From Acidobacteriota bacterium (GTDB lineage: Bacteria > Acidobacteriota > UBA4820 > DSQY01), in assembly GCA_040752915.1 (NCBI GenBank), contig JBFMHB010000003.1:10166-68586 (forward strand): a stretch of DNA of 58,421 nucleotides, written 5' to 3'. How positions within the stretch are numbered: the first letter of the stretch is position 1; each line of letters begins with the position of its first letter. The notes under the pieces are model-generated. The model was given only the letters and a program-made list of their open reading frames with translations, had not been told where the DNA came from and did no database searches. Shown piece by piece: positions 1 through 58,421 of the stretch. Made by a program: the position numbers and the translations under genes.

Positions 1-2842
1 TGGGGGGAGAAAGCTCGGCCAGACGACGGAGGGCGTACTCTCCCTGGACCGTGCCCTCGCTTTGGGCCGCCAGCTCCCGGTAAAGGGCCGCGGCGTCGTC
101 CCGGCGTCCCAGCCTTACCATGAGTTCGGCGGCGCGGTATCGGGAGGTCAGAGCCCACTCGGCGCTCGAAGAGGTGTAGGCCACGTCGAGGTAGGCCTGG
201 AGAGCCTCCCGCGGGCGGTCGAGGCGTTCCAGCGTGTAGGCGAAGTGGAAGCCCGTTTCGGCGTCCCGGAAGGCGGCCTTGAGCCGCGCGAAGGCCTGCA
301 GGGCCGACTCGAGCCGGCCCCTTTCCTCCAGGAAAAGGGCCGCGGTGAACAGATCCTCTCGCTCTTCGGGGGTGGCCCGGGCGGCCGAGGCGAAGGCCTC
401 CAGGTGGGTCACGGCGCCGGCCGTCCGCCCGAGCACGCGCGCGGCGTTTCCGGCGAGCCAGTGGGCCCTGAGCGCCTGGACGGGCGACAAACCGCTGGGT
501 ACGGAAAGGGAGCGTTCCAGCGCCTCCAGGGCCGGGGCCATGTCGCGCTGGGCAAAGGCCGCTTCCCCGAGGAGGAGGAGGGCCTCGGGGTCCGCGGATG
601 CCTGCAGGAGGGAGCGCGCGGCGGTGAAATCCCCCCGGCTTGTGGCTTCTCGGGCCAGGAAGAGCAAGGCTTCCGGGGCCCCCGGTCCCTTCGGTCTCCG
701 GTCCAGGTACCCTCGGTAGGCCTGGGCGGCGCCGGCGCGGTCCCCCGAGGCCAGGCTGGACCGGGCCCGTCTCAGGAGGGTCTCTCCCTCGGAGAGGGCG
801 GAGGGTTCCGATTCCCGGAAGGGAGGCACGGCTCGCAGGGCGGCCTCCGGGCCCTCCTGGACCAGGAGCGTCATTTCCAGGCGCCGCTGGGCCAGGGGCG
901 CCAGGGCGTTGTCCGGGGTCGGGGCGGCCGCGGCGCGGAGATCCTCCAGGGCCTCGGGGAGTCTTCCGGCCTGGAGGAGCAGGTCGGCCCGGACCAGGCG
1001 GATCGTGGCCGCTTCTCCTGAGGAATCGACGAGGAGAGGCGTCAGAAGTTCCAGCGCCTCTTCCGTCCGGCCGCTCCGCGCGAGCGAGTCGGCGCACCGC
1101 AGGGTCAGGGCCGTCCTCCTCGAAGGTTCCGCGAGCGTTCGAATCGCCTCGACGGCGGGCGCGAGCCGTCCCTCGACGAGGTCCGCGAGAGCCATCTGGT
1201 AGCGCGCCTCGTCTTCTTCATCGGGATCGCGGGTGGAAGTGGTGGCTTCCACGAGATGGAGGCGGGCCTCCTCCATGGAGCCGCGGGCGAGAGCCTCCCT
1301 CCACCGAAGCCGGGCGAGCCGGCGGGTCTGGGAGGGATCCAGGGGGAAGGCGCGCGCCGCGTCGAGCAGGCCGACCGCGTCGCCGGCCCGGCCCTCCGTG
1401 GCGAGGCTTTCGGCGGCCAGGAGCAGGGCCTCCCGGGCCTCGGGGGCGTCGGGGTACGCCTCCGCAACGACCTTCAGGACCTCGCGGGCGCGGCCCGAAT
1501 CGCCCTCCGAAAGGAGGATTCGTCCCATGAGGAGGTAGGCCCCGGGAGCGGCGGCCCCTTCGGGGGCGGCCTGAATCCTCTCCGCAAGGATCTCCTGGGC
1601 GTCGGCGGAACGGCCGCATTCCCAGGCGAGCCGGGCCGCCGCCAGGGCGGCGCGGCCCTTTTCACCCTCCGAGGAAGCCGAAGCCGAGGCCAGAGAAGCC
1701 CAACGGGCCGCCCGGGCGGGATCCCGGGGCCCCTCCCACGCCAGCCGTGACGCCAGAATGGCGCCTTCGAGGCGGACGGCCGGGTCGGACCATATGGGGA
1801 GGCCGGGCTCCAGGAGGTCCAGGGCCTCGGCGAAGCGCCCCTGGCTCGCGAGGGACCGCGCGCCCCGAAGCCGGGCCTCGGCCGATGCCGGGCCATCGGG
1901 AAACCGGGCCAGAAGGGCCCGCACCGCCGCGACGGTCGCCTCGGCATCCCGGCGCAAGTCCGCCCCGCGGACGGCGGCGAGGGAGGCGGCCTCCTCCCAG
2001 GCCTTCAAGGGGATTCGGGTGCGCACGAGATCGTAGGCTCGGGCGGCCTCGCCCGTGGCGAGCAGGGCCCACGCGCGAAGGAGATCGGCGCGCGCCTGTT
2101 CGTCGTCGGGGAGCATCCCGGCGGAATCCAGGGCCTGGAGGGCCCCGTCCGCGTCCTTCAGTCGCAGGCGGCAGGCGGCGAGGAGAAGATGGGCCTCGGT
2201 TCTCACGTCGCCCGACAGGCCGGGATCCGCGGCCAGGGAGCCGAGGAGGCGCGCCGCGGGTTCGTCCCGCCCGAGGACCGAAAGGCCCCGGGCCAGCGCC
2301 AGCCGGTCCGGAGCGGTCCGTCGCGATTCGGGAAGGGCCGTGAGGGCCCGCACGGCGCCCTCGGGATCGTCGAGGGCCTCGGCGGCGCGGGCGGTCAGTC
2401 GAAGGTGGCGCAGGCGGGCCGGTTCCTTGCCCTTCAGCGGAGCTTTCAAGGCCTCGGCGGCCTCGGCGGCGCGACCAAGGGCGAGGAGGGCCTCCGCCCG
2501 GTCCAGGGGAAGCGTGTCCTGATCCTTGGCCGGAAGCCCCTTCAGGGCCTCCTCGAGGAGCGGGAGGGCCTCCCCGGGGCGTCCCTGCTCCAGCAGACCG
2601 CGTCCGACCAGGCCGGCCACGTAGGGACGGTGGGGCCCTCCGGGATGGCGCTCGAGGTAGGCCAATCCCCGCTCCACGGCGGTCTGGACCGCTCCCTCCC
2701 GGACGAGTCGCTGAAAGATCTGGAAGTCCTCTGCCTCGGCAGCCAGAATCGGGCCGCGGAACGGGCAGAGGAGGAGGAACAGGACCGGCAGGCTACCGGC
2801 CCGAACCGTTTTCAAGGAAGAGGATGCGCTGGCAACCCTCAC
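1..2842 (-). CDS. Exported TPR-repeat protein, 3' end outside window
   Basis: A leftward frame opens at GTG 2842 and continues past base 1, giving at least 947 residues. The GTG is chosen because AGGAGGT lies about nine bases upstream, inside the preceding gene. The N-terminus has positive residues, then a hydrophobic stretch (LPVLFLLL) and an Ala-rich cleavage-like region, so it looks exported. The visible remainder is made of Ala/Leu/Arg/Glu-rich helical repeats (LEEALKGLPAKDQDT, ALLALGRAAEAAE) with the spacing of tetratricopeptide repeats, a protein-interaction scaffold fold. The gene overlaps the zinc-ribbon gene by about 50 bases, implying translational coupling. The partner and exact role cannot be told, and the C-terminus is missing. 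Confidence 0.75.
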   Translation of the reverse strand, partial: MRVASASSSLKTVRAGSLPVLFLLLCPFRGPILAAEAEDFQIFQRLVREGAVQTAVERGLAYLERHPGGPHRPYVAGLVGRGLLEQGRPGEALPLLEEALKGLPAKDQDTLPLDRAEALLALGRAAEAAEALKAPLKGKEPARLRHLRLTARAAEALDDPEGAVRALTALPESRRTAPDRLALARGLSVLGRDEPAARLLGSLAADPGLSGDVRTEAHLLLAACRLRLKDADGALQALDSAGMLPDDEQARADLLRAWALLATGEAARAYDLVRTRIPLKAWEEAASLAAVRGADLRRDAEATVAAVRALLARFPDGPASAEARLRGARSLASQGRFAEALDLLEPGLPIWSDPAVRLEGAILASRLAWEGPRDPARAARWASLASASASSEGEKGRAALAAARLAWECGRSADAQEILAERIQAAPEGAAAPGAYLLMGRILLSEGDSGRAREVLKVVAEAYPDAPEAREALLLAAESLATEGRAGDAVGLLDAARAFPLDPSQTRRLARLRWREALARGSMEEARLHLVEATTSTRDPDEEDEARYQMALADLVEGRLAPAVEAIRTLAEPSRRTALTLRCADSLARSGRTEEALELLTPLLVDSSGEAATIRLVRADLLLQAGRLPEALEDLRAAAAPTPDNALAPLAQRRLEMTLLVQEGPEAALRAVPPFRESEPSALSEGETLLRRARSSLASGDRAGAAQAYRGYLDRRPKGPGAPEALLFLAREATSRGDFTAARSLLQASADPEALLLLGEAAFAQRDMAPALEALERSLSVPSGLSPVQALRAHWLAGNAARVLGRTAGAVTHLEAFASAARATPEEREDLFTAALFLEERGRLESALQAFARLKAAFRDAETGFHFAYTLERLDRPREALQAYLDVAYTSSSAEWALTSRYRAAELMVRLGRRDDAAALYRELAAQSEGTVQGEYALRRLAELSPP

Positions 2843-3509
2843 AGAAGACCACCTCCTCGCCGTAGTGGAGGTCCTGGATCAGCTTGGGGCGGACGCTCAT
2901 GAAGCACCCCTGGCAGATGCCGCCCTTGGCCTCGACGACGGCAAGGCCGTTCCGCTGGGCGGCGATGTGCGTGTACTTGGTGAACCACCCCGGGTGCATG
3001 GCTTTCTGGAGTTCCTGCCGCTCCTTCTTCTGGGACAGGATTTCGGCGGAGAGCCGTTCCTGCTCCTTCTTGAGGGCTCCCCGGTCCTGAGACACGTGGG
3101 ATTCCCCCTCCTCGTATTTCTTCTTCAGCTCCGGCAGGAGCTTCTCGATCTCCTCCAGGCGGGCCATGTCCTTCAAGGCCTGCTCCTCGAGGACCTCCCG
3201 GGCCTTCTTGGTCGCGTCCATTTCCTTGAGGAGGGCGCTGTATTCCTCATTGGAGCGGATCTCTGGCATCTTGAGCTTGAGCTTCCGCTCCTTCTCATCC
3301 AGGGACTTCAGCGCCTCCTCCGCCTCCCGGCGGCCCTTCGTGAGGGTTTCCATCTCCGTCATGACCTTGTCCAGAGGCGCCTTCACCGAACTGACCTTCT
3401 CGTCGATGACCTTGGCCTTCTTCGGAATCTGCTGGAGGTCATGGCCCAGGGTCCGGATGGAGGTGTCGAGCCTCTGAAGTCGGAGCAGTTTCTCAAGAAT
3501 CTCGTTCAC
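2793..3509 (-). CDS. Coiled-coil protein with C-terminal C4 zinc ribbon
   Basis: 238 residues. Residues about 1-170 are charged heptad-like coiled coil rich in Lys, Glu and Leu. The C-terminus carries two Cys pairs (CQGC and CEGC, about 25 residues apart) that form a C4 zinc ribbon. This layout matches the widespread DUF164/CT398-type zinc-ribbon family, whose members are thought to act as adaptors for nucleic acids or protein secretion; the function here is not established. GTG 3509 is preferred over the longer frame because GGGAG stands a suitable distance upstream. The gene begins about 20 bases after the T-run of a terminator hairpin and ends overlapping the TPR gene. Confidence 0.85.
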   Translation of the reverse strand: MNEILEKLLRLQRLDTSIRTLGHDLQQIPKKAKVIDEKVSSVKAPLDKVMTEMETLTKGRREAEEALKSLDEKERKLKLKMPEIRSNEEYSALLKEMDATKKAREVLEEQALKDMARLEEIEKLLPELKKKYEEGESHVSQDRGALKKEQERLSAEILSQKKERQELQKAMHPGWFTKYTHIAAQRNGLAVVEAKGGICQGCFMSVRPKLIQDLHYGEEVVFCEGCQRILFLENGSGR

Positions 3510-3529
3510 TCTCGCGGCTCCCTTGCTCT

Positions 3530-3565
3530 CAAAAATAAATAAGGGGTGCACTCCTATGCACCCCT
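3530..3565 (-). terminator. Intrinsic terminator between tRNA and zinc-ribbon gene
   Basis: Read leftward, a 9-base perfect stem (AGGGGTGCA / TGCACCCCT) with a 6-base loop is followed by a T-rich run (TATTTATTTTT). It lies downstream of the tRNA gene and probably ends its transcript. Because the next gene starts about 20 bases beyond the T-run, it could also act as an attenuator for that gene. Confidence 0.75.
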
Positions 3566-3622
3566 CGGGATCTCACCTGTGCTCGGGGACGGGAACCCTG
3601 TTCAAAGGACACGCTCCCTTCC

Positions 3623-3698
3623 TGGTGGGCCCTCCAGGATTCGAACCTGGGACCGACCGGTTATGAGCCGGTGGCTCTCACCGCTGAGCTAAGGGCCC
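3623..3698 (-). tRNA. tRNA with CAU anticodon (Ile2-like, possibly Met)
   Basis: A full cloverleaf can be drawn: acceptor GGGCCCT pairing with AGGGCCC, D arm GCTC/GAGC, anticodon stem ACCGG/CCGGT around the loop CTCATAA, T arm CCAGG-TTCGAAT-CCTGG, and an encoded CCA. The anticodon is CAT. The start GGGCCCTTAGCTCAGCGGT resembles bacterial tRNA-Ile2 genes, whose CAU is modified to lysidine by TilS, more than elongator tRNA-Met. The identity determinants were not scored, so methionine remains possible. Confidence 0.93.
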
Positions 3699-3810
3699 AG
3701 CAGTAACGGCAAATGTTACCACACATCTCCTTGGGAAGTAAAGGGATGGAAAAGGAGGGGACATCGACCCCCGGGTCCGGGGAGAACCGAGGAGGAAACG
3801 GGAAGGACGG

Positions 3811-3860
3811 CCCCGAGGGAAGGAGGCCGGGGAGGGGCGCCCCCCCGACCTCCCTCGGGG
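3811..3860 (-). terminator. GC-rich hairpin after TPR protein gene
   Basis: CCCCGAGGGA at 3811-3820 pairs perfectly with TCCCTCGGGG at 3851-3860, and the intervening GC-rich bases can extend the stem. It begins one base after the stop of the exported TPR gene. There is no clear T-run, so it may terminate weakly or stabilise the mRNA end. Confidence 0.5.
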
Positions 3861-3861
3861 T

Positions 3862-4794
3862 CTACTTCTGCTGGTTGGCCAAAGGCTCCAGGGCGGCGAT
3901 GGCGTCCTTCCACTGCTGGGCGTCCGGCGCGTCGGGCTTCATCTTGAGGTAGATCCGAAGCTGTTCGATGGAGCCCTTGTAGTCCCCCAGTTGGGCCAGG
4001 GCGATGGACCATTCCCGGTGGGCGTCGGCGTCGTTGGGGTCCTCCTTCGTCGCCTGGGCGAAGAGTTCCACGGCCTTTCGGGCATCGCCCGAGTTCAGGG
4101 CCGTGACGCCCGCGTTGTAGGTCTCCCCCGTGACCTGGCCGCCCTTCTCCTTGAACCGTTTTCGGTACTCGGCGGCCTTGGCCGCGTCGCCTTTCTTGTC
4201 GTACAGCTTGGCCAGCATCCCCAGGACGCTTGTTTCCCCTGGGTACTGGATGTCGTAGGCCTCGAAGGCGGCGAGGGCGCCGTCCGTGTCGCCCATCTGG
4301 TCATAGCAGGCCGCCTTGAAGAAGAGCGCGGCCTTGAGGTTGTCGTTCTGGGCGATGGCCTCGTTGGCCTTGGCCAGGGCGCCCTCGTAATCCCCCATCT
4401 CGTAAAGGGCTTTGGCCTCCGCGGCGGGACTGGCCTTCACCTCCTGCACGGTGATGTCGGCGCGCATGTCGAAGTTGATCTCGATGAGGTCCATGAGCTT
4501 CGGCTTGCCGTTCTTGCTGATCTCGGGGAGGTCCCCCACCTTGACGGTGACCGTGTAGCCCTTGTCGGAGTAGGGGAGGCCGGCCTGAACGTAGGTTCCG
4601 AACTTGTCGGTTGTGACGGTGTAATGATTGTTGGAGTTGGCTTCGTCCACGATGCGGACGGGGAGGTCGGCAACCGGCTTCCCCTCCCGGTCGAGCACTT
4701 TCCCCCGGATCCCCTTGGTCAGCTGGGCGAAGGCCCCTGTGCCGATGGTCATCAGGATCACGGCCAGGGCCAGCGTGCGGACAGCGGTTTTCAT
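3862..4794 (-). CDS. Exported carboxypeptidase-like plus TPR protein
   Basis: 310 residues. An N-terminal Sec signal peptide (hydrophobic core about residues 8-20, ending GAFAQ) precedes a carboxypeptidase-regulatory-like beta-sandwich at about 28-110 (GKVLDREGKPVADLPV, then an FGTYV turn). TPR units occupy about 120-305 (ALYEMGDYEGALAKANEAI; WSIALAQLGDYKGSIEQL). It is likely periplasmic and may assemble or bind other envelope proteins. ATG 4794 has GAGGAGG upstream. It follows rpoD by 34 bases and may be the last cistron of that operon. No enzyme active site is visible. Confidence 0.85.
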   Translation of the reverse strand: MKTAVRTLALAVILMTIGTGAFAQLTKGIRGKVLDREGKPVADLPVRIVDEANSNNHYTVTTDKFGTYVQAGLPYSDKGYTVTVKVGDLPEISKNGKPKLMDLIEINFDMRADITVQEVKASPAAEAKALYEMGDYEGALAKANEAIAQNDNLKAALFFKAACYDQMGDTDGALAAFEAYDIQYPGETSVLGMLAKLYDKKGDAAKAAEYRKRFKEKGGQVTGETYNAGVTALNSGDARKAVELFAQATKEDPNDADAHREWSIALAQLGDYKGSIEQLRIYLKMKPDAPDAQQWKDAIAALEPLANQQK

Positions 4795-4828
4795 CTCGCT
4801 CCTCCTCAGGAGACTATTCTAGACCCGC

Positions 4829-6493
<1,665 letters not shown>

Positions 6494-6523
6494 CGTCTTT
6501 CCTTCGCTCCGATCCCGCTGGAT

Positions 6524-8254
6524 TTAGAGGGCCCGGGCCGGCCCGCCCTCGATGGTGTGGATCTGCTCCATGAGGGACATCTTCTCTCGATTGAGGATTT
6601 GCACGAGGCCGAAGTCCTGCCTCCGGCTGGCTTCCTTGAGCTGCCTCTGGATGTCCCGCTCCTTGGTCCTCAGGTGCGAGGCGTGCACTTCGGCCGCCGC
6701 CCGCTGGAGGTCGCCTTCGCCCGCCGGCTCGTGACAGCCGTTCAACACGCGGGCCAGAAGCGCTTCCTGGGAGGGTTCGGGTGGATCCCCCTGGAGGAGG
6801 GCCAGGAGGAGAGGGGCCGCTTGCATGGAATGGAACACCTCCTCCGGAAGGCCGCGGAGCACCCTGCGCGCCTCCTCCCCGTGGGAGAAAAGCCCCTTCA
6901 CGAGGATCTGCTCCCGGACCGGGAGCGGGGCGGGCTCGGGAGCGGGCTCCCGGGCCGGTCCCGCGGCGCCGCCCCGGGTCTCCTGGAGGCGCTTGAGGAT
7001 GAGGGCGGGCGCGATGCCCGTCCGCCCGGCCACGTCCCTCGCGTACTCCTGCCGTTCGATGGGATCGGGCACGGCCCCCAGGAATTCGGCCAGGCGATCC
7101 ACGAAGGCCACTCGGCCCTCCACCTCCCTGAGACTCGCGGAGGCGAGGGCGCGTTCCACCAGGAAGTCGAAGAAGGGAAGCGCCGAATCCACGAGCTTTC
7201 TGTAGGCCTCCGGCCCTTCGGCGGCGATGTACCCGTCCGGGTCCTTCCCGCGCGGCACAGCAAGCACCCGAATCCGAAGCCCTTCCTGGAGCAGGAGGCG
7301 GATGGCGCGTTCGGCGGCCTGCAGACCGGCGGCATCCTGGTCGAAGTTGAGGATCACCTCCCGGGCGTACCTCCTGGTGAGCCGGACCTGGCCTTCGCTG
7401 AGCGCCGTTCCCAGCGTGGCGGCCGCGAAGGGCACGCCCGCCTGGGTCACCGCGAGGAAGTCCATGTACCCCTCCACGAGGAGGAGCCGCTCCGCCTCGC
7501 GAACGGCCTGACGGGTCAGGCTGAGACCGTACAGGACGTCCCGCTTTTGAAAGACCGGGCTTTCGGGAGAGTTGAGGTACTTGGGCTCTTCGTCCCCGAG
7601 GGCCCTTCCACCGAAGCCGACGGTGCGGCCCATGACGTCCTGAATGGGGAAGAGGAGCCGATCCCGGAAACGCTCCACGTGTTCGCCGCGCCCCCGCTCG
7701 AGGACCAGACCCGCCTCTCCGGCCTCCTCGGCCTTGAAGCCCTGGCGCCCGAGGTGGGCCAGGAGGCCCCCTCCGGGAGGCGCGAAACCCAGGCCCAGAC
7801 GCTCCGCCGTCTCCACCCGAATGCCCCGCCGATCCATGTAGGCGCGGATTCGGCTGGACGGGGGCGCCGACCGGAGGGCGTTCCGGTAGTAATCCGCGGA
7901 CAGGGCAAGGAGCTTTCGGAGACGGTCCCGGCGGTCGGGCCCCGGGTCCCGGTCTCGCGGGCCCCCGAGTTCCAAGGTCACGCCCGCCTTCCGCGCGAGG
8001 ATTTCCGCCGCCTCGGGAAAGGAGCAGCCTTCGGCCTCCATGAGGAAGCGGATCACGTCCCCGCCCTTGTGGCAGCCGAAACAGTAGAAGAGGCCGTTGT
8101 CCGAATCCACCGAAAAAGAGGGCGTCTTTTCGCGGTGAAAGGGGCAAAGACCCACGGAGCGCCGTCCGCGGCGGGTGAGCCTCACGTAATCCTGATAGAC
8201 CTGAATCGGATCAATGAGGGATTTGATTTCTTCCACGCGGCGGACGATGGTCAT
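6524..8254 (-). CDS. dnaG: DNA primase DnaG
   Basis: 576 residues, normal for the family. The N-terminal CHC2 zinc finger is present (CPFHREKTPSF, then FYCFGCHKGGD), followed by the primase core and the TOPRIM fold with its acidic residues (LLLVEGYMDFLAV; NFDQDAAGLQA). The C-terminal part from about 420 is more variable and should be the helicase-binding domain. The enzyme synthesises RNA primers for lagging-strand replication. ATG 8254 has GAGGTG five bases or so upstream. It stands between mutS2 and rpoD in a leftward operon. Confidence 0.98.
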   Translation of the reverse strand: MTIVRRVEEIKSLIDPIQVYQDYVRLTRRGRRSVGLCPFHREKTPSFSVDSDNGLFYCFGCHKGGDVIRFLMEAEGCSFPEAAEILARKAGVTLELGGPRDRDPGPDRRDRLRKLLALSADYYRNALRSAPPSSRIRAYMDRRGIRVETAERLGLGFAPPGGGLLAHLGRQGFKAEEAGEAGLVLERGRGEHVERFRDRLLFPIQDVMGRTVGFGGRALGDEEPKYLNSPESPVFQKRDVLYGLSLTRQAVREAERLLLVEGYMDFLAVTQAGVPFAAATLGTALSEGQVRLTRRYAREVILNFDQDAAGLQAAERAIRLLLQEGLRIRVLAVPRGKDPDGYIAAEGPEAYRKLVDSALPFFDFLVERALASASLREVEGRVAFVDRLAEFLGAVPDPIERQEYARDVAGRTGIAPALILKRLQETRGGAAGPAREPAPEPAPLPVREQILVKGLFSHGEEARRVLRGLPEEVFHSMQAAPLLLALLQGDPPEPSQEALLARVLNGCHEPAGEGDLQRAAAEVHASHLRTKERDIQRQLKEASRRQDFGLVQILNREKMSLMEQIHTIEGGPARAL

Positions 8255-8346
8255 GGCACCTCGCAGGCCACAGGCTAATCTAGTGCCTCAACCCGGACGG
8301 CGCAACCCGAGTTTTGCACGATAAAATCGAGTATGTGAGCGGTTCC

Positions 8347-10704
8347 TCACGTTCGAAGCCGCACGAGCGTGACCCCGGCGCCTCCTCCGGAAGGCGGCGG
8401 CTCCTCCCAGGAAGCGGCGTAGGGACAGCGCTTGAGCCACTCCCGCACGGCGGCCCTGAGCCGGCCCGTTCCGATTCCGTGAATGATCCGAACCTCCGAG
8501 AGGCCGGCGGCCACCGCCCGGTCCAGAAAGGGCTCCAGTTCGGCCTCGGCCTCGGCGGCCGTACGTCCCAGGAGGTGGATTTCCCACCGGGCGTCGGCCC
8601 CGCCGTATTCGGTGCCCAACCCACGCCCGCGGCGCTTCCCCTCGGGTGGATTCTCCAGCACCTCCACGTCCGACGCCCCAACCTGAAGGGTCTTGCCTTC
8701 GACCTCGATCAGGACCCGTCCCGAGGAGGGATCGGCCTCCATCACCCGCCCGGTGAACCCGAGTCCCAGAACGCGGACGAGGTCGCCGGGAGCGGGAAGG
8801 ATGCGGGGAGGGGAGGGGGAGGTGTCCAGGCCGAGGGATTTCCCCGCCTCCTCGGCGACCTTCACGGCGGCCTTTGGGGCCACGCGCCTCACGGCCTGCT
8901 TGTTCACCTCCGGCTTCAGCGCCTCCACGAAGCGGGTTTCGGCCTCCTTGAGGAGGGCGGGGAGGGACTCTACGAAGCGCCGCCGCTCGGCATCCAGCGC
9001 CCGGGCGGCGCGTTCCTTGGCGGCCGCGGCGGCCTCCGCCTCGCTCCGCCTTGCTTCCAGGTCCTTCCGGGCGGCCGCCAGGGCCTCGGCCTCGGCCTCC
9101 AGGGCGGCCATCACGTCCCTCAGGTGCTTTTCCCCCTCGGGCAGCAAGGTCCGGGCGCGGGCCAGGATGCCCGCGGGAACGCCCGATCGTTCGGCGATTT
9201 CCAGGGCGCGGCTGGCTCCCACCTGGCCCATGCGGAGGCGGAAGGTGGGGGCCCGGTCCCCCTCGGCGAACTCCATGCCGGCGTTTCCCATGCCGTCGGT
9301 CACGAGGGCCCGCATCTTGAGGGATTCGAAATGGGTGCTGGCCAGCGTGAAGCCCCGCTTCTCGTGCAGATGCAGGAGGATGGCTTCTCCGAGGGCCGAG
9401 CCCTCCGCGGGATCCGTCCCCGAGCCCAGTTCGTCCAGGATGAAAAGGAAGGGCTCCGAGATCCCGACCAGGGCGTCCCGCAGGGCCACCATGCGAGCGG
9501 AAAAGGTGGACAGGTCGTCGAGGATGGACTGGGTGTCTCCCACGGTGGCGTGGATGCAGGGCAGAACGGGCAGGCGGGTGCCTTCCGAGGCGGGAATCGG
9601 GATCCCCGACTGGTGCATGAGGCAGAGCAGGCCGACGGTCTTGAGCGCCACCGACTTTCCCCCCGCGTTGGGCCCGCTGACCACCAGACTGCGCGTCCCG
9701 GAGAGGTGGAGGGACAGGTCGAGGGGCACGGCGGGTCCCCGGGGACTTTCCCCCCAGGCTTCCGCCCTGAGGTCGTTGAGCTCGGGCGCGAGGAGGGGGT
9801 GGCGGGCCGAGACGAGGACCAGGTCGCCCTCCTCGGTGACCTGGGGCAGGATTCCACTGTACCGCCGCCCGAGGCGGGCGCACGCCAGGTCTTCGTCCAG
9901 GCGCTCGACGGCCTCGTAGACGGCCTCCAGGGTGTCGGCGGCCGCCGAAAGCAGGCCCGAAACCTCCACCAGGATCCGGTGGATCTCTTCCCGCTCCTCG
10001 GCGTCGAGGGCCGTCAGGCGGTTGTTCAGGTCCACCACCTCGAAGGGTTCGATGTAGGCCGTGGCGCCAGTGGAGGAGGTGTCGTGAAGGATGCCCTTCA
10101 CCTGGCCCTTGAAGCTCGTCTGGACGGGAAGAACCAGGCGCCCGTTTCGGACCGTGTAGGTGGCCTCCCGCAGGACCGAGGACCCGAGACGATCCACCAG
10201 GCTCTCCATGCGGGAGAGGACCTGGCCCCGGGCCGCCTCGCGCTCTCGCCGGATGGACCTCATGCGCTGGCTCGCCCCGTCGGCCACGTCCCCCCGTTCG
10301 TCGAGGGTCCGCTCCAAAAGGCCCAGCAGGGGACGCCACCCTTCTCCGGCCGGAAAGGAGCGCCGGATCACCTCCTTGGGGGAGGCGGGGTCCAGTATCC
10401 AGGCCTCGGCGCGGGAGGCCACGCGAAGGGCGTCGCGTTGGGTCCGCAGGACCTCGAGGGGGAAGGCCAGGCCCTTCGGCACCCTGGAAGGCGGGCGACG
10501 ATACCCCTCCAGGCTCAGGGCGCCGGACAGGGATTCGCCCCGCATGCACGCCTCGACCCGGGCGTGCCGGTCCATCACTTCGTTTGCGTCGCCCCCGGGG
10601 AGCCGGGTCCCGGCGCGAGCCTTCCCCTCCTCCGTCTGGGCGCAGAGGGAAAGCAGCGCCAGGACGCGGTCCCACTCGAGGGACCGGAGCGTCCTGACGT
10701 CCAT
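8347..10704 (-). CDS. mutS2: Endonuclease MutS2
   Basis: 785 residues. It has the MutS core without the mismatch-recognition domain, the ABC-type ATPase with Walker A (SGPNAGGKSVALKT), Walker B (FLFILDELGSGTDP) and signature regions, a coiled segment at about 500-600, a KOW-like segment, and a C-terminal Smr domain (EIHLLGRTAAEAE; IIHGIGTGRLR) with the expected HGxG motif. MutS2 proteins act on branched DNA and in some bacteria on stalled ribosomes. The gene starts 19 bases after rpsU ends, so it is cotranscribed with the ribosomal protein and with dnaG-rpoD downstream, an arrangement that differs from the textbook rpsU-dnaG-rpoD order. Confidence 0.96.
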   Translation of the reverse strand: MDVRTLRSLEWDRVLALLSLCAQTEEGKARAGTRLPGGDANEVMDRHARVEACMRGESLSGALSLEGYRRPPSRVPKGLAFPLEVLRTQRDALRVASRAEAWILDPASPKEVIRRSFPAGEGWRPLLGLLERTLDERGDVADGASQRMRSIRREREAARGQVLSRMESLVDRLGSSVLREATYTVRNGRLVLPVQTSFKGQVKGILHDTSSTGATAYIEPFEVVDLNNRLTALDAEEREEIHRILVEVSGLLSAAADTLEAVYEAVERLDEDLACARLGRRYSGILPQVTEEGDLVLVSARHPLLAPELNDLRAEAWGESPRGPAVPLDLSLHLSGTRSLVVSGPNAGGKSVALKTVGLLCLMHQSGIPIPASEGTRLPVLPCIHATVGDTQSILDDLSTFSARMVALRDALVGISEPFLFILDELGSGTDPAEGSALGEAILLHLHEKRGFTLASTHFESLKMRALVTDGMGNAGMEFAEGDRAPTFRLRMGQVGASRALEIAERSGVPAGILARARTLLPEGEKHLRDVMAALEAEAEALAAARKDLEARRSEAEAAAAAKERAARALDAERRRFVESLPALLKEAETRFVEALKPEVNKQAVRRVAPKAAVKVAEEAGKSLGLDTSPSPPRILPAPGDLVRVLGLGFTGRVMEADPSSGRVLIEVEGKTLQVGASDVEVLENPPEGKRRGRGLGTEYGGADARWEIHLLGRTAAEAEAELEPFLDRAVAAGLSEVRIIHGIGTGRLRAAVREWLKRCPYAASWEEPPPSGGGAGVTLVRLRT

Positions 10705-10723
10705 CTGGTTCGGATTGTACGCC

Positions 10724-10930
10724 TTATGCGTTGAGCTTGCGTTCCTGCGCCAGTCGCTTGAGGAGCTTCTTGCGAGCGGCCAGGGCCTTCTTCTTGCGCT
10801 TCACGCTGGGCTTTTCGTAGTGCTGGCGCTTTTTCAGCTCGGAGAGCACGCCCGCCTTCTCGCACTTCCGCTTGAAACGCCGGATCGCGCCTTCGACGGT
10901 CTCGCCCTCTTTAAGGACCACTGTCGGCAA
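10724..10930 (-). CDS. rpsU: 30S ribosomal protein S21
   Basis: 68 residues, rich in Lys and Arg. The family pattern is clear: [19 protein letters not shown], then a basic helix ([16 protein letters not shown]). S21 binds the 30S platform near the anti-Shine-Dalgarno region. The start is TTG at 10930; no ATG or GTG fits, and GGGAGG stands about nine bases upstream. It is the first gene of the rpsU-mutS2-dnaG-rpoD operon and has a good sigma-70 promoter just upstream. Confidence 0.96.
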
Positions 10931-10988
10931 TCGCTATCGCCTCCCCTCTAGAGCCAATTTGCCTCCGCCCTGAGGCGAAAGCCCGTCA

Positions 10989-11017
10989 TTTATAACAGGT
11001 TCTCGGAGAAAGTGCAA
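10989..11017 (-). promoter_or_regulatory. Probable sigma-70 promoter of rpsU operon
   Basis: Read leftward, TTGCAC (11017-11012) and TATAAA (10994-10989) are separated by 17 bases. The -10 matches consensus at five of six positions, the -35 only at TTG. It lies about 60 bases before the TTG start of rpsU and is the only strong candidate in the intergenic gap. Confidence 0.65.
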
Positions 11018-11053
11018 GGGGCCTGAGGGCCCAAGCGGGGAATGCGGCCAGAG

Positions 11054-11157
11054 GGATTCCGTGTCGGGGAGACGGAATCCGCAGGAGGGCTGCCACGCCC
11101 GCGCCCGCCGCGCCGTCCGATGGGGACGGGCGGGAAGGGATCGAGCCCCTCCCGCCC
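11054..11157 (-). terminator. Two hairpins after the DUF4412 gene
   Basis: The first hairpin has GGGCGGGA at 11128-11135 pairing with TCCCGCCC at 11150-11157. The second has GGATTCCGT at 11054-11062 pairing with ACGGAATCC at 11072-11080. Both lie between the end of the DUF4412-like gene and the rpsU promoter. Neither has a T-run, so termination would be factor-dependent or weak. Confidence 0.45.
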
Positions 11158-11166
11158 GGTCTGAAT

Positions 11167-12174
11167 CTACTTTCCCAGAACCTTCATGAGGTCCTTGAGG
11201 GAGGGCTTCTTCTTCTTCTGCTCCTCCTGGGACTGTTGCTGGGGCTGTACCTGCTCCCCTTCTTCGCCGGAGGCTTCGGCGCTCTGCCCGGCATTCCGGT
11301 TGGCCTCGTCGTTCATTTGCGTGAGGCCCTTCATCATGGACCCCAGGCCGAGTTCGGTCTTCGTGTAGCCCGCGGGAAGAACGAAGGTCCCGGGGGGGAT
11401 GGCGGCCATCTGGACGTCCTTGGTCGTCAGGATGCTCGTGCCGTTATCCTTGCCGTCCACGAAGTGCTTGGTCCGGACCTCCATGGGGAACCCCAGAAAG
11501 CCGACCTTGGCGGCCACCACCTTGTCGAAGGCGGGGTCGCCCGTCACCAGACCCTGGCTGTGCCAGTTCCGCTCCCCGAAGATGGCCAGGACGTCGTAGG
11601 CCGTGGTGGTGTAGTAATCCGTGACGTCCTCGGTGCGGGACTTGGTCTTGAAGCCCATGACCTTGGCCTCGGTGGTGTAGGCCAGGCGGATGCGCTTCCC
11701 GGTGCAGGGCACGCCCGAGACGACCTTGGGAGGGAGCGGCGAAACCTCCACCTGTTGGTCGCTGTAGGTGATCTTCATGGACTGCCCCATCTGGTTGGCG
11801 GCGTTCTGCATCTCGTCGAGGTTCATCTCGACGTATTCCCTCCGGTCCGGGTATACGAAGTAGGCCACCTTGCCGGTGTTGTCGCCCAGCATGTAGGAGC
11901 CCTTCGGGAACATGAAGAAGTCCGAGAGGTAGTTCATCCGGAACTTCCCGCTGTCCGCCATGACTTCGAAGAGGAATCCCATGGCTCCGTCGCCCGTCGG
12001 GAGGCCGAGCTTTCGTGCCATCTCCTTGTCTTCGGCGGACATTTCGCGGGCCTCCTGTTTCTGCTGGGGCCCGCCTTCCATCTTGACCTCGCCGCGGTAC
12101 TTGATGCCCATCAGAGCCTGGGCGCCGAGGCTGGCCGCGGTGAGGGTGAGCGCAAGGATCGCTGATTTCTTCAT
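11167..12174 (-). CDS. Exported DUF4412-like protein
   Basis: 335 residues from ATG 12174, chosen for GGAGG eight bases upstream and because a signal peptide follows at once (MKKSAILALTLTAASLGAQA). The body is a beta-rich outer-membrane-carrier-like fold typical of DUF4412: a region describing modified substrate (YMLGDNTGKVAYFVYPDRREYVEM) and a later region with VPCTGKRIRL. The C-terminus is low-complexity, Gln- and Lys-rich (VQPQQQSQEEQKKKK). It should act in the periplasm or at the outer membrane; no substrate is known. It is monocistronic between hairpins and the long non-coding stretch. Confidence 0.75.
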   Translation of the reverse strand: MKKSAILALTLTAASLGAQALMGIKYRGEVKMEGGPQQKQEAREMSAEDKEMARKLGLPTGDGAMGFLFEVMADSGKFRMNYLSDFFMFPKGSYMLGDNTGKVAYFVYPDRREYVEMNLDEMQNAANQMGQSMKITYSDQQVEVSPLPPKVVSGVPCTGKRIRLAYTTEAKVMGFKTKSRTEDVTDYYTTTAYDVLAIFGERNWHSQGLVTGDPAFDKVVAAKVGFLGFPMEVRTKHFVDGKDNGTSILTTKDVQMAAIPPGTFVLPAGYTKTELGLGSMMKGLTQMNDEANRNAGQSAEASGEEGEQVQPQQQSQEEQKKKKPSLKDLMKVLGK

Positions 12175-12745
12175 CGGATCGTCCTCCATGTCCATGGTGC
12201 CACCCGGGGCGGGGCGGGGCAAGAGGCGGAGGGGATTTCGAAGGGGGATTTCGGATTTCGAATCCATGGGGCGAACGGCATGCGTGTCCAAAATAAACGG
12301 CCTCTTTGCCTTCGAAGCAAGGCGGGACGGGCGCCGCGCCGTTGGCGCGGCTTGCGAGGCCTGGACCGGCCGCTTCCGTGCACGCACGTCCGCGTCCCGG
12401 TCCATGGCCTCCCCGCGCCCTTCGGGCGCTCCGTCCCGCTTCGGCTGGCACGGCCACGCCGTTGCCCCCCACCCCCTTTTCAGGAGGCCGCACGTCCCGG
12501 ACCTTGGGCTTTGTCAGGCTTCGGCGCCCGCATCCTCAACGTACACAGGTACGCCTCCGGTGCGGCCGCCTCGCCTTCCTCGCCCAAGGCCCAATCCTGC
12601 GGCCTGATTATTGGCTCGTCTGGAGAATCAGTGCAGGCCCCTGAGCTGAATCGCCGTCCGCCGAGGGCGGTCTGGCTTGGAGGCCCGGGCCGATTCACCA
12701 GACGACCCGCTTGCCCGACCGGTGACCCCGGTCCACCGGCCTCTA
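12175..12745. other. 571-base intergenic stretch without convincing gene
   Basis: No open frame here has both a ribosome-binding site and protein-like composition. The stretch contains many short inverted repeats, such as GCCGCGCC/GGCGCGGC at 12333-12351, GCGCCC-TTC-GGGCGC near 12417-12431 and CGTAC-ACAG-GTACG at 12540-12553. A weak leftward promoter (TTGCTT, 17 bases, TTTATT) near 12290-12320 could serve the DUF4412 gene. The general look is that of an extragenic palindromic element or a decayed gene. Confidence 0.5.
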
Positions 12746-12991
12746 TCAGGTTACCGGCCGGTGCGTGCCGTAGCCGCAGATGGGGCACTGGATCAGCGCG
12801 CCCTCCCGCTCCGCCAGGGAAGCCAGGTGGCAGTGGGGGCACTCCATCCCGGCGGCGAGGAAAACCAGCGTCTGCTTCTCCGGACAACCGGACCGGGTCG
12901 CGGGAAGGCAGGGGCACGGTTTTCGGAAGACGGGCCGGCTGGAGAGGGGCTTGCGGGGCTTGAACAGGGGGCGCGAATCCTTGGAGGTCAC
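12746..12991 (-). CDS. Small zinc-ribbon protein
   Basis: 81 residues. The C-terminal third has two Cys pairs, CPHC and CPIC, separated by about 18 residues, the layout of a zinc ribbon; the N-terminal half is basic and probably disordered. It starts at GTG 12991 inside the stop codon of the upstream receiver/GGDEF gene (GTGA overlap), so translation is probably coupled. A shorter protein starting at the Met before the first Cys pair (MECPHC) is possible. The function is unknown; its place suggests an accessory of the signalling operon. Confidence 0.6.
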   Translation of the reverse strand: MTSKDSRPLFKPRKPLSSRPVFRKPCPCLPATRSGCPEKQTLVFLAAGMECPHCHLASLAEREGALIQCPICGYGTHRPVT

Positions 12992-15036
12992 GGCCGGGCC
13001 GGGGCCACCCGGTTTCGGCCCCCTTCCTTGGCGAGGTAGAGCGCCCGGTCGGCGGCCTCGCTCAGGCTCTGGGCGTCCATTCCCTCCTCGAGCCCCGCCA
13101 CGCCCACGCTGAGGGTGCAGGTGACGGTGGTGCCCTCGGCGGGGTGGATCACCTGCGCAAAGGCGGCGCGGACCTCATCCAGGATGCCCGCGGCGCGATC
13201 GGCGGTGGTGTCGGTGAGCAACACGGCGAACTCGTCCCCGCCGAAGCGGCCCAAGACGTCGGTCCTTCTCAGGCGCTGGCGAAGGAGGTAGGACAGGCTC
13301 TTGAGAACCCGATCCCCCGTTGCGTGGCCGTGGGTATCGTTCACCTCCTTGAATCGGTCCACGTCGATCATCGCCAGCGACAGGGGGCTCCCGACCCGGC
13401 GGGAGCGGGCCACCTCGACGACGATCTGCTCCTTCATGTGGGTGTGGTTGAGAAGGCCGGTCAGCCCGTCGCGGCTCATGAAGGACTGGAGGATCCGGGC
13501 GCGCTGGGCGCGAGCCGTGACGGAGGAGATCAGGTACTGGGGGGCGATGTTCTTGGTGAGGAAATCGTCGGCCCCGAGGTCGATGGCCTTCATTTGCTGT
13601 TGAATGCGGCTCTCCACCGAGAGGAAGACGATGGGAAGCGTGAGGAATCCGGGGATCTGCCGGATCACGGCGGCCAGCTCCAATCCGTTGCAACCCGGCA
13701 TGTACAGGTCCATCAGGACCAGCTCCGGGTTGAACTCGCTCAGGGCCTGGAGGGCGTCCTGAGGGCGGTTCACCTTGGCGATCTTCATCCCGGCCTGCCC
13801 GAGAAGCAGGCCGAAATGCTCCGCCAAGGCGGGCTCGTCCTCCACGATGAGCACGCGCAGGGGATCCACGGGGCGGGGATTGGTCAGGCTGTCCAGCGTG
13901 CCGATCAGGTCGCCGAGCTCCACGGGTTTGGTGAAGAAGGCGGCTCCGCCCGCGCGGACGGCTTCGAGCCGGGTGGCGAAGTCCCCGGCCTCAGAGAGAA
14001 ACACGAGGGGAGGGCGCGGCCGGCCCTCTGGAAAGAGCCTCCGGGCGGCCTCGGTTCCCTTCTCGGTTTCGCCCGTGAAGAGAATATCGAGGATTATTGC
14101 GGCGGGCGGCGTCTCGCCCGCGATGCCGGCCAGATCCTCCAGGCGCGCCACGGTCCTCACGTCGTAGCCGAAATGGCTGATCTGCATGCCGAGGTTCAGG
14201 GCGAAGACGCGGTCGTCGTCCACGAGGAGGATGAGTTTCCCGGTCCGGCTGGCTCCCGGAGGCGGCTCGATGTAGCGTGCGGGCACGACCTCGATCTCGG
14301 GCCGAAGGACGTCGGGCCGGGCGGAAAGCTCCCTCAGGCGGGACAGCCCCTCGGAGACGGCCGCTTCGGCGTCGGCCGGAATCGGCGTTCCGCCTTCGGC
14401 CATGTCGGCCAGGAGGTGTTCGACGGATCGGGCGGCGACGGATAGGGCCGTGTAGCCGAAGGTGCCGGCCGTGCCGGCCAGGCTGTGGACCATCCGGTGA
14501 AGCGTCGCCGGACCGTCCGCCGGGGCTTGCCCGGAGCGGACGGCCGACCACAAGGCATCCATCTCATCCAGGCGAGCCCCCACCCCGGAGGCGAAGACTT
14601 CCCGGAGGGCGTTCAGCTTCTCCTGGAAGTCCTCCGGGACGGCCGCCGGTTTCTGTGATGACGTGGGAAGGGGGGCGAACTCGCGGACGGCCGCGAGAAG
14701 TTCCTCGGGGGAGACGGGTTTGGTGAGGTACGCGTCGGCGCCGTGCTGCTTTCCCTCCGTTCGGTAGCGATCTTTCCGGTACACGCCGGTGACCAGCACC
14801 ACCGGCGTACTGGACAGGGAGGGGGTGCCCTTGATCTGCTGGCAGAGTTTGAACCCGCTCAGTCTGGGCAGGAGGAGATCGGTGACCAGGCAGGCGGGCC
14901 GCTCCTTCTCCACGAGGGCGAGGCCCGAAAGCCCGTCGGCGGCCTCCACGACTTCGTAGCCCGCCCCCTCCAGAACCGCGCGGAGAAACTCCCGGATCTT
15001 CGGCTCGTCATCCACCACGGCGATCTTGGGACCCAT
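12988..15036 (-). CDS. Multi-receiver, Hpt and GGDEF response regulator
   Basis: 682 residues. Order: receiver 1 (about 1-120, phospho-Asp in CLVTDLLLP), a histidine phosphotransfer domain (about 140-240, HSLAGTAGTFG), receiver 2 (about 268-380), receiver 3 (about 390-510, LVLMDLYMPGCNG), and a diguanylate cyclase domain (about 520-680) with an intact GGDEF active site and substrate motif (DVDRFKEVNDTHGH). It should make cyclic di-GMP in response to phosphorylation. In receiver 2 the Asp region reads IILDILFTGETEKG, so it may still be phosphorylated. It lies 17 bases after the single-domain receiver gene and downstream of the hybrid kinase, its likely phosphodonor. Confidence 0.93.
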   Translation of the reverse strand: MGPKIAVVDDEPKIREFLRAVLEGAGYEVVEAADGLSGLALVEKERPACLVTDLLLPRLSGFKLCQQIKGTPSLSSTPVVLVTGVYRKDRYRTEGKQHGADAYLTKPVSPEELLAAVREFAPLPTSSQKPAAVPEDFQEKLNALREVFASGVGARLDEMDALWSAVRSGQAPADGPATLHRMVHSLAGTAGTFGYTALSVAARSVEHLLADMAEGGTPIPADAEAAVSEGLSRLRELSARPDVLRPEIEVVPARYIEPPPGASRTGKLILLVDDDRVFALNLGMQISHFGYDVRTVARLEDLAGIAGETPPAAIILDILFTGETEKGTEAARRLFPEGRPRPPLVFLSEAGDFATRLEAVRAGGAAFFTKPVELGDLIGTLDSLTNPRPVDPLRVLIVEDEPALAEHFGLLLGQAGMKIAKVNRPQDALQALSEFNPELVLMDLYMPGCNGLELAAVIRQIPGFLTLPIVFLSVESRIQQQMKAIDLGADDFLTKNIAPQYLISSVTARAQRARILQSFMSRDGLTGLLNHTHMKEQIVVEVARSRRVGSPLSLAMIDVDRFKEVNDTHGHATGDRVLKSLSYLLRQRLRRTDVLGRFGGDEFAVLLTDTTADRAAGILDEVRAAFAQVIHPAEGTTVTCTLSVGVAGLEEGMDAQSLSEAADRALYLAKEGGRNRVAPARP

Positions 15037-15053
15037 GACCCACCCCGTTTCCG

Positions 15054-15446
15054 TCAGCGAGAGGTCCGCTCCCAGATGGCCCGGACCGTGGCGGGCAGGG
15101 CCATCGGATCAAAGGGCTTGGTGATCACATCGGCGGCTCCCAGGGCCAGAAATTGCTGGATCTCCTGGGGTTGGGCCTTGGCGGTCATGAAGATCGCGGG
15201 CACGCCGGCCAGGGAAGGCGTCTGACGAAGCCGCTGAAGGGTCGTGGGTCCGTCCATGCCGGGCATCATGACATCGAGGAGGATGAGGTCGGGGCCGAAG
15301 GCGGGGCCCTTCTCGATGGCCTCGGCCCCTGAACTGCACACCTCCAGGACGAATCCGCCCAGGCTTTCGAGGGAGAGTCTGGCCACCGTCTGGATGTCCG
15401 GCTCGTCCTCCACGTACAGGATTCGCCTCAATTCGCTCGCGGGCAT
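15054..15446 (-). CDS. Single-domain response regulator
   Basis: 130 residues, receiver domain only. The acidic pocket (YVEDEPD), phospho-acceptor Asp (LILLDVMMPGMDG), the Thr/Ser position (IFMTAKA) and the conserved Lys (ITKPFDP) are all present. ATG 15446 has AAAGGAG five bases upstream. With no output domain it probably shuttles phosphate between the hybrid kinase upstream and the multi-receiver protein downstream. Confidence 0.93.
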   Translation of the reverse strand: MPASELRRILYVEDEPDIQTVARLSLESLGGFVLEVCSSGAEAIEKGPAFGPDLILLDVMMPGMDGPTTLQRLRQTPSLAGVPAIFMTAKAQPQEIQQFLALGAADVITKPFDPMALPATVRAIWERTSR

Positions 15447-15517
15447 GTGCTCTCCTTTCTCACTTCCTGACCGCATCTGTCCCCGCGGGGTCCGAACGGC
15501 TGCGGTCGTGGCGCTCT

Positions 15518-18500
15518 CTATGGATCGGGCCTCCGGATTGGTTTTCCTCGGGCCAGGGCGTCTTCAACGGCCTGCCTCAAGTTCTCGTTGGACGTGGCCC
15601 CCTTCACCAGGAACCCCGCGACGGCGGGCGGCATTTCCAGAGCCCTGTCCTCGGCCGAAAAGACCAGGGCCGGTACGGAGCGGTCCCTCAATTCGGGCAG
15701 AAGCTCCGCGCCCCCTCCGTCGGGAAGGGTCAGATCCAGCAGGACGAGCTGGAAGGAAGACTCGTCGAGAAGCCGGCGGGCTTCCTCCAGCGACCGCGCG
15801 GACACGACGTCCGCGATCTCGCAGACGATGCCCCGGACCACCTCCAGGACGTCCGGGTCGTCCTCCACGTGCAAAATGAGCGGGCGTTCGGATCCCGCTG
15901 GAGGAGTCGCCGGCGTCCCCTGTCCGTCGGGGAGGGATGTGGAATCGGCGGGGGCGAGAAGGGGCAGGTCGAAAAAGAAGGTCGTGCCCTTTCCCTCTTC
16001 GGTGGTGAAGTCCATGCTCCCACCCATTTTTTCCACGATGGCCTTGGCAATGGAGAGGCCGAGCCCCGTGCCCCCCTTCTTGCGGGTATCCGAGGAGTCG
16101 GCCTGGGCGAACTTGCCGAATATCTTGGATCGGAAGGCTTCGGGGATTCCCGGGCCCCGGTCCGTGACGGACACCCGCACGCGGCGGCCGCTCGGTTCGG
16201 CTCGTAGGGAAACGGTCCCGTTCTCGGGGGAGAACTTGATGGCGTTCGACAGGAGGTTCGTGACCACTTGCTGAAACCGGTCCACGTCCACCCTTACCAG
16301 GAGGGTTCCGTGGGCGGGAGGCGTTTCGAGGGCGATGGTCTGTCCGTACTGGTGAGCGAAGCCGCGGTTTGCTTCCACGGCCTGGTGGAGGAGGGCGGCC
16401 AGGTCCGAATCCCGCAGGTCGAAGGCCATGCGCCCCGCCTCGATCTTCTCCATGTCCAGGATGTCGTTGATGAGGCGCACCAGCCGCTCGCTGTTCTTGA
16501 GGGCGATGTCCACCAGGGCTCGGGCCTGGGCGGGCATTTCCCCCGCCACCCCCCCCTGCAGGAGGCCGAGGGAGCCGCGGATGGAGGTCAGGGGCGTGCG
16601 GAGTTCGTGGCTCACCGTGGAGACGAATTCTTTCTTCAGCCGGTCCACCTCGCGGCGCTGGGAAATGTCCTGGATGCTGCCGGCGTACCGCCGCCCCGCC
16701 GGGGACCGGAACTCGAAGAGAGAGAGTTCCACGGGAAAGATCTCCCCACCCTTTCGAATGGCCTCCCATTCGGTCACCCGGCCGAGGGCCTGAACCAAGG
16801 CCCTGCGGAAGAAGTCGCCGGGATCCTCCCCCTCGGGCACGGCGATGAGTTGGCTCACGTGCCGGCCCACCATCTCCTCCCGCGAGTAACCGAAGATCCG
16901 TTCCGCCGCGGGGTTGACCATTTCGATCACACCGTCCTTCTGGAGGGAGACGAGCCCCCCGAGCATGTTGTCGATGAGGCTCCGGGTCCGCCCTTCGCTC
17001 TCCTGCAGGGCCGCCAGGTCCCGCTGCCGCTGGATGGCCGCGCCCAGCGTTCCGGCGAAGGTCTTGAAGACGTCCAGTTCGGCGAGGGACCATCGCCGGA
17101 CCTGGCGGTGCTCCGCGAGGACGAGAATCCCCCACCATTCGCGCCCGGCGAAAATGGGGAGGAAGGCGATGGAGCGGCCCTGCCAGGGCGAGTCGGCAGG
17201 GAAGCCCCCGGAGGCGTCCGCCGGAGACGCCGACTTCGCCTCCCCCGCCTCCAGCCCCTCGACCCAGGCACGCGGCAGCCATTCGGGACGGCACACCGGG
17301 GGCGGCTGGTCGTGGGGGGACCCGCAGGCGTCCGGATCGAACCACATGGCCCGCCGCTCGGCCCGGCATTCGGCGGAGGGCTTCTCGTAGAGGGCGGCGG
17401 ACCCGACCTGGAGAGCCTGGCCAAGCCTCTCCAGCGCTCCTCCGATGCTCCGGCTCCAGTCCTCTCCCCGAAGGAGGCGTTCCGCGGCGGCGCTGGAGGC
17501 CTCGAGCACCGCGTCCCGGTTGCGCATGGCCGATTCGGCTTCGCGGCGCTGGGTCACGTCGGCCACCATGCCGATGGCGAAGAGCGGCTCTCCTTTCAAT
17601 CCCCGTGCCAGGGCCACGTTCAGGGCTCCCCAGAAGACCGTTCCGTCCTTCCGGACGTACCGCTTCTCCATCCGGTACCCCTCCCTCTGCCCGGCCATGA
17701 GGCCGCGGAAGAACTTCAGGTCGAGGTACAGATCCCGGGCGTCCGTGAAGTCGGCGAAGGTGAGGCCTCGAAGCTCCTCCGCCGTGTACCCCAGCATCTC
17801 GCACAGGGCCGGGTTGCTCGCGAAGGGACGTCCCTCCGCGTCCACCAGGGCGATGCCCACGGGGGAGGCGTCGAAAATGGCCTTGAATTGAGTCTCGCTG
17901 CGGCGCAGGGCTTCTTCGGCGGCCACCCGCTCGGAGATGTCGTTTTGAATGCCCACGAAGTGGGTCACCGTTCCGAAGTCGTCCCGGACCGGGAAGATCT
18001 GGAGCTCATTCCAGAAGGGGGTGCCGTCCTTTCGGTAGTTGCGCAGGACCGCCGAGCCCTCGCGCCTTTCGCGCACGGCCCTCCGGATCTCCTCCAGACC
18101 GGGCTGGTCCGCGTCCTTCCCGTGAAGGAAACGGCAGTTGCGCCCCGCCGCCTCCGACACGCTGTACCCCGTCATCCGCTCGAAGGCCGAATTCACGAAG
18201 ATGATCGGGTTGTCCGGCTGGGAGGGGTCCGTGATCACCACTCCGTTGCGGCTCGAAGAGAGGGCCCTGTGGAAGAGCCTCAGGTTTTCGACGGCCCGCT
18301 GGGATTCGGTCAGGTCCTTGGCGTTGAGGACGAGCCCCCGGATGGCGGGGTCCCTGAGGAGATTCGTCCCCAGGGATTCCAGGATGGCGTAGCGCCCGTC
18401 GGGCCTTCGGATGCGGAAATTGGCGAAGAACACTTCTCCGTCGGTCCGCGCCGCGCCCTGAAGAACGGACCGGATGGGACCCACGTCGTCCGGATGGAGG

Positions 18501-19132
18501 ATCTCCAGGAGAGAAGCCCCTTCGAGGGCCTGGAGGGAATAGCCCAGGATCGTCTCGGCGGCCGGGTTGGCGTACCGGATGACTCCCTCTTCGTCCAGGA
18601 CGGCCAAGAAGTCCATGGCGTTCTGCACGAGTTTCCGAAAGCGCTCCTCGCTGAGCCGGAGGTCCTCCTCCGCCCGCAGGCGGTCCGTGGCGTCCCGGCA
18701 GAGGCCCACGAAGGCTCGCCGGCCGCCCACTTCCATCTCGGTCACGGTGAGGTCCATGGGGAAGACGGTTCCGTCCTTCCGGAGCCCTTCCAGGGTCAGG
18801 AGCCGGCCGATGACGTGGGCGTCGCCCTCTTCCAGGTACCGGCGGAGGTATCCGTCGTGGGCGCTCCGGTGCGGCTCGGCCATGAGGACGGAGACGTTTC
18901 GCCCCAGGATTTCCTCGGCTTCGTACCCGAAGATTCTCTCGGCGGCCCGGTTGAACGAGAGGAGGACGCCGCTTTCGTCCACGGTCAGGAGACCGTCGAG
19001 GATCGTGTCGAGAATGGTCCGCACGAAGACAGGACTGCGCTCCAGGTGCGTCTTCGGGGCGCCCGGCCGGGCCGGTTCCTTTGGTCGGGAATGACGATTC
19101 TTCGAAGCCGCCACGGCGCCTCCCAACGGCAA
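15518..19132 (-). CDS. PAS-rich hybrid sensor histidine kinase
   Basis: About 1204 residues. Several PAS/PAC units occupy roughly 35-520, a GAF-like segment about 530-690, and another PAS about 700-810. Then come HisKA (about 825-890, VSHELRTPLTS with the phospho-His), HATPase (NLLSNAIKF; DRGPGIP; GGTGLGLSIAKAIVEK) and a C-terminal receiver (about 1080-1195, LVLLDLTLPDGG). No transmembrane segment is evident, so it is probably cytoplasmic and senses redox, light or small ligands through its PAS domains. The longest frame starts at TTG 19132; a GTG nine codons or so later is an alternative. It heads an operon with two response regulators. Confidence 0.92.
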   Translation of the reverse strand: MPLGGAVAASKNRHSRPKEPARPGAPKTHLERSPVFVRTILDTILDGLLTVDESGVLLSFNRAAERIFGYEAEEILGRNVSVLMAEPHRSAHDGYLRRYLEEGDAHVIGRLLTLEGLRKDGTVFPMDLTVTEMEVGGRRAFVGLCRDATDRLRAEEDLRLSEERFRKLVQNAMDFLAVLDEEGVIRYANPAAETILGYSLQALEGASLLEILHPDDVGPIRSVLQGAARTDGEVFFANFRIRRPDGRYAILESLGTNLLRDPAIRGLVLNAKDLTESQRAVENLRLFHRALSSSRNGVVITDPSQPDNPIIFVNSAFERMTGYSVSEAAGRNCRFLHGKDADQPGLEEIRRAVRERREGSAVLRNYRKDGTPFWNELQIFPVRDDFGTVTHFVGIQNDISERVAAEEALRRSETQFKAIFDASPVGIALVDAEGRPFASNPALCEMLGYTAEELRGLTFADFTDARDLYLDLKFFRGLMAGQREGYRMEKRYVRKDGTVFWGALNVALARGLKGEPLFAIGMVADVTQRREAESAMRNRDAVLEASSAAAERLLRGEDWSRSIGGALERLGQALQVGSAALYEKPSAECRAERRAMWFDPDACGSPHDQPPPVCRPEWLPRAWVEGLEAGEAKSASPADASGGFPADSPWQGRSIAFLPIFAGREWWGILVLAEHRQVRRWSLAELDVFKTFAGTLGAAIQRQRDLAALQESEGRTRSLIDNMLGGLVSLQKDGVIEMVNPAAERIFGYSREEMVGRHVSQLIAVPEGEDPGDFFRRALVQALGRVTEWEAIRKGGEIFPVELSLFEFRSPAGRRYAGSIQDISQRREVDRLKKEFVSTVSHELRTPLTSIRGSLGLLQGGVAGEMPAQARALVDIALKNSERLVRLINDILDMEKIEAGRMAFDLRDSDLAALLHQAVEANRGFAHQYGQTIALETPPAHGTLLVRVDVDRFQQVVTNLLSNAIKFSPENGTVSLRAEPSGRRVRVSVTDRGPGIPEAFRSKIFGKFAQADSSDTRKKGGTGLGLSIAKAIVEKMGGSMDFTTEEGKGTTFFFDLPLLAPADSTSLPDGQGTPATPPAGSERPLILHVEDDPDVLEVVRGIVCEIADVVSARSLEEARRLLDESSFQLVLLDLTLPDGGGAELLPELRDRSVPALVFSAEDRALEMPPAVAGFLVKGATSNENLRQAVEDALARGKPIRRPDP

Positions 19133-19263
19133 GAGCCTCGGATCCGGTTCCCAGGCCGAGTGTAGCGCAGGGAACCAGGGAGCGAAAGTTGGCGGTCCGG
19201 GCTTGCTCTCCCGAGCCCGCTCGGGTAAGGTACAGAGCGGGGATACTCAAAAGGGAGGGATCC

Positions 19264-19626
19264 ATGACCGACGACCAGCAGGCCTTGGCGTTGGTGACGG
19301 GGGTGTGGGGCGGGATCTGCTGTTTCTGGCTGGTCTTCTACCTGTACTTCTCCCTGTGCCTGTACAAGATCGCTCAGAAGACGGGGGTGCAGAACGCCTG
19401 GATGGCCTGGATCCCCATCCTCCAGATCGTTCCCCTTCTGGAAGCCGGCGGGAAGCCGATCTGGTGGATCCTCCTGCTCCTTGTGCCCCTGCTCAACCTC
19501 GTCATCGGGATCATCCTCTGGATGGCGGTGGCCGAGCGCAGGGGGAAGCCCGCGTGGGTGGGGATCCTGATCCTCGTGCCCTTCGTGGGGATCTTCGTCC
19601 CCGCCTACCTCGCCTTCAGCGAATAG
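19264..19626 (+). CDS. Small membrane protein, DUF5684-like
   Basis: 120 residues with three to four hydrophobic segments: about 10-32 (ICCFWLVFYLYFSLC), 45-58, 66-88 (WWILLLLVPLLNLVIGII) and 98-115. The pattern KTGVQNAWMAWIPI and its neighbour GGKPIWWILLLLVP is typical of DUF5684-type inner-membrane proteins of unknown function. ATG 19264 has GGGAGGG just upstream. It is transcribed away from the histidine kinase and converges with the peptide transporter gene. Confidence 0.75.
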   Translation: MTDDQQALALVTGVWGGICCFWLVFYLYFSLCLYKIAQKTGVQNAWMAWIPILQIVPLLEAGGKPIWWILLLLVPLLNLVIGIILWMAVAERRGKPAWVGILILVPFVGIFVPAYLAFSE

Positions 19627-19685
19627 GGCGGCGGTTCCTACCTGTTTTCGGCCTCGCCGCCGGGGAGGAGGAAACCCGCGCCGGC

Positions 19686-21101
19686 TCAGGCGGCCGCGGC
19701 GGCGTTGACCTTCTTGAGCACGAGCCGCAGGAGAAGCGCGGCGAAGAGGCTCGTGGCCACGAGGAAGAAGAAGAAGGTGCTGTGGGGCCAGCGGTCCCAA
19801 AGGGGTTCCACGCCGCCGGCCAGGTAGTTGCCGCAAGCCGTGGCGCCGAACCACATGCCCATCATGAGTCCTCGCAGGCGAGGCGGGGCCACCTTGGAGC
19901 AGAAGGCCAGGCCCATGGGGGAGAGGTTCAATTCTCCAAGGGTCACCACGGCGTAAGCGGCGACGAGCCAGAGGGGGGAGACCTGTCCGTAGTCGCCGCC
20001 CATCTTTCCCGCCAGGCCCAGGATGGCGAAGGCGGAAGCGGTCAGAAGCATCCCGATGCCCATTTTTGCGGGCGTGGAAGGCTCCAGGCCTCGGGCCCTC
20101 AGGCGTCCCCAGAACCACACCACGAGGGGCGTCAGCGTCACCACGAAAAAGGCGTTGGCGGCCGAGAAGGCCTCCGCGGGGATCTTGAAGCCCCCGATGG
20201 GTCCCGTGCTGTCCCGCGCCCAGAGGGTCATCGTGAAGCCGTTCTGGTGGAAGGCCATCCAGAAGAGAATCACGATGGCGTAAATGGCCAGGAGGGCGAA
20301 GACGCGGCTCAACTCCTGGGCCCTAGTCATCTCCGGGCCCTTCACGAGGGAGTCGGTGTGGCGGCCGATTTCGGCGTGCTCCACGTGGCGCTTGAAGAGG
20401 ACGAAAATCAGGAGGGAGACGACCATCCCCGAGGAGGCGGCGGCGAAAGCCCACCACCAGCCCATCGTGTTTCTCAGCGCCGCCGCCGCGAGGGGGGCGA
20501 AGAAGGCCCCGATGTTGATCCCCATGTAGAAGATGTTGAAGGCCGAGTCCTTTAAGGGATTGCCGTCCTCGTACAGGTTCCCCACCATGACCGAGATGTT
20601 CGGCTTGAAGAGCCCGTTTCCGCAGACCAGAAGCAGGAGGGCCAGGAAGAAGAGGGGCCGTCCCGCCGTGCGCCCGGGGCCTTCATATTCGGGCGTGGGT
20701 TCACTGAAGGGCTGACCCGCCCGGGCCGCCGCGGCGCCTCGGGCCTGCCAGTCGGCCACCGCCTGGGCGTGGGCCTGCTCGGCCGCCGCCACCGATTGCT
20801 CCACGGACGAAGTCTCGGGGAACTTCACCGCCAGCAGACCGTAGCCCATGGCGAGCAGAACGGCTCCCAGAAGGATCGTCTTTCGGAAACCCAGGAGCCG
20901 GTCGGCCACCCATCCCCCGGCGATGGGGGTGAAGTAGACCACCGCCAGGTAACCGCCGTAGATGGCCCCGGGGCTCGCGAAGTGGAAATACTCGTCCAGG
21001 TACAGCGTGAAGATGGCGAGCATCGTGTAGAAGCCGAACCGCTCCCACATTTCGGTGAAGAAGAGCACGTACAGTCCCTTGGGATGCTTCGGCTTCTCCA
21101 T
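19686..21101 (-). CDS. Proton-dependent oligopeptide transporter, POT family
   Basis: 471 residues, about 12-14 membrane segments, major facilitator fold. The first POT signature is seen early (ERFGFYTMLAIFTLYL, then GGYLAVVYFTPIAGGWVADR), and the second as FYMGINIGAFFAPL. Members import di- and tripeptides with protons across the inner membrane. An unusual Ala/Gln-rich loop of about 50 residues follows TM4 (VEQSVAAAEQAHAQAVADW). ATG 21101 is chosen for GGAGG seven bases upstream. It is a single gene, convergent with the DUF5684-like gene and divergent from DUF134. Confidence 0.93.
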   Translation of the reverse strand: MEKPKHPKGLYVLFFTEMWERFGFYTMLAIFTLYLDEYFHFASPGAIYGGYLAVVYFTPIAGGWVADRLLGFRKTILLGAVLLAMGYGLLAVKFPETSSVEQSVAAAEQAHAQAVADWQARGAAAARAGQPFSEPTPEYEGPGRTAGRPLFFLALLLLVCGNGLFKPNISVMVGNLYEDGNPLKDSAFNIFYMGINIGAFFAPLAAAALRNTMGWWWAFAAASSGMVVSLLIFVLFKRHVEHAEIGRHTDSLVKGPEMTRAQELSRVFALLAIYAIVILFWMAFHQNGFTMTLWARDSTGPIGGFKIPAEAFSAANAFFVVTLTPLVVWFWGRLRARGLEPSTPAKMGIGMLLTASAFAILGLAGKMGGDYGQVSPLWLVAAYAVVTLGELNLSPMGLAFCSKVAPPRLRGLMMGMWFGATACGNYLAGGVEPLWDRWPHSTFFFFLVATSLFAALLLRLVLKKVNAAAAA

Positions 21102-21211
21102 GGCCCACCCTCCCTGCGCTCGGCGCGGATGAAGGTCCACCTTACCCGGCCGCCGATGGATGGGTCAACCCCCGCGTCCGCAGGGGATCGAGGGGATGTG
21201 GTTGGACGGCC

Positions 21212-21241
21212 TTGACAGGGAAAAGAAAAGAACATATGTTC
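21212..21241 (+). promoter_or_regulatory. Promoter and palindromic operator of DUF134 gene
   Basis: TTGACA at 21212-21217, a perfect -35, is followed after 17 bases by TATGTT at 21235-21240. The -10 is embedded in the perfect 12-base palindrome GAACATATGTTC (21230-21241). A protein bound to the palindrome would block the promoter; the DUF134 product itself is the obvious candidate. Confidence 0.7.
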
Positions 21242-21276
21242 ATATCTGCGGCCAACCAGCCCGAGAAGGAGGCCCG

Positions 21277-21693
21277 ATGGCCAGACCTTCACAGATCCGC
21301 CAGATTGCCCGCCGGCCTGCGATGCGAGGCTTCAAACCCATCGGAATCCCCATGGCCGATCTGCCGGTCCTCCTTCTCCAGCTCGACGAACTGGAGGCGC
21401 TTCGTCTCGCGGACCGCGAGGGGCTGTACCAGGAGGAGGCGGCCGAGCGCATGGGGGTATCGCGGGTGACCTTCGGGAGAATCCTCCAGCGGGCGCACGC
21501 CAAGGTCGCGGAGGCGCTCCTGGAGGGAAAGGCCCTCCTCGTCGGGGAAGGCCCGGTTCGCTTCGGATCCGGCGCGCCGGGCCGCTGCCCGATCCACGGG
21601 GGGCCGAGGCGTCGCGGGAGGGCCTGCCGGTGCGAAGGGACCCAGGATGAGGCCGGGGATCGTCCGAATCCAGAATCCGGCGGAGGGGAATGA
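21277..21693 (+). CDS. DUF134 family DNA-binding protein
   Basis: 138 residues. The N-terminal part matches the DUF134/UPF0251 pattern (RRPAMRGFKPIGIPM), and residues about 40-85 form a sigma-region-4-like helix-turn-helix (ALRLADREGLYQEEAAERMG, VSRVTFGRILQRAH). The C-terminus has a Cys/His-bearing basic tail (GRCPIHGGPRRRGRACRC) that might bind metal. ATG 21277 follows AGAAGGAGG. The family is often next to NifX/NafY-like genes, as here, and is presumed to regulate them. An autoregulatory palindrome overlaps its promoter. Confidence 0.88.
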   Translation: MARPSQIRQIARRPAMRGFKPIGIPMADLPVLLLQLDELEALRLADREGLYQEEAAERMGVSRVTFGRILQRAHAKVAEALLEGKALLVGEGPVRFGSGAPGRCPIHGGPRRRGRACRCEGTQDEAGDRPNPESGGGE

Positions 21694-21774
21694 TCGCAGG
21701 TCGGCCAACCCGCCCCGGCTCCGTTTGGCCGGCCATGTCCATGTTTCTCTTGGGATTCTCGAAAGGAGATCGGC

Positions 21775-22149
21775 GTGAAAATAGCGGTCCCCATGGCGGA
21801 TGGTCGGTTTTCCGATCACTTCGGCGGAGCGGACTCCTTCGGCCTGTTCGAGGTGGATGAACCGGCGCGGTCCATCGTTTCCAAGGCCTCCTTGCAGGCG
21901 CCTCCCCACGAGAGGGGCGCCTTTCCCCGGTGGCTTCGTGAACAGGGGGCCGAGGTCATCCTGGCCGGCGGCATGGGGCCCAGGGCCGCGCAGATGTTCG
22001 AAGCCTACGGAATCCGAGTCGTGGCGGGCGTCGTGGCGCGGGATCCTGAGATCGCCGTCCAGGAGTTCCTCGCCGGCTCCCTGCATACCTCCGGTGCCCT
22101 GTGCAGCGGTGGGCACCTCCACGCCTGCGGCGACCACGGCCACGATTGA
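21775..22149 (+). CDS. NifX/NafY-like iron-molybdenum cofactor-binding protein
   Basis: 124 residues. It has the dinitrogenase iron-molybdenum cofactor fold: MKIAVPMADGRFSDHFG at the start, then EVILAGGMGPRAAQMFEAYGI in the second half, and a His/Cys-rich tail (CSGGHLHACGDHGH) suited to metal binding. No nitrogenase genes are in view, and many family members occur in organisms that do not fix nitrogen, so a general iron-sulfur or metal-cofactor role is more likely. GTG 21775 has AAAGGAG upstream. It forms a cluster with DUF134 and the next two genes. Confidence 0.88.
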   Translation: MKIAVPMADGRFSDHFGGADSFGLFEVDEPARSIVSKASLQAPPHERGAFPRWLREQGAEVILAGGMGPRAAQMFEAYGIRVVAGVVARDPEIAVQEFLAGSLHTSGALCSGGHLHACGDHGHD

Positions 22150-22225
22150 GCCGGACGGGAGAGCGGGAAGAGGGTCTTCGGCGGGCCCCCGCCTCCCTTT
22201 CCAAGCCGAGGAACAGGAGGACCCC

Positions 22226-22447
22226 ATGAGTGTGCGTAAGGGCGGAGGCGGTCCCGGCGGCACGCGCATTGGCTTGAAGTGCGGAGGGCGGGTCCCTCAC
22301 CGTCCCGGGACGCCGTGCCTGGAAACCAAGTGCCCGACCTGCGGGGGAGCGATGGTGCGGGAGGGCTCCGAGCACCACCGCCGCTTATTGGAAAAACGAG
22401 CCTCCAGCGCGGCGGACCTCGGTTCGAAAGGAGGGCCCAGGGAATGA
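22226..22447 (+). CDS. Small zinc-ribbon-like protein of NifX cluster
   Basis: 73 residues. The start is Gly-rich, and the centre has CLETKCPTCGGAMVREG, a CPxCG knuckle with two further Cys residues nearby, suggesting metal binding. ATG 22226 has CAGGAGG just upstream. The stop overlaps the start of the trmO-like gene (ATGA). Small metal-binding proteins commonly accompany DUF134 and NifX-like genes; the exact role is unknown. Confidence 0.7.
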   Translation: MSVRKGGGGPGGTRIGLKCGGRVPHRPGTPCLETKCPTCGGAMVREGSEHHRRLLEKRASSAADLGSKGGPRE

Positions 22448-23130
22448 GTGGATACCGTGGAGGGCCGGGGCGCAAAGCGGGTGGAGCCGCACGCTGGATG
22501 GGCACAGGAGGCGATTCGCAGGGCGGGCCTTCCCCAGCGGTGAGTTCCCGGGGGGAGAAGGGCACCGAGGTCATTACCTTCCATCCCATCGGCGTGGTTC
22601 GCACCGGCCACACGGACCCCGACAGAACGCCCATCCAGCCGGCCTTTGCGGAAGGCTGCGCGGGGCGGGAGGAAATCCTCCCCCAGTACGCCGAGGGTCT
22701 GTGCGACCTGGAGGGCTTCTCCCACGTGTACCTGCTCTACCACCTCCATCGGGCGGGCCCCGCCCGGTTGACGGTCAAACCGTACCTGGAGGACTCGGAG
22801 CGAGGGGTCTTCGCCACGCGCGCCCCGTGCCGCCCCAACCCCATCGGTCTGAGCCTCGTGAAGCTTTTGAGGCGAGAGGGGCGGGTTCTCAATCTGGAGG
22901 GCCTCGACATCCTGGACGGAACGCCCCTCCTGGACATCAAGCCCTACTCCGGGCGCTTCGATCGGATCGAGGCCAGCCGGGACGGGTGGCAGGAGGGGCT
23001 CGATGACGCAGATGCCCTGCGCCGAGGGCGGCGCGAAGGTCAAGGAGGCCGAGGGCCTGGGCCGGGCCGGAAAATGAGGCGCGGGGGGATGCGTTCCGAT
23101 CCGGGTGGCAGATCAGAATCCGGGCGATAA
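22444..23130 (+). CDS. trmO: tRNA (adenine-N6)-methyltransferase TrmO, YaeB family
   Basis: 228 residues. After an unusual Gly/Arg-rich N-terminal extension of about 40 residues comes the YaeB/TrmO beta-barrel: HPIGVVRTGH, a conserved GREEILPQYAEGL-type stretch, GFSHVYLLYHLHRAG, FATRAPCRPNPIGLSLVKL and LDILDGTPLLDIKPY. TrmO methylates t6A37 of some tRNAs using S-adenosylmethionine. The C-terminal 45 residues are Gly/Arg-rich and probably disordered. Start and stop overlap the neighbours' reading frames. Similar proteins occur in metal-related clusters, so the substrate here is not certain. Confidence 0.85.
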   Translation: MSGYRGGPGRKAGGAARWMGTGGDSQGGPSPAVSSRGEKGTEVITFHPIGVVRTGHTDPDRTPIQPAFAEGCAGREEILPQYAEGLCDLEGFSHVYLLYHLHRAGPARLTVKPYLEDSERGVFATRAPCRPNPIGLSLVKLLRREGRVLNLEGLDILDGTPLLDIKPYSGRFDRIEASRDGWQEGLDDADALRRGRREGQGGRGPGPGRKMRRGGMRSDPGGRSESGR

Positions 23131-23149
23131 TGGACCCGGGAGGTCAACC

Positions 23150-24187
23150 TTGCGCGCCATGGTGCTGGACCGGATCGCCCCCCTTACGCCGGATGCCGAG
23201 CCGCTCCGCCTCGCCCGGGCGCCCGCGCCGGAGCCGGGTCCCGGGGAGGTCCTCCTCCGCGTGGCGGCCTGCGGGGTCTGCCACACGGAACTCGACGAAA
23301 TCGAAGGCCGGACCCCGCCTCCCCGTCTGCCGGTCATTCCCGGCCATCAGGTGGTGGGCCGGGTCGAGGCGGCCGGGCCTGGCGCCGGCCGGTTTCGCAT
23401 CGGGGACCGCGTGGGCGTGGCGTGGATCTACTGGGCGTGCGGCGAATGTTCCGCGTGCCGGGGCGGAGACGAGAACCTGTGCGCGGGGTTCCGGGCCACG
23501 GGACGGGACGCCGACGGGGGCTACGCCGAGTTCATGGCGGTGCCCGAGGCCTTCGCCCACCCTCTGCCCGAGGCCCTTTCCGACGAGGCGGCGGCCCCCC
23601 TCCTCTGCGCGGGCGCCGTGGGGTTCCGGTCCCTGCGCCTCGCAAAGGTCTGCGACGGGGAGGCTCTCGGCCTCACGGGTTTCGGGGCCTCGGGGCACCT
23701 CGTCCTGGACATGGCCCGGGCCCTCTATCCGAACAGCCCCGTCTACGTCTGGGCCCGGAGCCCCGGGGAAAGGGACTTCGCGAGGGACCGGGGGGCGGCC
23801 TGGGCCGGGGATACCTCCGAGCCTCCGCCCGAGCCCTGCCGCGCCGTCATCGACACGACGCCCGTCTGGAGGCCCGTCGTCGAGGCCCTGAAGCACCTCC
23901 TGCCCGGGGGACGGCTGGTCATCAACGCCATCCGCAAGGAGGACCACGACCGCGACGCCCTTCTCTCCCTGGACTACGCCCGCCACCTCTGGATGGAACG
24001 GGAGGTCAAGAGCGTGGCCAACGTGACCCGGAGGGACGTGGAGGACTTTCTCGCCCTCGCCGCCAGGGCGGGGATCCGGCCCGAGGTGGAAGCATTCCCT
24101 CTGGAGGGGGCCAATCAGGCTCTTCGGGAACTCAAGGCCCGCAAAATCCGAGGCGCCAAGGTCCTTCGCGTTTCGGGCGCGGGCTGA
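23150..24187 (+). CDS. Zinc-dependent alcohol dehydrogenase family protein
   Basis: 345 residues. Medium-chain dehydrogenase/reductase: catalytic zinc region (AACGVCHTELDEIEG, then IPGHQVVGRVEAAG), structural zinc site with four Cys (CGECSACRGGDENLC), and a Rossmann domain at about 165-290 where the usual GxGxxG reads GFGASGH. TTG 23150 is preferred because GGGAGG stands six bases before it; an in-frame ATG three codons on is an alternative. It is close to adhA-type alcohol dehydrogenases that oxidise primary alcohols with NAD(P). It is the last gene of the rightward cluster before a gap. Confidence 0.9.
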   Translation: MRAMVLDRIAPLTPDAEPLRLARAPAPEPGPGEVLLRVAACGVCHTELDEIEGRTPPPRLPVIPGHQVVGRVEAAGPGAGRFRIGDRVGVAWIYWACGECSACRGGDENLCAGFRATGRDADGGYAEFMAVPEAFAHPLPEALSDEAAAPLLCAGAVGFRSLRLAKVCDGEALGLTGFGASGHLVLDMARALYPNSPVYVWARSPGERDFARDRGAAWAGDTSEPPPEPCRAVIDTTPVWRPVVEALKHLLPGGRLVINAIRKEDHDRDALLSLDYARHLWMEREVKSVANVTRRDVEDFLALAARAGIRPEVEAFPLEGANQALRELKARKIRGAKVLRVSGAG

Positions 24188-24338
24188 TCGGGACGGCGAT
24201 AGCGGAGGGAGAAGGGGCCCCGGCGGGGGATTTCCCTCGCGGACCATGTGGGTCGCAGACCCTTGGGTGCGCGATCGCCTGTCCTTCCGGTGCAATGAAT
24301 TCGCAAGAAAGAGGGTTAGCCCAGCAGGGAGGTGCGGC

Positions 24339-24785
24339 ATGTGGAGAGCGGTCGGAGCGGTGGTGGCGGGCTACGTGGTCATCGCCCTGTTCGTCATGGT
24401 CTGTTTCACGCTGGCATGGCTGGTCCTCGGCCCCGGCTTCGCCTTCGAGCCGGGGACCACGAAGGTGACGGCGGGATGGCTTCTAATGGCCACTCCGGTG
24501 AACCTCGCGGCGGCCCTTCTGGGCGGTTGGACGGCGGGGGCCGTCGGGCGGGACGGCCGCGGGGCCGCGGTGAAGGTCCTGGCGGGGATCGTGCTGGGAC
24601 TGGGCCTGATCCTGGCCTTCCTACACCTTGGCGTGGAGCCCGCTCTCCCGCCTCCTGGCCTGGACCTGTCGACCTTCCAGGCGGCGAGCTACGCCATCCA
24701 GCCCAAGTGGTTCGAGTTCTTCGTGGCCATCTTGGGCGGCGCGGGAGTCCTGGTGGGCGGCTGCCTCCGGAGCCGGACTTCCTGA
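24339..24785 (+). CDS. Membrane protein of unknown function
   Basis: 148 residues with four predicted membrane segments: about 5-32 (VVAGYVVIALFVMVCFTLAW), 45-65, 78-95 and 125-143. The loops are rich in Gly and Ala. ATG 24339 has CAGGGAGG upstream. It resembles small hypothetical inner-membrane proteins common in GC-rich genomes; no catalytic residues are seen. Confidence 0.7.
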   Translation: MWRAVGAVVAGYVVIALFVMVCFTLAWLVLGPGFAFEPGTTKVTAGWLLMATPVNLAAALLGGWTAGAVGRDGRGAAVKVLAGIVLGLGLILAFLHLGVEPALPPPGLDLSTFQAASYAIQPKWFEFFVAILGGAGVLVGGCLRSRTS

Positions 24786-24859
24786 ACCGGGCGGCTCCTG
24801 CTTGAAGGACCGCTCGGATGGCCCTACCTTTCCACCGGAAGGTCCAAGGGAGGGACGAG

Positions 24860-25060
24860 ATGGACTCCAAGAGGCTCTACTTTCTGATCACGGCGGTCCT
24901 GCTCGGGCTCGTGGCTCTGGCCCACCTCCTGCGGGTGGTTTACGGCCTGGAGGTCCGCGTCGGGCAGGGCAGCTTTCCCCTGTGGCTCTCGGCCGCGGGA
25001 TTCGTGGGCGCCGGCTTCCTGTCGGCCTGGGGGTTCCTCCTGGGCTGTCGCAGACCCTGA
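24860..25060 (+). CDS. Small two-segment membrane protein
   Basis: 66 residues. Two hydrophobic helices lie at about 6-27 and 42-62, joined by a short loop containing YGLEVRVGQGSFPLW. ATG 24860 follows AGGGAGG. The compact two-helix pattern occurs in many uncharacterised envelope proteins. No function can be assigned. Confidence 0.65.
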   Translation: MDSKRLYFLITAVLLGLVALAHLLRVVYGLEVRVGQGSFPLWLSAAGFVGAGFLSAWGFLLGCRRP

Positions 25061-25247
25061 CCCCTTGTTTCCCTCGGGAAACTCGATTCTCCCGCTTCGC
25101 ATGTAAGCGGATCTTCACGTCCCTGGACGATCCGTTCTTCTTGACTCGCCATGGCAGAAGTGCCTTCGACGTGAGCATCTGGTACCATGCGGCCTTCGGG
25201 TTCGGAGCGGTTCGCCGCCCCGGACTCGAAATCGAAGGGAGGTCCGC

Positions 25248-26054
25248 TTGGCGCCCGCGTGGGGATGGAGCGAGTCGGGGGGCGTGACGTCGTGGTGGGG
25301 CCAGGCCCGGCTCCTGACCTACCGGCTCAAGGTCTACGTCTACGCCGTGGACGACCTGCTGGTGGACGCGGGCTCCTGGAGCCTCCGCGGGCCCTTCTGG
25401 GCCTTCTTCGAGGGCCGGATGCCCCGCCGGGTCGCCCTCACCCATATGCACGAGGACCACTGCGGCAACGCCGCCGCCCTCGCCGAGCGCGGCGCCGCCA
25501 TCCTGGCCCCCGCCGCCGGGCTGGCCCAGGCCGCCGTCGAGCCCCGCCTTCCCCTGTACCGGCGCCTCATCTGGGGCCGCCGCCCCGCGTTTCCGGCCCT
25601 TCCCCTCCCCGGCCTCCTGGAGACCGATCGCCATGCCTTCCGCGTCCTTCCGGGGCCGGGGCACACGGCGGACCACGTCCTCTTCCACGAACCTTCCCGC
25701 GGCTGGCTCTTCACCGGGGATTTCTTCCTCACCGCCACCCCGCGCGTCATCTTTCAGGACGAGGACCTTCGCGTCACGCTGGAAACCCTCGAAAAGCTTT
25801 CGTCCCTGGATTTCGAGACCCTCTTCGACACCCACCAGGGTCCCCTCGAAAACGGGCCGGCCCTCCTGAGGCGCAAGCGGGACTACCTCCTGGACCTGCG
25901 GGGGCGCGTGTCCGCCCTGCGCGAAGCGGGTCTCTCGGACCAGGCCATCGACCGCCGCCTCTTTCCACGAAAACCGCTCATCACCCACGTCTCCCGGGGC
26001 GAATGGTCCTCTCTTCACATGGTGCGAACGGTGGGGAGGGGAGAAGGTGAGTAG
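25248..26054 (+). CDS. Metallo-beta-lactamase-fold hydrolase
   Basis: 268 residues. The metal-binding motif is THMHEDHCGN at about 65-74, followed by the third ligand in PGPGHTADH and the Asp in FTGDFFLT; a late His in DTHQG fits the fourth. The spacing is that of glyoxalase-II/RNase-Z-like hydrolases. Substrate unknown. TTG 25248 is chosen for GGGAGG upstream. The stop codon TAG lies within the first copy of the tandem octamer into which the prophage inserted, so the phage left the protein intact. Confidence 0.9.
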   Translation: MAPAWGWSESGGVTSWWGQARLLTYRLKVYVYAVDDLLVDAGSWSLRGPFWAFFEGRMPRRVALTHMHEDHCGNAAALAERGAAILAPAAGLAQAAVEPRLPLYRRLIWGRRPAFPALPLPGLLETDRHAFRVLPGPGHTADHVLFHEPSRGWLFTGDFFLTATPRVIFQDEDLRVTLETLEKLSSLDFETLFDTHQGPLENGPALLRRKRDYLLDLRGRVSALREAGLSDQAIDRRLFPRKPLITHVSRGEWSSLHMVRTVGRGEGE

Positions 26055-26079
26055 GTGAGTAGGTGAGTAAGTGAGTAAG
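26047..26079 (+). repeat. Left remnant of tandem octamer array
   Basis: Four copies of an 8-base unit (GTGAGTAG twice, GTGAGTAA twice) plus one base. The array continues on the far side of the prophage. The last five bases GTAAG (26075-26079) are the left copy of the insertion duplication. Confidence 0.95.
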
Positions 26080-26126
26080 TGTATCGTCTCACATCAGATG
26101 AGAACGAGTCTCGTATGTAATGAGAC
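26080..26126. other. Left end with two transposase-binding-like sites
   Basis: Two imperfect palindromes of about 20 bases follow the terminal TGTAT: 26086-26105 (GTCTCACATCAGATGAGAAC) and 26108-26126 (GTCTCGTATGTAATGAGAC). They match the sites at the right end in sequence and spacing. These are probably MuA-like binding sites. Confidence 0.8.
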
Positions 26127-26254
26127 TCACAATCGGGGCGGCGAGGGATCTCGCGGGCAACAGTAATCGGGCTCTTCGCCCGAGCGTGAGTGCGGTGGTC
26201 GCGGATTGTGGGGGCCATTGAAGGCCCATTCATTGCGCCTGAATCGGCGCGCGA

Positions 26255-29200
26255 CTAGCCCAACTCCTTTAGGTTGTGAGCCAAAATCCACAACCCTTTT
26301 CCACCGATCCAATACCGGCCGAGATCGACGGTGATCGAGTACACGTCGAGGCCTGCTGGCGGAGCGTGCAGCTCTAGGCACCCGACGGTCACTGGCCCGT
26401 GAATACCGTAGAGCCTTGTACCCGGGACGCAGCCACCGGCTGAGACCGTCAGGTCAGGTTCGCTGGGCACAAACGCAAAGAGAAGATGCTCGGGTGTTAC
26501 ACCGATGCAACCATTCAGGAGGAGGCAGGACGGGACGCGGTGGACGCGCTTCGCTGTCACTCTGGCGTAGGCGTCCTTGCCCCTGTACCGTGACAGGACC
26601 AGGTCGCCGACCTGCACATCGGCCATCGTGATCACGCGGTTCTCTGGGCCCCTGAGCAGCGCCTGCCCCCAAAAACACGAGCCGCCACCATCGTCACCAC
26701 CACCTGGTGGGGCGCTGCCGCTGGGCTGGATATCGGCGCGCGTGAGATTCCCCCACCAGACCTCATACGAGGAGGACGCGGGATCCCAGGCGTAAAAGCA
26801 GATTTTGCGGCCGTAGGTCGCGTCTCGATAGAGGAACGGCGTGCCCATCAGATCAGCGCTGGGGGTGGGCATGTTCGCCATGTTGATCGCGCCACCTACG
26901 AGCATAGACCCCTTTAAGACCGGCTGGCTGGTGAACGATGGCGTGCCGCCGGAGTTGCCTGTGGGCGTAGGCAACAGCACGGCGGCCGCCTGGAGGACGC
27001 GGGCGTACTCCGTACTCCCATCAAGCACGGCCACCTTCACCCCGCCGGCCGTCAAATGCCCATCGGAAGCTCGCTCGAAGATGCTCAGGAGGTCACGGGC
27101 CGCGGCCGCGTCCCACAGGCGGCCAGGAGGCACGGAGGCCGCCTCGACCACCAAGGTAGAGACGGTCTCGCTCCAGCTCCCGATCTTCGAGCCCACCCAT
27201 GCGTGCCACTTGGCGATGCGGTGGGTCGTGTCCTGGACAACAAGCCCCTCGCCAGTTTGGCCTACTGTGACGAGGATCTTCTTGGCGTGGATCTCGATCT
27301 TCACCGGAAAACTCTCGGTGGTGGGCAGGGCCGCAGACAGGGCCAGGGAGGCGACAGGCGTTGCTCCTGGCGTACCGGCCGTGACGACGAACAGGTCCAC
27401 CGCCGTCGTGGACGAGAAGCGGAGAGCATACCCAGAATAGGGCGCCGCGCCGGACGTGGACAACACGCCCAGGTACGCCGATCCGTAGGCCGAGAGCTTC
27501 AACGCCATCGAGACGCTGAAGGCCTTCTTGGGTAGATCGCGCGCTTGGCGGCCCCGCCAACCCGCTCCGGAGAAGGTCACCTCGTCGGATGCCCACGCGG
27601 CCCCCACGGTGTCGGCCCACGCGCCTTGCCCGACGCCCTGGTCTCCGTCTCCCGAGCCGCCGGCCAGGGCCGTGGCCCACCAGGCGGCGGTAGTACCGGA
27701 GGCGGAGGGGTAGTACGCGCCATCCGTCAGGTGCTTGTCGCGGATCCAGAACCGCACCACAGGGAGCTGGTAGTCTCCCTCATTCTGGACCGAATACCGG
27801 GCCTTGCCGGACGTTCTCTGGGGCCAGATATCCGCCGCCTTCAGCGGCTCCCATGTCGTGCCCCCGTCAACCGTCTGCTCGCACAGCAGCTCCTTATAGG
27901 CGCCACCGGCCGCGCCGGACCATTGCACCTGGAAGGTCGTGTGGTCCCGCTTGGCGGCCTTGATGGCCAGACCCGTAATGGCGGGAGCGGCCGGCAGGCT
28001 CGACCCGGCCGTCACCTTGTGGGCCACTGGCACGGTTGGGGGGTTGTCCCCCCAGCCGCCTGCGCCGTCAGCCGTGGACCAGGCAGACGATGCGGTACCG
28101 TTGACGCCCTTCCACCGCAGGTAAATGGTCCGGCCCTGGGCCGCCACGGCCTTCTTGTAGAAGGTCAGACCGGAGAGCCCCTCTACGCGCACGTTCCAGC
28201 GGTCCGCGTCCTTGAGTGTGGTCCCATCGTACTCCTTCGTCTCCACCACCAGGTCCGTGCAGCCGGCGAAGGTGAAGGCGGCCGACAGGTCGCACTCCAC
28301 CCGGCGGGTCCCCGGGACGTCCCGCTCTGTGCTCGTCAGAGAGGTCAGGGAGGGCAGCGCTGGGGGGGTATCGTCTGAGGCCGGCACGGTGCCCGCATCG
28401 TAGATGACGCTGTAGGTGGCCTGCTTGTGGCAGTCCTCGACCTTGAGGATGGCGGCGCGGATCGCGGTGCCCGACCGCACGTCCGTGATTTCGTAGGACG
28501 TCCGTGGAGTAGCGGCCGTGACGTCCGCCTCGATGTCCACGGTCTTTCGCAGTTTCCAGGCGGTGTTGGTGTCCGGTGTCCCCGTCGTCCCTGTGGGTGC
28601 GGTGTACAGCCGCAGGCGCCGGAGGAGGCTCACGGGATGCGAGCCGTCGTAAGCGACCGAGACGGCGTACTCGTCCCCCTTCTTGACCCGCGTCACACCG
28701 GTAATGGACGGTGCCAGAGGGGCACCCGGGAGGGCGGACCCTCCGGCCACGGTCGCCCACGTACCGGGGTTCGAGAAGGTCGCCTTGGCGCTTCCGTTGG
28801 AGCACACGACCTTCGTGACCGTGAGCGTCCCCCCGCGTTTGAACTGCGGCGGGAAATAAGCCGCGCCCGCCGCGCCCTCCACGAGCACGGTCAGGCGGTG
28901 CGTCTTGCCTGTAGTGCTGTCCGTCAGCACCACCTCGGCCTCGGTGCAATCGGCCACGGTAAAAGTAATGGAGCAGTCGCACCGCTTGGCGCTGGAGCCA
29001 TGGGGCTCCGATTCGACCGAACTGATCGTGCCCATCACGAATGTGTTGGGCGCGGGGGTTCCCTCGACGGTATCGTCCTCGGTCCCACTGGAGTTCTCGT
29101 CGCTCGGAGGACTCTCGCGCAGGTCGTCCAGGATGGCCACGACATCGGCCCACCAGAGTTTTCCCGCCGGCAGGCGGACCTTTGCGTAGTAGAGCCCATC

Positions 29201-30802
29201 GGATTGCTGGTCAGGAGGTACGGTGAACACGCGCTTGGGCTTTTCCCGGTCCTTGGCGTCAGGCCAGACGGTGATCTGGAAGCGCCACACCAGGGCTCCG
29301 AGCTCGTCGTAGGGATAGGCCCAGCGGAGCTCGAAGAGCCTCATTTTGGTTTCGGAGATCAGGTTCCCGTCCTCGTCCACTTCCCGGACCGTCGTGAGGC
29401 GCTTGTATTTATCGGACGGGAAAAGGGTATTGAAGGTCGTTGAATAGCTCTTTGTGAATACGAGGCCCGTGGGTTCCGGCGGGTCTTCGTCGTCGTCCGT
29501 GAGGTCGTCCTCGTCGTAGGAGCCTGGATCCGGCAGCGTCCCCGACTTCGCGACGAGGTCGAGGGTCAGCTCGCCTCCGTCCTCGAGGTCCTGCCCTACC
29601 TGGACGACCCGGTACTCCACCCCATCGAGGGTGACCCGCTTGCCCGGAACGTAGGCGGTGGCGTCGTCCCACACAGGGACCCCCTCGGCCTTCTGTCGCA
29701 CCCGCCCCCAGTAGTCCCAGTAGCGGGAGGCCACGGCGAGGAGCTGCGTGCGGTCCTTGGTGAAGGGGAAGTCTTTTTCCAGCTTGTTCCCGCCGAAGGG
29801 GGAGAGCCCCTTCCGCACCTGCCGGCCGTCGCGGCCCCTGATGACCACCAGGTCGTAACGCCGATGACCTGCCGGCGCGATGTTCGCGCCTTCTGCGCCC
29901 ACCAGCCCGGACAGATCCTGGACGGGCGCTCCGTCCGCGTCCTTCTCGCGCCCGACGACGTGGATCACGCCGGCCCGACTGAAGACCTGGGCATTCACCC
30001 AGTCGGCCACAAGCGTGACAGCGGCCCCCGCGTCCTTGCCCTCGAAATCGGCGATGTCCACCGTATCGTCCCACGTCACACCATCGTAGTCGATGACGCG
30101 ATGCGCGGCATCGAACCCAGGCACCAGGTCGAGCAGCGCCTCGATTAGGGCCCCCGCTGTCCATCCACGGAGCCATGGATTTTTCACCACGATGGCATCG
30201 CTGGGCCCGTAGTTGAAGCGCAGGCGCTTCTTGAAGGTGATCGTGTTCGTGCCCAGGTTGACCGAGGCCACCACGAGGGTCTGTTTCCCGATCTTGGTGT
30301 TGGGCTTCACATGCGCGAGCTCGAGCTCATCGCCGGCGGAGAGGGGCTCGCCGGAGGCATCGAGCACGCTGTTGACCACGAGGTTTTTACTGTGGCGCGC
30401 GCCGCTCACGATGGCGAGGGACGAGTAGTCCCGCTTGAGGTTCTCCGCATTGTGGGCCTCGAGGCGCTTGATCGCATCGAGCACGCGGACCTCAGTGACC
30501 GATTTGGCGGAGTTGTGGGTCACAGACTCGTAGTCGAGATCGCCCTCCCAGAAGGGCGTCCCGCCTTGGAGCAGCCGGAAGCCGAACCGATTCGGGTAGG
30601 CATCGGTAGGGGTCAGGTTGGCCGCGCTGAACAGCGTGGACCAGAAACCATCGGAATTATCGAGCGTGAGCGACAGATCGTCGAAGACGGCGCGGGCCTC
30701 GTAGTCCTCGAATTTCTGCGAGAGGCTCCCCGCCTCGCTCTCCAGGAGAGGGACATCCTGGAAGGAGCCGTCTTTCAGGCGCAGTTGCAGGCTCCAGCTC
30801 AC
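26255..30802 (-). CDS. Tail-tip/central hub protein with C-terminal Hint domain
   Basis: 1515 residues. The N-terminal part (about 1-450) resembles a tail-hub protein. The middle has repeated beta-sandwich, fibronectin-like segments, and about 1110-1250 looks like a concanavalin-type beta domain. After a Gly/Asp-rich linker, residues about 1375-1515 form a Hint domain: CFWGQALL, VQVGDLVLS, GVTPEHLLFAF and a final YWIGGKGLWILAHN followed by LKELG. Hint domains cleave or splice themselves; here no splice acceptor Cys/Ser/Thr follows the final Asn. GTG 30802 overlaps the previous stop (GTGA). As the last late gene it should form the tip that contacts the host. Confidence 0.88.
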   Translation of the reverse strand: MSWSLQLRLKDGSFQDVPLLESEAGSLSQKFEDYEARAVFDDLSLTLDNSDGFWSTLFSAANLTPTDAYPNRFGFRLLQGGTPFWEGDLDYESVTHNSAKSVTEVRVLDAIKRLEAHNAENLKRDYSSLAIVSGARHSKNLVVNSVLDASGEPLSAGDELELAHVKPNTKIGKQTLVVASVNLGTNTITFKKRLRFNYGPSDAIVVKNPWLRGWTAGALIEALLDLVPGFDAAHRVIDYDGVTWDDTVDIADFEGKDAGAAVTLVADWVNAQVFSRAGVIHVVGREKDADGAPVQDLSGLVGAEGANIAPAGHRRYDLVVIRGRDGRQVRKGLSPFGGNKLEKDFPFTKDRTQLLAVASRYWDYWGRVRQKAEGVPVWDDATAYVPGKRVTLDGVEYRVVQVGQDLEDGGELTLDLVAKSGTLPDPGSYDEDDLTDDDEDPPEPTGLVFTKSYSTTFNTLFPSDKYKRLTTVREVDEDGNLISETKMRLFELRWAYPYDELGALVWRFQITVWPDAKDREKPKRVFTVPPDQQSDGLYYAKVRLPAGKLWWADVVAILDDLRESPPSDENSSGTEDDTVEGTPAPNTFVMGTISSVESEPHGSSAKRCDCSITFTVADCTEAEVVLTDSTTGKTHRLTVLVEGAAGAAYFPPQFKRGGTLTVTKVVCSNGSAKATFSNPGTWATVAGGSALPGAPLAPSITGVTRVKKGDEYAVSVAYDGSHPVSLLRRLRLYTAPTGTTGTPDTNTAWKLRKTVDIEADVTAATPRTSYEITDVRSGTAIRAAILKVEDCHKQATYSVIYDAGTVPASDDTPPALPSLTSLTSTERDVPGTRRVECDLSAAFTFAGCTDLVVETKEYDGTTLKDADRWNVRVEGLSGLTFYKKAVAAQGRTIYLRWKGVNGTASSAWSTADGAGGWGDNPPTVPVAHKVTAGSSLPAAPAITGLAIKAAKRDHTTFQVQWSGAAGGAYKELLCEQTVDGGTTWEPLKAADIWPQRTSGKARYSVQNEGDYQLPVVRFWIRDKHLTDGAYYPSASGTTAAWWATALAGGSGDGDQGVGQGAWADTVGAAWASDEVTFSGAGWRGRQARDLPKKAFSVSMALKLSAYGSAYLGVLSTSGAAPYSGYALRFSSTTAVDLFVVTAGTPGATPVASLALSAALPTTESFPVKIEIHAKKILVTVGQTGEGLVVQDTTHRIAKWHAWVGSKIGSWSETVSTLVVEAASVPPGRLWDAAAARDLLSIFERASDGHLTAGGVKVAVLDGSTEYARVLQAAAVLLPTPTGNSGGTPSFTSQPVLKGSMLVGGAINMANMPTPSADLMGTPFLYRDATYGRKICFYAWDPASSSYEVWWGNLTRADIQPSGSAPPGGGDDGGGSCFWGQALLRGPENRVITMADVQVGDLVLSRYRGKDAYARVTAKRVHRVPSCLLLNGCIGVTPEHLLFAFVPSEPDLTVSAGGCVPGTRLYGIHGPVTVGCLELHAPPAGLDVYSITVDLGRYWIGGKGLWILAHNLKELG

Positions 30803-31218
30803 GCCGGATCCCCCCTGTGGATCGGAGACGCGAACGCGCTTGCACGGTCGTAGTACTCGAAGTCCAACGTGACCTCCAGCCCGACGTTGGTGTCCCGGAC
30901 ATTCCGGATCTCTGGCTCCTTCGCGAGGTGCACCCGTGCGTATGAGGTACCGTCGAGACTGAGGGTGAAAGGCACCGCGTCGCTATCGGCGTTCTCGGCC
31001 GCGAGCAGGCTTTCCAGGGTGGCGACTTCGGCCGGAGTGAGGATCCACCGGATCTCCACCGCCGGCCACAGGCCCTTGCGGGCCCTGCGCCGCTCTCCAT
31101 CCTGAGTGCGGAACACGTTCTCCGCGATCTTCCATCGCGGCCGGACGCTGACCGGGTCCGGCATCGTACCGGAGGAGGAGCCGGACCATTTGATCGTGTA
31201 GGTCCACGCCACGCCCAT
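30799..31218 (-). CDS. Distal tail-like protein
   Basis: 139 residues, mostly beta strand (WRIA-, LTPAEVATLESLL, GLEVTLDFEYYDRAS). The position between the tape measure and the tail-tip protein is that of the siphovirus distal tail or its adaptor. ATG 31218 has GGGAG upstream. It overlaps the tip gene by four bases. No sequence motif proves the assignment; it rests on gene order and size. Confidence 0.65.
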   Translation of the reverse strand: MGVAWTYTIKWSGSSSGTMPDPVSVRPRWKIAENVFRTQDGERRRARKGLWPAVEIRWILTPAEVATLESLLAAENADSDAVPFTLSLDGTSYARVHLAKEPEIRNVRDTNVGLEVTLDFEYYDRASAFASPIHRGDPA

Positions 31219-31221
31219 GGC

Positions 31222-33633
31222 CTATCTCCCCAGCCGTGACCGGCGCTCCTCGTCCAGCGCCGCAGACATTTTCCGGGCCGCGGCCCGCATGTAGCCCCGG
31301 TTCCCCGTATCCACAAACGCGAACCCGTGGAAATGAGGCTCCCACGCCATGGTCTGGGCCGCGCCGGCGCCCACTCCCGCCACCGGCGTAGGGCCGAGGG
31401 CGGCCATGCGGACGGTCGCCACCGTATCGGCCACGAGCCCGGCAATCACCGCCTGAAAATCGCGCTGGGGGGCGATGAGTTCGGGCCCGGCTTCGCCGAT
31501 CAGCGCGAGCGTGGGGCGGTCCACCAGGCCGCCGCTTGCGAACGCGGCGATACCCTTGGAGATGGATTCCCCGAGGGCCGTCATGATCGCCCAGGTGAGC
31601 ATGGCCTTCTCGGCCAGAGCTGTGGCGATGGCCACGCCGGCGAAGGGGATGGCCGAGTGCGCGGCGAAAATCTCCGCCACCGCGGCGCTCATGTTCGCCG
31701 CCGCCACGCCGTATTCGGCCTTCCGCTCCTCCTTGGCCGCCGCGACCTTCTTCTTGGATGCCGCGGCATCCGCCGCGCCCGCCTTCCCGGCGATCATGTC
31801 CACCAGCTTCCCGGCCACCATGGCCAGGATCCGGTTGACGAACTCCATCAGGAACGAGACGACCATCTGCCGCAGGACCTGGCTCCACCGCACCTTCATG
31901 CCCATCATCAGACTGTAGAGGGCCTGAGACACGGGCTGGAGGGCCGAGACGATGCGCTCGGCCCACAGGGCCGTCTGGGCATTCAGGGAATCGTAAGCGC
32001 GCCGGATCACCTCCTGCATCGGATCCAGATGCGCCCCCACTTCCAGCCGCACACGCTCCATCGCGGCCTGGATGGCCCGTTCCGACTCGGCCTGGGCCTT
32101 TTCCTCCTCGGCCCGCCGGCGCTCGTCCTCCTCGGCCTGCGCCCGCTCATTGATGGCCTGAATCTGCTGGACCTTCCACTCCTCGATGCGGACCAAGGCG
32201 TCCGCGAGCGCCTGCCCGCGCAGGACGGCACGCGCCGCCCTCTCTTTTTCGGCCGCCTCGATGCGGACCTGGGACCGCTCGTACTCCATGGGGTCCATGG
32301 CTTTCATCTTGTCCCCGGCCATGGAGCGGGAGATGGCCTCCCAGGAGGCCGCCGCACGCTCGAAGGCCGCGCGGCTGGCCTCCGCGGCCTGCTGCATGGC
32401 CCTCTTGATGGCGTCCGCCGCCTTGGCCCCCTCCTCCTTGGCCTTTTTCGTCCCGACCTTCATGCCGCCGGCGAAGGCCTGGCCGGCCGCTTTCGCCCCC
32501 ATCTCAATCGGGGCGGTCGTCCCGCTCCAGGCCTCCAGGATCGACTGCTGGATGGAGCTCGCGGCCTCCGAGGCCCGCTCCTTGATGGCCAGCGCGGCGC
32601 GCGCGGCTTGGCGATCCACGGCCTCCGCGGCGGCATCGTCCCCCCGGAGGTGCAACCACAAGGCCTTGAACGTCCCGGCGGCCCCCACGCCCAGCGCTGT
32701 GATTTCGCCCTGGAGGCGCACGATCCCGGCGATGAAGAGGCCCACCCCCTGCGTGATCATCCTGATGCGCGGGAGAAGAGGAATCAGCGCGGCGTTCAGC
32801 ACGGCCCCGATCGCTTCCTTGGTATTGTCCCAGGCCACCCTGGCCCGATCGAGGGCCATCGCGGAGTGGTCGATCTCCGCTCCCGCGTCACCGTAGGCCC
32901 GGTACAGGTGAGTGATTTCGTCCGCCGTGATGACGCCATCCTTCCCCGCGTCGCGGAGGGCCTGGCCAAAGGCGCCCACTCCACGGATGGACCCGGTCAC
33001 GAGCATTCGGGTCATGTCGTCCACGTTCTGGGCAAAGTCGCCCAGACCGCGCGCGGCGGCGCCAGCCGCGATCTGGGTCAGGATTTGCGCCTGGGTCAGA
33101 TCCTCGGTCACCGCCATCAGTTGGATGACGCCAGGGGTCAGCTCCTCGTTCGTTTTTCCGCTGGCCCGCTCCATGGCGTCCATCCACGTGTTCAGGCGTT
33201 CGATCTGTTCATCTGTCGCCTGCGTCAGGCTCCGGGCCGCGTTCTCCACCTCCTGGACGGCGCGGGAGTTCTCGATGGCCGCCTGGGCGCTCGATCGCAG
33301 GAGGTTGACGACGCCGGCGAGGCCAGCCGTGACCCCCAGCAGCCCGAGGTAGCCCTTTATCCGGCTGAAGGCGGCGGTCAGCGACGTACTGTCCACGGTG
33401 GGCCGGACGACGGCGGCCTTGTCGGCGTCCCGCTTGAATTTCTCCGTCTGCGCCGTGGCCTGGCGCAGGTCGCGAGTGAGCCGGTCCGCGGAGGCCGATA
33501 GATCCACCTTCCCATCGCGGAACGCCTGGAGGCGGTCCTTGACCTGGCGCAGGCCCTTTTCGATGTCCTCGAAAAGCGGCCCCAGGTTCGCGGCCAGATC
33601 TACGACGAGGGGGTCATCCGTCTCAGTCGCCAT
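31222..33633 (-). CDS. Tape measure protein
   Basis: 803 residues, largely helical and Ala-rich, with a coiled stretch at about 395-530 and hydrophobic segments near 100-115, 245-275 and 595-620. The N-terminal 250 residues follow the phage tape-measure pattern (GAFGQALRDAGKDGVITADEI). The protein sets tail length and is ejected with the DNA; at about 0.15 nm per residue a tail of roughly 120 nm is suggested. It overlaps the chaperone gene by eleven bases. Confidence 0.9.
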   Translation of the reverse strand: MATETDDPLVVDLAANLGPLFEDIEKGLRQVKDRLQAFRDGKVDLSASADRLTRDLRQATAQTEKFKRDADKAAVVRPTVDSTSLTAAFSRIKGYLGLLGVTAGLAGVVNLLRSSAQAAIENSRAVQEVENAARSLTQATDEQIERLNTWMDAMERASGKTNEELTPGVIQLMAVTEDLTQAQILTQIAAGAAARGLGDFAQNVDDMTRMLVTGSIRGVGAFGQALRDAGKDGVITADEITHLYRAYGDAGAEIDHSAMALDRARVAWDNTKEAIGAVLNAALIPLLPRIRMITQGVGLFIAGIVRLQGEITALGVGAAGTFKALWLHLRGDDAAAEAVDRQAARAALAIKERASEAASSIQQSILEAWSGTTAPIEMGAKAAGQAFAGGMKVGTKKAKEEGAKAADAIKRAMQQAAEASRAAFERAAASWEAISRSMAGDKMKAMDPMEYERSQVRIEAAEKERAARAVLRGQALADALVRIEEWKVQQIQAINERAQAEEDERRRAEEEKAQAESERAIQAAMERVRLEVGAHLDPMQEVIRRAYDSLNAQTALWAERIVSALQPVSQALYSLMMGMKVRWSQVLRQMVVSFLMEFVNRILAMVAGKLVDMIAGKAGAADAAASKKKVAAAKEERKAEYGVAAANMSAAVAEIFAAHSAIPFAGVAIATALAEKAMLTWAIMTALGESISKGIAAFASGGLVDRPTLALIGEAGPELIAPQRDFQAVIAGLVADTVATVRMAALGPTPVAGVGAGAAQTMAWEPHFHGFAFVDTGNRGYMRAAARKMSAALDEERRSRLGR

Positions 33634-34308
33634 CCGCCAGAGCCCTCACGCGCGCCGGAACCTCGGCGCCCAATAGATCGGCCAGGCCCACCCAATTCCG
33701 CAGCTTCTGGCGGCCCTGGGGCGGCTCGGACGAGGCACGCGGAGCCTCGTCGAGGAGGCTCCGGTCGGCCTGGTACTCTCCGCCCAGGCTCCGATTGATC
33801 ACCTCGTACAGCCTCTGCCGCATGAACTCCTCCCGCCTCTCCCGCCGCGCCAGATCCTCGGCGTAAAGGATGGCCTCGCGGAGGGTGACGTGGTACCGGA
33901 TCCACCGGTGCTTGGTCACGTCACCCTGGGCAAGGCGCACGATCAGATCGTCGAGCCTTCCGCTCCGGGGGCCATCGTGGCGAGGCCCTTGATGGCGTTC
34001 ACAGCCCCGGCGTTGACGTCGAAAAAATCGCGGATGACCCTCGCCTGCTGGCTCAGTGTCATGCGCGGTCCGATGTATCTCTCGGTGTCCTCGCGGTTGG
34101 CGGTTTCGACCGTCTCGCCGGCGGGCACGAGCAGGACGGAGAGGGCCTTTCGGAGCAGGCCCTTCCGGACGAGGGCGTCCACCAGCCCTTTGACGGTCAT
34201 CTCGCCCTCCTCGTACAGGGGGGCCAGGATCTGCGCGAGGGCCTCCTCCTGGTCCAGCACAAGTTCGTCGAGAGTGAAATCTCGGTCTCCGATGTGGTAC
34301 GTCTGCAT
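33623..34308 (-). CDS. Tail assembly chaperone GT fusion made by -1 frameshift
   Basis: The second chaperone frame is open from within the first gene down to 33623 and has no ATG or ribosome-binding site; only an unsupported GTG at 33940 could start it alone. A perfect slippery heptamer T TTT TTC, in the right phase (codons GAT TTT TTC), lies at 34027-34021. A -1 slip there joins about 96 residues of the first protein to about 132 of the second, 228 in all. After the heptamer, CCGGGGC and GCCCCCGG could pair as a stimulatory structure. Such G/GT pairs fold the tape measure for tail assembly in siphoviruses. Confidence 0.8.
33943..34308 (-). CDS. Tail assembly chaperone G-like protein
   Basis: 121 residues, acidic and helical (LDELVLDQEEALAQILAPL). 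ATG 34308 is chosen because GGAGGTG lies a few bases upstream; the longer GTG start would fall within that site. It follows the tail-tube gene and a strong hairpin, and precedes the tape measure, the fixed place for this chaperone. The main product ends at 33943; a fraction of ribosomes shifts frame to make the longer fusion. Confidence 0.85.
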   Translation of the reverse strand: MQTYHIGDRDFTLDELVLDQEEALAQILAPLYEEGEMTVKGLVDALVRKGLLRKALSVLLVPAGETVETANREDTERYIGPRMTLSQQARVIRDFFDVNAGAVNAIKGLATMAPGAEGSTI

Positions 34309-34343
34309 GGTCACCTCCGGGCTCTCCCGCGTAGATGGCTGGC

Positions 34344-34380
34344 GATGGTGGGGCGGGGAGCCCAGGCCCGCCCCACCATC
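34344..34380 (-). terminator. 14-base perfect hairpin after tail-tube gene
   Basis: GATGGTGGGGCGGG (34344-34357) pairs perfectly with CCCGCCCCACCATC (34367-34380) around a 9-base loop. It starts 11 bases after the tail-tube stop. There is no T-run. It probably limits read-through or protects the 3' end of an abundant message. Confidence 0.7.
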
Positions 34381-34390
34381 TGGCCCTGGG

Positions 34391-34939
34391 CTAGACCTGG
34401 TACTTGAAGTTGAGTTGGGCCAGCTTCCCGTTGGTGTCTCCGGCCGCGTCGTCCGCGAGGCATTCGATGACGGTGGGCACCTCGATGACCTTGTTGGGCG
34501 CCATTTCCAGCGTCATCTCGCCCGCGAAGCGGCCCTTGAAGATGATCAGCTCACCGTAAAGACCGGCCACGTCGAAATCGACGCGGAACTGGGCGGAGAA
34601 GTAGTTGTTCGTGGTGTTCCCGCCCACGTAGAGGCTCTTGATGTGGTTGACCGCGTCGTCGCTCACGTCGGCGTCGGCGAGCCCGAGGGCGCGGGCGACG
34701 TTGAGGGCCGTGAACTCCTGCACGGCGGCCTCCAGGCTGGCCTCCTCGCCGACCACGAAGATTTTCGTCGTCGCCAGGTGGTTGCCCGACTTGACCTTGA
34801 GGAGTTCGCCCTTGTACTTGAAGGACCCGCCCTTCTCGCTGTGGAACCCGACGTTGGTGAAGCCGGTGTAGGTGCCGGCGACGTAGGTTTTGAGCGCCAG
34901 GTCGCCGATGCCGAGTTGGATGTTGGCTGTCGTGCCCAT
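34391..34939 (-). CDS. Major tail (tube) protein
   Basis: 182 residues, beta-rich, with the start MGTTANIQLGIGDLALKTYV and a Gly-rich middle (SLYVGGNTTNNYFSAQF). ATG 34939 has GGAGGTG. The order tube, chaperones, tape measure, distal tail, tip is the fixed siphovirus order, and a long hairpin follows the gene as expected for a heavily made product. No sheath gene is present, so the tail is non-contractile. Confidence 0.82.
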   Translation of the reverse strand: MGTTANIQLGIGDLALKTYVAGTYTGFTNVGFHSEKGGSFKYKGELLKVKSGNHLATTKIFVVGEEASLEAAVQEFTALNVARALGLADADVSDDAVNHIKSLYVGGNTTNNYFSAQFRVDFDVAGLYGELIIFKGRFAGEMTLEMAPNKVIEVPTVIECLADDAAGDTNGKLAQLNFKYQV

Positions 34940-34943
34940 CGTG

Positions 34944-35330
34944 TCACCTCCTGTCGGCCTCTGCGGCCTGGTGTCGGACGGAGGCGTTGTAGAGCGAGAC
35001 GGCGGCCTCGACCTGGGCCGCGTAGGTTTGGAGATCCCGAATCCCATGGGCCAGATCGTTGGCCTGCCTTTGGGTCAGGCAGTAGCGCCCCTCCGCGTCC
35101 GGGGCCGGCAGAACCACCGACGGCGCCGCCGGGCGGGTGGGCATGGGGATGGGGGGGCAGACGGTGACGACGGGGAGGGGCACGCGGCGCGGCGCGCAGC
35201 CCTGGGCGGCGAGCAGGCACGCCAGGAACAGCGCCGCCATGCAGGCCAGCCACAGGGCCCCGCGGGAGGAGGGCCCCGGATGCAGGGAGCCCGTGGAGTC
35301 AGTCCTGGTGGAAGAGGTCCGTGCCGACAT
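34944..35330 (-). CDS. Outer-membrane spanin (Rz1-like lipoprotein)
   Basis: 128 residues. A hydrophobic segment at about 25-42 ends in the lipobox-like AAQGC, so Cys 45 or so would be lipid-modified and cleaved. Pro-rich segments follow (RRVPLPVVTVCPPIPMP), typical of outer-membrane spanins. The gene overlaps the inner-membrane spanin gene by 32 bases in another frame, the usual sign of an Rz/Rz1 pair. The pair fuses inner and outer membranes during lysis, which implies a diderm host. Confidence 0.75.
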   Translation of the reverse strand: MSARTSSTRTDSTGSLHPGPSSRGALWLACMAALFLACLLAAQGCAPRRVPLPVVTVCPPIPMPTRPAAPSVVLPAPDAEGRYCLTQRQANDLAHGIRDLQTYAAQVEAAVSLYNASVRHQAAEADRR

Positions 35331-35568
35331 GGGGTTCTCCGCTCGAAGGCTGGTGGGCCGTGACCTCGGCCTGAGCCTCCTGCATCCGGGTTTCCAGGTC
35401 AAGCGCCGCCTGCTGGGCCTCGACCGCCTGTTCCGCCGCCTGCGCGCGGGCTTCCTGGGTACCCAGGTCCCGCGCCGTGGTTTCGTGGCGCTCCGCCTCG
35501 GAGGGCCGCACGCCCACGCCGAGCAAGCGCAGGACGAACGCGACGAGCCCCCAGAGGAAGGCGCCCAT
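35299..35568 (-). CDS. Inner-membrane spanin (Rz-like)
   Basis: 89 residues. One N-terminal membrane helix (FLWGLVAFVLRLLGVGV) is followed by a long Ala/Glu/Gln-rich coiled coil (TQEARAQAAEQAVEAQQAAL) that would extend into the periplasm. It overlaps the outer-membrane spanin gene. Length and layout are typical of i-spanins. Confidence 0.78.
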   Translation of the reverse strand: MGAFLWGLVAFVLRLLGVGVRPSEAERHETTARDLGTQEARAQAAEQAVEAQQAALDLETRMQEAQAEVTAHQPSSGEPHVGTDLFHQD

Positions 35569-35570
35569 GG

Positions 35571-35879
35571 TCAGCCCGTGACCTTGTGGGCGAAGTGGCC
35601 GATCGTGTTCTTGAAGGCGACGTAGGCGTCGATGATCCAGGACGCCGCCTCCTTGACGAGCGCGATCGTGGCGTCGTCGAGGCCGGCGATCTTTGTCGCC
35701 CCGGCCGTGAGCAGGGCCTCCACGAAGGCCAGGACGCCCGCTTTCTTGGTCGTCCCGTCCACGGCCGGGTCCTCGGCCTCCCGGATGAGGGCGAGGAGCT
35801 GGGTGAACAGCGGCCCGATGAGCGCCACCATCTGCAGGACGTTGAGGACGCTGGTCTTCTGCTTCTCATTCAGTGCCAT
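35571..35879 (-). CDS. Phage lysis-region protein, possible holin or antiholin
   Basis: 102 residues. The N-terminal segment VLNVLQMVALIGPLFTQLLAL is hydrophobic and helical; two later amphipathic helices include VLAFVEALLTAGATKIAGL and ALVKEAASWIIDAYVAF. ATG 35879 has GGAGG upstream. It stands between the holin-like gene and the spanins, so a role in lysis is likely, but a clear holin signature is not visible. Confidence 0.55.
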   Translation of the reverse strand: MALNEKQKTSVLNVLQMVALIGPLFTQLLALIREAEDPAVDGTTKKAGVLAFVEALLTAGATKIAGLDDATIALVKEAASWIIDAYVAFKNTIGHFAHKVTG

Positions 35880-36108
35880 GACAGCCTCCTTCGGCCGGGC
35901 GGCCGGATTCGCGCGTGAGGGAAAGGGAGCGGAAGCGGAGGGCGAGGGACCCGAGGGCCGCCACCGCCGAGCCTGTCGCCATCTCAGTGATGGCCGTCGG
36001 CACCCAGTCCGGCCACTTGTGGCCGGCGATGGCGACGGCGAGGGAGGCGGCCGCGGCGCCCGCCATGCCCCAGAAGGTCCACGATTGCGAGTAGTGCTTG
36101 CGCGTCAT
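35866..36108 (-). CDS. Holin-like small membrane protein
   Basis: 80 residues. A short polar start (MTRKHYSQSWTFW) leads into a hydrophobic helix at about 12-30 (GMAGAAAASLAVAIAGH), and a second at about 45-57 (SAVAALGSLALRF), with a charged tail. It directly follows the transglycosylase gene and overlaps both neighbours. Size, helix count and position fit a class II holin. Confidence 0.65.
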   Translation of the reverse strand: MTRKHYSQSWTFWGMAGAAAASLAVAIAGHKWPDWVPTAITEMATGSAVAALGSLALRFRSLSLTRESGRPAEGGCHGTE

Positions 36109-36710
36109 AGGTGCGCCTCCAGGAGGATCCGGGTGTACTGCTCGATGGCCTCGACGTAGTGGAGCGTCTCGGCCGCGTTCGCCCCCGTGACCTGGCGGAG
36201 GTAGGGCGCCACCACCGCCCAGCGGCTGGAGTCTTTCCCCTCCAGGTAGGCCAGGCTCCGGGCGTTGGGCCGCTTCGGTCCCCCCACATGCCCCCATCCC
36301 GCGTTGTACCCGGCCAGGGCGAAGCGCATCCGCTCGGGCCAAGGGCAGTCGAGGAAGCCGCGGTACCACCCGAAGGCCCTCGAACCACCGTTGCGGAGGG
36401 GCACTTGCGTCCCGATGCCGCACAGGTAGGCCATGAGGGCGGCGCCGTTCTCGATGTTGCCCTCGGGGTCCGTCGCGTCCAGGTCGTCGTCGATCCATCG
36501 GTCGGTCCCCGGAAGGAGCTGCATGAGGCCCACGGCCCCGGTGCGCGCGTTGCGGGCGTTCGGATCCAGCATGGATTCCTGGATGGCTTGGGCCTTGAGC
36601 CTCTGCCACGGGTACGGATGCGCGCCGAAGTACCGCGAGGCGGCGGCCTTGAACAGGCTGTCGTAGGCGTCGAACCGCGGGAGCTGGCGAAGGTGCGCGA
36701 GGGGCATCAT
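36105..36710 (-). CDS. Endolysin, lytic transglycosylase (SLT domain)
   Basis: 201 residues. The SLT pattern is clear: the catalytic Glu in KAQAIQESMLDP, then GAVGLMQLLPGT, NIENGAALMAYL and the AGYNAGWG motif. It should cleave peptidoglycan between MurNAc and GlcNAc. No signal peptide is present, so a holin must release it. It overlaps its neighbours at both ends by four bases, as part of a tight lysis cassette. Confidence 0.92.
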   Translation of the reverse strand: MMPLAHLRQLPRFDAYDSLFKAAASRYFGAHPYPWQRLKAQAIQESMLDPNARNARTGAVGLMQLLPGTDRWIDDDLDATDPEGNIENGAALMAYLCGIGTQVPLRNGGSRAFGWYRGFLDCPWPERMRFALAGYNAGWGHVGGPKRPNARSLAYLEGKDSSRWAVVAPYLRQVTGANAAETLHYVEAIEQYTRILLEAHL

Positions 36711-37000
36711 GCGTTGTCCCCCCCCTTCTTTTCGAGGAGCAGGCGGTACAGCTCGTCAATGCGCCGGTGGAGGCTGGTCACCGCCCCTTTCACCTCGGCC
36801 ACGTCGCCCTTCGTGGCGGCGCTGGACGTGTGCCGGTACTGGCACTCGCCGAGGGCCTTCTCGACCGCGTCCACCCGGGAGTTGGTGGTCTCCACCCGCC
36901 GGTGCAGATCCCGGATCTGGAACCAGAACACCGTCTGCATCAGGCTCAGGATGACGGACGAGAGAGCGAGGATGATGGTGATCCAGGTGGCGGTCGTCAT
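36707..37000 (-). CDS. DUF2730-like phage membrane protein
   Basis: 97 residues. An N-terminal transmembrane helix (WITIILALSSVILSLMQTVF) precedes a coiled coil (VETTNSRVDAVEKALGE; GDVAEVKGAVTSLHRRI). This matches the DUF2730 layout found in the lysis region of Mu and related phages. Its exact role is unknown. ATG 37000 has GGAGAGG upstream. Confidence 0.78.
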   Translation of the reverse strand: MTTATWITIILALSSVILSLMQTVFWFQIRDLHRRVETTNSRVDAVEKALGECQYRHTSSAATKGDVAEVKGAVTSLHRRIDELYRLLLEKKGGDNA

Positions 37001-37009
37001 AGCCCTCTC

Positions 37010-37708
37010 CTAGAAGGTCTCTGCGCTGTACGATGCGATCACCGCGGTGGCGGAGTAGAGGTAGGCGTCCCCGATCAGGCGCACGCGGATGCAGAGCTGA
37101 TCGCCCTCCTCCAGGCGTCCGAGATCCGGGGTGGCCCCGCCTTCGGGCCGGTCCGATCCCCACGGGCAGGTGTAGGCGACGCGGCCGTTGACCAGCAGGC
37201 CCCACGACACCGCCAGATCCATCGGGAGGCCCGTCGGCATCGGCGCCCACACCCCACGCTCGGTTAGATCAGGAGACTCGATGCGGGCGTACTCGAGGTG
37301 TACTCGCGCCGTGTTCGCCGGCACAAACGCCGCCACGGCCACCCGGCCGAGCCCGTCTTGCGAATACGCCACCCAACGGGCGCTGCGGTTCGGCCACGCC
37401 TCGCTCCGCGAGGTCCACCGGTACGCCCACCGCCCCGTCTCTTCGTCTCGCACCAGGCGCGTCGTCCACTCCCGCTCGGGGCGCTCCAGGCAGTAGACAC
37501 GGGGGGCCGCGCCCGGCACGTCGGCGAGAGCCTGCGCATCCTCCGGCAGGATGAAGTCCACCGTCAGTTGCGTAGCAGGGCCCGGAGGGCGGAACACCGC
37601 CTGCACGGCAATCGCCACCAATGCGGTCACGAAGGCCACCAGGATGATCCCGGTAGACAGGAGCACGTTGCGTTGCGTCGCGGCCGAGAGATCTCCGTAT
37701 AGGGCCAT
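37010..37708 (-). CDS. Membrane-anchored phage protein of unknown function
   Basis: 232 residues. One membrane helix at about 14-38 (VLLSTGIILVAFVTALVAIA) follows a short N-terminus. The rest is a beta-rich domain with many Trp and Arg residues (WAYRWTSRSEAWPNRSARW) and ends YLYSATAVIASYSAETF. It lies between a secreted-protein gene pair and the lysis genes. A surface or exclusion function is possible; nothing shows it directly. Confidence 0.6.
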   Translation of the reverse strand: MALYGDLSAATQRNVLLSTGIILVAFVTALVAIAVQAVFRPPGPATQLTVDFILPEDAQALADVPGAAPRVYCLERPEREWTTRLVRDEETGRWAYRWTSRSEAWPNRSARWVAYSQDGLGRVAVAAFVPANTARVHLEYARIESPDLTERGVWAPMPTGLPMDLAVSWGLLVNGRVAYTCPWGSDRPEGGATPDLGRLEEGDQLCIRVRLIGDAYLYSATAVIASYSAETF

Positions 37709-37710
37709 GG

Positions 37711-37821
37711 CTACTCTCCCGGCGCCCGCGCGGCCAGGCCCATCAGGAGGGCAAGCATGGCCCACAACAGGACGTAAGCGAGAAGATAGGCCTTCCAGAA
37801 GGCGATCAATCGGCGGAGCAT
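37711..37821 (-). CDS. 36-residue single-helix membrane peptide
   Basis: Almost the whole peptide is one hydrophobic helix (AYLLAYVLLWAMLALLMGL) with a basic start and an acidic end. It fits within two bases of both neighbours, which supports it as a real small gene. The ribosome-binding site is weak. A role beside the membrane-anchored protein downstream is possible. Confidence 0.5.
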   Translation of the reverse strand: MLRRLIAFWKAYLLAYVLLWAMLALLMGLAARAPGE

Positions 37822-37823
37822 GG

Positions 37824-38402
37824 TCAATACCCCATCGGGCGCGGGGTGCAGACCGGCATCGTGGGGGCCCCCACATACGAGCCCTGAACTACCCCCCACG
37901 TGTAGTTATCGTCGAGATCCACACATATTACGGTCACATTGCACGGTGGCCACGCCCCGGGCTTTGTGATGGCCAAGGGCACGCCCGTCCCGTGAGGGCA
38001 CACCTCCCACGTGGCGCCCGCCACGGTGCCCGCTGCGCCGTTGGCATAGACCCTCTTTAGCGTTTCACTGGCAGTCCCGGCCGCGCAGATACATGGCGCT
38101 GGCGACGCGAAGCCGGCGGAGGGTGTGACCACCGTGACGGAAGGCGCGCCTGCATCGCTCACTATGTAGTAGCTGTTCGCGGGCGGGGCCACATCCGTGT
38201 AGGGCGAGGTCCCTAATGTAGTGAGGGTGGTCCGATCGACCAGCATGTTCGGGTGGGTGGCCCTCGTGACCGTGTATGGGCCGGCGCCCCCAGCCCATGT
38301 GAGCACGACATCCCCCCCTGATTTGCTCAGGGTCATGGTCACCTGCCCATAAACACGAGCTGTCAACAGCAATGCTAGCCACACCAGTGCGAGCCGCCGC
38401 AT
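37824..38402 (-). CDS. Secreted protein with beta-sandwich domain
   Basis: 192 residues. The first 20 form a signal peptide (MRRLALVWLALLLTARVYG). Residues about 21-90 form a fibronectin-III-like unit (DVVLTWAGGAGPYTVTRA; SPYTDVAPPANSYYIV) of the kind found in bacterial extracellular proteins. The C-terminal half has six Cys residues, suggesting disulfides and thus an extracytoplasmic place. ATG 38402 has GAGGAGG. The gene lies beside a fibre gene and could be phage cargo or a fibre partner. Confidence 0.65.
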   Translation of the reverse strand: MRRLALVWLALLLTARVYGQVTMTLSKSGGDVVLTWAGGAGPYTVTRATHPNMLVDRTTLTTLGTSPYTDVAPPANSYYIVSDAGAPSVTVVTPSAGFASPAPCICAAGTASETLKRVYANGAAGTVAGATWEVCPHGTGVPLAITKPGAWPPCNVTVICVDLDDNYTWGVVQGSYVGAPTMPVCTPRPMGY

Positions 38403-38412
38403 ACGCGCCTCC

Positions 38413-40755
38413 TCAATTCACCGAGCGGGACAGTTCCCGCCATTGCGCACCGTCGCTGATCAGCACCAGAGTGGCCCCCACGCTAGAGCTGAAGGTGCCG
38501 TTCAGGTTGACCCACCCGGCGGCCCCAGCGTCCGCCACGCTGGTTACCGCGTCCTCGAACGTCAGGACGAGGATTTTCCCCGGCGCACCACCAAGGATCC
38601 CGGCCACGGAGCGGGCGGTTGTGCTGGCAGGGATCCGCACGAATGAGCACGCGCGCGCATCCACGGTGGCGATGCCGACCGTCAGGGGTGTGGAGGTGGG
38701 CGCCCCCAGTAGCAACCCCCCGGCGGCTGTCAATGGCCCCTGAAAGACCCATGGGCCGGCCAGCACGGCGGGGATATCGTCCCCGATAGCCAGGCTGTAG
38801 GGCGCAGACGTGCCCGCCACCGTGGTGCCCGCGTAGCTGAACGTCGCGGTGGGGACCCCTTTGCCGCGCGTGATCAGGATAGTGGATCTGGACGCAACGG
38901 CGTAGACGCCGGGGCAGTGCGCATTGATGGCCGTGGCCACCCCCGCCGCCGTCCCCTCAAGGTCCATGAGCCAGGAACCGTCTCCTATATCCTGGTAGTG
39001 GCTGTAGAAATGTATCCCGGAAATCAGCTCGTACCGGACATGCCCCACTATTACCACCACAGCCTGCCCAGTAGGCACGGCGCCAATCACCGATATGGCC
39101 TTGATCCACCGCGAGGCGCTCCCGGACACCGCGGTGCCCGCCGCGCTCCATGTCGCGGCGGTGTAGCCATCAGGGACCTCCACGGTGGACACCGCGAACA
39201 CGTTAAATGTCTGACTCACCGGCCACACCTGCACCTGGTTTAGATACGCCCCAGTCGGGGCCAGTGACGGGGTCCCCCATGTACCGTCCTCGCGGAGGTA
39301 TAACGCCGTGCCATCCCCGCTCGGGGGCACTAGGCCAGGCGTCGCGCCCCCTTCGAAGGTGGGGATCGTCTGGGGGAGGCTCACCCCATTCACGGTGAGC
39401 GATGTGGTCGAGATGCTAGTGGCGGTAATCGTACTGAACGACCCCACCGAGAAATAGCTGGGCCGATGGAAGGTGAGGGTATTGCCGGCGCCGTTGCCGG
39501 AGATCATGGGGTAGACGTTCCCGAGCGCATCGGAGACGGTGATCGCGAGATTGGAGTCCCCGATGGTGCTGTACCCCGCCTCGTAGCCGAGGAAGGTATT
39601 GCCCCAGCCGAGGTTCTGGAATCCCGTCCATGCGCCCCAACCGGTGTTGTAGGCCCCGGAGACGTTGGACCAGAAGGCATTCAGGCCGCCCCAGGCGTTC
39701 CGGTTGCCGGAGACGTGGTTGGCGCCGGCGCCCGAGCCGAAGTACGAATCGCCGGCGGCGGTGGTGATGTGGCCGCCCGCCCCACCGGAGCCCACGACGG
39801 TGGTCTGGTGGGCGGTGGTCACGCCGGGCGCGATGTTCTGCCCGATCCAGATGTTCCCTTCGACCTGGGGGGCTGTTCCGTGGCCCGGCCCGATGGAGAT
39901 CAGGTCCGGCGTGGCCAGCACAAGCGGGAGCCCGTTCAGGTGGATGCCCCCGCCTGTCGTGCCCGCCACGTTGATGACCGCGCCGAGCGCCCCGTCGGCC
40001 ACGGCGTCGAGGTAGGTGGTCGTGGTGTTGTCGGCGAGTGTGCCCACGAGGTAGTAGGGGTACGGGCTTCCGGCGAGGGTGCGGTAGATCCGGCGGGCCG
40101 TCACCTCGGAGGAGCCCGTGGGGATCCCGGAGAGGCGCGCGGATTCCCCGGCGAGCGTCGCGGTCCACCCCGCGCCCCCGTACCCCATGGCCGACTCTCC
40201 CGTAGCCGTCACATACGTGACGCCCCACGAGTAGGCACCCGTGAGGGGCCCCGCGCCTTCGGCCGCGACGGTGCCCGCGGACACCACTGGAGCCACCGTG
40301 GAGCGCAGGGCGAGCGTGCGCCCCACTAGGTCGTACCACCCTATGTCCACATCGCCGGTGGCACCGGCGTAGGGCACGAGCAGCTCCGACCAGGAGGGCT
40401 CGGGTTCAGGCGCGGCGGGGACGGCCGTGTTCAGGTCCACGGCGGCCGTCCCGACGCTGTAGGTAACCCCCGCGGAGAGGGGGGTGTTCGGGACGACGAC
40501 GCGGACCTGGCAGTCCTCGGGGACGGACCAGGTCAAGACGCCCGTGGCCGCGCTGTAGGCGGGCGTTTGCGGCCCTGTCAGGTAGGCGGGGTCCGGGTTG
40601 GCCTGCCAGGTCACGGACAGGGTCGCGCCGGGGACCGACGCGGGGATCGTCCCATCGGGCCGCGCGACGGTGTAGGTCACGCTCACGTAGTCCGCGCCCA
40701 GGACGGCGACGCCGAGGGCCAGCAGGAGGGCGAAGAGGCAACGGGCGCGGCGCAT
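38413..40755 (-). CDS. Tail fibre-like protein with Sec-type signal
   Basis: 780 residues. The start MRRARCLFALLLALGVAVLGA reads as a signal peptide. Later come features of trimeric fibres: Gly/Asn repeats (NAWGGLNAFW, NTGWGAWTG, NTFLGYEAG) at about 430-490, the LYLREDGTWGTP element near 570, and a C-terminal ALVLISDGAQW-like tip (VLISDGAQWREL). ATG 40755 has GGAGGGG. It sits between the tail terminator and the lysis genes, apart from the other tail genes. A signal peptide on a virion fibre is unusual; it may instead be an N-terminal anchor. Confidence 0.72.
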   Translation of the reverse strand: MRRARCLFALLLALGVAVLGADYVSVTYTVARPDGTIPASVPGATLSVTWQANPDPAYLTGPQTPAYSAATGVLTWSVPEDCQVRVVVPNTPLSAGVTYSVGTAAVDLNTAVPAAPEPEPSWSELLVPYAGATGDVDIGWYDLVGRTLALRSTVAPVVSAGTVAAEGAGPLTGAYSWGVTYVTATGESAMGYGGAGWTATLAGESARLSGIPTGSSEVTARRIYRTLAGSPYPYYLVGTLADNTTTTYLDAVADGALGAVINVAGTTGGGIHLNGLPLVLATPDLISIGPGHGTAPQVEGNIWIGQNIAPGVTTAHQTTVVGSGGAGGHITTAAGDSYFGSGAGANHVSGNRNAWGGLNAFWSNVSGAYNTGWGAWTGFQNLGWGNTFLGYEAGYSTIGDSNLAITVSDALGNVYPMISGNGAGNTLTFHRPSYFSVGSFSTITATSISTTSLTVNGVSLPQTIPTFEGGATPGLVPPSGDGTALYLREDGTWGTPSLAPTGAYLNQVQVWPVSQTFNVFAVSTVEVPDGYTAATWSAAGTAVSGSASRWIKAISVIGAVPTGQAVVVIVGHVRYELISGIHFYSHYQDIGDGSWLMDLEGTAAGVATAINAHCPGVYAVASRSTILITRGKGVPTATFSYAGTTVAGTSAPYSLAIGDDIPAVLAGPWVFQGPLTAAGGLLLGAPTSTPLTVGIATVDARACSFVRIPASTTARSVAGILGGAPGKILVLTFEDAVTSVADAGAAGWVNLNGTFSSSVGATLVLISDGAQWRELSRSVN

Positions 40756-40757
40756 GG

Positions 40758-41153
40758 TCAGGCCCCTCCCCGGGCGAGCACGGTGACGCTCAGTTGGGCG
40801 TGGAAGTACGTTTGATCGCTGATTTGCGAGGGGGCCCCCACGCGGATCACGGAGAGCGCTGGCGCCGGGAGCCCGTCGCGGAAGGTCTTGTTCCGAAGGG
40901 CGTCGGCCGCCGCGTCGAGGGCCGCGAGGGCCTCGGACCAGGACACCGAGGACCAGGCGTTCACGCGGATCTCGACCTGGTCGATGCCCGGGTTCAGCGC
41001 ACCGGATCCGCCCCCGAGCTCGAGGGCGAGGGCGGGCACCACGCCGGACACGTCGGCGCGGCTGACGTGGATGCGCGCGCCCACGAGGGCCGCGACGCCG
41101 GCGGACGCCAGGAGCCATGTCCGGATGGAGGCGAGCACGGCGGCGTTAGCCAT
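40758..41153 (-). CDS. Tail terminator, DUF3168-like
   Basis: 131 residues, alpha/beta, with the DUF3168 pattern: VLASIRTWLLASAGVAALVG, a central strand VEIRVNAWS, and the C-terminal YFHAQLSVTVLA. It should close the head-proximal end of the tail tube. The start overlaps the previous gene by eight bases. The order connector, closure, gp10-like, DUF3168 is typical of siphoviruses. Confidence 0.8.
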   Translation of the reverse strand: MANAAVLASIRTWLLASAGVAALVGARIHVSRADVSGVVPALALELGGGSGALNPGIDQVEIRVNAWSSVSWSEALAALDAAADALRNKTFRDGLPAPALSVIRVGAPSQISDQTYFHAQLSVTVLARGGA

Positions 41154-41637
41154 GGAGCGCCTCCTTTACGGCCTGGCGCACCGCCCCCACGAGGGCCGCG
41201 CGAAAGGCCTTTCGGCCCTGCTCGGCGGCCGGTGCGATGAAGGGCTGAGGCCGGGTGCCTTTCATGTAGATTTTCCAGCGGATGGCGTTCTCGACCGCGG
41301 TGAGCGTCGCCTCCGCGTCGGCGTTCGTGGAGGCGGGGCGGACGGTGCGTTGGACCCACAGGCGGAGCGCGCCCGGCGGGGGCATGTAGCGGTCGTGGCC
41401 GACGGCGGGGCCGGTGCCCTCTTCGACGTAGCGCCCGTATGGGCTGTCGCACCGCAGGGTGGCGCGGATCACGTCTCCCTCCTGGTCGGCCTTTCCGTGA
41501 ATGCGGCCCTGGAGCTGGCCCAGACTTTTGGGGGCCTTCTCGATGGCCACGCGCTCCATGTCGAGGGCGACGCGGTCCACCGCGGCGAAGGCGCGGCGGG
41601 ACAGGGCGTCGCGGAAGCGGGCCAGCAGGTCGCTCAT
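41146..41637 (-). CDS. HK97 gp10-like tail completion protein
   Basis: 163 residues. The pattern is that of HK97 gp10-like proteins: VAIEKAPKSLGQLQGRI, YGRYVEEGTGP, then RPQPFIAPAAEQGRKAF. The protein sits at the neck between head and tail. It overlaps the upstream gene by four bases and the tail terminator by eight. Confidence 0.82.
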   Translation of the reverse strand: MSDLLARFRDALSRRAFAAVDRVALDMERVAIEKAPKSLGQLQGRIHGKADQEGDVIRATLRCDSPYGRYVEEGTGPAVGHDRYMPPPGALRLWVQRTVRPASTNADAEATLTAVENAIRWKIYMKGTRPQPFIAPAAEQGRKAFRAALVGAVRQAVKEALHG

Positions 41638-41966
41638 GCCCCGGCCTCCTCAAGGATCAGGCGGGTCACACCGTCGTCGCCCCACAGGTCCGCGCGGCGG
41701 TTGAGGGCCACGCGGCGGTAGGTCACGCCTTCGGCGACGAGCACGGCGCCGGCGGGGATCTCGGCGATCGTTTCGGTGGTCAGGAACACGGCGTCCACCG
41801 TGCCCACGAGGCCCAGCTCGGTCCAGTGCTGGCGCAGGCGGCGCACGAGCAGGCCCGTGAGGGTCCGGTCGGAATCGCTGAAGGTGGGCTCGCCCAGGTC
41901 GTTGGTCCCCGTCTGGGTCCGCGTGCGGAGGGTGGCCGTGTCGGTGAACACGTCGGCGGTCATCAT
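41634..41966 (-). CDS. Head-tail joining (closure) protein
   Basis: 110 residues, a small beta-barrel: FTDTATLRTRTQTGTND, then VFLTTETIAEIPAGAVLV and the end TRLILEEAGA. Such head-closure proteins stopper the portal after packaging. ATG 41966 overlaps the previous stop (ATGA). A second ATG follows the first at once. Confidence 0.75.
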   Translation of the reverse strand: MMTADVFTDTATLRTRTQTGTNDLGEPTFSDSDRTLTGLLVRRLRQHWTELGLVGTVDAVFLTTETIAEIPAGAVLVAEGVTYRRVALNRRADLWGDDGVTRLILEEAGA

Positions 41967-42523
41967 GCGCAGGCCCCGCGGCGGCGGTAGGGCTTCAGCA
42001 GAAGGCCCAGGTCGCGGTCCATGTCCTGCGGGTCGAGGCTGATGGAGACACCCTCGACGCTCTGGGACCGCAGGCCCTGGGCGGCCTTCTCGCGGACGCC
42101 CTTGTGGCGGTGGAGGCGGCTGGCCAGGAGGAGGCACGCCCGTTTCACCTTCTCGGGCGGTGTCGCGTAGCCCCACGTGCAGATGACGACGACGCGGGCG
42201 TCCCGGAGCCAGGTGTAGCCCCGCAGACACCCATGGGAGAGCACCTCGAGCTCGGCGAGCTCGGCGGCGGTGAGGGCCGTCCCGTCCACGGAGACGGCGG
42301 AGACGGAGCGGAGGGGGGAGACGGGGAGGAGGATCTCATCGAGTCCGTTCCCGTCGAGGGCCACCGTGTCGTCGGGGTGGTCGTCGAAGTCCCTCTGGCA
42401 CCAGCCGTCGATGAGGTCCTTCGCGTCCTCGAGCAGGCCGCTCAGCACTTCGCCGGAGGGGATGGAGGAGACCCCGTCCCGGGTTAGCCTGGCGGCCAGT
42501 TCGTCGGCGGTGGCGTAGGCCAT
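41963..42523 (-). CDS. Head-tail connector protein, gp6-like
   Basis: 186 residues, helical at the N-terminus (MAYATADELAARL), with the typical connector pattern LIDGWCQRDFDDH, LPVSPLRSVSAV and VVICTWGYATPPEKVKRAC. It binds below the portal. ATG 42523 has GGGGAGG. It is the first of four overlapping neck genes. Confidence 0.82.
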   Translation of the reverse strand: MAYATADELAARLTRDGVSSIPSGEVLSGLLEDAKDLIDGWCQRDFDDHPDDTVALDGNGLDEILLPVSPLRSVSAVSVDGTALTAAELAELEVLSHGCLRGYTWLRDARVVVICTWGYATPPEKVKRACLLLASRLHRHKGVREKAAQGLRSQSVEGVSISLDPQDMDRDLGLLLKPYRRRGACA

Positions 42524-42580
42524 GATCGGACCTCCCCAGTGGGGTGATCGGGGGCGAGTACACCCCCGATCCGACGGCGA

Positions 42581-42784
42581 TTAGGCCTGATTCGGCTCCT
42601 CGGTTGCTGGGGCCACGGGAGCCGGCTCTTCCCACCGGCCCGATGCGAGGGCGGCCTGGGCCACCTCGGGCTCCACTTCGATCACATCGCCCTGGCGAAG
42701 CATCACGCCCCCAGTGACAGGGCTGAGTTCGCCCAGCGCCTTGAGTCTGATCTTCACGAGGCTCTTGTCGGATTTCTTCGCCAT
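42581..42784 (-). CDS. Small capsid-region protein, DUF7210-like
   Basis: 67 residues: a basic start (MAKKSDKSLVKIRLKAL), then a beta region (VTGGVMLRQGDVIEV) and an acidic, Pro/Ala-rich end. The SH3-like layout is common for small proteins next to phage major capsid genes, possibly capsid decoration or assembly factors. ATG 42784 has GGAGG. A strong hairpin separates it from the capsid gene. Confidence 0.65.
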   Translation of the reverse strand: MAKKSDKSLVKIRLKALGELSPVTGGVMLRQGDVIEVEPEVAQAALASGRWEEPAPVAPATEEPNQA

Positions 42785-42809
42785 CGGGTCCTCCGGGCCG
42801 GAGAAATCG

Positions 42810-42840
42810 GGCCGGGGGGCTGGCCCAGGGCCCCCCGGCC
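42810..42840 (-). terminator. 11-base perfect hairpin after major capsid gene
   Basis: GGCCGGGGGGC (42810-42820) pairs perfectly with GCCCCCCGGCC (42830-42840) around a 9-base loop. It lies 16 bases after the capsid stop. No T-run follows. It probably acts as partial terminator or mRNA stabiliser. Confidence 0.7.
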
Positions 42841-42856
42841 CTCGCGAAGAGAGGAG

Positions 42857-43825
42857 CTACACAGTGCGGGTGCCGAGGATCACGTAGTTGAGGACCTCGG
42901 CGTGGCCGACGCGGGCCGTGACCGTCATCTCGACGACGCGCTTGCGCGGCTGGCGCTGCTTCTCGACGGTCCAGTTGCGGCGGAAGCCGATGTACGCGAA
43001 GTTCTTCTTCGCGAGCAGAGCCTTGTGGTCGGGGAGGTGGTCGCACTCGAAGACGGGCACACCGTGGTAGCGGAGCCCACCCTCCCGGTCCTCGGTGAGG
43101 GCCGCGTCGCCGAGGCTCGTGTTGCGCTGGTCGTAGAGATCCCAGAGGTCGGCGAAGTCCGTCGGGGCCAGCCAGAAGGCGAGGTCCCCCTTCTGGGCCT
43201 TGAGGTTCGCCGAGGAGGCCATGTAGAGCCCCCGCATGAACTCCTTGATGGTCTGGGCCACGGCCGGGTTGTAGTGGGTGCCCCCGGCCGTGATGAGCTT
43301 GATCGCGCCGTCGAAGGTCTGGAGGAACGTGGTGCCCGAGGCCGTGTCCCCGTTGAGGAGCAGATCCTGGAGGTCCCGCGCGACGGCCTTCATGACCAGG
43401 TCGCCCGTGACCTGGTCGAGGTATTCGTTGGCGGCGGCTTCGCCCAGCTCGGTGGGCATGCGGCCGATGGCGTCCTCGTAGTCCTGGTAGTCCAGGTCCA
43501 CGGGGTAGATCACCTCGGTGGTGGAGATGCTCGCCTCGCCCGTGGTGAAGGAGACCACCGTACCGGGCGCCGTGGCCTTCGTGGCCTTCTGGAGCTGACG
43601 GCTCGCGAGCCCGAGGGTTGGGATCTTGATGGGATCGCCGTTGCGGATGAGGAACCCGCCGGCGGCCTGGATGGATGCCAGGAGGGGCGTGCCCTCGGCG
43701 CCCGATGTGGCGAGGAACTCGGTGAATTTCTCGGCGGGCACCTGGCCGCCCGTGGCGAGGTTGATCGAGGACCGCGTGGCCCATGCGTCCAGGATCCGGT
43801 TGATGCGCTGCTGCAGTTCGTCCAT
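42857..43825 (-). CDS. Major capsid protein, HK97 fold
   Basis: 322 residues. The sequence has the pattern of HK97-fold capsids: an N-terminal helix (MDELQQRINRIL), an E-loop-like region (PIKIPTLGLASRQLQK), the spine helix (AAANEYLDQVTGDLVMKAV) and P-domain strands (YHGVPVFECDHLPDH, FAYIGFRRNWTVEK). No processed delta domain is obvious, consistent with a separate scaffold. ATG 43825 has AAGGAGG. It follows the protease/scaffold gene by 30 bases and precedes a hairpin. Confidence 0.88.
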   Translation of the reverse strand: MDELQQRINRILDAWATRSSINLATGGQVPAEKFTEFLATSGAEGTPLLASIQAAGGFLIRNGDPIKIPTLGLASRQLQKATKATAPGTVVSFTTGEASISTTEVIYPVDLDYQDYEDAIGRMPTELGEAAANEYLDQVTGDLVMKAVARDLQDLLLNGDTASGTTFLQTFDGAIKLITAGGTHYNPAVAQTIKEFMRGLYMASSANLKAQKGDLAFWLAPTDFADLWDLYDQRNTSLGDAALTEDREGGLRYHGVPVFECDHLPDHKALLAKKNFAYIGFRRNWTVEKQRQPRKRVVEMTVTARVGHAEVLNYVILGTRTV

Positions 43826-43855
43826 GGTGTCCTCCTTGCGTCCGGTCCGGACGGC

Positions 43856-44293
43856 TCAGCCCGCGAAGGCCCCGCCGTAGCGGGACTTGAAGGGTTTCTC
43901 GCCCTGCACCGTATCGGCGCTCCTGCGCTGGGAGAGGGCCTGATCGAGGGAGCTCCGGAGAGCTTTGTTCTCGTCCTCCAGCGCCTGGAGCCTCTGCTGG
44001 ATGACCTGGATCTCCGGCGGGACCGTGGCGGTGGGAGGGGCGGCCTCGATGCGGCCGAGCACCGCGTCCAGCGCTCCGAGGACCTCCGCTCCCGCCTCGC
44101 CCAGGGCCTCGATCGCGGCCCGCAGGCCGGCGGCGCCCTCGAGGGCGGCGGCCTGAACGCGCACCTTGGCCGGGGTCTCGGCGGCCTGGCCGTTCTGGTT
44201 CTGGGCCGCGGCCCTGGGCTCCCCGCCGAAGATCCGGCGGAAAAAACCGGTGACGGCCGTCTCGACCGCCTTGGTGATCTTGGTTTCGTCCAT
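43856..44293 (-). CDS. Nested scaffold protein, in frame within protease gene
   Basis: 145 residues starting at ATG 44293 (MDETKITKAVETAVTG). AGGAGG lies a few bases before this internal start, as good as the site for the capsid gene and with nearly the same bases (AGGAGGACACCATGGA). The protein is the helical, coiled part only. This mirrors lambda C/Nu3, where a scaffold is made from an internal start of the protease gene. The shorter product should be more abundant. Confidence 0.72.
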   Translation of the reverse strand: MDETKITKAVETAVTGFFRRIFGGEPRAAAQNQNGQAAETPAKVRVQAAALEGAAGLRAAIEALGEAGAEVLGALDAVLGRIEAAPPTATVPPEIQVIQQRLQALEDENKALRSSLDQALSQRRSADTVQGEKPFKSRYGGAFAG

Positions 44294-45133
44294 GGTGTCC
44301 TCCTGCGCCCGGCGGCCGGGCGTCGTCTGGTCGAACAGCGAGTCTAGGGCGGCGAGGCGCGCCCGCACCGCGGCGCGCTCGTCCTCCGGAATGCGAAGGG
44401 GGTCCCTGCCCCCATCGAGCGCCGCGCGAGCGGCTCGCACGGCGTACCGGTTCAGGGTGAGGCGCTCGGCGTCGGGGGCGGCCAGGCGCGCCACGGGGAG
44501 CGCGTACCGAGCGGGGTCTTCGCCGGCGTCGGGGGCGGCCCATGCATAGGCCTCGGCCAGCAAGGCCGCGCCGCCCTTCGCGCGGATGGCCTCGAAGTCG
44601 GAGACATTGTCGAAGAGCCAGTCGGCGGTGGCCGGAGCGAGGTCGTAGATGGCCCTGCGCTGCCACAGCAGGACGGGCGTACCGGGGTTGGAGTTACGGT
44701 CCACGAGGGAGATCTCCACCAGGTCATACGCCGTAAAGACGAACACGTCTCGCCCGCCGCGCATCTCCCAGCGGCCGTCCCGGGGCTCGAACCCGATGGA
44801 AAAGCCCTTGTACACGCCTTCTTCGAGCTTGCGGATCTCCGCATCGTCGATAACCCGCGCCCCGATCCAGAGCCCCTTGTCGTCGAGCTCGAGGACGGGC
44901 ACGGTTCCCGCGGCGATGGGCTGGTGCATGCCCCGGAGGGTACGCCAGCGGTCGTATTCCTTCACGGCCTCTCGTGTGGCCGAGAGCGCGAAGACGGTAT
45001 CGTAGGAGTCCACTTCCTCGGTGGTGGCGTACCCGTAGGCCCAGACCGCGTCCCCGTCCCTCCGGACATTGCGGAGGGCGTAGAAGCGCTTTTGCGGTTC
45101 GAGCAGGCTGGCGGTGCGCGCGTCGCGATCCAT
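43856..45133 (-). CDS. Prohead protease with C-terminal scaffold region
   Basis: 425 residues from ATG 45133. Residues about 10-170 form an HK97/XkdF-type prohead protease: the likely catalytic His is in LRGMHQPIA and the Ser in YKGFSIGFEPRD, followed by LVEISLVDRNSNPG. The C-terminal third (from about 280) is helical and coiled (IQVIQQRLQALEDENKALRS), like a scaffold. The stop is shared with an internal in-frame scaffold start. The protease should digest the scaffold after prohead assembly. A motif-bearing intergenic region lies upstream. Confidence 0.85.
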   Translation of the reverse strand: MDRDARTASLLEPQKRFYALRNVRRDGDAVWAYGYATTEEVDSYDTVFALSATREAVKEYDRWRTLRGMHQPIAAGTVPVLELDDKGLWIGARVIDDAEIRKLEEGVYKGFSIGFEPRDGRWEMRGGRDVFVFTAYDLVEISLVDRNSNPGTPVLLWQRRAIYDLAPATADWLFDNVSDFEAIRAKGGAALLAEAYAWAAPDAGEDPARYALPVARLAAPDAERLTLNRYAVRAARAALDGGRDPLRIPEDERAAVRARLAALDSLFDQTTPGRRAQEDTMDETKITKAVETAVTGFFRRIFGGEPRAAAQNQNGQAAETPAKVRVQAAALEGAAGLRAAIEALGEAGAEVLGALDAVLGRIEAAPPTATVPPEIQVIQQRLQALEDENKALRSSLDQALSQRRSADTVQGEKPFKSRYGGAFAG

Positions 45134-45246
45134 TGGGGTGGACTCCTTGTCCCCTATAGCATGGGGACCGCAAAGCACGCTGCCAAGGGGGTTTAGGACA
45201 CGTTGGACATAATCGGAGGGCCGGGGCGCCGGAGGCTCGCGAGCCC
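45134..45246 (-). promoter_or_regulatory. Intergenic region with phage motif and promoter-like site
   Basis: Leftward, an 18-base motif shared with two other places is at 45198-45215 (GATTATGTCCAACGTGTC). Closer to the protease start, an extended -10-like TGC-TATAGG lies at 45161-45153, inside a small inverted repeat CCCC/GGGG. It may be a late promoter giving extra protease, scaffold and capsid. Confidence 0.5.
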
Positions 45247-46053
45247 CTAGTCGGTGGCCGCTTCCTCGGCCTCGTCCGCGGCGGCGGGACGCCAGTAGCA
45301 GTCGCAGTTCGGGTGCAGGGGCATAGATACGGAGCGTGCTTCGTCGAGCGTGTAGGCTCCGGCCATCTCGGCGCACTCGCACCCGCCTCTATAGGCCGGC
45401 CCGAGGACCCACACGACGTGGGAGATGCGGTCCTTGTAGCCCTCCAGACGGCCGGCGTTGGCGGCGCGGGCCAGCTCCGTGCGGGCGATGCGCTCGGCCT
45501 CGTAGCCGCTCAGACTGGAGGCCGACTGGAGGCGCTCGATGGCCTGCGGGAGGGTCTCCCCGAGGCGGACGGATTCCAGGAGGATCCCCTTCACGTCGCC
45601 CTTGATTTTTGCGGCGGTGGCCTCGCAGAGCGTCACCGCCTGGCCCTGGAGCGCTCCGAGCAGGGAAGCGTCCACGCTCGAGAAGGAGATCGAGACCCCC
45701 AGGTCTTCCGCCGCCTCGTCCACCCCCCACTGCACGGCGTCTTTCACGGCCGCGGTGAGAGCCCGTTCGATCTCGGAGCTGAAGGCCGCGCACAGCGCTT
45801 CGATGGCGGCCTCATCTACCGCCACGTGGCCCGCCTGATCGAACACGGCATCCTCGAGCAGAGCGTCCTCAAGGGCCTGCCAGATGCGCCTGAGGTCGGC
45901 CGTAAGGCTCTTGACCTGGCTCTTGGGGGCCCCGCCCTTCGCCCGCACGGAGGACGGGGAGAGCACACCGAGCCAGCAAAGGCATTGCTCGGTCAGCCGA
46001 AGGACCTCGCCGAAGTCACTCCTTGCTGGACGGAGTGGCTGGCGGCGCGGCAC
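45247..46053 (-). CDS. Phage head morphogenesis protein (Mu F/SPP1 gp7-like)
   Basis: 268 residues. The helical first half (LTADLRRIWQALEDALLEDA) leads into the conserved Mu F-like C-terminal domain: YEAERIARTELARAANAGRL, then CECAEMAGAYTL and MPLHPNCDCYW, with the characteristic Cys/His residues. The family is a minor capsid protein that may travel with DNA. GTG 46053 has GAGG six bases upstream. It overlaps the portal gene by 38 bases. Confidence 0.9.
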   Translation of the reverse strand: MPRRQPLRPARSDFGEVLRLTEQCLCWLGVLSPSSVRAKGGAPKSQVKSLTADLRRIWQALEDALLEDAVFDQAGHVAVDEAAIEALCAAFSSEIERALTAAVKDAVQWGVDEAAEDLGVSISFSSVDASLLGALQGQAVTLCEATAAKIKGDVKGILLESVRLGETLPQAIERLQSASSLSGYEAERIARTELARAANAGRLEGYKDRISHVVWVLGPAYRGGCECAEMAGAYTLDEARSVSMPLHPNCDCYWRPAAADEAEEAATD

Positions 46054-47389
46054 GTTGGGCCTCCTCGATGGCCCGGCGAAGGGAGAGGAGCGAGTCCACG
46101 ATCCGGCCCGGCGTGGGCGGGAGATTCCCGTTCACTAGGTCCTCCAGCCGAACGGGCCCCTGGTTGGTGAAGGCGATCCGCGCGTCGCCCAGGGGGCCGA
46201 TGCCGGGCATCCCGAGCCGCGCGAGGGTGTCGTTGATGGTGTGGACCGCCTTGGTCATCAGGATGTCCTCCGCCTGGACCAGCTGGAGGTAGTCCTCCAA
46301 GGATTGCTGGCGGAAGGTGTAGCGGTATTCGGCGTCACCCGTGATCTCTCTGGCCACGACAGAGAGCCGCTTGAGAAGCCGCCGCAGGATCGGCTGGACG
46401 ACCTGGAAGCGGAAGGTCTGGTCCTCCTGGTAGGCGGTCGCGTAGTTGGAGGCCGACAGGCTGACCTTTGTGGGCGGCACTTGCTGGACGGCGAGAACGC
46501 GGTCCCGCATGAGTTTCTCGCCTTCCGTGTGCGTCATCTCGGCGGCGCCCTCCACGAGCGTCTTCAGGTCCGCCCCTTCCCCCACACCGTCGAGGATGCC
46601 CACGAGATCAGCCTCGGGGCCGCTTTCGAGTTGCTTCAAGAAGTCCTTCAGGCGCGCAAACGATTCATCATCTAGGGCCTCCCGCAGGAACAGGAGCCAT
46701 GGCGTGACACCGCCCCGCCGCAGGAGCTTCGTGTTGTAGGCGTCCTGGGCGGCCAGTCTCTCCAAGGTCCCCAGGAGGGGAGCGATGCCAGGGGCCCCCA
46801 CGTATTTCGCGGTCGGATCGTAGCGGCGGATGAGCATCAGCTCCGGCCGCCCATCGGGCCGCCCGTTTGGTGCGTAGGCGCCGAATGTCCCGATGACGCG
46901 CCCAGTCTCGTCCACCTGGTCGAACCGGTCGAACCCCACATGCACCCGGATGGTCGCTGCGGGGACGTGGTACCAGGCCGATGGCTTCCTGTCCGCGTCG
47001 CGCGCGATCTCGAAGACGCAGTAGCCCTGGATCCGGTAATCCAGGGCCAGGGCTTCGAGGCGCTCTTCCGGGGTGCTGTAGGTGCGCGGATCCGCCTCCA
47101 GAAAGGCCTTGAGCGCCAGGATCTTTTTGTCGTCCTTCGGCCGCGTGGGATCTGTCGGCTCGTAGATGGGGGACACTTCCGCGCCGCCCACATTCGACCC
47201 GAGGGCGTTCTGGGTGGCTCCGAGCCAGGGGTCGAGATAGCCCGCCTGCGCGTACCGTGCCGGGCTGCCGAGGGTCGGGACGTATTTTGTCTCATGGGTG
47301 ACGGGCGTCTTCCCGTCATCCTGCCCCGTCCGGGGGTTCACTACCCGGCCCGCCGGCCGGAACCGCGCCGTTTTTTTTGCTTCGCTCAT
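46016..47389 (-). CDS. Portal protein
   Basis: 457 residues. The portal pattern includes LALDYRIQGYCVFEIARD, LLGTLERLAAQDAYNTKLLR, a Ser-Ala-Ser-Asn-Tyr segment (KVSLSASNYATAYQEDQTFR) and a helical C-terminus with a Pro-rich end. It is nearer to PBSX/HK97-like portals than to Mu gp29. It forms the dodecameric DNA channel. ATG 47389 has a GGAGG-like site (GGAGGTCCCC). It follows the large terminase by 46 bases. Confidence 0.88.
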   Translation of the reverse strand: MSEAKKTARFRPAGRVVNPRTGQDDGKTPVTHETKYVPTLGSPARYAQAGYLDPWLGATQNALGSNVGGAEVSPIYEPTDPTRPKDDKKILALKAFLEADPRTYSTPEERLEALALDYRIQGYCVFEIARDADRKPSAWYHVPAATIRVHVGFDRFDQVDETGRVIGTFGAYAPNGRPDGRPELMLIRRYDPTAKYVGAPGIAPLLGTLERLAAQDAYNTKLLRRGGVTPWLLFLREALDDESFARLKDFLKQLESGPEADLVGILDGVGEGADLKTLVEGAAEMTHTEGEKLMRDRVLAVQQVPPTKVSLSASNYATAYQEDQTFRFQVVQPILRRLLKRLSVVAREITGDAEYRYTFRQQSLEDYLQLVQAEDILMTKAVHTINDTLARLGMPGIGPLGDARIAFTNQGPVRLEDLVNGNLPPTPGRIVDSLLSLRRAIEEAQRAAPPATPSSKE

Positions 47390-47435
47390 GGGGACCTCCG
47401 GCCCGCTAATCAAGGCGGAATCAGCGGTGTACTCA

Positions 47436-48902
47436 CTACGCTGCGCTGCGGAACCGCGCCCGCCTGGGGGCACGGCGCTCCTCGGTCGCGCCGGCCAGTG
47501 CATCAGGGCCGTCGTCCTTGGCGGACCCCTGGGGTTCCCACTCGTACATCTGCTCCAGGAGGAGCGGCGTGTCCCCCACCTCGCGGCAGAAGAGGAGATC
47601 CCCGGCGTCGTGGAGGGGCACCAGGCGCTCGATGCGGACGCCCTTGTTCTCGCGCTGGGTGCGGAGCTTGATGGGCAGGGCGAACCCCCTGGCCCGCGCC
47701 GCCGCGTCGAAATCGCGCTTGAGCAGGCGCTGAAAGCCGTTGGCCTCCAGCACGAAGTACTTCGGATGCAGGGCCTCCCAGATCCTATAGGCCGCCGCGA
47801 TCATGGCGTCCACCGAGGCATGGCGCACCCAGGCCGCGCAGACATGCTCCCGGTGGTCGCCGGGCAGAAGCCCCACCCCCACGATCGCCTTGTAATCGCC
47901 CTTGCGGCTCTCGGTCACGCTGGGGTCGATATAGACGATCACATCCCGCAGGCGGGGCAGGACGGTCTGCGGGTACCATTGCGTATTCTCCGGCTGGAAG
48001 AGATGGGTGTCGTCGACTGGGGCGCACAGGTATTCCCGCGAGTAGCGCGGGAGCCCCAGAAGGGTTTTCAGACGGTTCAGGACCGCCTTTGGGTACCGGT
48101 CGGGCCACGTGGGTCGGCCCCTGGAGTCCTCGGCGGGATAGATGCGCCGCTCCCACTCCCGATGCTCGGGGTTGAACAGCAGGGTCCCGAGCACGCCTGC
48201 TCGGGAAATGACATTCCCCACCAGGATCAGGCTCCACCCCTTGGCCGTCATGCGTGGCAGGACGGTGGCGAGGAGCCACGTGAGCGCTTTCTGGACGCGG
48301 CGGGAGCTGGCCACGAGGTCCTCGTCCTCGATGTCATCCAGAATGACCCGCGTGGGGCGGTGCTGGCGCCAGCGCAGGCCTCTGAAGGGCTGACCGATGC
48401 CCCGGGCCTTGACGCGCACACCCGTAGAGGTGACGAAATCCCTGTCCTCCCAGCGCAGGCTGCCCTTGAGAGGGCCGAAATCTTGATGGATGCGTGCGTT
48501 CTGCTCGATCTCCATTTTAACGAGCGCCGTGAACTGCGCCGCAAGATCCTCGGTGAGGGACCCGACGACGACGAAGGGGTCCGACTTGAACACGACTGCA
48601 CGCAGGGTGAGGCCGATCGTGACGAGGCTCGATTTACCTCCGCCGGCCATGGAACCAATGACGACGGGCCTCTCGCGGGTCTCGCAGGCGGCCGCGAGGT
48701 CCTTGTGCCACGGGGCGAACGGCTCGAAAAAATAGTGGGGGAGATAGGTCAGGCAGAATGCGAGCAGGTCGCCCCGCGCCGCCTCCATGCGCGCCGCGCG
48801 GGCCGCGGGCCCGTGGTCCTCGAAGGGCTGAGCCTGTTCGCGGCAGAGCTGGAGGGTCTCCGCGAGATGGGCTTCGAACTCGCGTGGGGTCAATTTCGGC
48901 AT
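47436..48902 (-). CDS. Terminase large subunit
   Basis: 488 residues. The ATPase has Walker A (GSMAGGGKSSLV) and Walker B with catalytic acid (RVILDDIEDEDLV); the RNase-H-like nuclease has the first Asp in VIVYIDPSVT, and the last acidic cluster in KDDGPDALAG. The enzyme packages DNA into proheads. In a Mu-like phage packaging starts from integrated copies and takes in host DNA. ATG 48902 directly follows the small subunit gene. Confidence 0.95.
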   Translation of the reverse strand: MPKLTPREFEAHLAETLQLCREQAQPFEDHGPAARAARMEAARGDLLAFCLTYLPHYFFEPFAPWHKDLAAACETRERPVVIGSMAGGGKSSLVTIGLTLRAVVFKSDPFVVVGSLTEDLAAQFTALVKMEIEQNARIHQDFGPLKGSLRWEDRDFVTSTGVRVKARGIGQPFRGLRWRQHRPTRVILDDIEDEDLVASSRRVQKALTWLLATVLPRMTAKGWSLILVGNVISRAGVLGTLLFNPEHREWERRIYPAEDSRGRPTWPDRYPKAVLNRLKTLLGLPRYSREYLCAPVDDTHLFQPENTQWYPQTVLPRLRDVIVYIDPSVTESRKGDYKAIVGVGLLPGDHREHVCAAWVRHASVDAMIAAAYRIWEALHPKYFVLEANGFQRLLKRDFDAAARARGFALPIKLRTQRENKGVRIERLVPLHDAGDLLFCREVGDTPLLLEQMYEWEPQGSAKDDGPDALAGATEERRAPRRARFRSAA

Positions 48903-48905
48903 GGC

Positions 48906-49499
48906 TCAGCCTTTCCGCGCCGGCGGGCCCTTGGGCAGAAGGTCGGTCCGCATGGCCTTGAGGAACGCCTCCACGTGGGGCTCGAGGTGGTCCAGCAGGT
49001 CGGGCTGGGCGGCGCGGATGTGCCGCAGGAAGTCCTTCATGACCGCGAACACGGCGCTCACGCTGTAGCGGTCGCCCCGCATCTCCTTGGCGGCGCGGCT
49101 CGTCACGAGGATCATGTGCGCCAGCGGCGCGGTCAGCGGACGGATGCCGCGCTGCACATCCAGAAGCACCTTGCGCAGCTCCTCCTGGAGGATGTCGGCC
49201 TGCCCCTGGTCCGAGAGCAGGAACTGCCGGCGGGCGGCCTCCCAAAGCCCCGCCTGGGCCCACTGCTGGATGGTGCGGTAGGGACGCCCGTGGGCCTGCG
49301 CGATCTCGGCCAGGGAGCGGCCCTCCCGCACGAAGGCCCACTCCGCCTCCTGGATCTCCAGGAGCCGCCCTCTGCCCGTCCTGCTGGGCTCCTGGGGCGG
49401 CACCTCCGACACGGGCGGCCGTTTCCGCACGTGGATACGGGGAGGGCGGGCCTCCGGAGCGGAGGCAGGTCTCGCCGCCTTCTTCCCGTTCTGCCCCAT
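48906..49499 (-). CDS. Terminase small subunit-like protein
   Basis: 197 residues from ATG 49499, chosen for GGAGG upstream. After a basic start (MGQNGKKAARPAS), residues about 55-85 form a helix-turn-helix (RSLAEIAQAHGRPYRTIQQW), suited to DNA recognition; the remainder is helical and should oligomerise. The position just before the large subunit supports the call. It begins the late operon and lies downstream of one copy of the 18-base motif. Confidence 0.8.
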   Translation of the reverse strand: MGQNGKKAARPASAPEARPPRIHVRKRPPVSEVPPQEPSRTGRGRLLEIQEAEWAFVREGRSLAEIAQAHGRPYRTIQQWAQAGLWEAARRQFLLSDQGQADILQEELRKVLLDVQRGIRPLTAPLAHMILVTSRAAKEMRGDRYSVSAVFAVMKDFLRHIRAAQPDLLDHLEPHVEAFLKAMRTDLLPKGPPARKG

Positions 49500-49566
49500 T
49501 CGCGCGGCCTCCCTGCAGACAGGATGGGGCGCGGCTCGGGCCGGTGGCAAGCGGGGCTGGGACTCG

Positions 49567-49595
49567 TTGGACGCAATCGAGGGGAATGGTAGAAT
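49567..49595 (+). promoter_or_regulatory. Rightward sigma-70 promoter of accessory gene
   Basis: TTGGAC at 49567-49572, a 17-base spacer, and TAGAAT at 49590-49595 (five of six matches). The -35 is inside a copy of the 18-base motif. The start of RNA would be near 49602. Confidence 0.7.
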
Positions 49596-49630
49596 CGGAG
49601 GCAACCTGCTCGGTCAGGAAGGAGGGGGCC

Positions 49631-50182
49631 CTGAAGAGCTGCCCATACTGCGCGGGGGAGATCCAGGACGCTGCCGTGGTCTGCAAGCACCGTGGGCGAG
49701 ACCTGGCGGCACCCGGCATACGGTCGGGGCAGGCCGGCGCGGGCGGGACCCCACCGGAAACCCGCACCCGCTCCCACGGCTGCTTATCGAGAACGGCCTG
49801 GTTGGTCATCTTGGCGATGGGAGTCGGGTGCTGCCTCCTACTCATACTGCTCGGCGGCCTGGCAGATCGGGTCGGCGCGCCAGCGGGCGCCCCGGAGCCG
49901 ACGCGCTCCACGAAGCGCTCCACCCTGACGGATGAAGAGGTCTCCCAGCGGGTGGCGGGCCTACTGGCGAATGGTGTCGTGCGAAAAATCGAGGGCGACC
50001 ACTACGTCTATGTGGACCCCGCGACCTGGAACGCCCTGAATGTGGACGGCAAGCAGGGGTTATGCGCCGTCCTCGCGGATTATGCGGCCCTGAAGGGCGG
50101 CTTGGCCTGGGTCGAGATCTACGACTACCGGACCGGGAAAAAGCTGGCCCGGCTCGGTTCCTGGGGGTTCGAGGTCTATTAA
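49631..50182 (+). CDS. Accessory (moron) gene: membrane protein with zinc-ribbon start
   Basis: The only rightward gene inside the phage besides the repressor. The protein starts with a zinc-ribbon-like element, CPYCAGEIQDAAVVCKHRGR, in which the usual fourth Cys is Arg. A membrane helix follows (WLVILAMGVGCCLLLILLGG), and then a soluble domain of about 100 residues (HYVYVDPATWNALNVDGKQG; LAWVEIYDYRTGK). The in-frame ATG at 49586 lies upstream of the promoter's start of RNA, so CTG 49631, with GGAGG a few bases before, is the best start; 183 residues. It probably gives a benefit to the lysogen. The start codon is the weakest point. Confidence 0.7.
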   Translation: MKSCPYCAGEIQDAAVVCKHRGRDLAAPGIRSGQAGAGGTPPETRTRSHGCLSRTAWLVILAMGVGCCLLLILLGGLADRVGAPAGAPEPTRSTKRSTLTDEEVSQRVAGLLANGVVRKIEGDHYVYVDPATWNALNVDGKQGLCAVLADYAALKGGLAWVEIYDYRTGKKLARLGSWGFEVY

Positions 50183-50211
50183 AAAAGGGCCCCCCGGTCC
50201 TCGGGGGGCCC
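50181..50211 (-). terminator. Intrinsic terminator of early operon
   Basis: Read leftward, a 9-base perfect stem (GGGCCCCCC/GGGGGGCCC, 7-base loop) is followed by TTTTTT. It lies just after the HTH gene and should stop early transcription before the late genes. Its other side covers the stop codon of the convergent accessory gene. Confidence 0.9.
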
Positions 50212-50238
50212 ACGACTGCCGAGTGGACTGGTTGGACG

Positions 50239-50484
50239 TTATCTGTCCCCGGATGCCAGGCCGCTGAGGAACCGCACGACTTCCTGGCCGTGGATGCGGA
50301 GGACGCGCGGCCCGATCCGTTCGGCTCGCAGGTCCCCGCGGGCGATGTGCCAGTAGATGTAGGATCGGCTCCATCCCATGATAGCGGCCACGCGCATGGG
50401 CCGCCAGTAGCCCCCGGCGCGGAAGCGCTCGAGGGCGTCGTGGAGTTCGATACGAGGCTGCCGGATGCCGGTGTCAGGTCCCAT
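50239..50484 (-). CDS. Small helix-turn-helix protein at early/late junction
   Basis: 81 residues. The centre has a MerR/excisionase-like HTH (MRVAAIMGWSRSYIYWHI, then ARGDLRAERIGPRVLRI). ATG 50484 has GGAGGGG. It is the last gene of the early operon, the place where Mu-like phages keep their middle/late activators, so it may switch on late genes. A role as excisionase is unlikely in a transposing phage. Confidence 0.75.
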   Translation of the reverse strand: MGPDTGIRQPRIELHDALERFRAGGYWRPMRVAAIMGWSRSYIYWHIARGDLRAERIGPRVLRIHGQEVVRFLSGLASGDR

Positions 50485-50929
50485 GATTTTCCCCTCCTGT
50501 GCTGGATCCAGGGCTTTCCTGGTCCCAGGCCCAGCGAGTAAGGGCCTGGATGAGTTTGCTCAGGTCTCGGCGGCCGCAGAAGCGGAGCGGGTCGGACGGG
50601 GCGGCACTGCGGCCGGTGACGCGCTGGACGATCCCAGCCAGGCGTTGGGGCTCCACGCCATGGGTCTTCGCGAGCATCCGGACGGCATAGACCTGTGCGG
50701 GCGTACCGCCGGCTGGGGTCCCCTGTGCGGGCTCGGTGGCCCCGCGCGGGGGCCACCCGAGCGCCCGGAACTGCGCCATGATCTCGTGGTAGTCGCGCGG
50801 CTGGAGCCGTGGGTCCGTGGAACTGGTCACCCCGAAGCGTTCGAGGAGGGCGCGGTAGTGGGCCTCGGGCATGCCGGTCTTGGCCTTGGCGATGTGGATC
50901 GTCCGGATCATGCGGGCGGTCAGGGCCAT
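50474..50929 (-). CDS. GemA-like protein (Mu gp16, DUF1018)
   Basis: 151 residues. The N-terminus IRTIHIAKAKTGMPEAHYRA and later RDYHEIMAQFRALGWPP follow the DUF1018 family that includes Mu GemA, a modulator of host gene expression and DNA supercoiling. A DNA-binding-like C-terminus (LRFCGRRDLSKLIQALTRW) is conserved. ATG 50929 has GGAGGTG upstream. It overlaps the RlpA-like gene and the HTH gene. Confidence 0.88.
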   Translation of the reverse strand: MALTARMIRTIHIAKAKTGMPEAHYRALLERFGVTSSTDPRLQPRDYHEIMAQFRALGWPPRGATEPAQGTPAGGTPAQVYAVRMLAKTHGVEPQRLAGIVQRVTGRSAAPSDPLRFCGRRDLSKLIQALTRWAWDQESPGSSTGGENHGT

Positions 50930-51363
50930 GTTTCCACCTCCACTCGGAGGGCGGCGAGGCCCTGGCGCTGGAACGCCAGGCGTCGTGCGGCCTCGCGGCT
51001 GACGTCGAGAGTGCGGCCAGGGACGTAGGGGCCGCGGTCCGTCACGGTGAGGGTGAGGGTGGGGCCTCCGAGGAGTGGGGCTACACGAACGCGGGCGCCC
51101 AGGGGGAGAGAGGGGCTGGCGCACGTGAGAGCGTCCTGGTCGTAGGGAGCGCCTGAGGCCATGGGGCGGCCATGGAAGCCGGGGCCGTACCAGGAGGCGA
51201 GAAGGATCTCGCCCGCCGGCTGGAGGGCCTCCAGGGGGGCTGGACGGCGGTGTTGGGCGCCGGCCTCCGGGGCTTCGACAACGTCCCCGGAGAGGGCGGC
51301 GGCGAGCAGGAGGATCGCCAGATTCTTCATGGCATGGCCCAAACGGGAAGGCGCTCTATTCAT
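50920..51363 (-). CDS. RlpA-like double-psi beta-barrel protein
   Basis: 147 residues. After a signal peptide (MKNLAILLLAAALSGDVVEA from an internal Met, or a longer form from ATG 51363) comes the RlpA barrel: ASWYGPGFHGRPMASG, LTCASPSLPLGARVRV and TVTDRGPYVPGRTLDVS. Bacterial RlpA proteins are septal, some cleaving naked peptidoglycan strands. The catalytic-type Asp (TDRGP) is present. The gene lies in the early operon, not with the lysis genes, so a role in envelope change or DNA entry is more likely than lysis. Confidence 0.85.
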   Translation of the reverse strand: MNRAPSRLGHAMKNLAILLLAAALSGDVVEAPEAGAQHRRPAPLEALQPAGEILLASWYGPGFHGRPMASGAPYDQDALTCASPSLPLGARVRVAPLLGGPTLTLTVTDRGPYVPGRTLDVSREAARRLAFQRQGLAALRVEVETWP

Positions 51364-51713
51364 GGGTCACTTCCGAAGAGCGATTGGAGGCGCTTTGCGG
51401 CCCGGCGGGTTTCCCGAGCATGTTTCTGCCGCATGGGCATGTCCAGCCTATTGTGACAGCCCTCGCAGAGAACCAGGAGGTTATCGCTGCGGTGGTCCCA
51501 CGGGATCTGATTGACATGGTGGACTGTCAGAATCACCGGCCGTCTACCAAATGGGCGCACCTGTCCTTGGAATGCGGGGCAGCGCTCGCCCTTTTTTCCA
51601 TGCTCCAGCCCGCATTGGCCTCTGCATTCGCACCGCCAGCCTGCGCGCTCCTTCTCTGCATAACTGATCTCCTGCCAATTCGGGCCATAGATCGATGGAT
51701 CCTTCATGGGCAT
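51360..51713 (-). CDS. HNH endonuclease
   Basis: 117 residues. The HNH centre is VILTVHHVNQIPWDHR, followed by NLLVLCEGCHNRLD; with two further Cys residues (CECRGQCG) it forms a zinc-bound beta-beta-alpha-metal fold. It is a nicking or cutting enzyme of unknown target. ATG 51713 has GAGGTG. It is in the early operon rather than beside terminase, so it may serve replication or host takeover. Confidence 0.88.
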   Translation of the reverse strand: MPMKDPSIYGPNWQEISYAEKERAGWRCECRGQCGLEHGKKGERCPAFQGQVRPFGRRPVILTVHHVNQIPWDHRSDNLLVLCEGCHNRLDMPMRQKHARETRRAAKRLQSLFGSDP

Positions 51714-52072
51714 GAGTTCACCTCGAAGGGCAGGGATTGATGGGTGGGCCGCTCGGCGTATTGCATGCGGTGCAGCATCCCGCGCAATTTGCGCAATTTC
51801 ATCGCTTCCGCGCGTACGGCCTTTTCACGCAGGCGGAGCCCCGCTTCGAATTGCGCGGGCGTGCTGGCGATGATGAACCAGGAGCCGTCGCTCATGATGG
51901 GGTGCCCTTGGAGCACGAGCCAGTCCAGCGCCTCGCGGATCCGATGCTCTGCGGTAGTAACCTTGCATCCATGGGGCCCGCAAAGGTCGGCCAGCTCGCG
52001 GCGCTTGAGAGGCCTCGCCGAGGCCTGGAGGGCGGCGAGTATTCTGGCGGCCAGCGCCTGGCAGTCCTTCAT
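51704..52072 (-). CDS. Winged-helix-like phage protein
   Basis: 122 residues. Residues about 1-75 look like a winged helix (ALAARILAALQASARPLKRR, TTAEHRIREALDWLVLQGH, GSWFIIAS). The C-terminal part is basic and helical. ATG 52072 has GGAGG and overlaps the previous gene. The family is not recognised; DNA binding is likely. Confidence 0.65.
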   Translation of the reverse strand: MKDCQALAARILAALQASARPLKRRELADLCGPHGCKVTTAEHRIREALDWLVLQGHPIMSDGSWFIIASTPAQFEAGLRLREKAVRAEAMKLRKLRGMLHRMQYAERPTHQSLPFEVNSCP

Positions 52073-52428
52073 CTGGGCGCCTCCATCATTCCAGGATCGA
52101 TGGATTCGCTCTCGTCGAGTTTCGCCTCCATGGCCTCTTCCCACTGCTCCAGGACGCGCGCCTCCTGGAGCGCCAGGAGAAAGCGGTCATGGGCGGCGAG
52201 GTAGCGATCTACATGATCGATATCGCGAGGTATTGCCTCGGTTTCCCTGATGGCCTGTTCGGTTTTCTCGAGGATGCTTTGCATCCGGAGATTCACCTCC
52301 GCGCGGAGGAGGCGCCGGAGCATGGCCACATCCTTGGACTCCCGATCGAGGACCACGAGGAAGGCCCGTCTGGAAATATGCGGCAGGATCTCCATAGCCA
52401 ATCGCCGAACAATCTCATTTCCATTCAT
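52069..52428 (-). CDS. Hypothetical early phage protein
   Basis: 119 residues, helical, charged (AMLRRLLRAEVNLRMQSILE; HVDRYLAAHDRFLLALQEAR). It lies between Gam and the winged-helix protein and overlaps the latter by four bases. No motif is recognised. Codon use and a sound start support it as a gene. Confidence 0.65.
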   Translation of the reverse strand: MNGNEIVRRLAMEILPHISRRAFLVVLDRESKDVAMLRRLLRAEVNLRMQSILEKTEQAIRETEAIPRDIDHVDRYLAAHDRFLLALQEARVLEQWEEAMEAKLDESESIDPGMMEAPR

Positions 52429-52501
52429 GTCGGCCTCTTCAGCGCGGGCCTCACCCGCGGACGGGGGGACTCAATCCCCCCGTTTCGGCCTGGCCTCTCG
52501 G

Positions 52502-53029
52502 CTAGGACGCGATCTCCTCCATATCCACGGAGGCCGGCTTGGCCCAGAAGGTCTCCTCCTGAATGATCTCCAGCCCCTTGATGCCCTTGATCTGCGAGGG
52601 ATCTTCGAGGATGGCCTTCTTGTTGATGTCCTCTTTGACGGCCACGAGCATTTCCAGACCCTTGGCCTTGAGAAGCTCGATCACCTTCCCGATCCCCGTC
52701 ACCCTGACCTTGGGCGGATTGAGACGCCAGCCGAGCTCGCCGGTGCCGAGGTTCACCGACCGCCGGCCCTGGGCCGTCAGCTCGTCCTTGTTCGCCTCGG
52801 CCCAGGTCTGCAGACCGCCCACCAGGTCCTTCACCTGGGCGGCAAGGAGCTGGATCTTCGGCTGGTACTTCGCGGTCACCTTGGCCACTTCCGCATCCAG
52901 CTCGGCCTGGAGCCTCGCCCGCTCGGCCATGGCCGTGCCCAGTTCGCCCATGGCATTGGAGGCCTCCGCGGCAGTCTGGGGGGTGACCCGGTGGGCCGGG
53001 GCAGAGAGACGCATGGGGTTCTTGACCAT
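52502..53029 (-). CDS. gam: Mu Gam-like DNA-end-binding protein
   Basis: 175 residues. The Gam pattern is seen: a coiled N-terminal half (AELDAEVAKVTAKYQPKIQL), the core GTGELGWRLNPPKVRVTG and IIQEETFWAKP near the end. Gam is related to Ku, binds double-strand ends and shields phage DNA from exonucleases. ATG 53029 has AAGGAG nine bases upstream. The place after the B gene matches Mu. Confidence 0.92.
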   Translation of the reverse strand: MVKNPMRLSAPAHRVTPQTAAEASNAMGELGTAMAERARLQAELDAEVAKVTAKYQPKIQLLAAQVKDLVGGLQTWAEANKDELTAQGRRSVNLGTGELGWRLNPPKVRVTGIGKVIELLKAKGLEMLVAVKEDINKKAILEDPSQIKGIKGLEIIQEETFWAKPASVDMEEIAS

Positions 53030-53033
53030 CTGC

Positions 53034-53318
53034 TCACGCTCCTTTCATTTCGAGCACCCGCGGGTCGGCCGTCGAGGCCATGCGCTCGCGGGCGCTGTTT
53101 CGGACGTAGATGTAGTGGCGGATCCGGCCGGCGGCGTTCTCGCAGGCCAGGAGGGCCTGGCGGAGATCCGCATCGTTGTTGCTGCGCTCGGCGTAGAGGT
53201 GGAGTTCGCTCACGCGCTTCAGGGCGTCCAGGGCGTCGGCGCGGTAGCCGGCTACGATCTGTGCCGCTTCGCTGTGAGTGATCTCGGGGCGGGGGGTGTG
53301 TCCGGTCTGGTCTGGCAT
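53034..53318 (-). CDS. Hypothetical early phage protein
   Basis: 94 residues, mainly helical (AAQIVAGYRADALDALKRVS; ADLRQALLACENAAGRIRHY). ATG 53318 has GAGGAGAGG. It lies between the B and gam genes with short spacers. No family is recognised. Confidence 0.6.
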   Translation of the reverse strand: MPDQTGHTPRPEITHSEAAQIVAGYRADALDALKRVSELHLYAERSNNDADLRQALLACENAAGRIRHYIYVRNSARERMASTADPRVLEMKGA

Positions 53319-53332
53319 GGGCCTCTCCTCTA

Positions 53333-54247
53333 TTAGGCCGCGTGGGCGGGCATGATGAGCTGGCGGGCCGCGCGGACGGCGGCGCCGGTGACGGTGGGTT
53401 GGCCGTTGAGACGGGCGACGCGCCGGGCCTGGTTAAGGAGTTTGGCGGCGGCGCGGAACGATCCGCGAGTGCCTTCGGCAATGATCATGCGGCGGGCTTC
53501 GGGATCCTCGACCTGGGCGGCGTCGAGGTACTGCTCGAGGTCCACGGGGGTGGGGTTGGTGATGAGGGCGTTGAAGTCGACGCGCGAGTATAGCTGGGCG
53601 AGGTTCTCGTTGGCGTGGGGCCCCCTGCGGAGGAGGCGCTCGAGCTTGGGCGTCCCGGCGAGGATCAGGCCGCACCAGCCGCCGTCTCCCCAGATGGCGC
53701 GCAGGGCTTCGAGGCATCGTACGGGGAGGAGGTCGGCCTCGTCCACGATCACGAGCTGGCCCTTGCAGCGGGCTCTGGCCTCGCGCATGAGCTGCGCGTT
53801 GGTGAGACCGCCGCCTTCGGCGCGGGCGAGTTCCTCCAGGAGGACCTTGAGGTTGGTGGTCACATCTGCGCGGACGTAGACGACCTGGTCGTGCTCCTGC
53901 GCGAAGAGTTGGAGCGCCTTGGTTTTGCCCGTGCCCGGGTTGCCCTGGATCACGCCGAATTTGCACTCCTCCAGGCACTGGGTGGCGATCTCTTGGATGA
54001 GGCGGTACCCCTCGGCGGCGACGACGCCTTCGCCGGCGGATTTGCGCTCGTGCAGGAACTCGGCCACGCGCCGGTCCATGACCTCCTGGGCTTGGTATTT
54101 CCCCTGGAGCCACTGGGAGATGGTGCTCTGGCTGACGCCGAGCATCTCCGCCAGTCTGCGCTGGCCCCAGTTGCGGGCCGCCATCAGAGATTTGAGTTCC
54201 CCGATGAGGGCCTCGGTCTCTCCTCTCGCGCTCATCGTCTCGGTCAT
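53333..54247 (-). CDS. MuB-like transposition ATPase
   Basis: 304 residues. The N-terminal HTH (RRLAEMLGVSQSTISQWLQG) is that of MuB, followed by an AAA+ core with Walker A (QGNPGTGKTKALQLF), Walker B (GQLVIVDEADLLPV) and a sensor region (LILAGTPKLERLLRRG). MuB binds DNA as a filament and presents targets to the transposase, also giving target immunity. ATG 54247 has AAGGAGG and overlaps the transposase stop. Confidence 0.93.
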   Translation of the reverse strand: MTETMSARGETEALIGELKSLMAARNWGQRRLAEMLGVSQSTISQWLQGKYQAQEVMDRRVAEFLHERKSAGEGVVAAEGYRLIQEIATQCLEECKFGVIQGNPGTGKTKALQLFAQEHDQVVYVRADVTTNLKVLLEELARAEGGGLTNAQLMREARARCKGQLVIVDEADLLPVRCLEALRAIWGDGGWCGLILAGTPKLERLLRRGPHANENLAQLYSRVDFNALITNPTPVDLEQYLDAAQVEDPEARRMIIAEGTRGSFRAAAKLLNQARRVARLNGQPTVTGAAVRAARQLIMPAHAA

Positions 54248-56304
54248 GACTCCTCCTTTCGTGAGTGGGCCTGGGCCTGCCGTTGGAATTCCCATACGAT
54301 CAGCTCTCCCACGGCCACGCTCTGCGCGTGCGTGGGGGGGTTGGGGCGCTTCTCCATCGCCCGCTTCGCGCGGGCGGCCTGGCGTACGGAGCGGTCGTAG
54401 CCGGTGACGTGGGGCATGGGGATGACCTGACCGGCGGCGGCGAGTTCGCGGGTACCTGGGACCATGGCGGCCAGGGGGTTCGCGGCGAGGAGCGCGGCGC
54501 GCCTCTCGCGGTACTCCTTGCGGGCTCGGGCATTGCCCGCGAGGAAGGCGCGGAGCTCTTCGGTCTCCTCTTCGGTCTCGGCGAAGGGGGCGGCGCCCGT
54601 CTGGGCCTGAGCCCAGGCGGCGAAGGCACCCTTGCGAAGGACGAGGACCTCCCGGAGGTCGCGGGGGTGGTAGCGGACCTCGACCTCCTGGCCGATGAGG
54701 GGGGCCAGGTCGGGGTGCCAGTAGAGGGTCTTATGGAGGTGGATCCCGTCCTGCCGGACCTGGCGGGTGGCGGAGGGGAGGATCAGGACGTCCATCACCT
54801 CGCGGGCCGGCAGGCGCACGGTGGCGCCGAGGCCTTGGAGGTAGACCTCGGCGGGGGTGTAGTAGGACTGGGTGGCGGGGTTCCATCCGATCTGCGAATG
54901 CGGGCGGCGGTTGTAGGCGCGGATGGCCTCGGAGACCTCGATCTCCATCTCCCACCAGGTCATGAGGCGGCGCTCCCCGCGGGCACCGTTGGATTGGAGC
55001 CACTCCTGGGTGGCCTTCACGTCCGCGGCTAGGTGCTCGGGGCGGTGCTGTGGTGACCGCCCGCAGTAGCCCTTCATGAGGCAGAGCCAGCCGCTTTCAA
55101 GGGTCCCAAAGAAGCGCTCGATCGGTTTCGATTTCCCGTGGTACGGCTCGCAAAAGTGGGTAGCGATACCGAGGTGCCCGAAGAGCCCCCAGATCGGATC
55201 CTCGTGAGACTGGCGGAAGACGGGGACGGTACTACCGTTGAGGAGTTTGGCGCGGTAGTCCTTGCCATTGTCCACGTAGACCTTGGCTGGGATTCCCTGG
55301 AAGGGCTCGTCTTCTGTGGGGAGAATCCCGGCGCGGAGCGCCAGGCCGATTTCGAGGGAATTGGGCTGAGGGTTGATGGTGTATCCCACGATAGCGCGGC
55401 TGTGCCCGTCCTGCCAGGCGGTGAGCCAGGGCCGGCCGATGGTGCCGTCCTGGCGGATGACGAGGAGGTCGAGCTCGTGGTGGTCTCCTACCCAGCAGCC
55501 GTTCACGGGGATGCGTGACCAGTCCCGCCGGCGGATCGGCTCGCAAGTGTCGCGGTAGACCTTCTCCCCCCACCGGATGTAGGTGGCCTTCCCGCGGCCG
55601 CCGAGGACCTGCTCATCCGTGAGCCACCGGTAGATGGTGGCCCGGGAGGGAGTGGCTTCACCAAGGCGCGTGCGCAGCGCGTGCAGCACTTGCTCGGGGG
55701 TGGGCCGTTCAGGACGGAGGTAGAGGTCTACCGCCGCCTGGCGGATGGCGGCGGCGGTGGTGGACATCCGGCGGCCGGCCTTCGGAGGGGCAAGGAGGCT
55801 TGCGGCGGTACCATCGTACCGGCGCGACCATCTATATATAGAGGATAGGGGGAGATGGTGGCGTTTCGCAAATGAAACCTTCTCCGCCTTGGTCTGGCAG
55901 GCGCGGAATGCCTCGACCAGGCCGGCGCGGTGGGCGGCTTGACGGAGGGCCTTCCCGGAGGCGCGCTGGAGGGTCTCGGCGGGGACCTCGGCTTGGGGGG
56001 CGTCCTGGAGCGGCTCGGCTGTCTGGGTAGCCAGGACGGTGGAGACCTTTTGCTCCAGTGTCTCCCCCCTACGGGCGAGGTAGGCGCGCTGACCGTCTGG
56101 GCTGAGGGCTGTCCAGTGGACCTCGTAAGTCCAGCCCGCGAAGCCCACAGAGGTGACCTTCCTGACCTTGTCGGGGGGGTAAAGATTTTGTGCGATTCTC
56201 TTTTTCACAGCCCTTGATGTAATACCTTCAAAAGTTCCCAATAGGTGCAGGTTGAGCCACCCTTCGGCCGGAGCGGTCTGTTGCGCATCCTGTTGACATG
56301 TCAT
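54244..56304 (-). CDS. MuA-like DDE transposase
   Basis: 686 residues from ATG 56304, chosen for GGAG eight bases upstream; a longer start nine codons before is less likely. The N-terminus has a Mu-type DNA-binding domain (WLNLHLLGTFEGITSRAVKK), with further HTH units at about 115-240. The catalytic triad fits D274 (WVGDHHELDLL), D345 (YVDNGKDY) and E396 (KPIERFFG), with Mu-like spacing. The C-terminus is basic and would contact MuB. It should recognise the sites at both ends and cut after CA. Upstream lie repeats that may serve as operator. Confidence 0.95.
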   Translation of the reverse strand: MTCQQDAQQTAPAEGWLNLHLLGTFEGITSRAVKKRIAQNLYPPDKVRKVTSVGFAGWTYEVHWTALSPDGQRAYLARRGETLEQKVSTVLATQTAEPLQDAPQAEVPAETLQRASGKALRQAAHRAGLVEAFRACQTKAEKVSFAKRHHLPLSSIYRWSRRYDGTAASLLAPPKAGRRMSTTAAAIRQAAVDLYLRPERPTPEQVLHALRTRLGEATPSRATIYRWLTDEQVLGGRGKATYIRWGEKVYRDTCEPIRRRDWSRIPVNGCWVGDHHELDLLVIRQDGTIGRPWLTAWQDGHSRAIVGYTINPQPNSLEIGLALRAGILPTEDEPFQGIPAKVYVDNGKDYRAKLLNGSTVPVFRQSHEDPIWGLFGHLGIATHFCEPYHGKSKPIERFFGTLESGWLCLMKGYCGRSPQHRPEHLAADVKATQEWLQSNGARGERRLMTWWEMEIEVSEAIRAYNRRPHSQIGWNPATQSYYTPAEVYLQGLGATVRLPAREVMDVLILPSATRQVRQDGIHLHKTLYWHPDLAPLIGQEVEVRYHPRDLREVLVLRKGAFAAWAQAQTGAAPFAETEEETEELRAFLAGNARARKEYRERRAALLAANPLAAMVPGTRELAAAGQVIPMPHVTGYDRSVRQAARAKRAMEKRPNPPTHAQSVAVGELIVWEFQRQAQAHSRKEES

Positions 56305-56336
56305 GGTGTACGCTCCATGTTGGCGTCTCATTGGCG

Positions 56337-56389
56337 GTTCCTAATGGAGTTCCTAATGGAGTTCCCAATGGAGTGTCTGTATTGGGAAC
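56337..56389. promoter_or_regulatory. Three 12-base repeats and inverted repeat before transposase
   Basis: The unit GTTCCTAATGGA occurs at 56337-56348 and 56349-56360, and as GTTCCCAATGGA at 56361-56372. The third copy starts a perfect inverted repeat, GTTCCCAAT (56361-56369) with ATTGGGAAC (56381-56389). The block fills the gap between the CII-like and transposase genes and looks like a regulator-binding site. Confidence 0.7.
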
Positions 56390-56401
56390 TTTTCACAGTC
56401 C

Positions 56402-56854
56402 TCACGCCGGGTCCTCCTCGAAGAGGGAGGGGGTCTGGTGGCTCTCGACGGCTTTTGCCCACCCGGCGGCCGCCTCGAGCTCGGCACGGATCGCGGCGAG
56501 GGTGTCCTCTTGCCCACGCTCGCCTGCGAAGAAGCCCAGGAGCGCGCGGATGGCCTCGGCTTGGCGGCGCTGGTAGTCGGCGATCTCCGCCTCGCGGGCG
56601 GAGCGCACCCGGGGTAGGCGGACGCAGAGAAAGCCAAGGCGGGCCGCAATGTGTTTGAGGATGCTGTAGTCGCGGGTCTTTTCCATGAGGGGGATCAGGT
56701 GCTTGCTGTTGATTCTGGCCTCTTCGTCGAGGGGGTTACTGAGGCGGTAGAGCATGCCGGGCTTGATGCCGAGGGCGTCCGCGAGGTCTTCGATGCCCTC
56801 GCCGCCCCGGTACCGGCGGATCGTGGTGGCCACCACCTGGTCCAGCGTTCGCAT
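56402..56854 (-). CDS. CII-like phage regulatory protein
   Basis: 150 residues. The N-terminal HTH (GGEGIEDLADALGIKPGMLY, then RLSNPLDEEARINSKHL) is that of the phage regulatory CII family. The C-terminus is a helical stretch (ALLGFFAGERGQEDTLAAI). It probably regulates the early promoters, or binds the repeats before the transposase gene. ATG 56854 has GGAGGGG. Confidence 0.82.
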   Translation of the reverse strand: MRTLDQVVATTIRRYRGGEGIEDLADALGIKPGMLYRLSNPLDEEARINSKHLIPLMEKTRDYSILKHIAARLGFLCVRLPRVRSAREAEIADYQRRQAEAIRALLGFFAGERGQEDTLAAIRAELEAAAGWAKAVESHQTPSLFEEDPA

Positions 56855-56871
56855 TCCCCGCCCCTCCTGCT

Positions 56872-56985
56872 AACGTCCGCTAGTGTGGACGTTGAGTAAC
56901 TGCTTGATTTCGCTAATTGACTCCGTGATTTCCGAGCCCCATACTGGGGGAGAAGGAGGGCCCCCGGGTGGCGCTCCCGGGAGCC
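56872..56985. promoter_or_regulatory. Inverted repeats between Ner-like and CII-like genes
   Basis: AACGTCC (56872-56878) and GGACGTT (56887-56893) form a 7-base inverted repeat with an 8-base loop just before the CII-like gene. A GC hairpin (CCCGGG-TGGCGCT-CCCGGG, extended by GGGC/GCCC) lies at about 56958-56985, after the Ner-like gene. The first looks like an operator, the second like an attenuator without T-run. Confidence 0.5.
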
Positions 56986-57019
56986 CTGTGAGGAAAGGAG
57001 GCGGAGGTGTGAGTGGGCA

Positions 57020-57259
57020 TCATGCGGCCCTTTCCCGGCCTGGGAAGAGGAGGTGGCTGGGAATGTGGGCGATCTCGGCGAGACGGGCCTCGATGCGAGC
57101 GGAGCGGGACTCCCCGGAGATGACCTGGGATAGTGTGGCCGGCGTGACCCCGAGTTCGGAGGCTAACAGTTTGGCGGTACCGTATTGGATGCGGATCGCC
57201 TGTTGGAGGTAGGCTTTGCGAGCTAGAGTGAATGGTAGCGGCAGGAAGAGGTGGTCCAA
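57020..57259 (-). CDS. Ner/Cro-like HTH regulator
   Basis: 79 residues. The core (AIRIQYGTAKLLASELGVTP, ATLSQVISGES) is an XRE-type HTH of the Cro/Ner kind. It starts at TTG 57259 with AGGAGG five bases before. As first gene of the early operon it should repress the repressor promoter and later tune the early one. Confidence 0.82.
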   Translation of the reverse strand: MDHLFLPLPFTLARKAYLQQAIRIQYGTAKLLASELGVTPATLSQVISGESRSARIEARLAEIAHIPSHLLFPGRERAA

Positions 57260-57276
57260 GCGGTCCTCCTAATGTG

Positions 57277-57331
57277 CTCCCGTTAGCGCGGGAGTCAACC
57301 TTAGTATAAGGCGGCGTTATGCCAAAGTCAA
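57277..57331. promoter_or_regulatory. Opposed early and repressor promoters with operator
   Basis: Leftward early promoter: TTGACT (57331-57326), 17 bases, TATACT (57308-57303), strong by consensus. Rightward: TATAAG at 57305-57310, overlapping the other -10; RNA would begin close to the repressor ATG 57319, so the message may be leaderless. An inverted repeat CTCCCG-TTAGCG-CGGGAG (57277-57294) lies next to both, a likely operator. Confidence 0.72.
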
Positions 57332-58044
57332 GCCCGGGGTCGTTGAGTGGTTATGAGTGGAGTCTTCAGGGGTTTGCTGAGCGATTGCGGCGGTTCCGGC
57401 TGTCCGTGGGCCGATCGATGCGGGAGTTGTCGGAGGACCTAGGGGACAAGAACAGTATTGCGATGGCCGAATCGGGCAGGAGCTTCCTGTCTCTTCCTGC
57501 ACTGGCCCGGCTCTACGAGCTGTACGGCGTAAACCTCACCTGGTTGATTGCGGGCTATGGGCCTATGCGGGTGCAGCCGATCATCCATGGCCACGTGGAC
57601 GAGACCCCCGCTGTCTATGAGCCTCAGTATCCCCTGGTGCGAATTCCCATTGTGTCCAGCTTCCTCGCTTTGGGCGAACCAGTCCCACAGGATCGCGAGC
57701 TCGTGGCGGATTGGGCTGAGATCATCAAGCCGCTGGTCCCGCATCCAGCGCACACGTATGGCCTGAAGGCGCGGGGGGATTCAATGGCTCCAGTGATTCA
57801 GGACCGATGGTTGGTGCTTGTGGATATCCACCCAGACGCGATCCGCCCATATGAGCAGCTCCAAGGGCGGCCTGTTGTGGTGCGTCTCCAAGAGGGAACC
57901 TCTGTGAAGTGGTTCGCCGCGCGAAAAGATGCATGGGTGATCCACGCGGAAAATGCACAGACCGGATTCAAGGACGTCCGCATCCCGCGACAGGTGGACC
58001 CGCCGGTCATCGGCCGAGTCATCTGGTGGTGCCCGTCCGTGTAG
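57319..58044 (+). CDS. Phage repressor, XRE-S24 type
   Basis: 241 residues. N-terminal HTH at about 15-80 (FAERLRRFRLSVGRSMREL; SIAMAESGRSFLSLPALARL). The C-terminal S24 domain has the catalytic Ser (KARGDSMAPVIQD) and Lys (EGTSVKWFA). It should keep the lysogen silent and cleave itself upon RecA activation, so the phage should be SOS-inducible, unlike Mu itself, whose c repressor lacks this domain. It runs opposite to the early operon from an overlapping promoter. Confidence 0.92.
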   Translation: MPKSSPGSLSGYEWSLQGFAERLRRFRLSVGRSMRELSEDLGDKNSIAMAESGRSFLSLPALARLYELYGVNLTWLIAGYGPMRVQPIIHGHVDETPAVYEPQYPLVRIPIVSSFLALGEPVPQDRELVADWAEIIKPLVPHPAHTYGLKARGDSMAPVIQDRWLVLVDIHPDAIRPYEQLQGRPVVVRLQEGTSVKWFAARKDAWVIHAENAQTGFKDVRIPRQVDPPVIGRVIWWCPSV

Positions 58045-58127
58045 CGGCCGGACTGTGGCCGCCGTTGAAATTACTAGTACAGTGGCCTTACTCACCCGGT
58101 ACTCAGCACTACTCACTGCCCTGCCCG

Positions 58128-58300
58128 GTCTCACGCTATATGAGACTCGCGCCCACACCGCTCCTCTACGAGTGTCACGAATCTCATATGTAATGAGACT
58201 AATAGGGAACCGCGCAATGCGTGTCTGTATGTGCCCTGCGCGCCAGGTCCACCCCTACTCAGTGGTACGTCTCAGGTCTCAGGCTATACGAGACGTTACA
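58128..58300. other. Right end with three transposase-binding-like sites
   Basis: Palindromic sites at 58128-58148 (GTCTCACGCTATATGAGAC plus TC), 58181-58199 (ATCTCATATGTAATGAGAC) and 58276-58295 (GTCTCAGGCTATACGAGACG) precede the terminal ACGTTACA. The middle one nearly repeats the second site of the left end. Three sites here and two at the left mimic the unequal ends of Mu. Confidence 0.8.
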
Positions 58301-58352
58301 GTAAGCGAGTAAGTGAGTAGGTGAGTAGGTGAGTAGGTAAGTAGGCAAGTAG
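58301..58352 (+). repeat. Right remnant of tandem octamer array
   Basis: GTAAG (58301-58305), the right copy of the target duplication, then about six units of the octamer: CGAGTAA, GTGAGTAG three times, GTAAGTAG and GCAAGTAG. Removing the prophage and one GTAAG restores ten units in register with the left remnant. Confidence 0.93.
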
Positions 58353-58421
58353 GGGAGGCGGGGAAGGCCCTTAGGGAGTCCATTTCGGCGTCTCCGCGCC
58401 ACGCGGTGAAAGCCCATCGCG

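Follow-up and report, generated by a model that had tools for sequence, protein, structure and literature searches.

The window, a stretch of 58,421 nucleotides from an Acidobacteriota genome, carries a prophage that is recognised as Mu-like because it encodes a MuA-type transposase. Besides a MuB-like ATPase, its other genes include a CII-like regulator, terminase, portal and head morphogenesis genes, together with a 901-residue protein (38413-41118) that weakly matches an internal virion protein family (phrog_511, 3.7e-6). The genes that frame the present analysis are as follows.

54244..56331, reverse strand: MuA-type transposase (phrog_310, 6.6e-96; Mu-transpos_C)
53333-54295: MuB-like ATPase, a prophage gene
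31222..33633, reverse strand: tape-measure-like protein, two genes upstream of the tip gene (phrog_10093, tail length tape measure, E=4.7e-4)
26255..30802, reverse strand: tail-tip-type protein of 1515 residues with a GTG start, the last structural gene of the prophage (open reading frame list and translation)

The right end of the prophage probably lies about 175 bp beyond the tip-gene stop codon and the hairpin that follows it. The element is flanked on each side by a GTGAGTAG-type octamer repeat (26039-26078 and 58305-58344), with a TATGTAATGAGACT motif common to both prophage ends inside the octamer stretches, the ends themselves being approximate. The host genome has 19 exact double units of GTGAGTAG, spread over 11 contigs, against none in a reversed control. 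The Mu-like element of a second genome (G001) likewise ends at a GTGAGTAG-type array (L013, about 4880-4950). Transposing phages may have a preference for such octamer repeats.

We infer a tail-tip role for the 1515-residue protein from the position of its gene after the tape-measure-like gene and from homologues in the same place. Homologues of the tip protein were found in G007, G001 and G002. Its N-terminal part has homologues in G007 (two) and G001 but matches nothing named: it has no match in PHROGs, and a profile built from it also found nothing in the PDB. At the other end of the protein lies a Hint domain, with the following features.

26678..26710, reverse strand: Gly/Asp-rich linker PPGGGDDGGGS ahead of Cys1 (translation)
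26258..26677, reverse strand: Hint domain (A-type-BIL-like) with a 5-residue tail, residues 1376-1515 (profile, AlphaFold2, Foldseek)
26675..26677, reverse strand: Cys1376, Cys1 of the Hint and the block A nucleophile (invariant 9/9)
26540..26542, reverse strand: His1421, Hint position 46, outside the canonical catalytic set (invariant in 9/9 diverged tail Hints)
26486..26497, reverse strand: TPEH, block B Thr and His, residues 1436-1439 (His invariant 9/9; 2lwy alignment)
26273..26278, reverse strand: His1509-Asn1510, block G (Asn invariant 9/9; His 8/9, Ser in G005)
26258..26272, reverse strand: LKELG, the tail past Asn, with Lys at +2 (tails of 5-8 residues in 9/9, Lys at +2 in 8/9)
26167..26183, reverse strand: terminator-like hairpin 3′ of the stop codon (consensus scan, 1 found against 0.5 expected; weak)

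The original prediction placed a Hint domain at exactly these coordinates, and the translation bears this out with the motifs in the order linker, CFWGQ (Cys1376), GDLVLS, TPEH, AHN (1508-1510), LKELG and stop. It had also held that neither a downstream extein nor a nucleophile at +1 is present, that no toxin follows and that splicing is unlikely. This agrees with what is found: only five residues lie past Asn, the +1 residue is Leu1511 rather than Cys, Ser or Thr, and no phage gene lies downstream before the presumed prophage end. A splicing intein was rejected for the window Hint because there is no extein; both the C-extein and the Cys, Ser or Thr at +1 expected of such an intein are missing.

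Taken alone, the window protein gave a poor score against Pfam (Hint, E=0.045, under Pfam's cutoff) and nothing in PHROGs or NCBIfam, and relatives were therefore needed to support the Hint claim; once they are included, the match is well beyond what chance would give. A second phage has a 39%-identical copy at the same position of its protein (E=5.7e-13), and a profile of four rows found the BIL domain 2lwy in the PDB at 1.8e-6. With nine rows this rose to 2.9e-16, followed by the Hint of 8w20 (3.5e-15) and the BUBL BIL (1e-9), with weaker matches to a mini-intein (1.7e-7) and Hedgehog (1at0, 1.9e-5). AlphaFold2 modelling of the window domain with the nine natural rows gave a pLDDT of 94.3 and a pTM of 0.87, only the last three residues falling below 50; conclusions were drawn from this model alone because an earlier run with three rows was poor (pLDDT 43). 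The best PDB match to the model in Foldseek was again 2lwy (E=1.3e-8, TM 0.81, rmsd 2.2), followed by the BUBL BIL (6y75) and then Hedgehog and inteins. The profile search and the structure prediction proposed with the original prediction have thus both returned a Hint, and the predicted Hint fold of the C-terminal end of the tip protein is confirmed at the level of the model.

Profile searches yielded eight further C-terminal Hints, each forming the very end of a phage tail-type protein, and in most a Gly-rich linker precedes the domain. Four are on tip-type proteins (G002, G007, G005, whose gene is cut by the contig start, and a viral contig). One is on a tail fibre (G117:C3) identified by the PHROG match of its N-terminus and adjoining a baseplate assembly gene, while two (G117:C6 and G049) are on a shared family starting MTQ that has no PHROG match and was judged by eye to be tail-type from its neighbours. 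The last (G306) follows a minor-tail-L-like N-terminus and is encoded downstream of a tape-measure gene. Several relatives match PF07591 weakly. Other profile matches, to inteins in enzymes and to Rhs-like proteins, were set aside as their Hints are not C-terminal. Neither the window Hint nor the entire tip protein had a tblastn match in 50,697 phage records, and pattern scans with the window sequence alone (viral and genome contigs) or with a two-row alignment (viral contigs) found nothing; scans with richer alignments recovered one viral contig and two MAG contigs, the latter being G002 and G007 again.

Identity of the nine-row set to the window Hint is 20-37%, with only 5 of the 124 gap-free columns invariant, namely Cys1, His46, Gly56, the block-B His64 and Asn135. 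The chance of Cys1, the block-B His and the terminal Asn all falling among these five is about 3e-5 (a hand calculation from the counts), and the invariance of catalytic residues at such identity is as expected if selection keeps the chemistry. The nine post-Asn tails are LKELG, AKSLDI, AKALP, LKNLNN, AKALA, MKAQTL, IKIQTM, MIKVLLN and TKQPEILV; all nine stop 5-8 residues past Asn with no toxin following, and Lys stands at +2 in all but one, which has it at +3. The +1 residue is Leu in the window and L, A, M or I in the others, with Thr solely in G306. Both the recurrence on unrelated tail proteins and the x-Lys pattern lay beyond the reach of the original prediction. In a tree of 20 Hints, those of the window, G002 and the viral contig group together (98/97), as do those of G005, G007 and the two from G117 (83/88). 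The tail label requires about three changes on this tree (bootstrap range 2-4; long branches), and more than one capture of a Hint by tail proteins is therefore likely but not certain.

The G001 tip homologue (L013 1-4680; G001:C60) is 59% identical over its first third, but its C-terminus is unrelated, repeat-rich and without a Hint, and reads like a putative BNR-type propeller. The Hint module is therefore swappable, at the receptor-facing side of the tip, and dispensable for the tail itself.

Hint domains with a His-Asn end and no +1 nucleophile are A-type-BIL-like and have given mainly cleaved products (PMC7664689; PMC7765530). By this published definition the window Hint, judged by its motifs, is A-type-BIL-like, since it ends in AHN and has no nucleophile at +1; its membership of the wider Hint superfamily is seen in both the modelled fold and the profile homology. 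The A-type BIL domains of Clostridium thermocellum (2lwy) and Tetrahymena (BUBL BIL2, 6y75) have the same fold, blocks A, B and G and His-Asn end, likewise lack a +1 nucleophile and likewise are on non-conserved host proteins. In contrast to these, the window type forms the very end of tail proteins, where an x-Lys tail of 5-8 residues takes the place of any sizeable C-terminal flank. The Hedgehog C-terminal autoprocessing domain (1at0) shares the fold, the C-terminal position and the expected Cys1 thioester chemistry, whereas the window Hint keeps the terminal His-Asn and has no sterol-recognition region, the protein ending five residues past HN. Inteins of phage enzymes (terminase, ribonucleotide reductase) share the fold and catalytic blocks, but the window Hint lacks a C-extein, splicing and a homing endonuclease, and its host is a tail protein. 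The likeness to pretoxin Hints drawn in the original prediction holds at the level of the superfamily, but among solved structures BIL domains come closer than a pretoxin Hint as such; unlike PT-HINT, the window type is on tail proteins with no following toxin, the frame stopping after LKELG.

On balance we favour, with some reserve, the reading that the end of the tip protein is an A-type-BIL-like Hint acting as a self-removing C-terminal module. Going by its residues, the Hint would most likely cleave itself by a Cys thioester and Asn cyclisation and so leave the tail protein. Once the protein has folded or assembled, attack by Cys1 on the Ser-Cys bond just before it would give a thioester, hydrolysis of which would free the Hint from the Gly-rich linker, while cyclisation of the His-Asn end would cut off the LKELG peptide, and the mature tip would then end in a flexible linker. 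In support of self-removal, computation shows a Hint fold whose catalytic residues are conserved, which stands at the end of the protein with just five residues beyond it and which recurs on tail proteins that are unrelated. Cleavage at the C-terminal side is perhaps weak or absent in some relatives, because block F is variable and block G has Ser for His in G005. Tailspikes and fibres of other phages have C-terminal intramolecular chaperone autocleavage domains of the Peptidase S74 type (PMC8326128). These resemble the Hint in place and proposed role (C-terminal, self-removing and swappable, on tail proteins) but differ in fold and chemistry, and the Hint may occupy their slot with a different chemistry.

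The conserved Lys after Asn is not explained by simple shedding. Lys at +2 is present in 8/9 tail Hints against 0/10 toxin-like or surface Hints (Fisher 1.2e-4, the rows being related rather than independent), in keeping with a reading in which an amine or thiol, not water, attacks the Cys1 thioester so that the tip becomes covalently joined to another tail subunit, the released x-Lys peptide or the cell surface, much as in Hedgehog or BIL ligation. The Thr at +1 in G306 would fit such ligation, as would a BIL domain that ligates without nucleophilic side chains, claimed in the title of a paper cited in PMC7664689. We consider ligation rather unlikely, as BIL domains mainly cleave (PMC7664689; PMC7765530), the protein has no domain for sterol or substrate recognition past the Hint, and no fixed partner gene adjoins it, with none downstream in the window. 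The bolder proposal that phage tails use the Hint thioester to join the tip covalently to a tail subunit, the Lys tail or the host surface, so that it would serve for adhesion or crosslinking and not for cleavage, is distinctly doubtful.

It is also unlikely that the Hint is inactive and that the tip uses it as a folded cap or binding domain at its C-terminus: the domain stands where receptor-binding domains can lie, and the block-F Asp and His vary among the nine, as does the block-G His in G005, but binding alone need not keep Cys1, the block-B His and the terminal Asn invariant in sequences this diverged. Loss of the toxin from a former pretoxin Hint is very improbable even though related Hints of Ruminococcus phages and Acidobacteriota Rhs-like proteins precede C-terminal extensions, as the window clade is not nested among toxin Hints in the tree (at low resolution) and tails of the same length carrying x-Lys on tail proteins of several kinds, with the catalytic residues kept, argue for selection rather than decay.

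An open-access literature search of partial coverage did not find a tail protein that ends in a Hint; the phage Hints that it found are inteins of replication and packaging enzymes. While the Hint/BIL kind is already known, what is new here is a Hint that closes tail proteins, recurs on unrelated ones and keeps x-Lys after Asn. Given this recurrence, a Hint may serve some phages to trim the tail or to activate it chemically. Fixed on unrelated tail-protein ends, a Hint would open a separate way for tails to mature or to undergo covalent chemistry. The Lys after Asn offers a concrete residue for testing that chemistry. Among the BFVD viral structure predictions are phage proteins named fibronectin III or collagen repeat that contain a Hint fold, anywhere in the protein, and the C-terminal tail arrangement may therefore be widespread and undescribed.

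C-terminal Hints are not confined to phages, since a 1414-residue, surface-protein-like Acidobacteriota frame (L056, G222:C237) ends in a Hint (VHNKEKPKK..., 17 residues past HN). Near the Hint tip genes of related phages, several genes (L016 8863-12136; L003 17593-18255; L007 11189-13520) have hydrophobic N-termini that by eye resemble signal peptides, an oddity for virion proteins.
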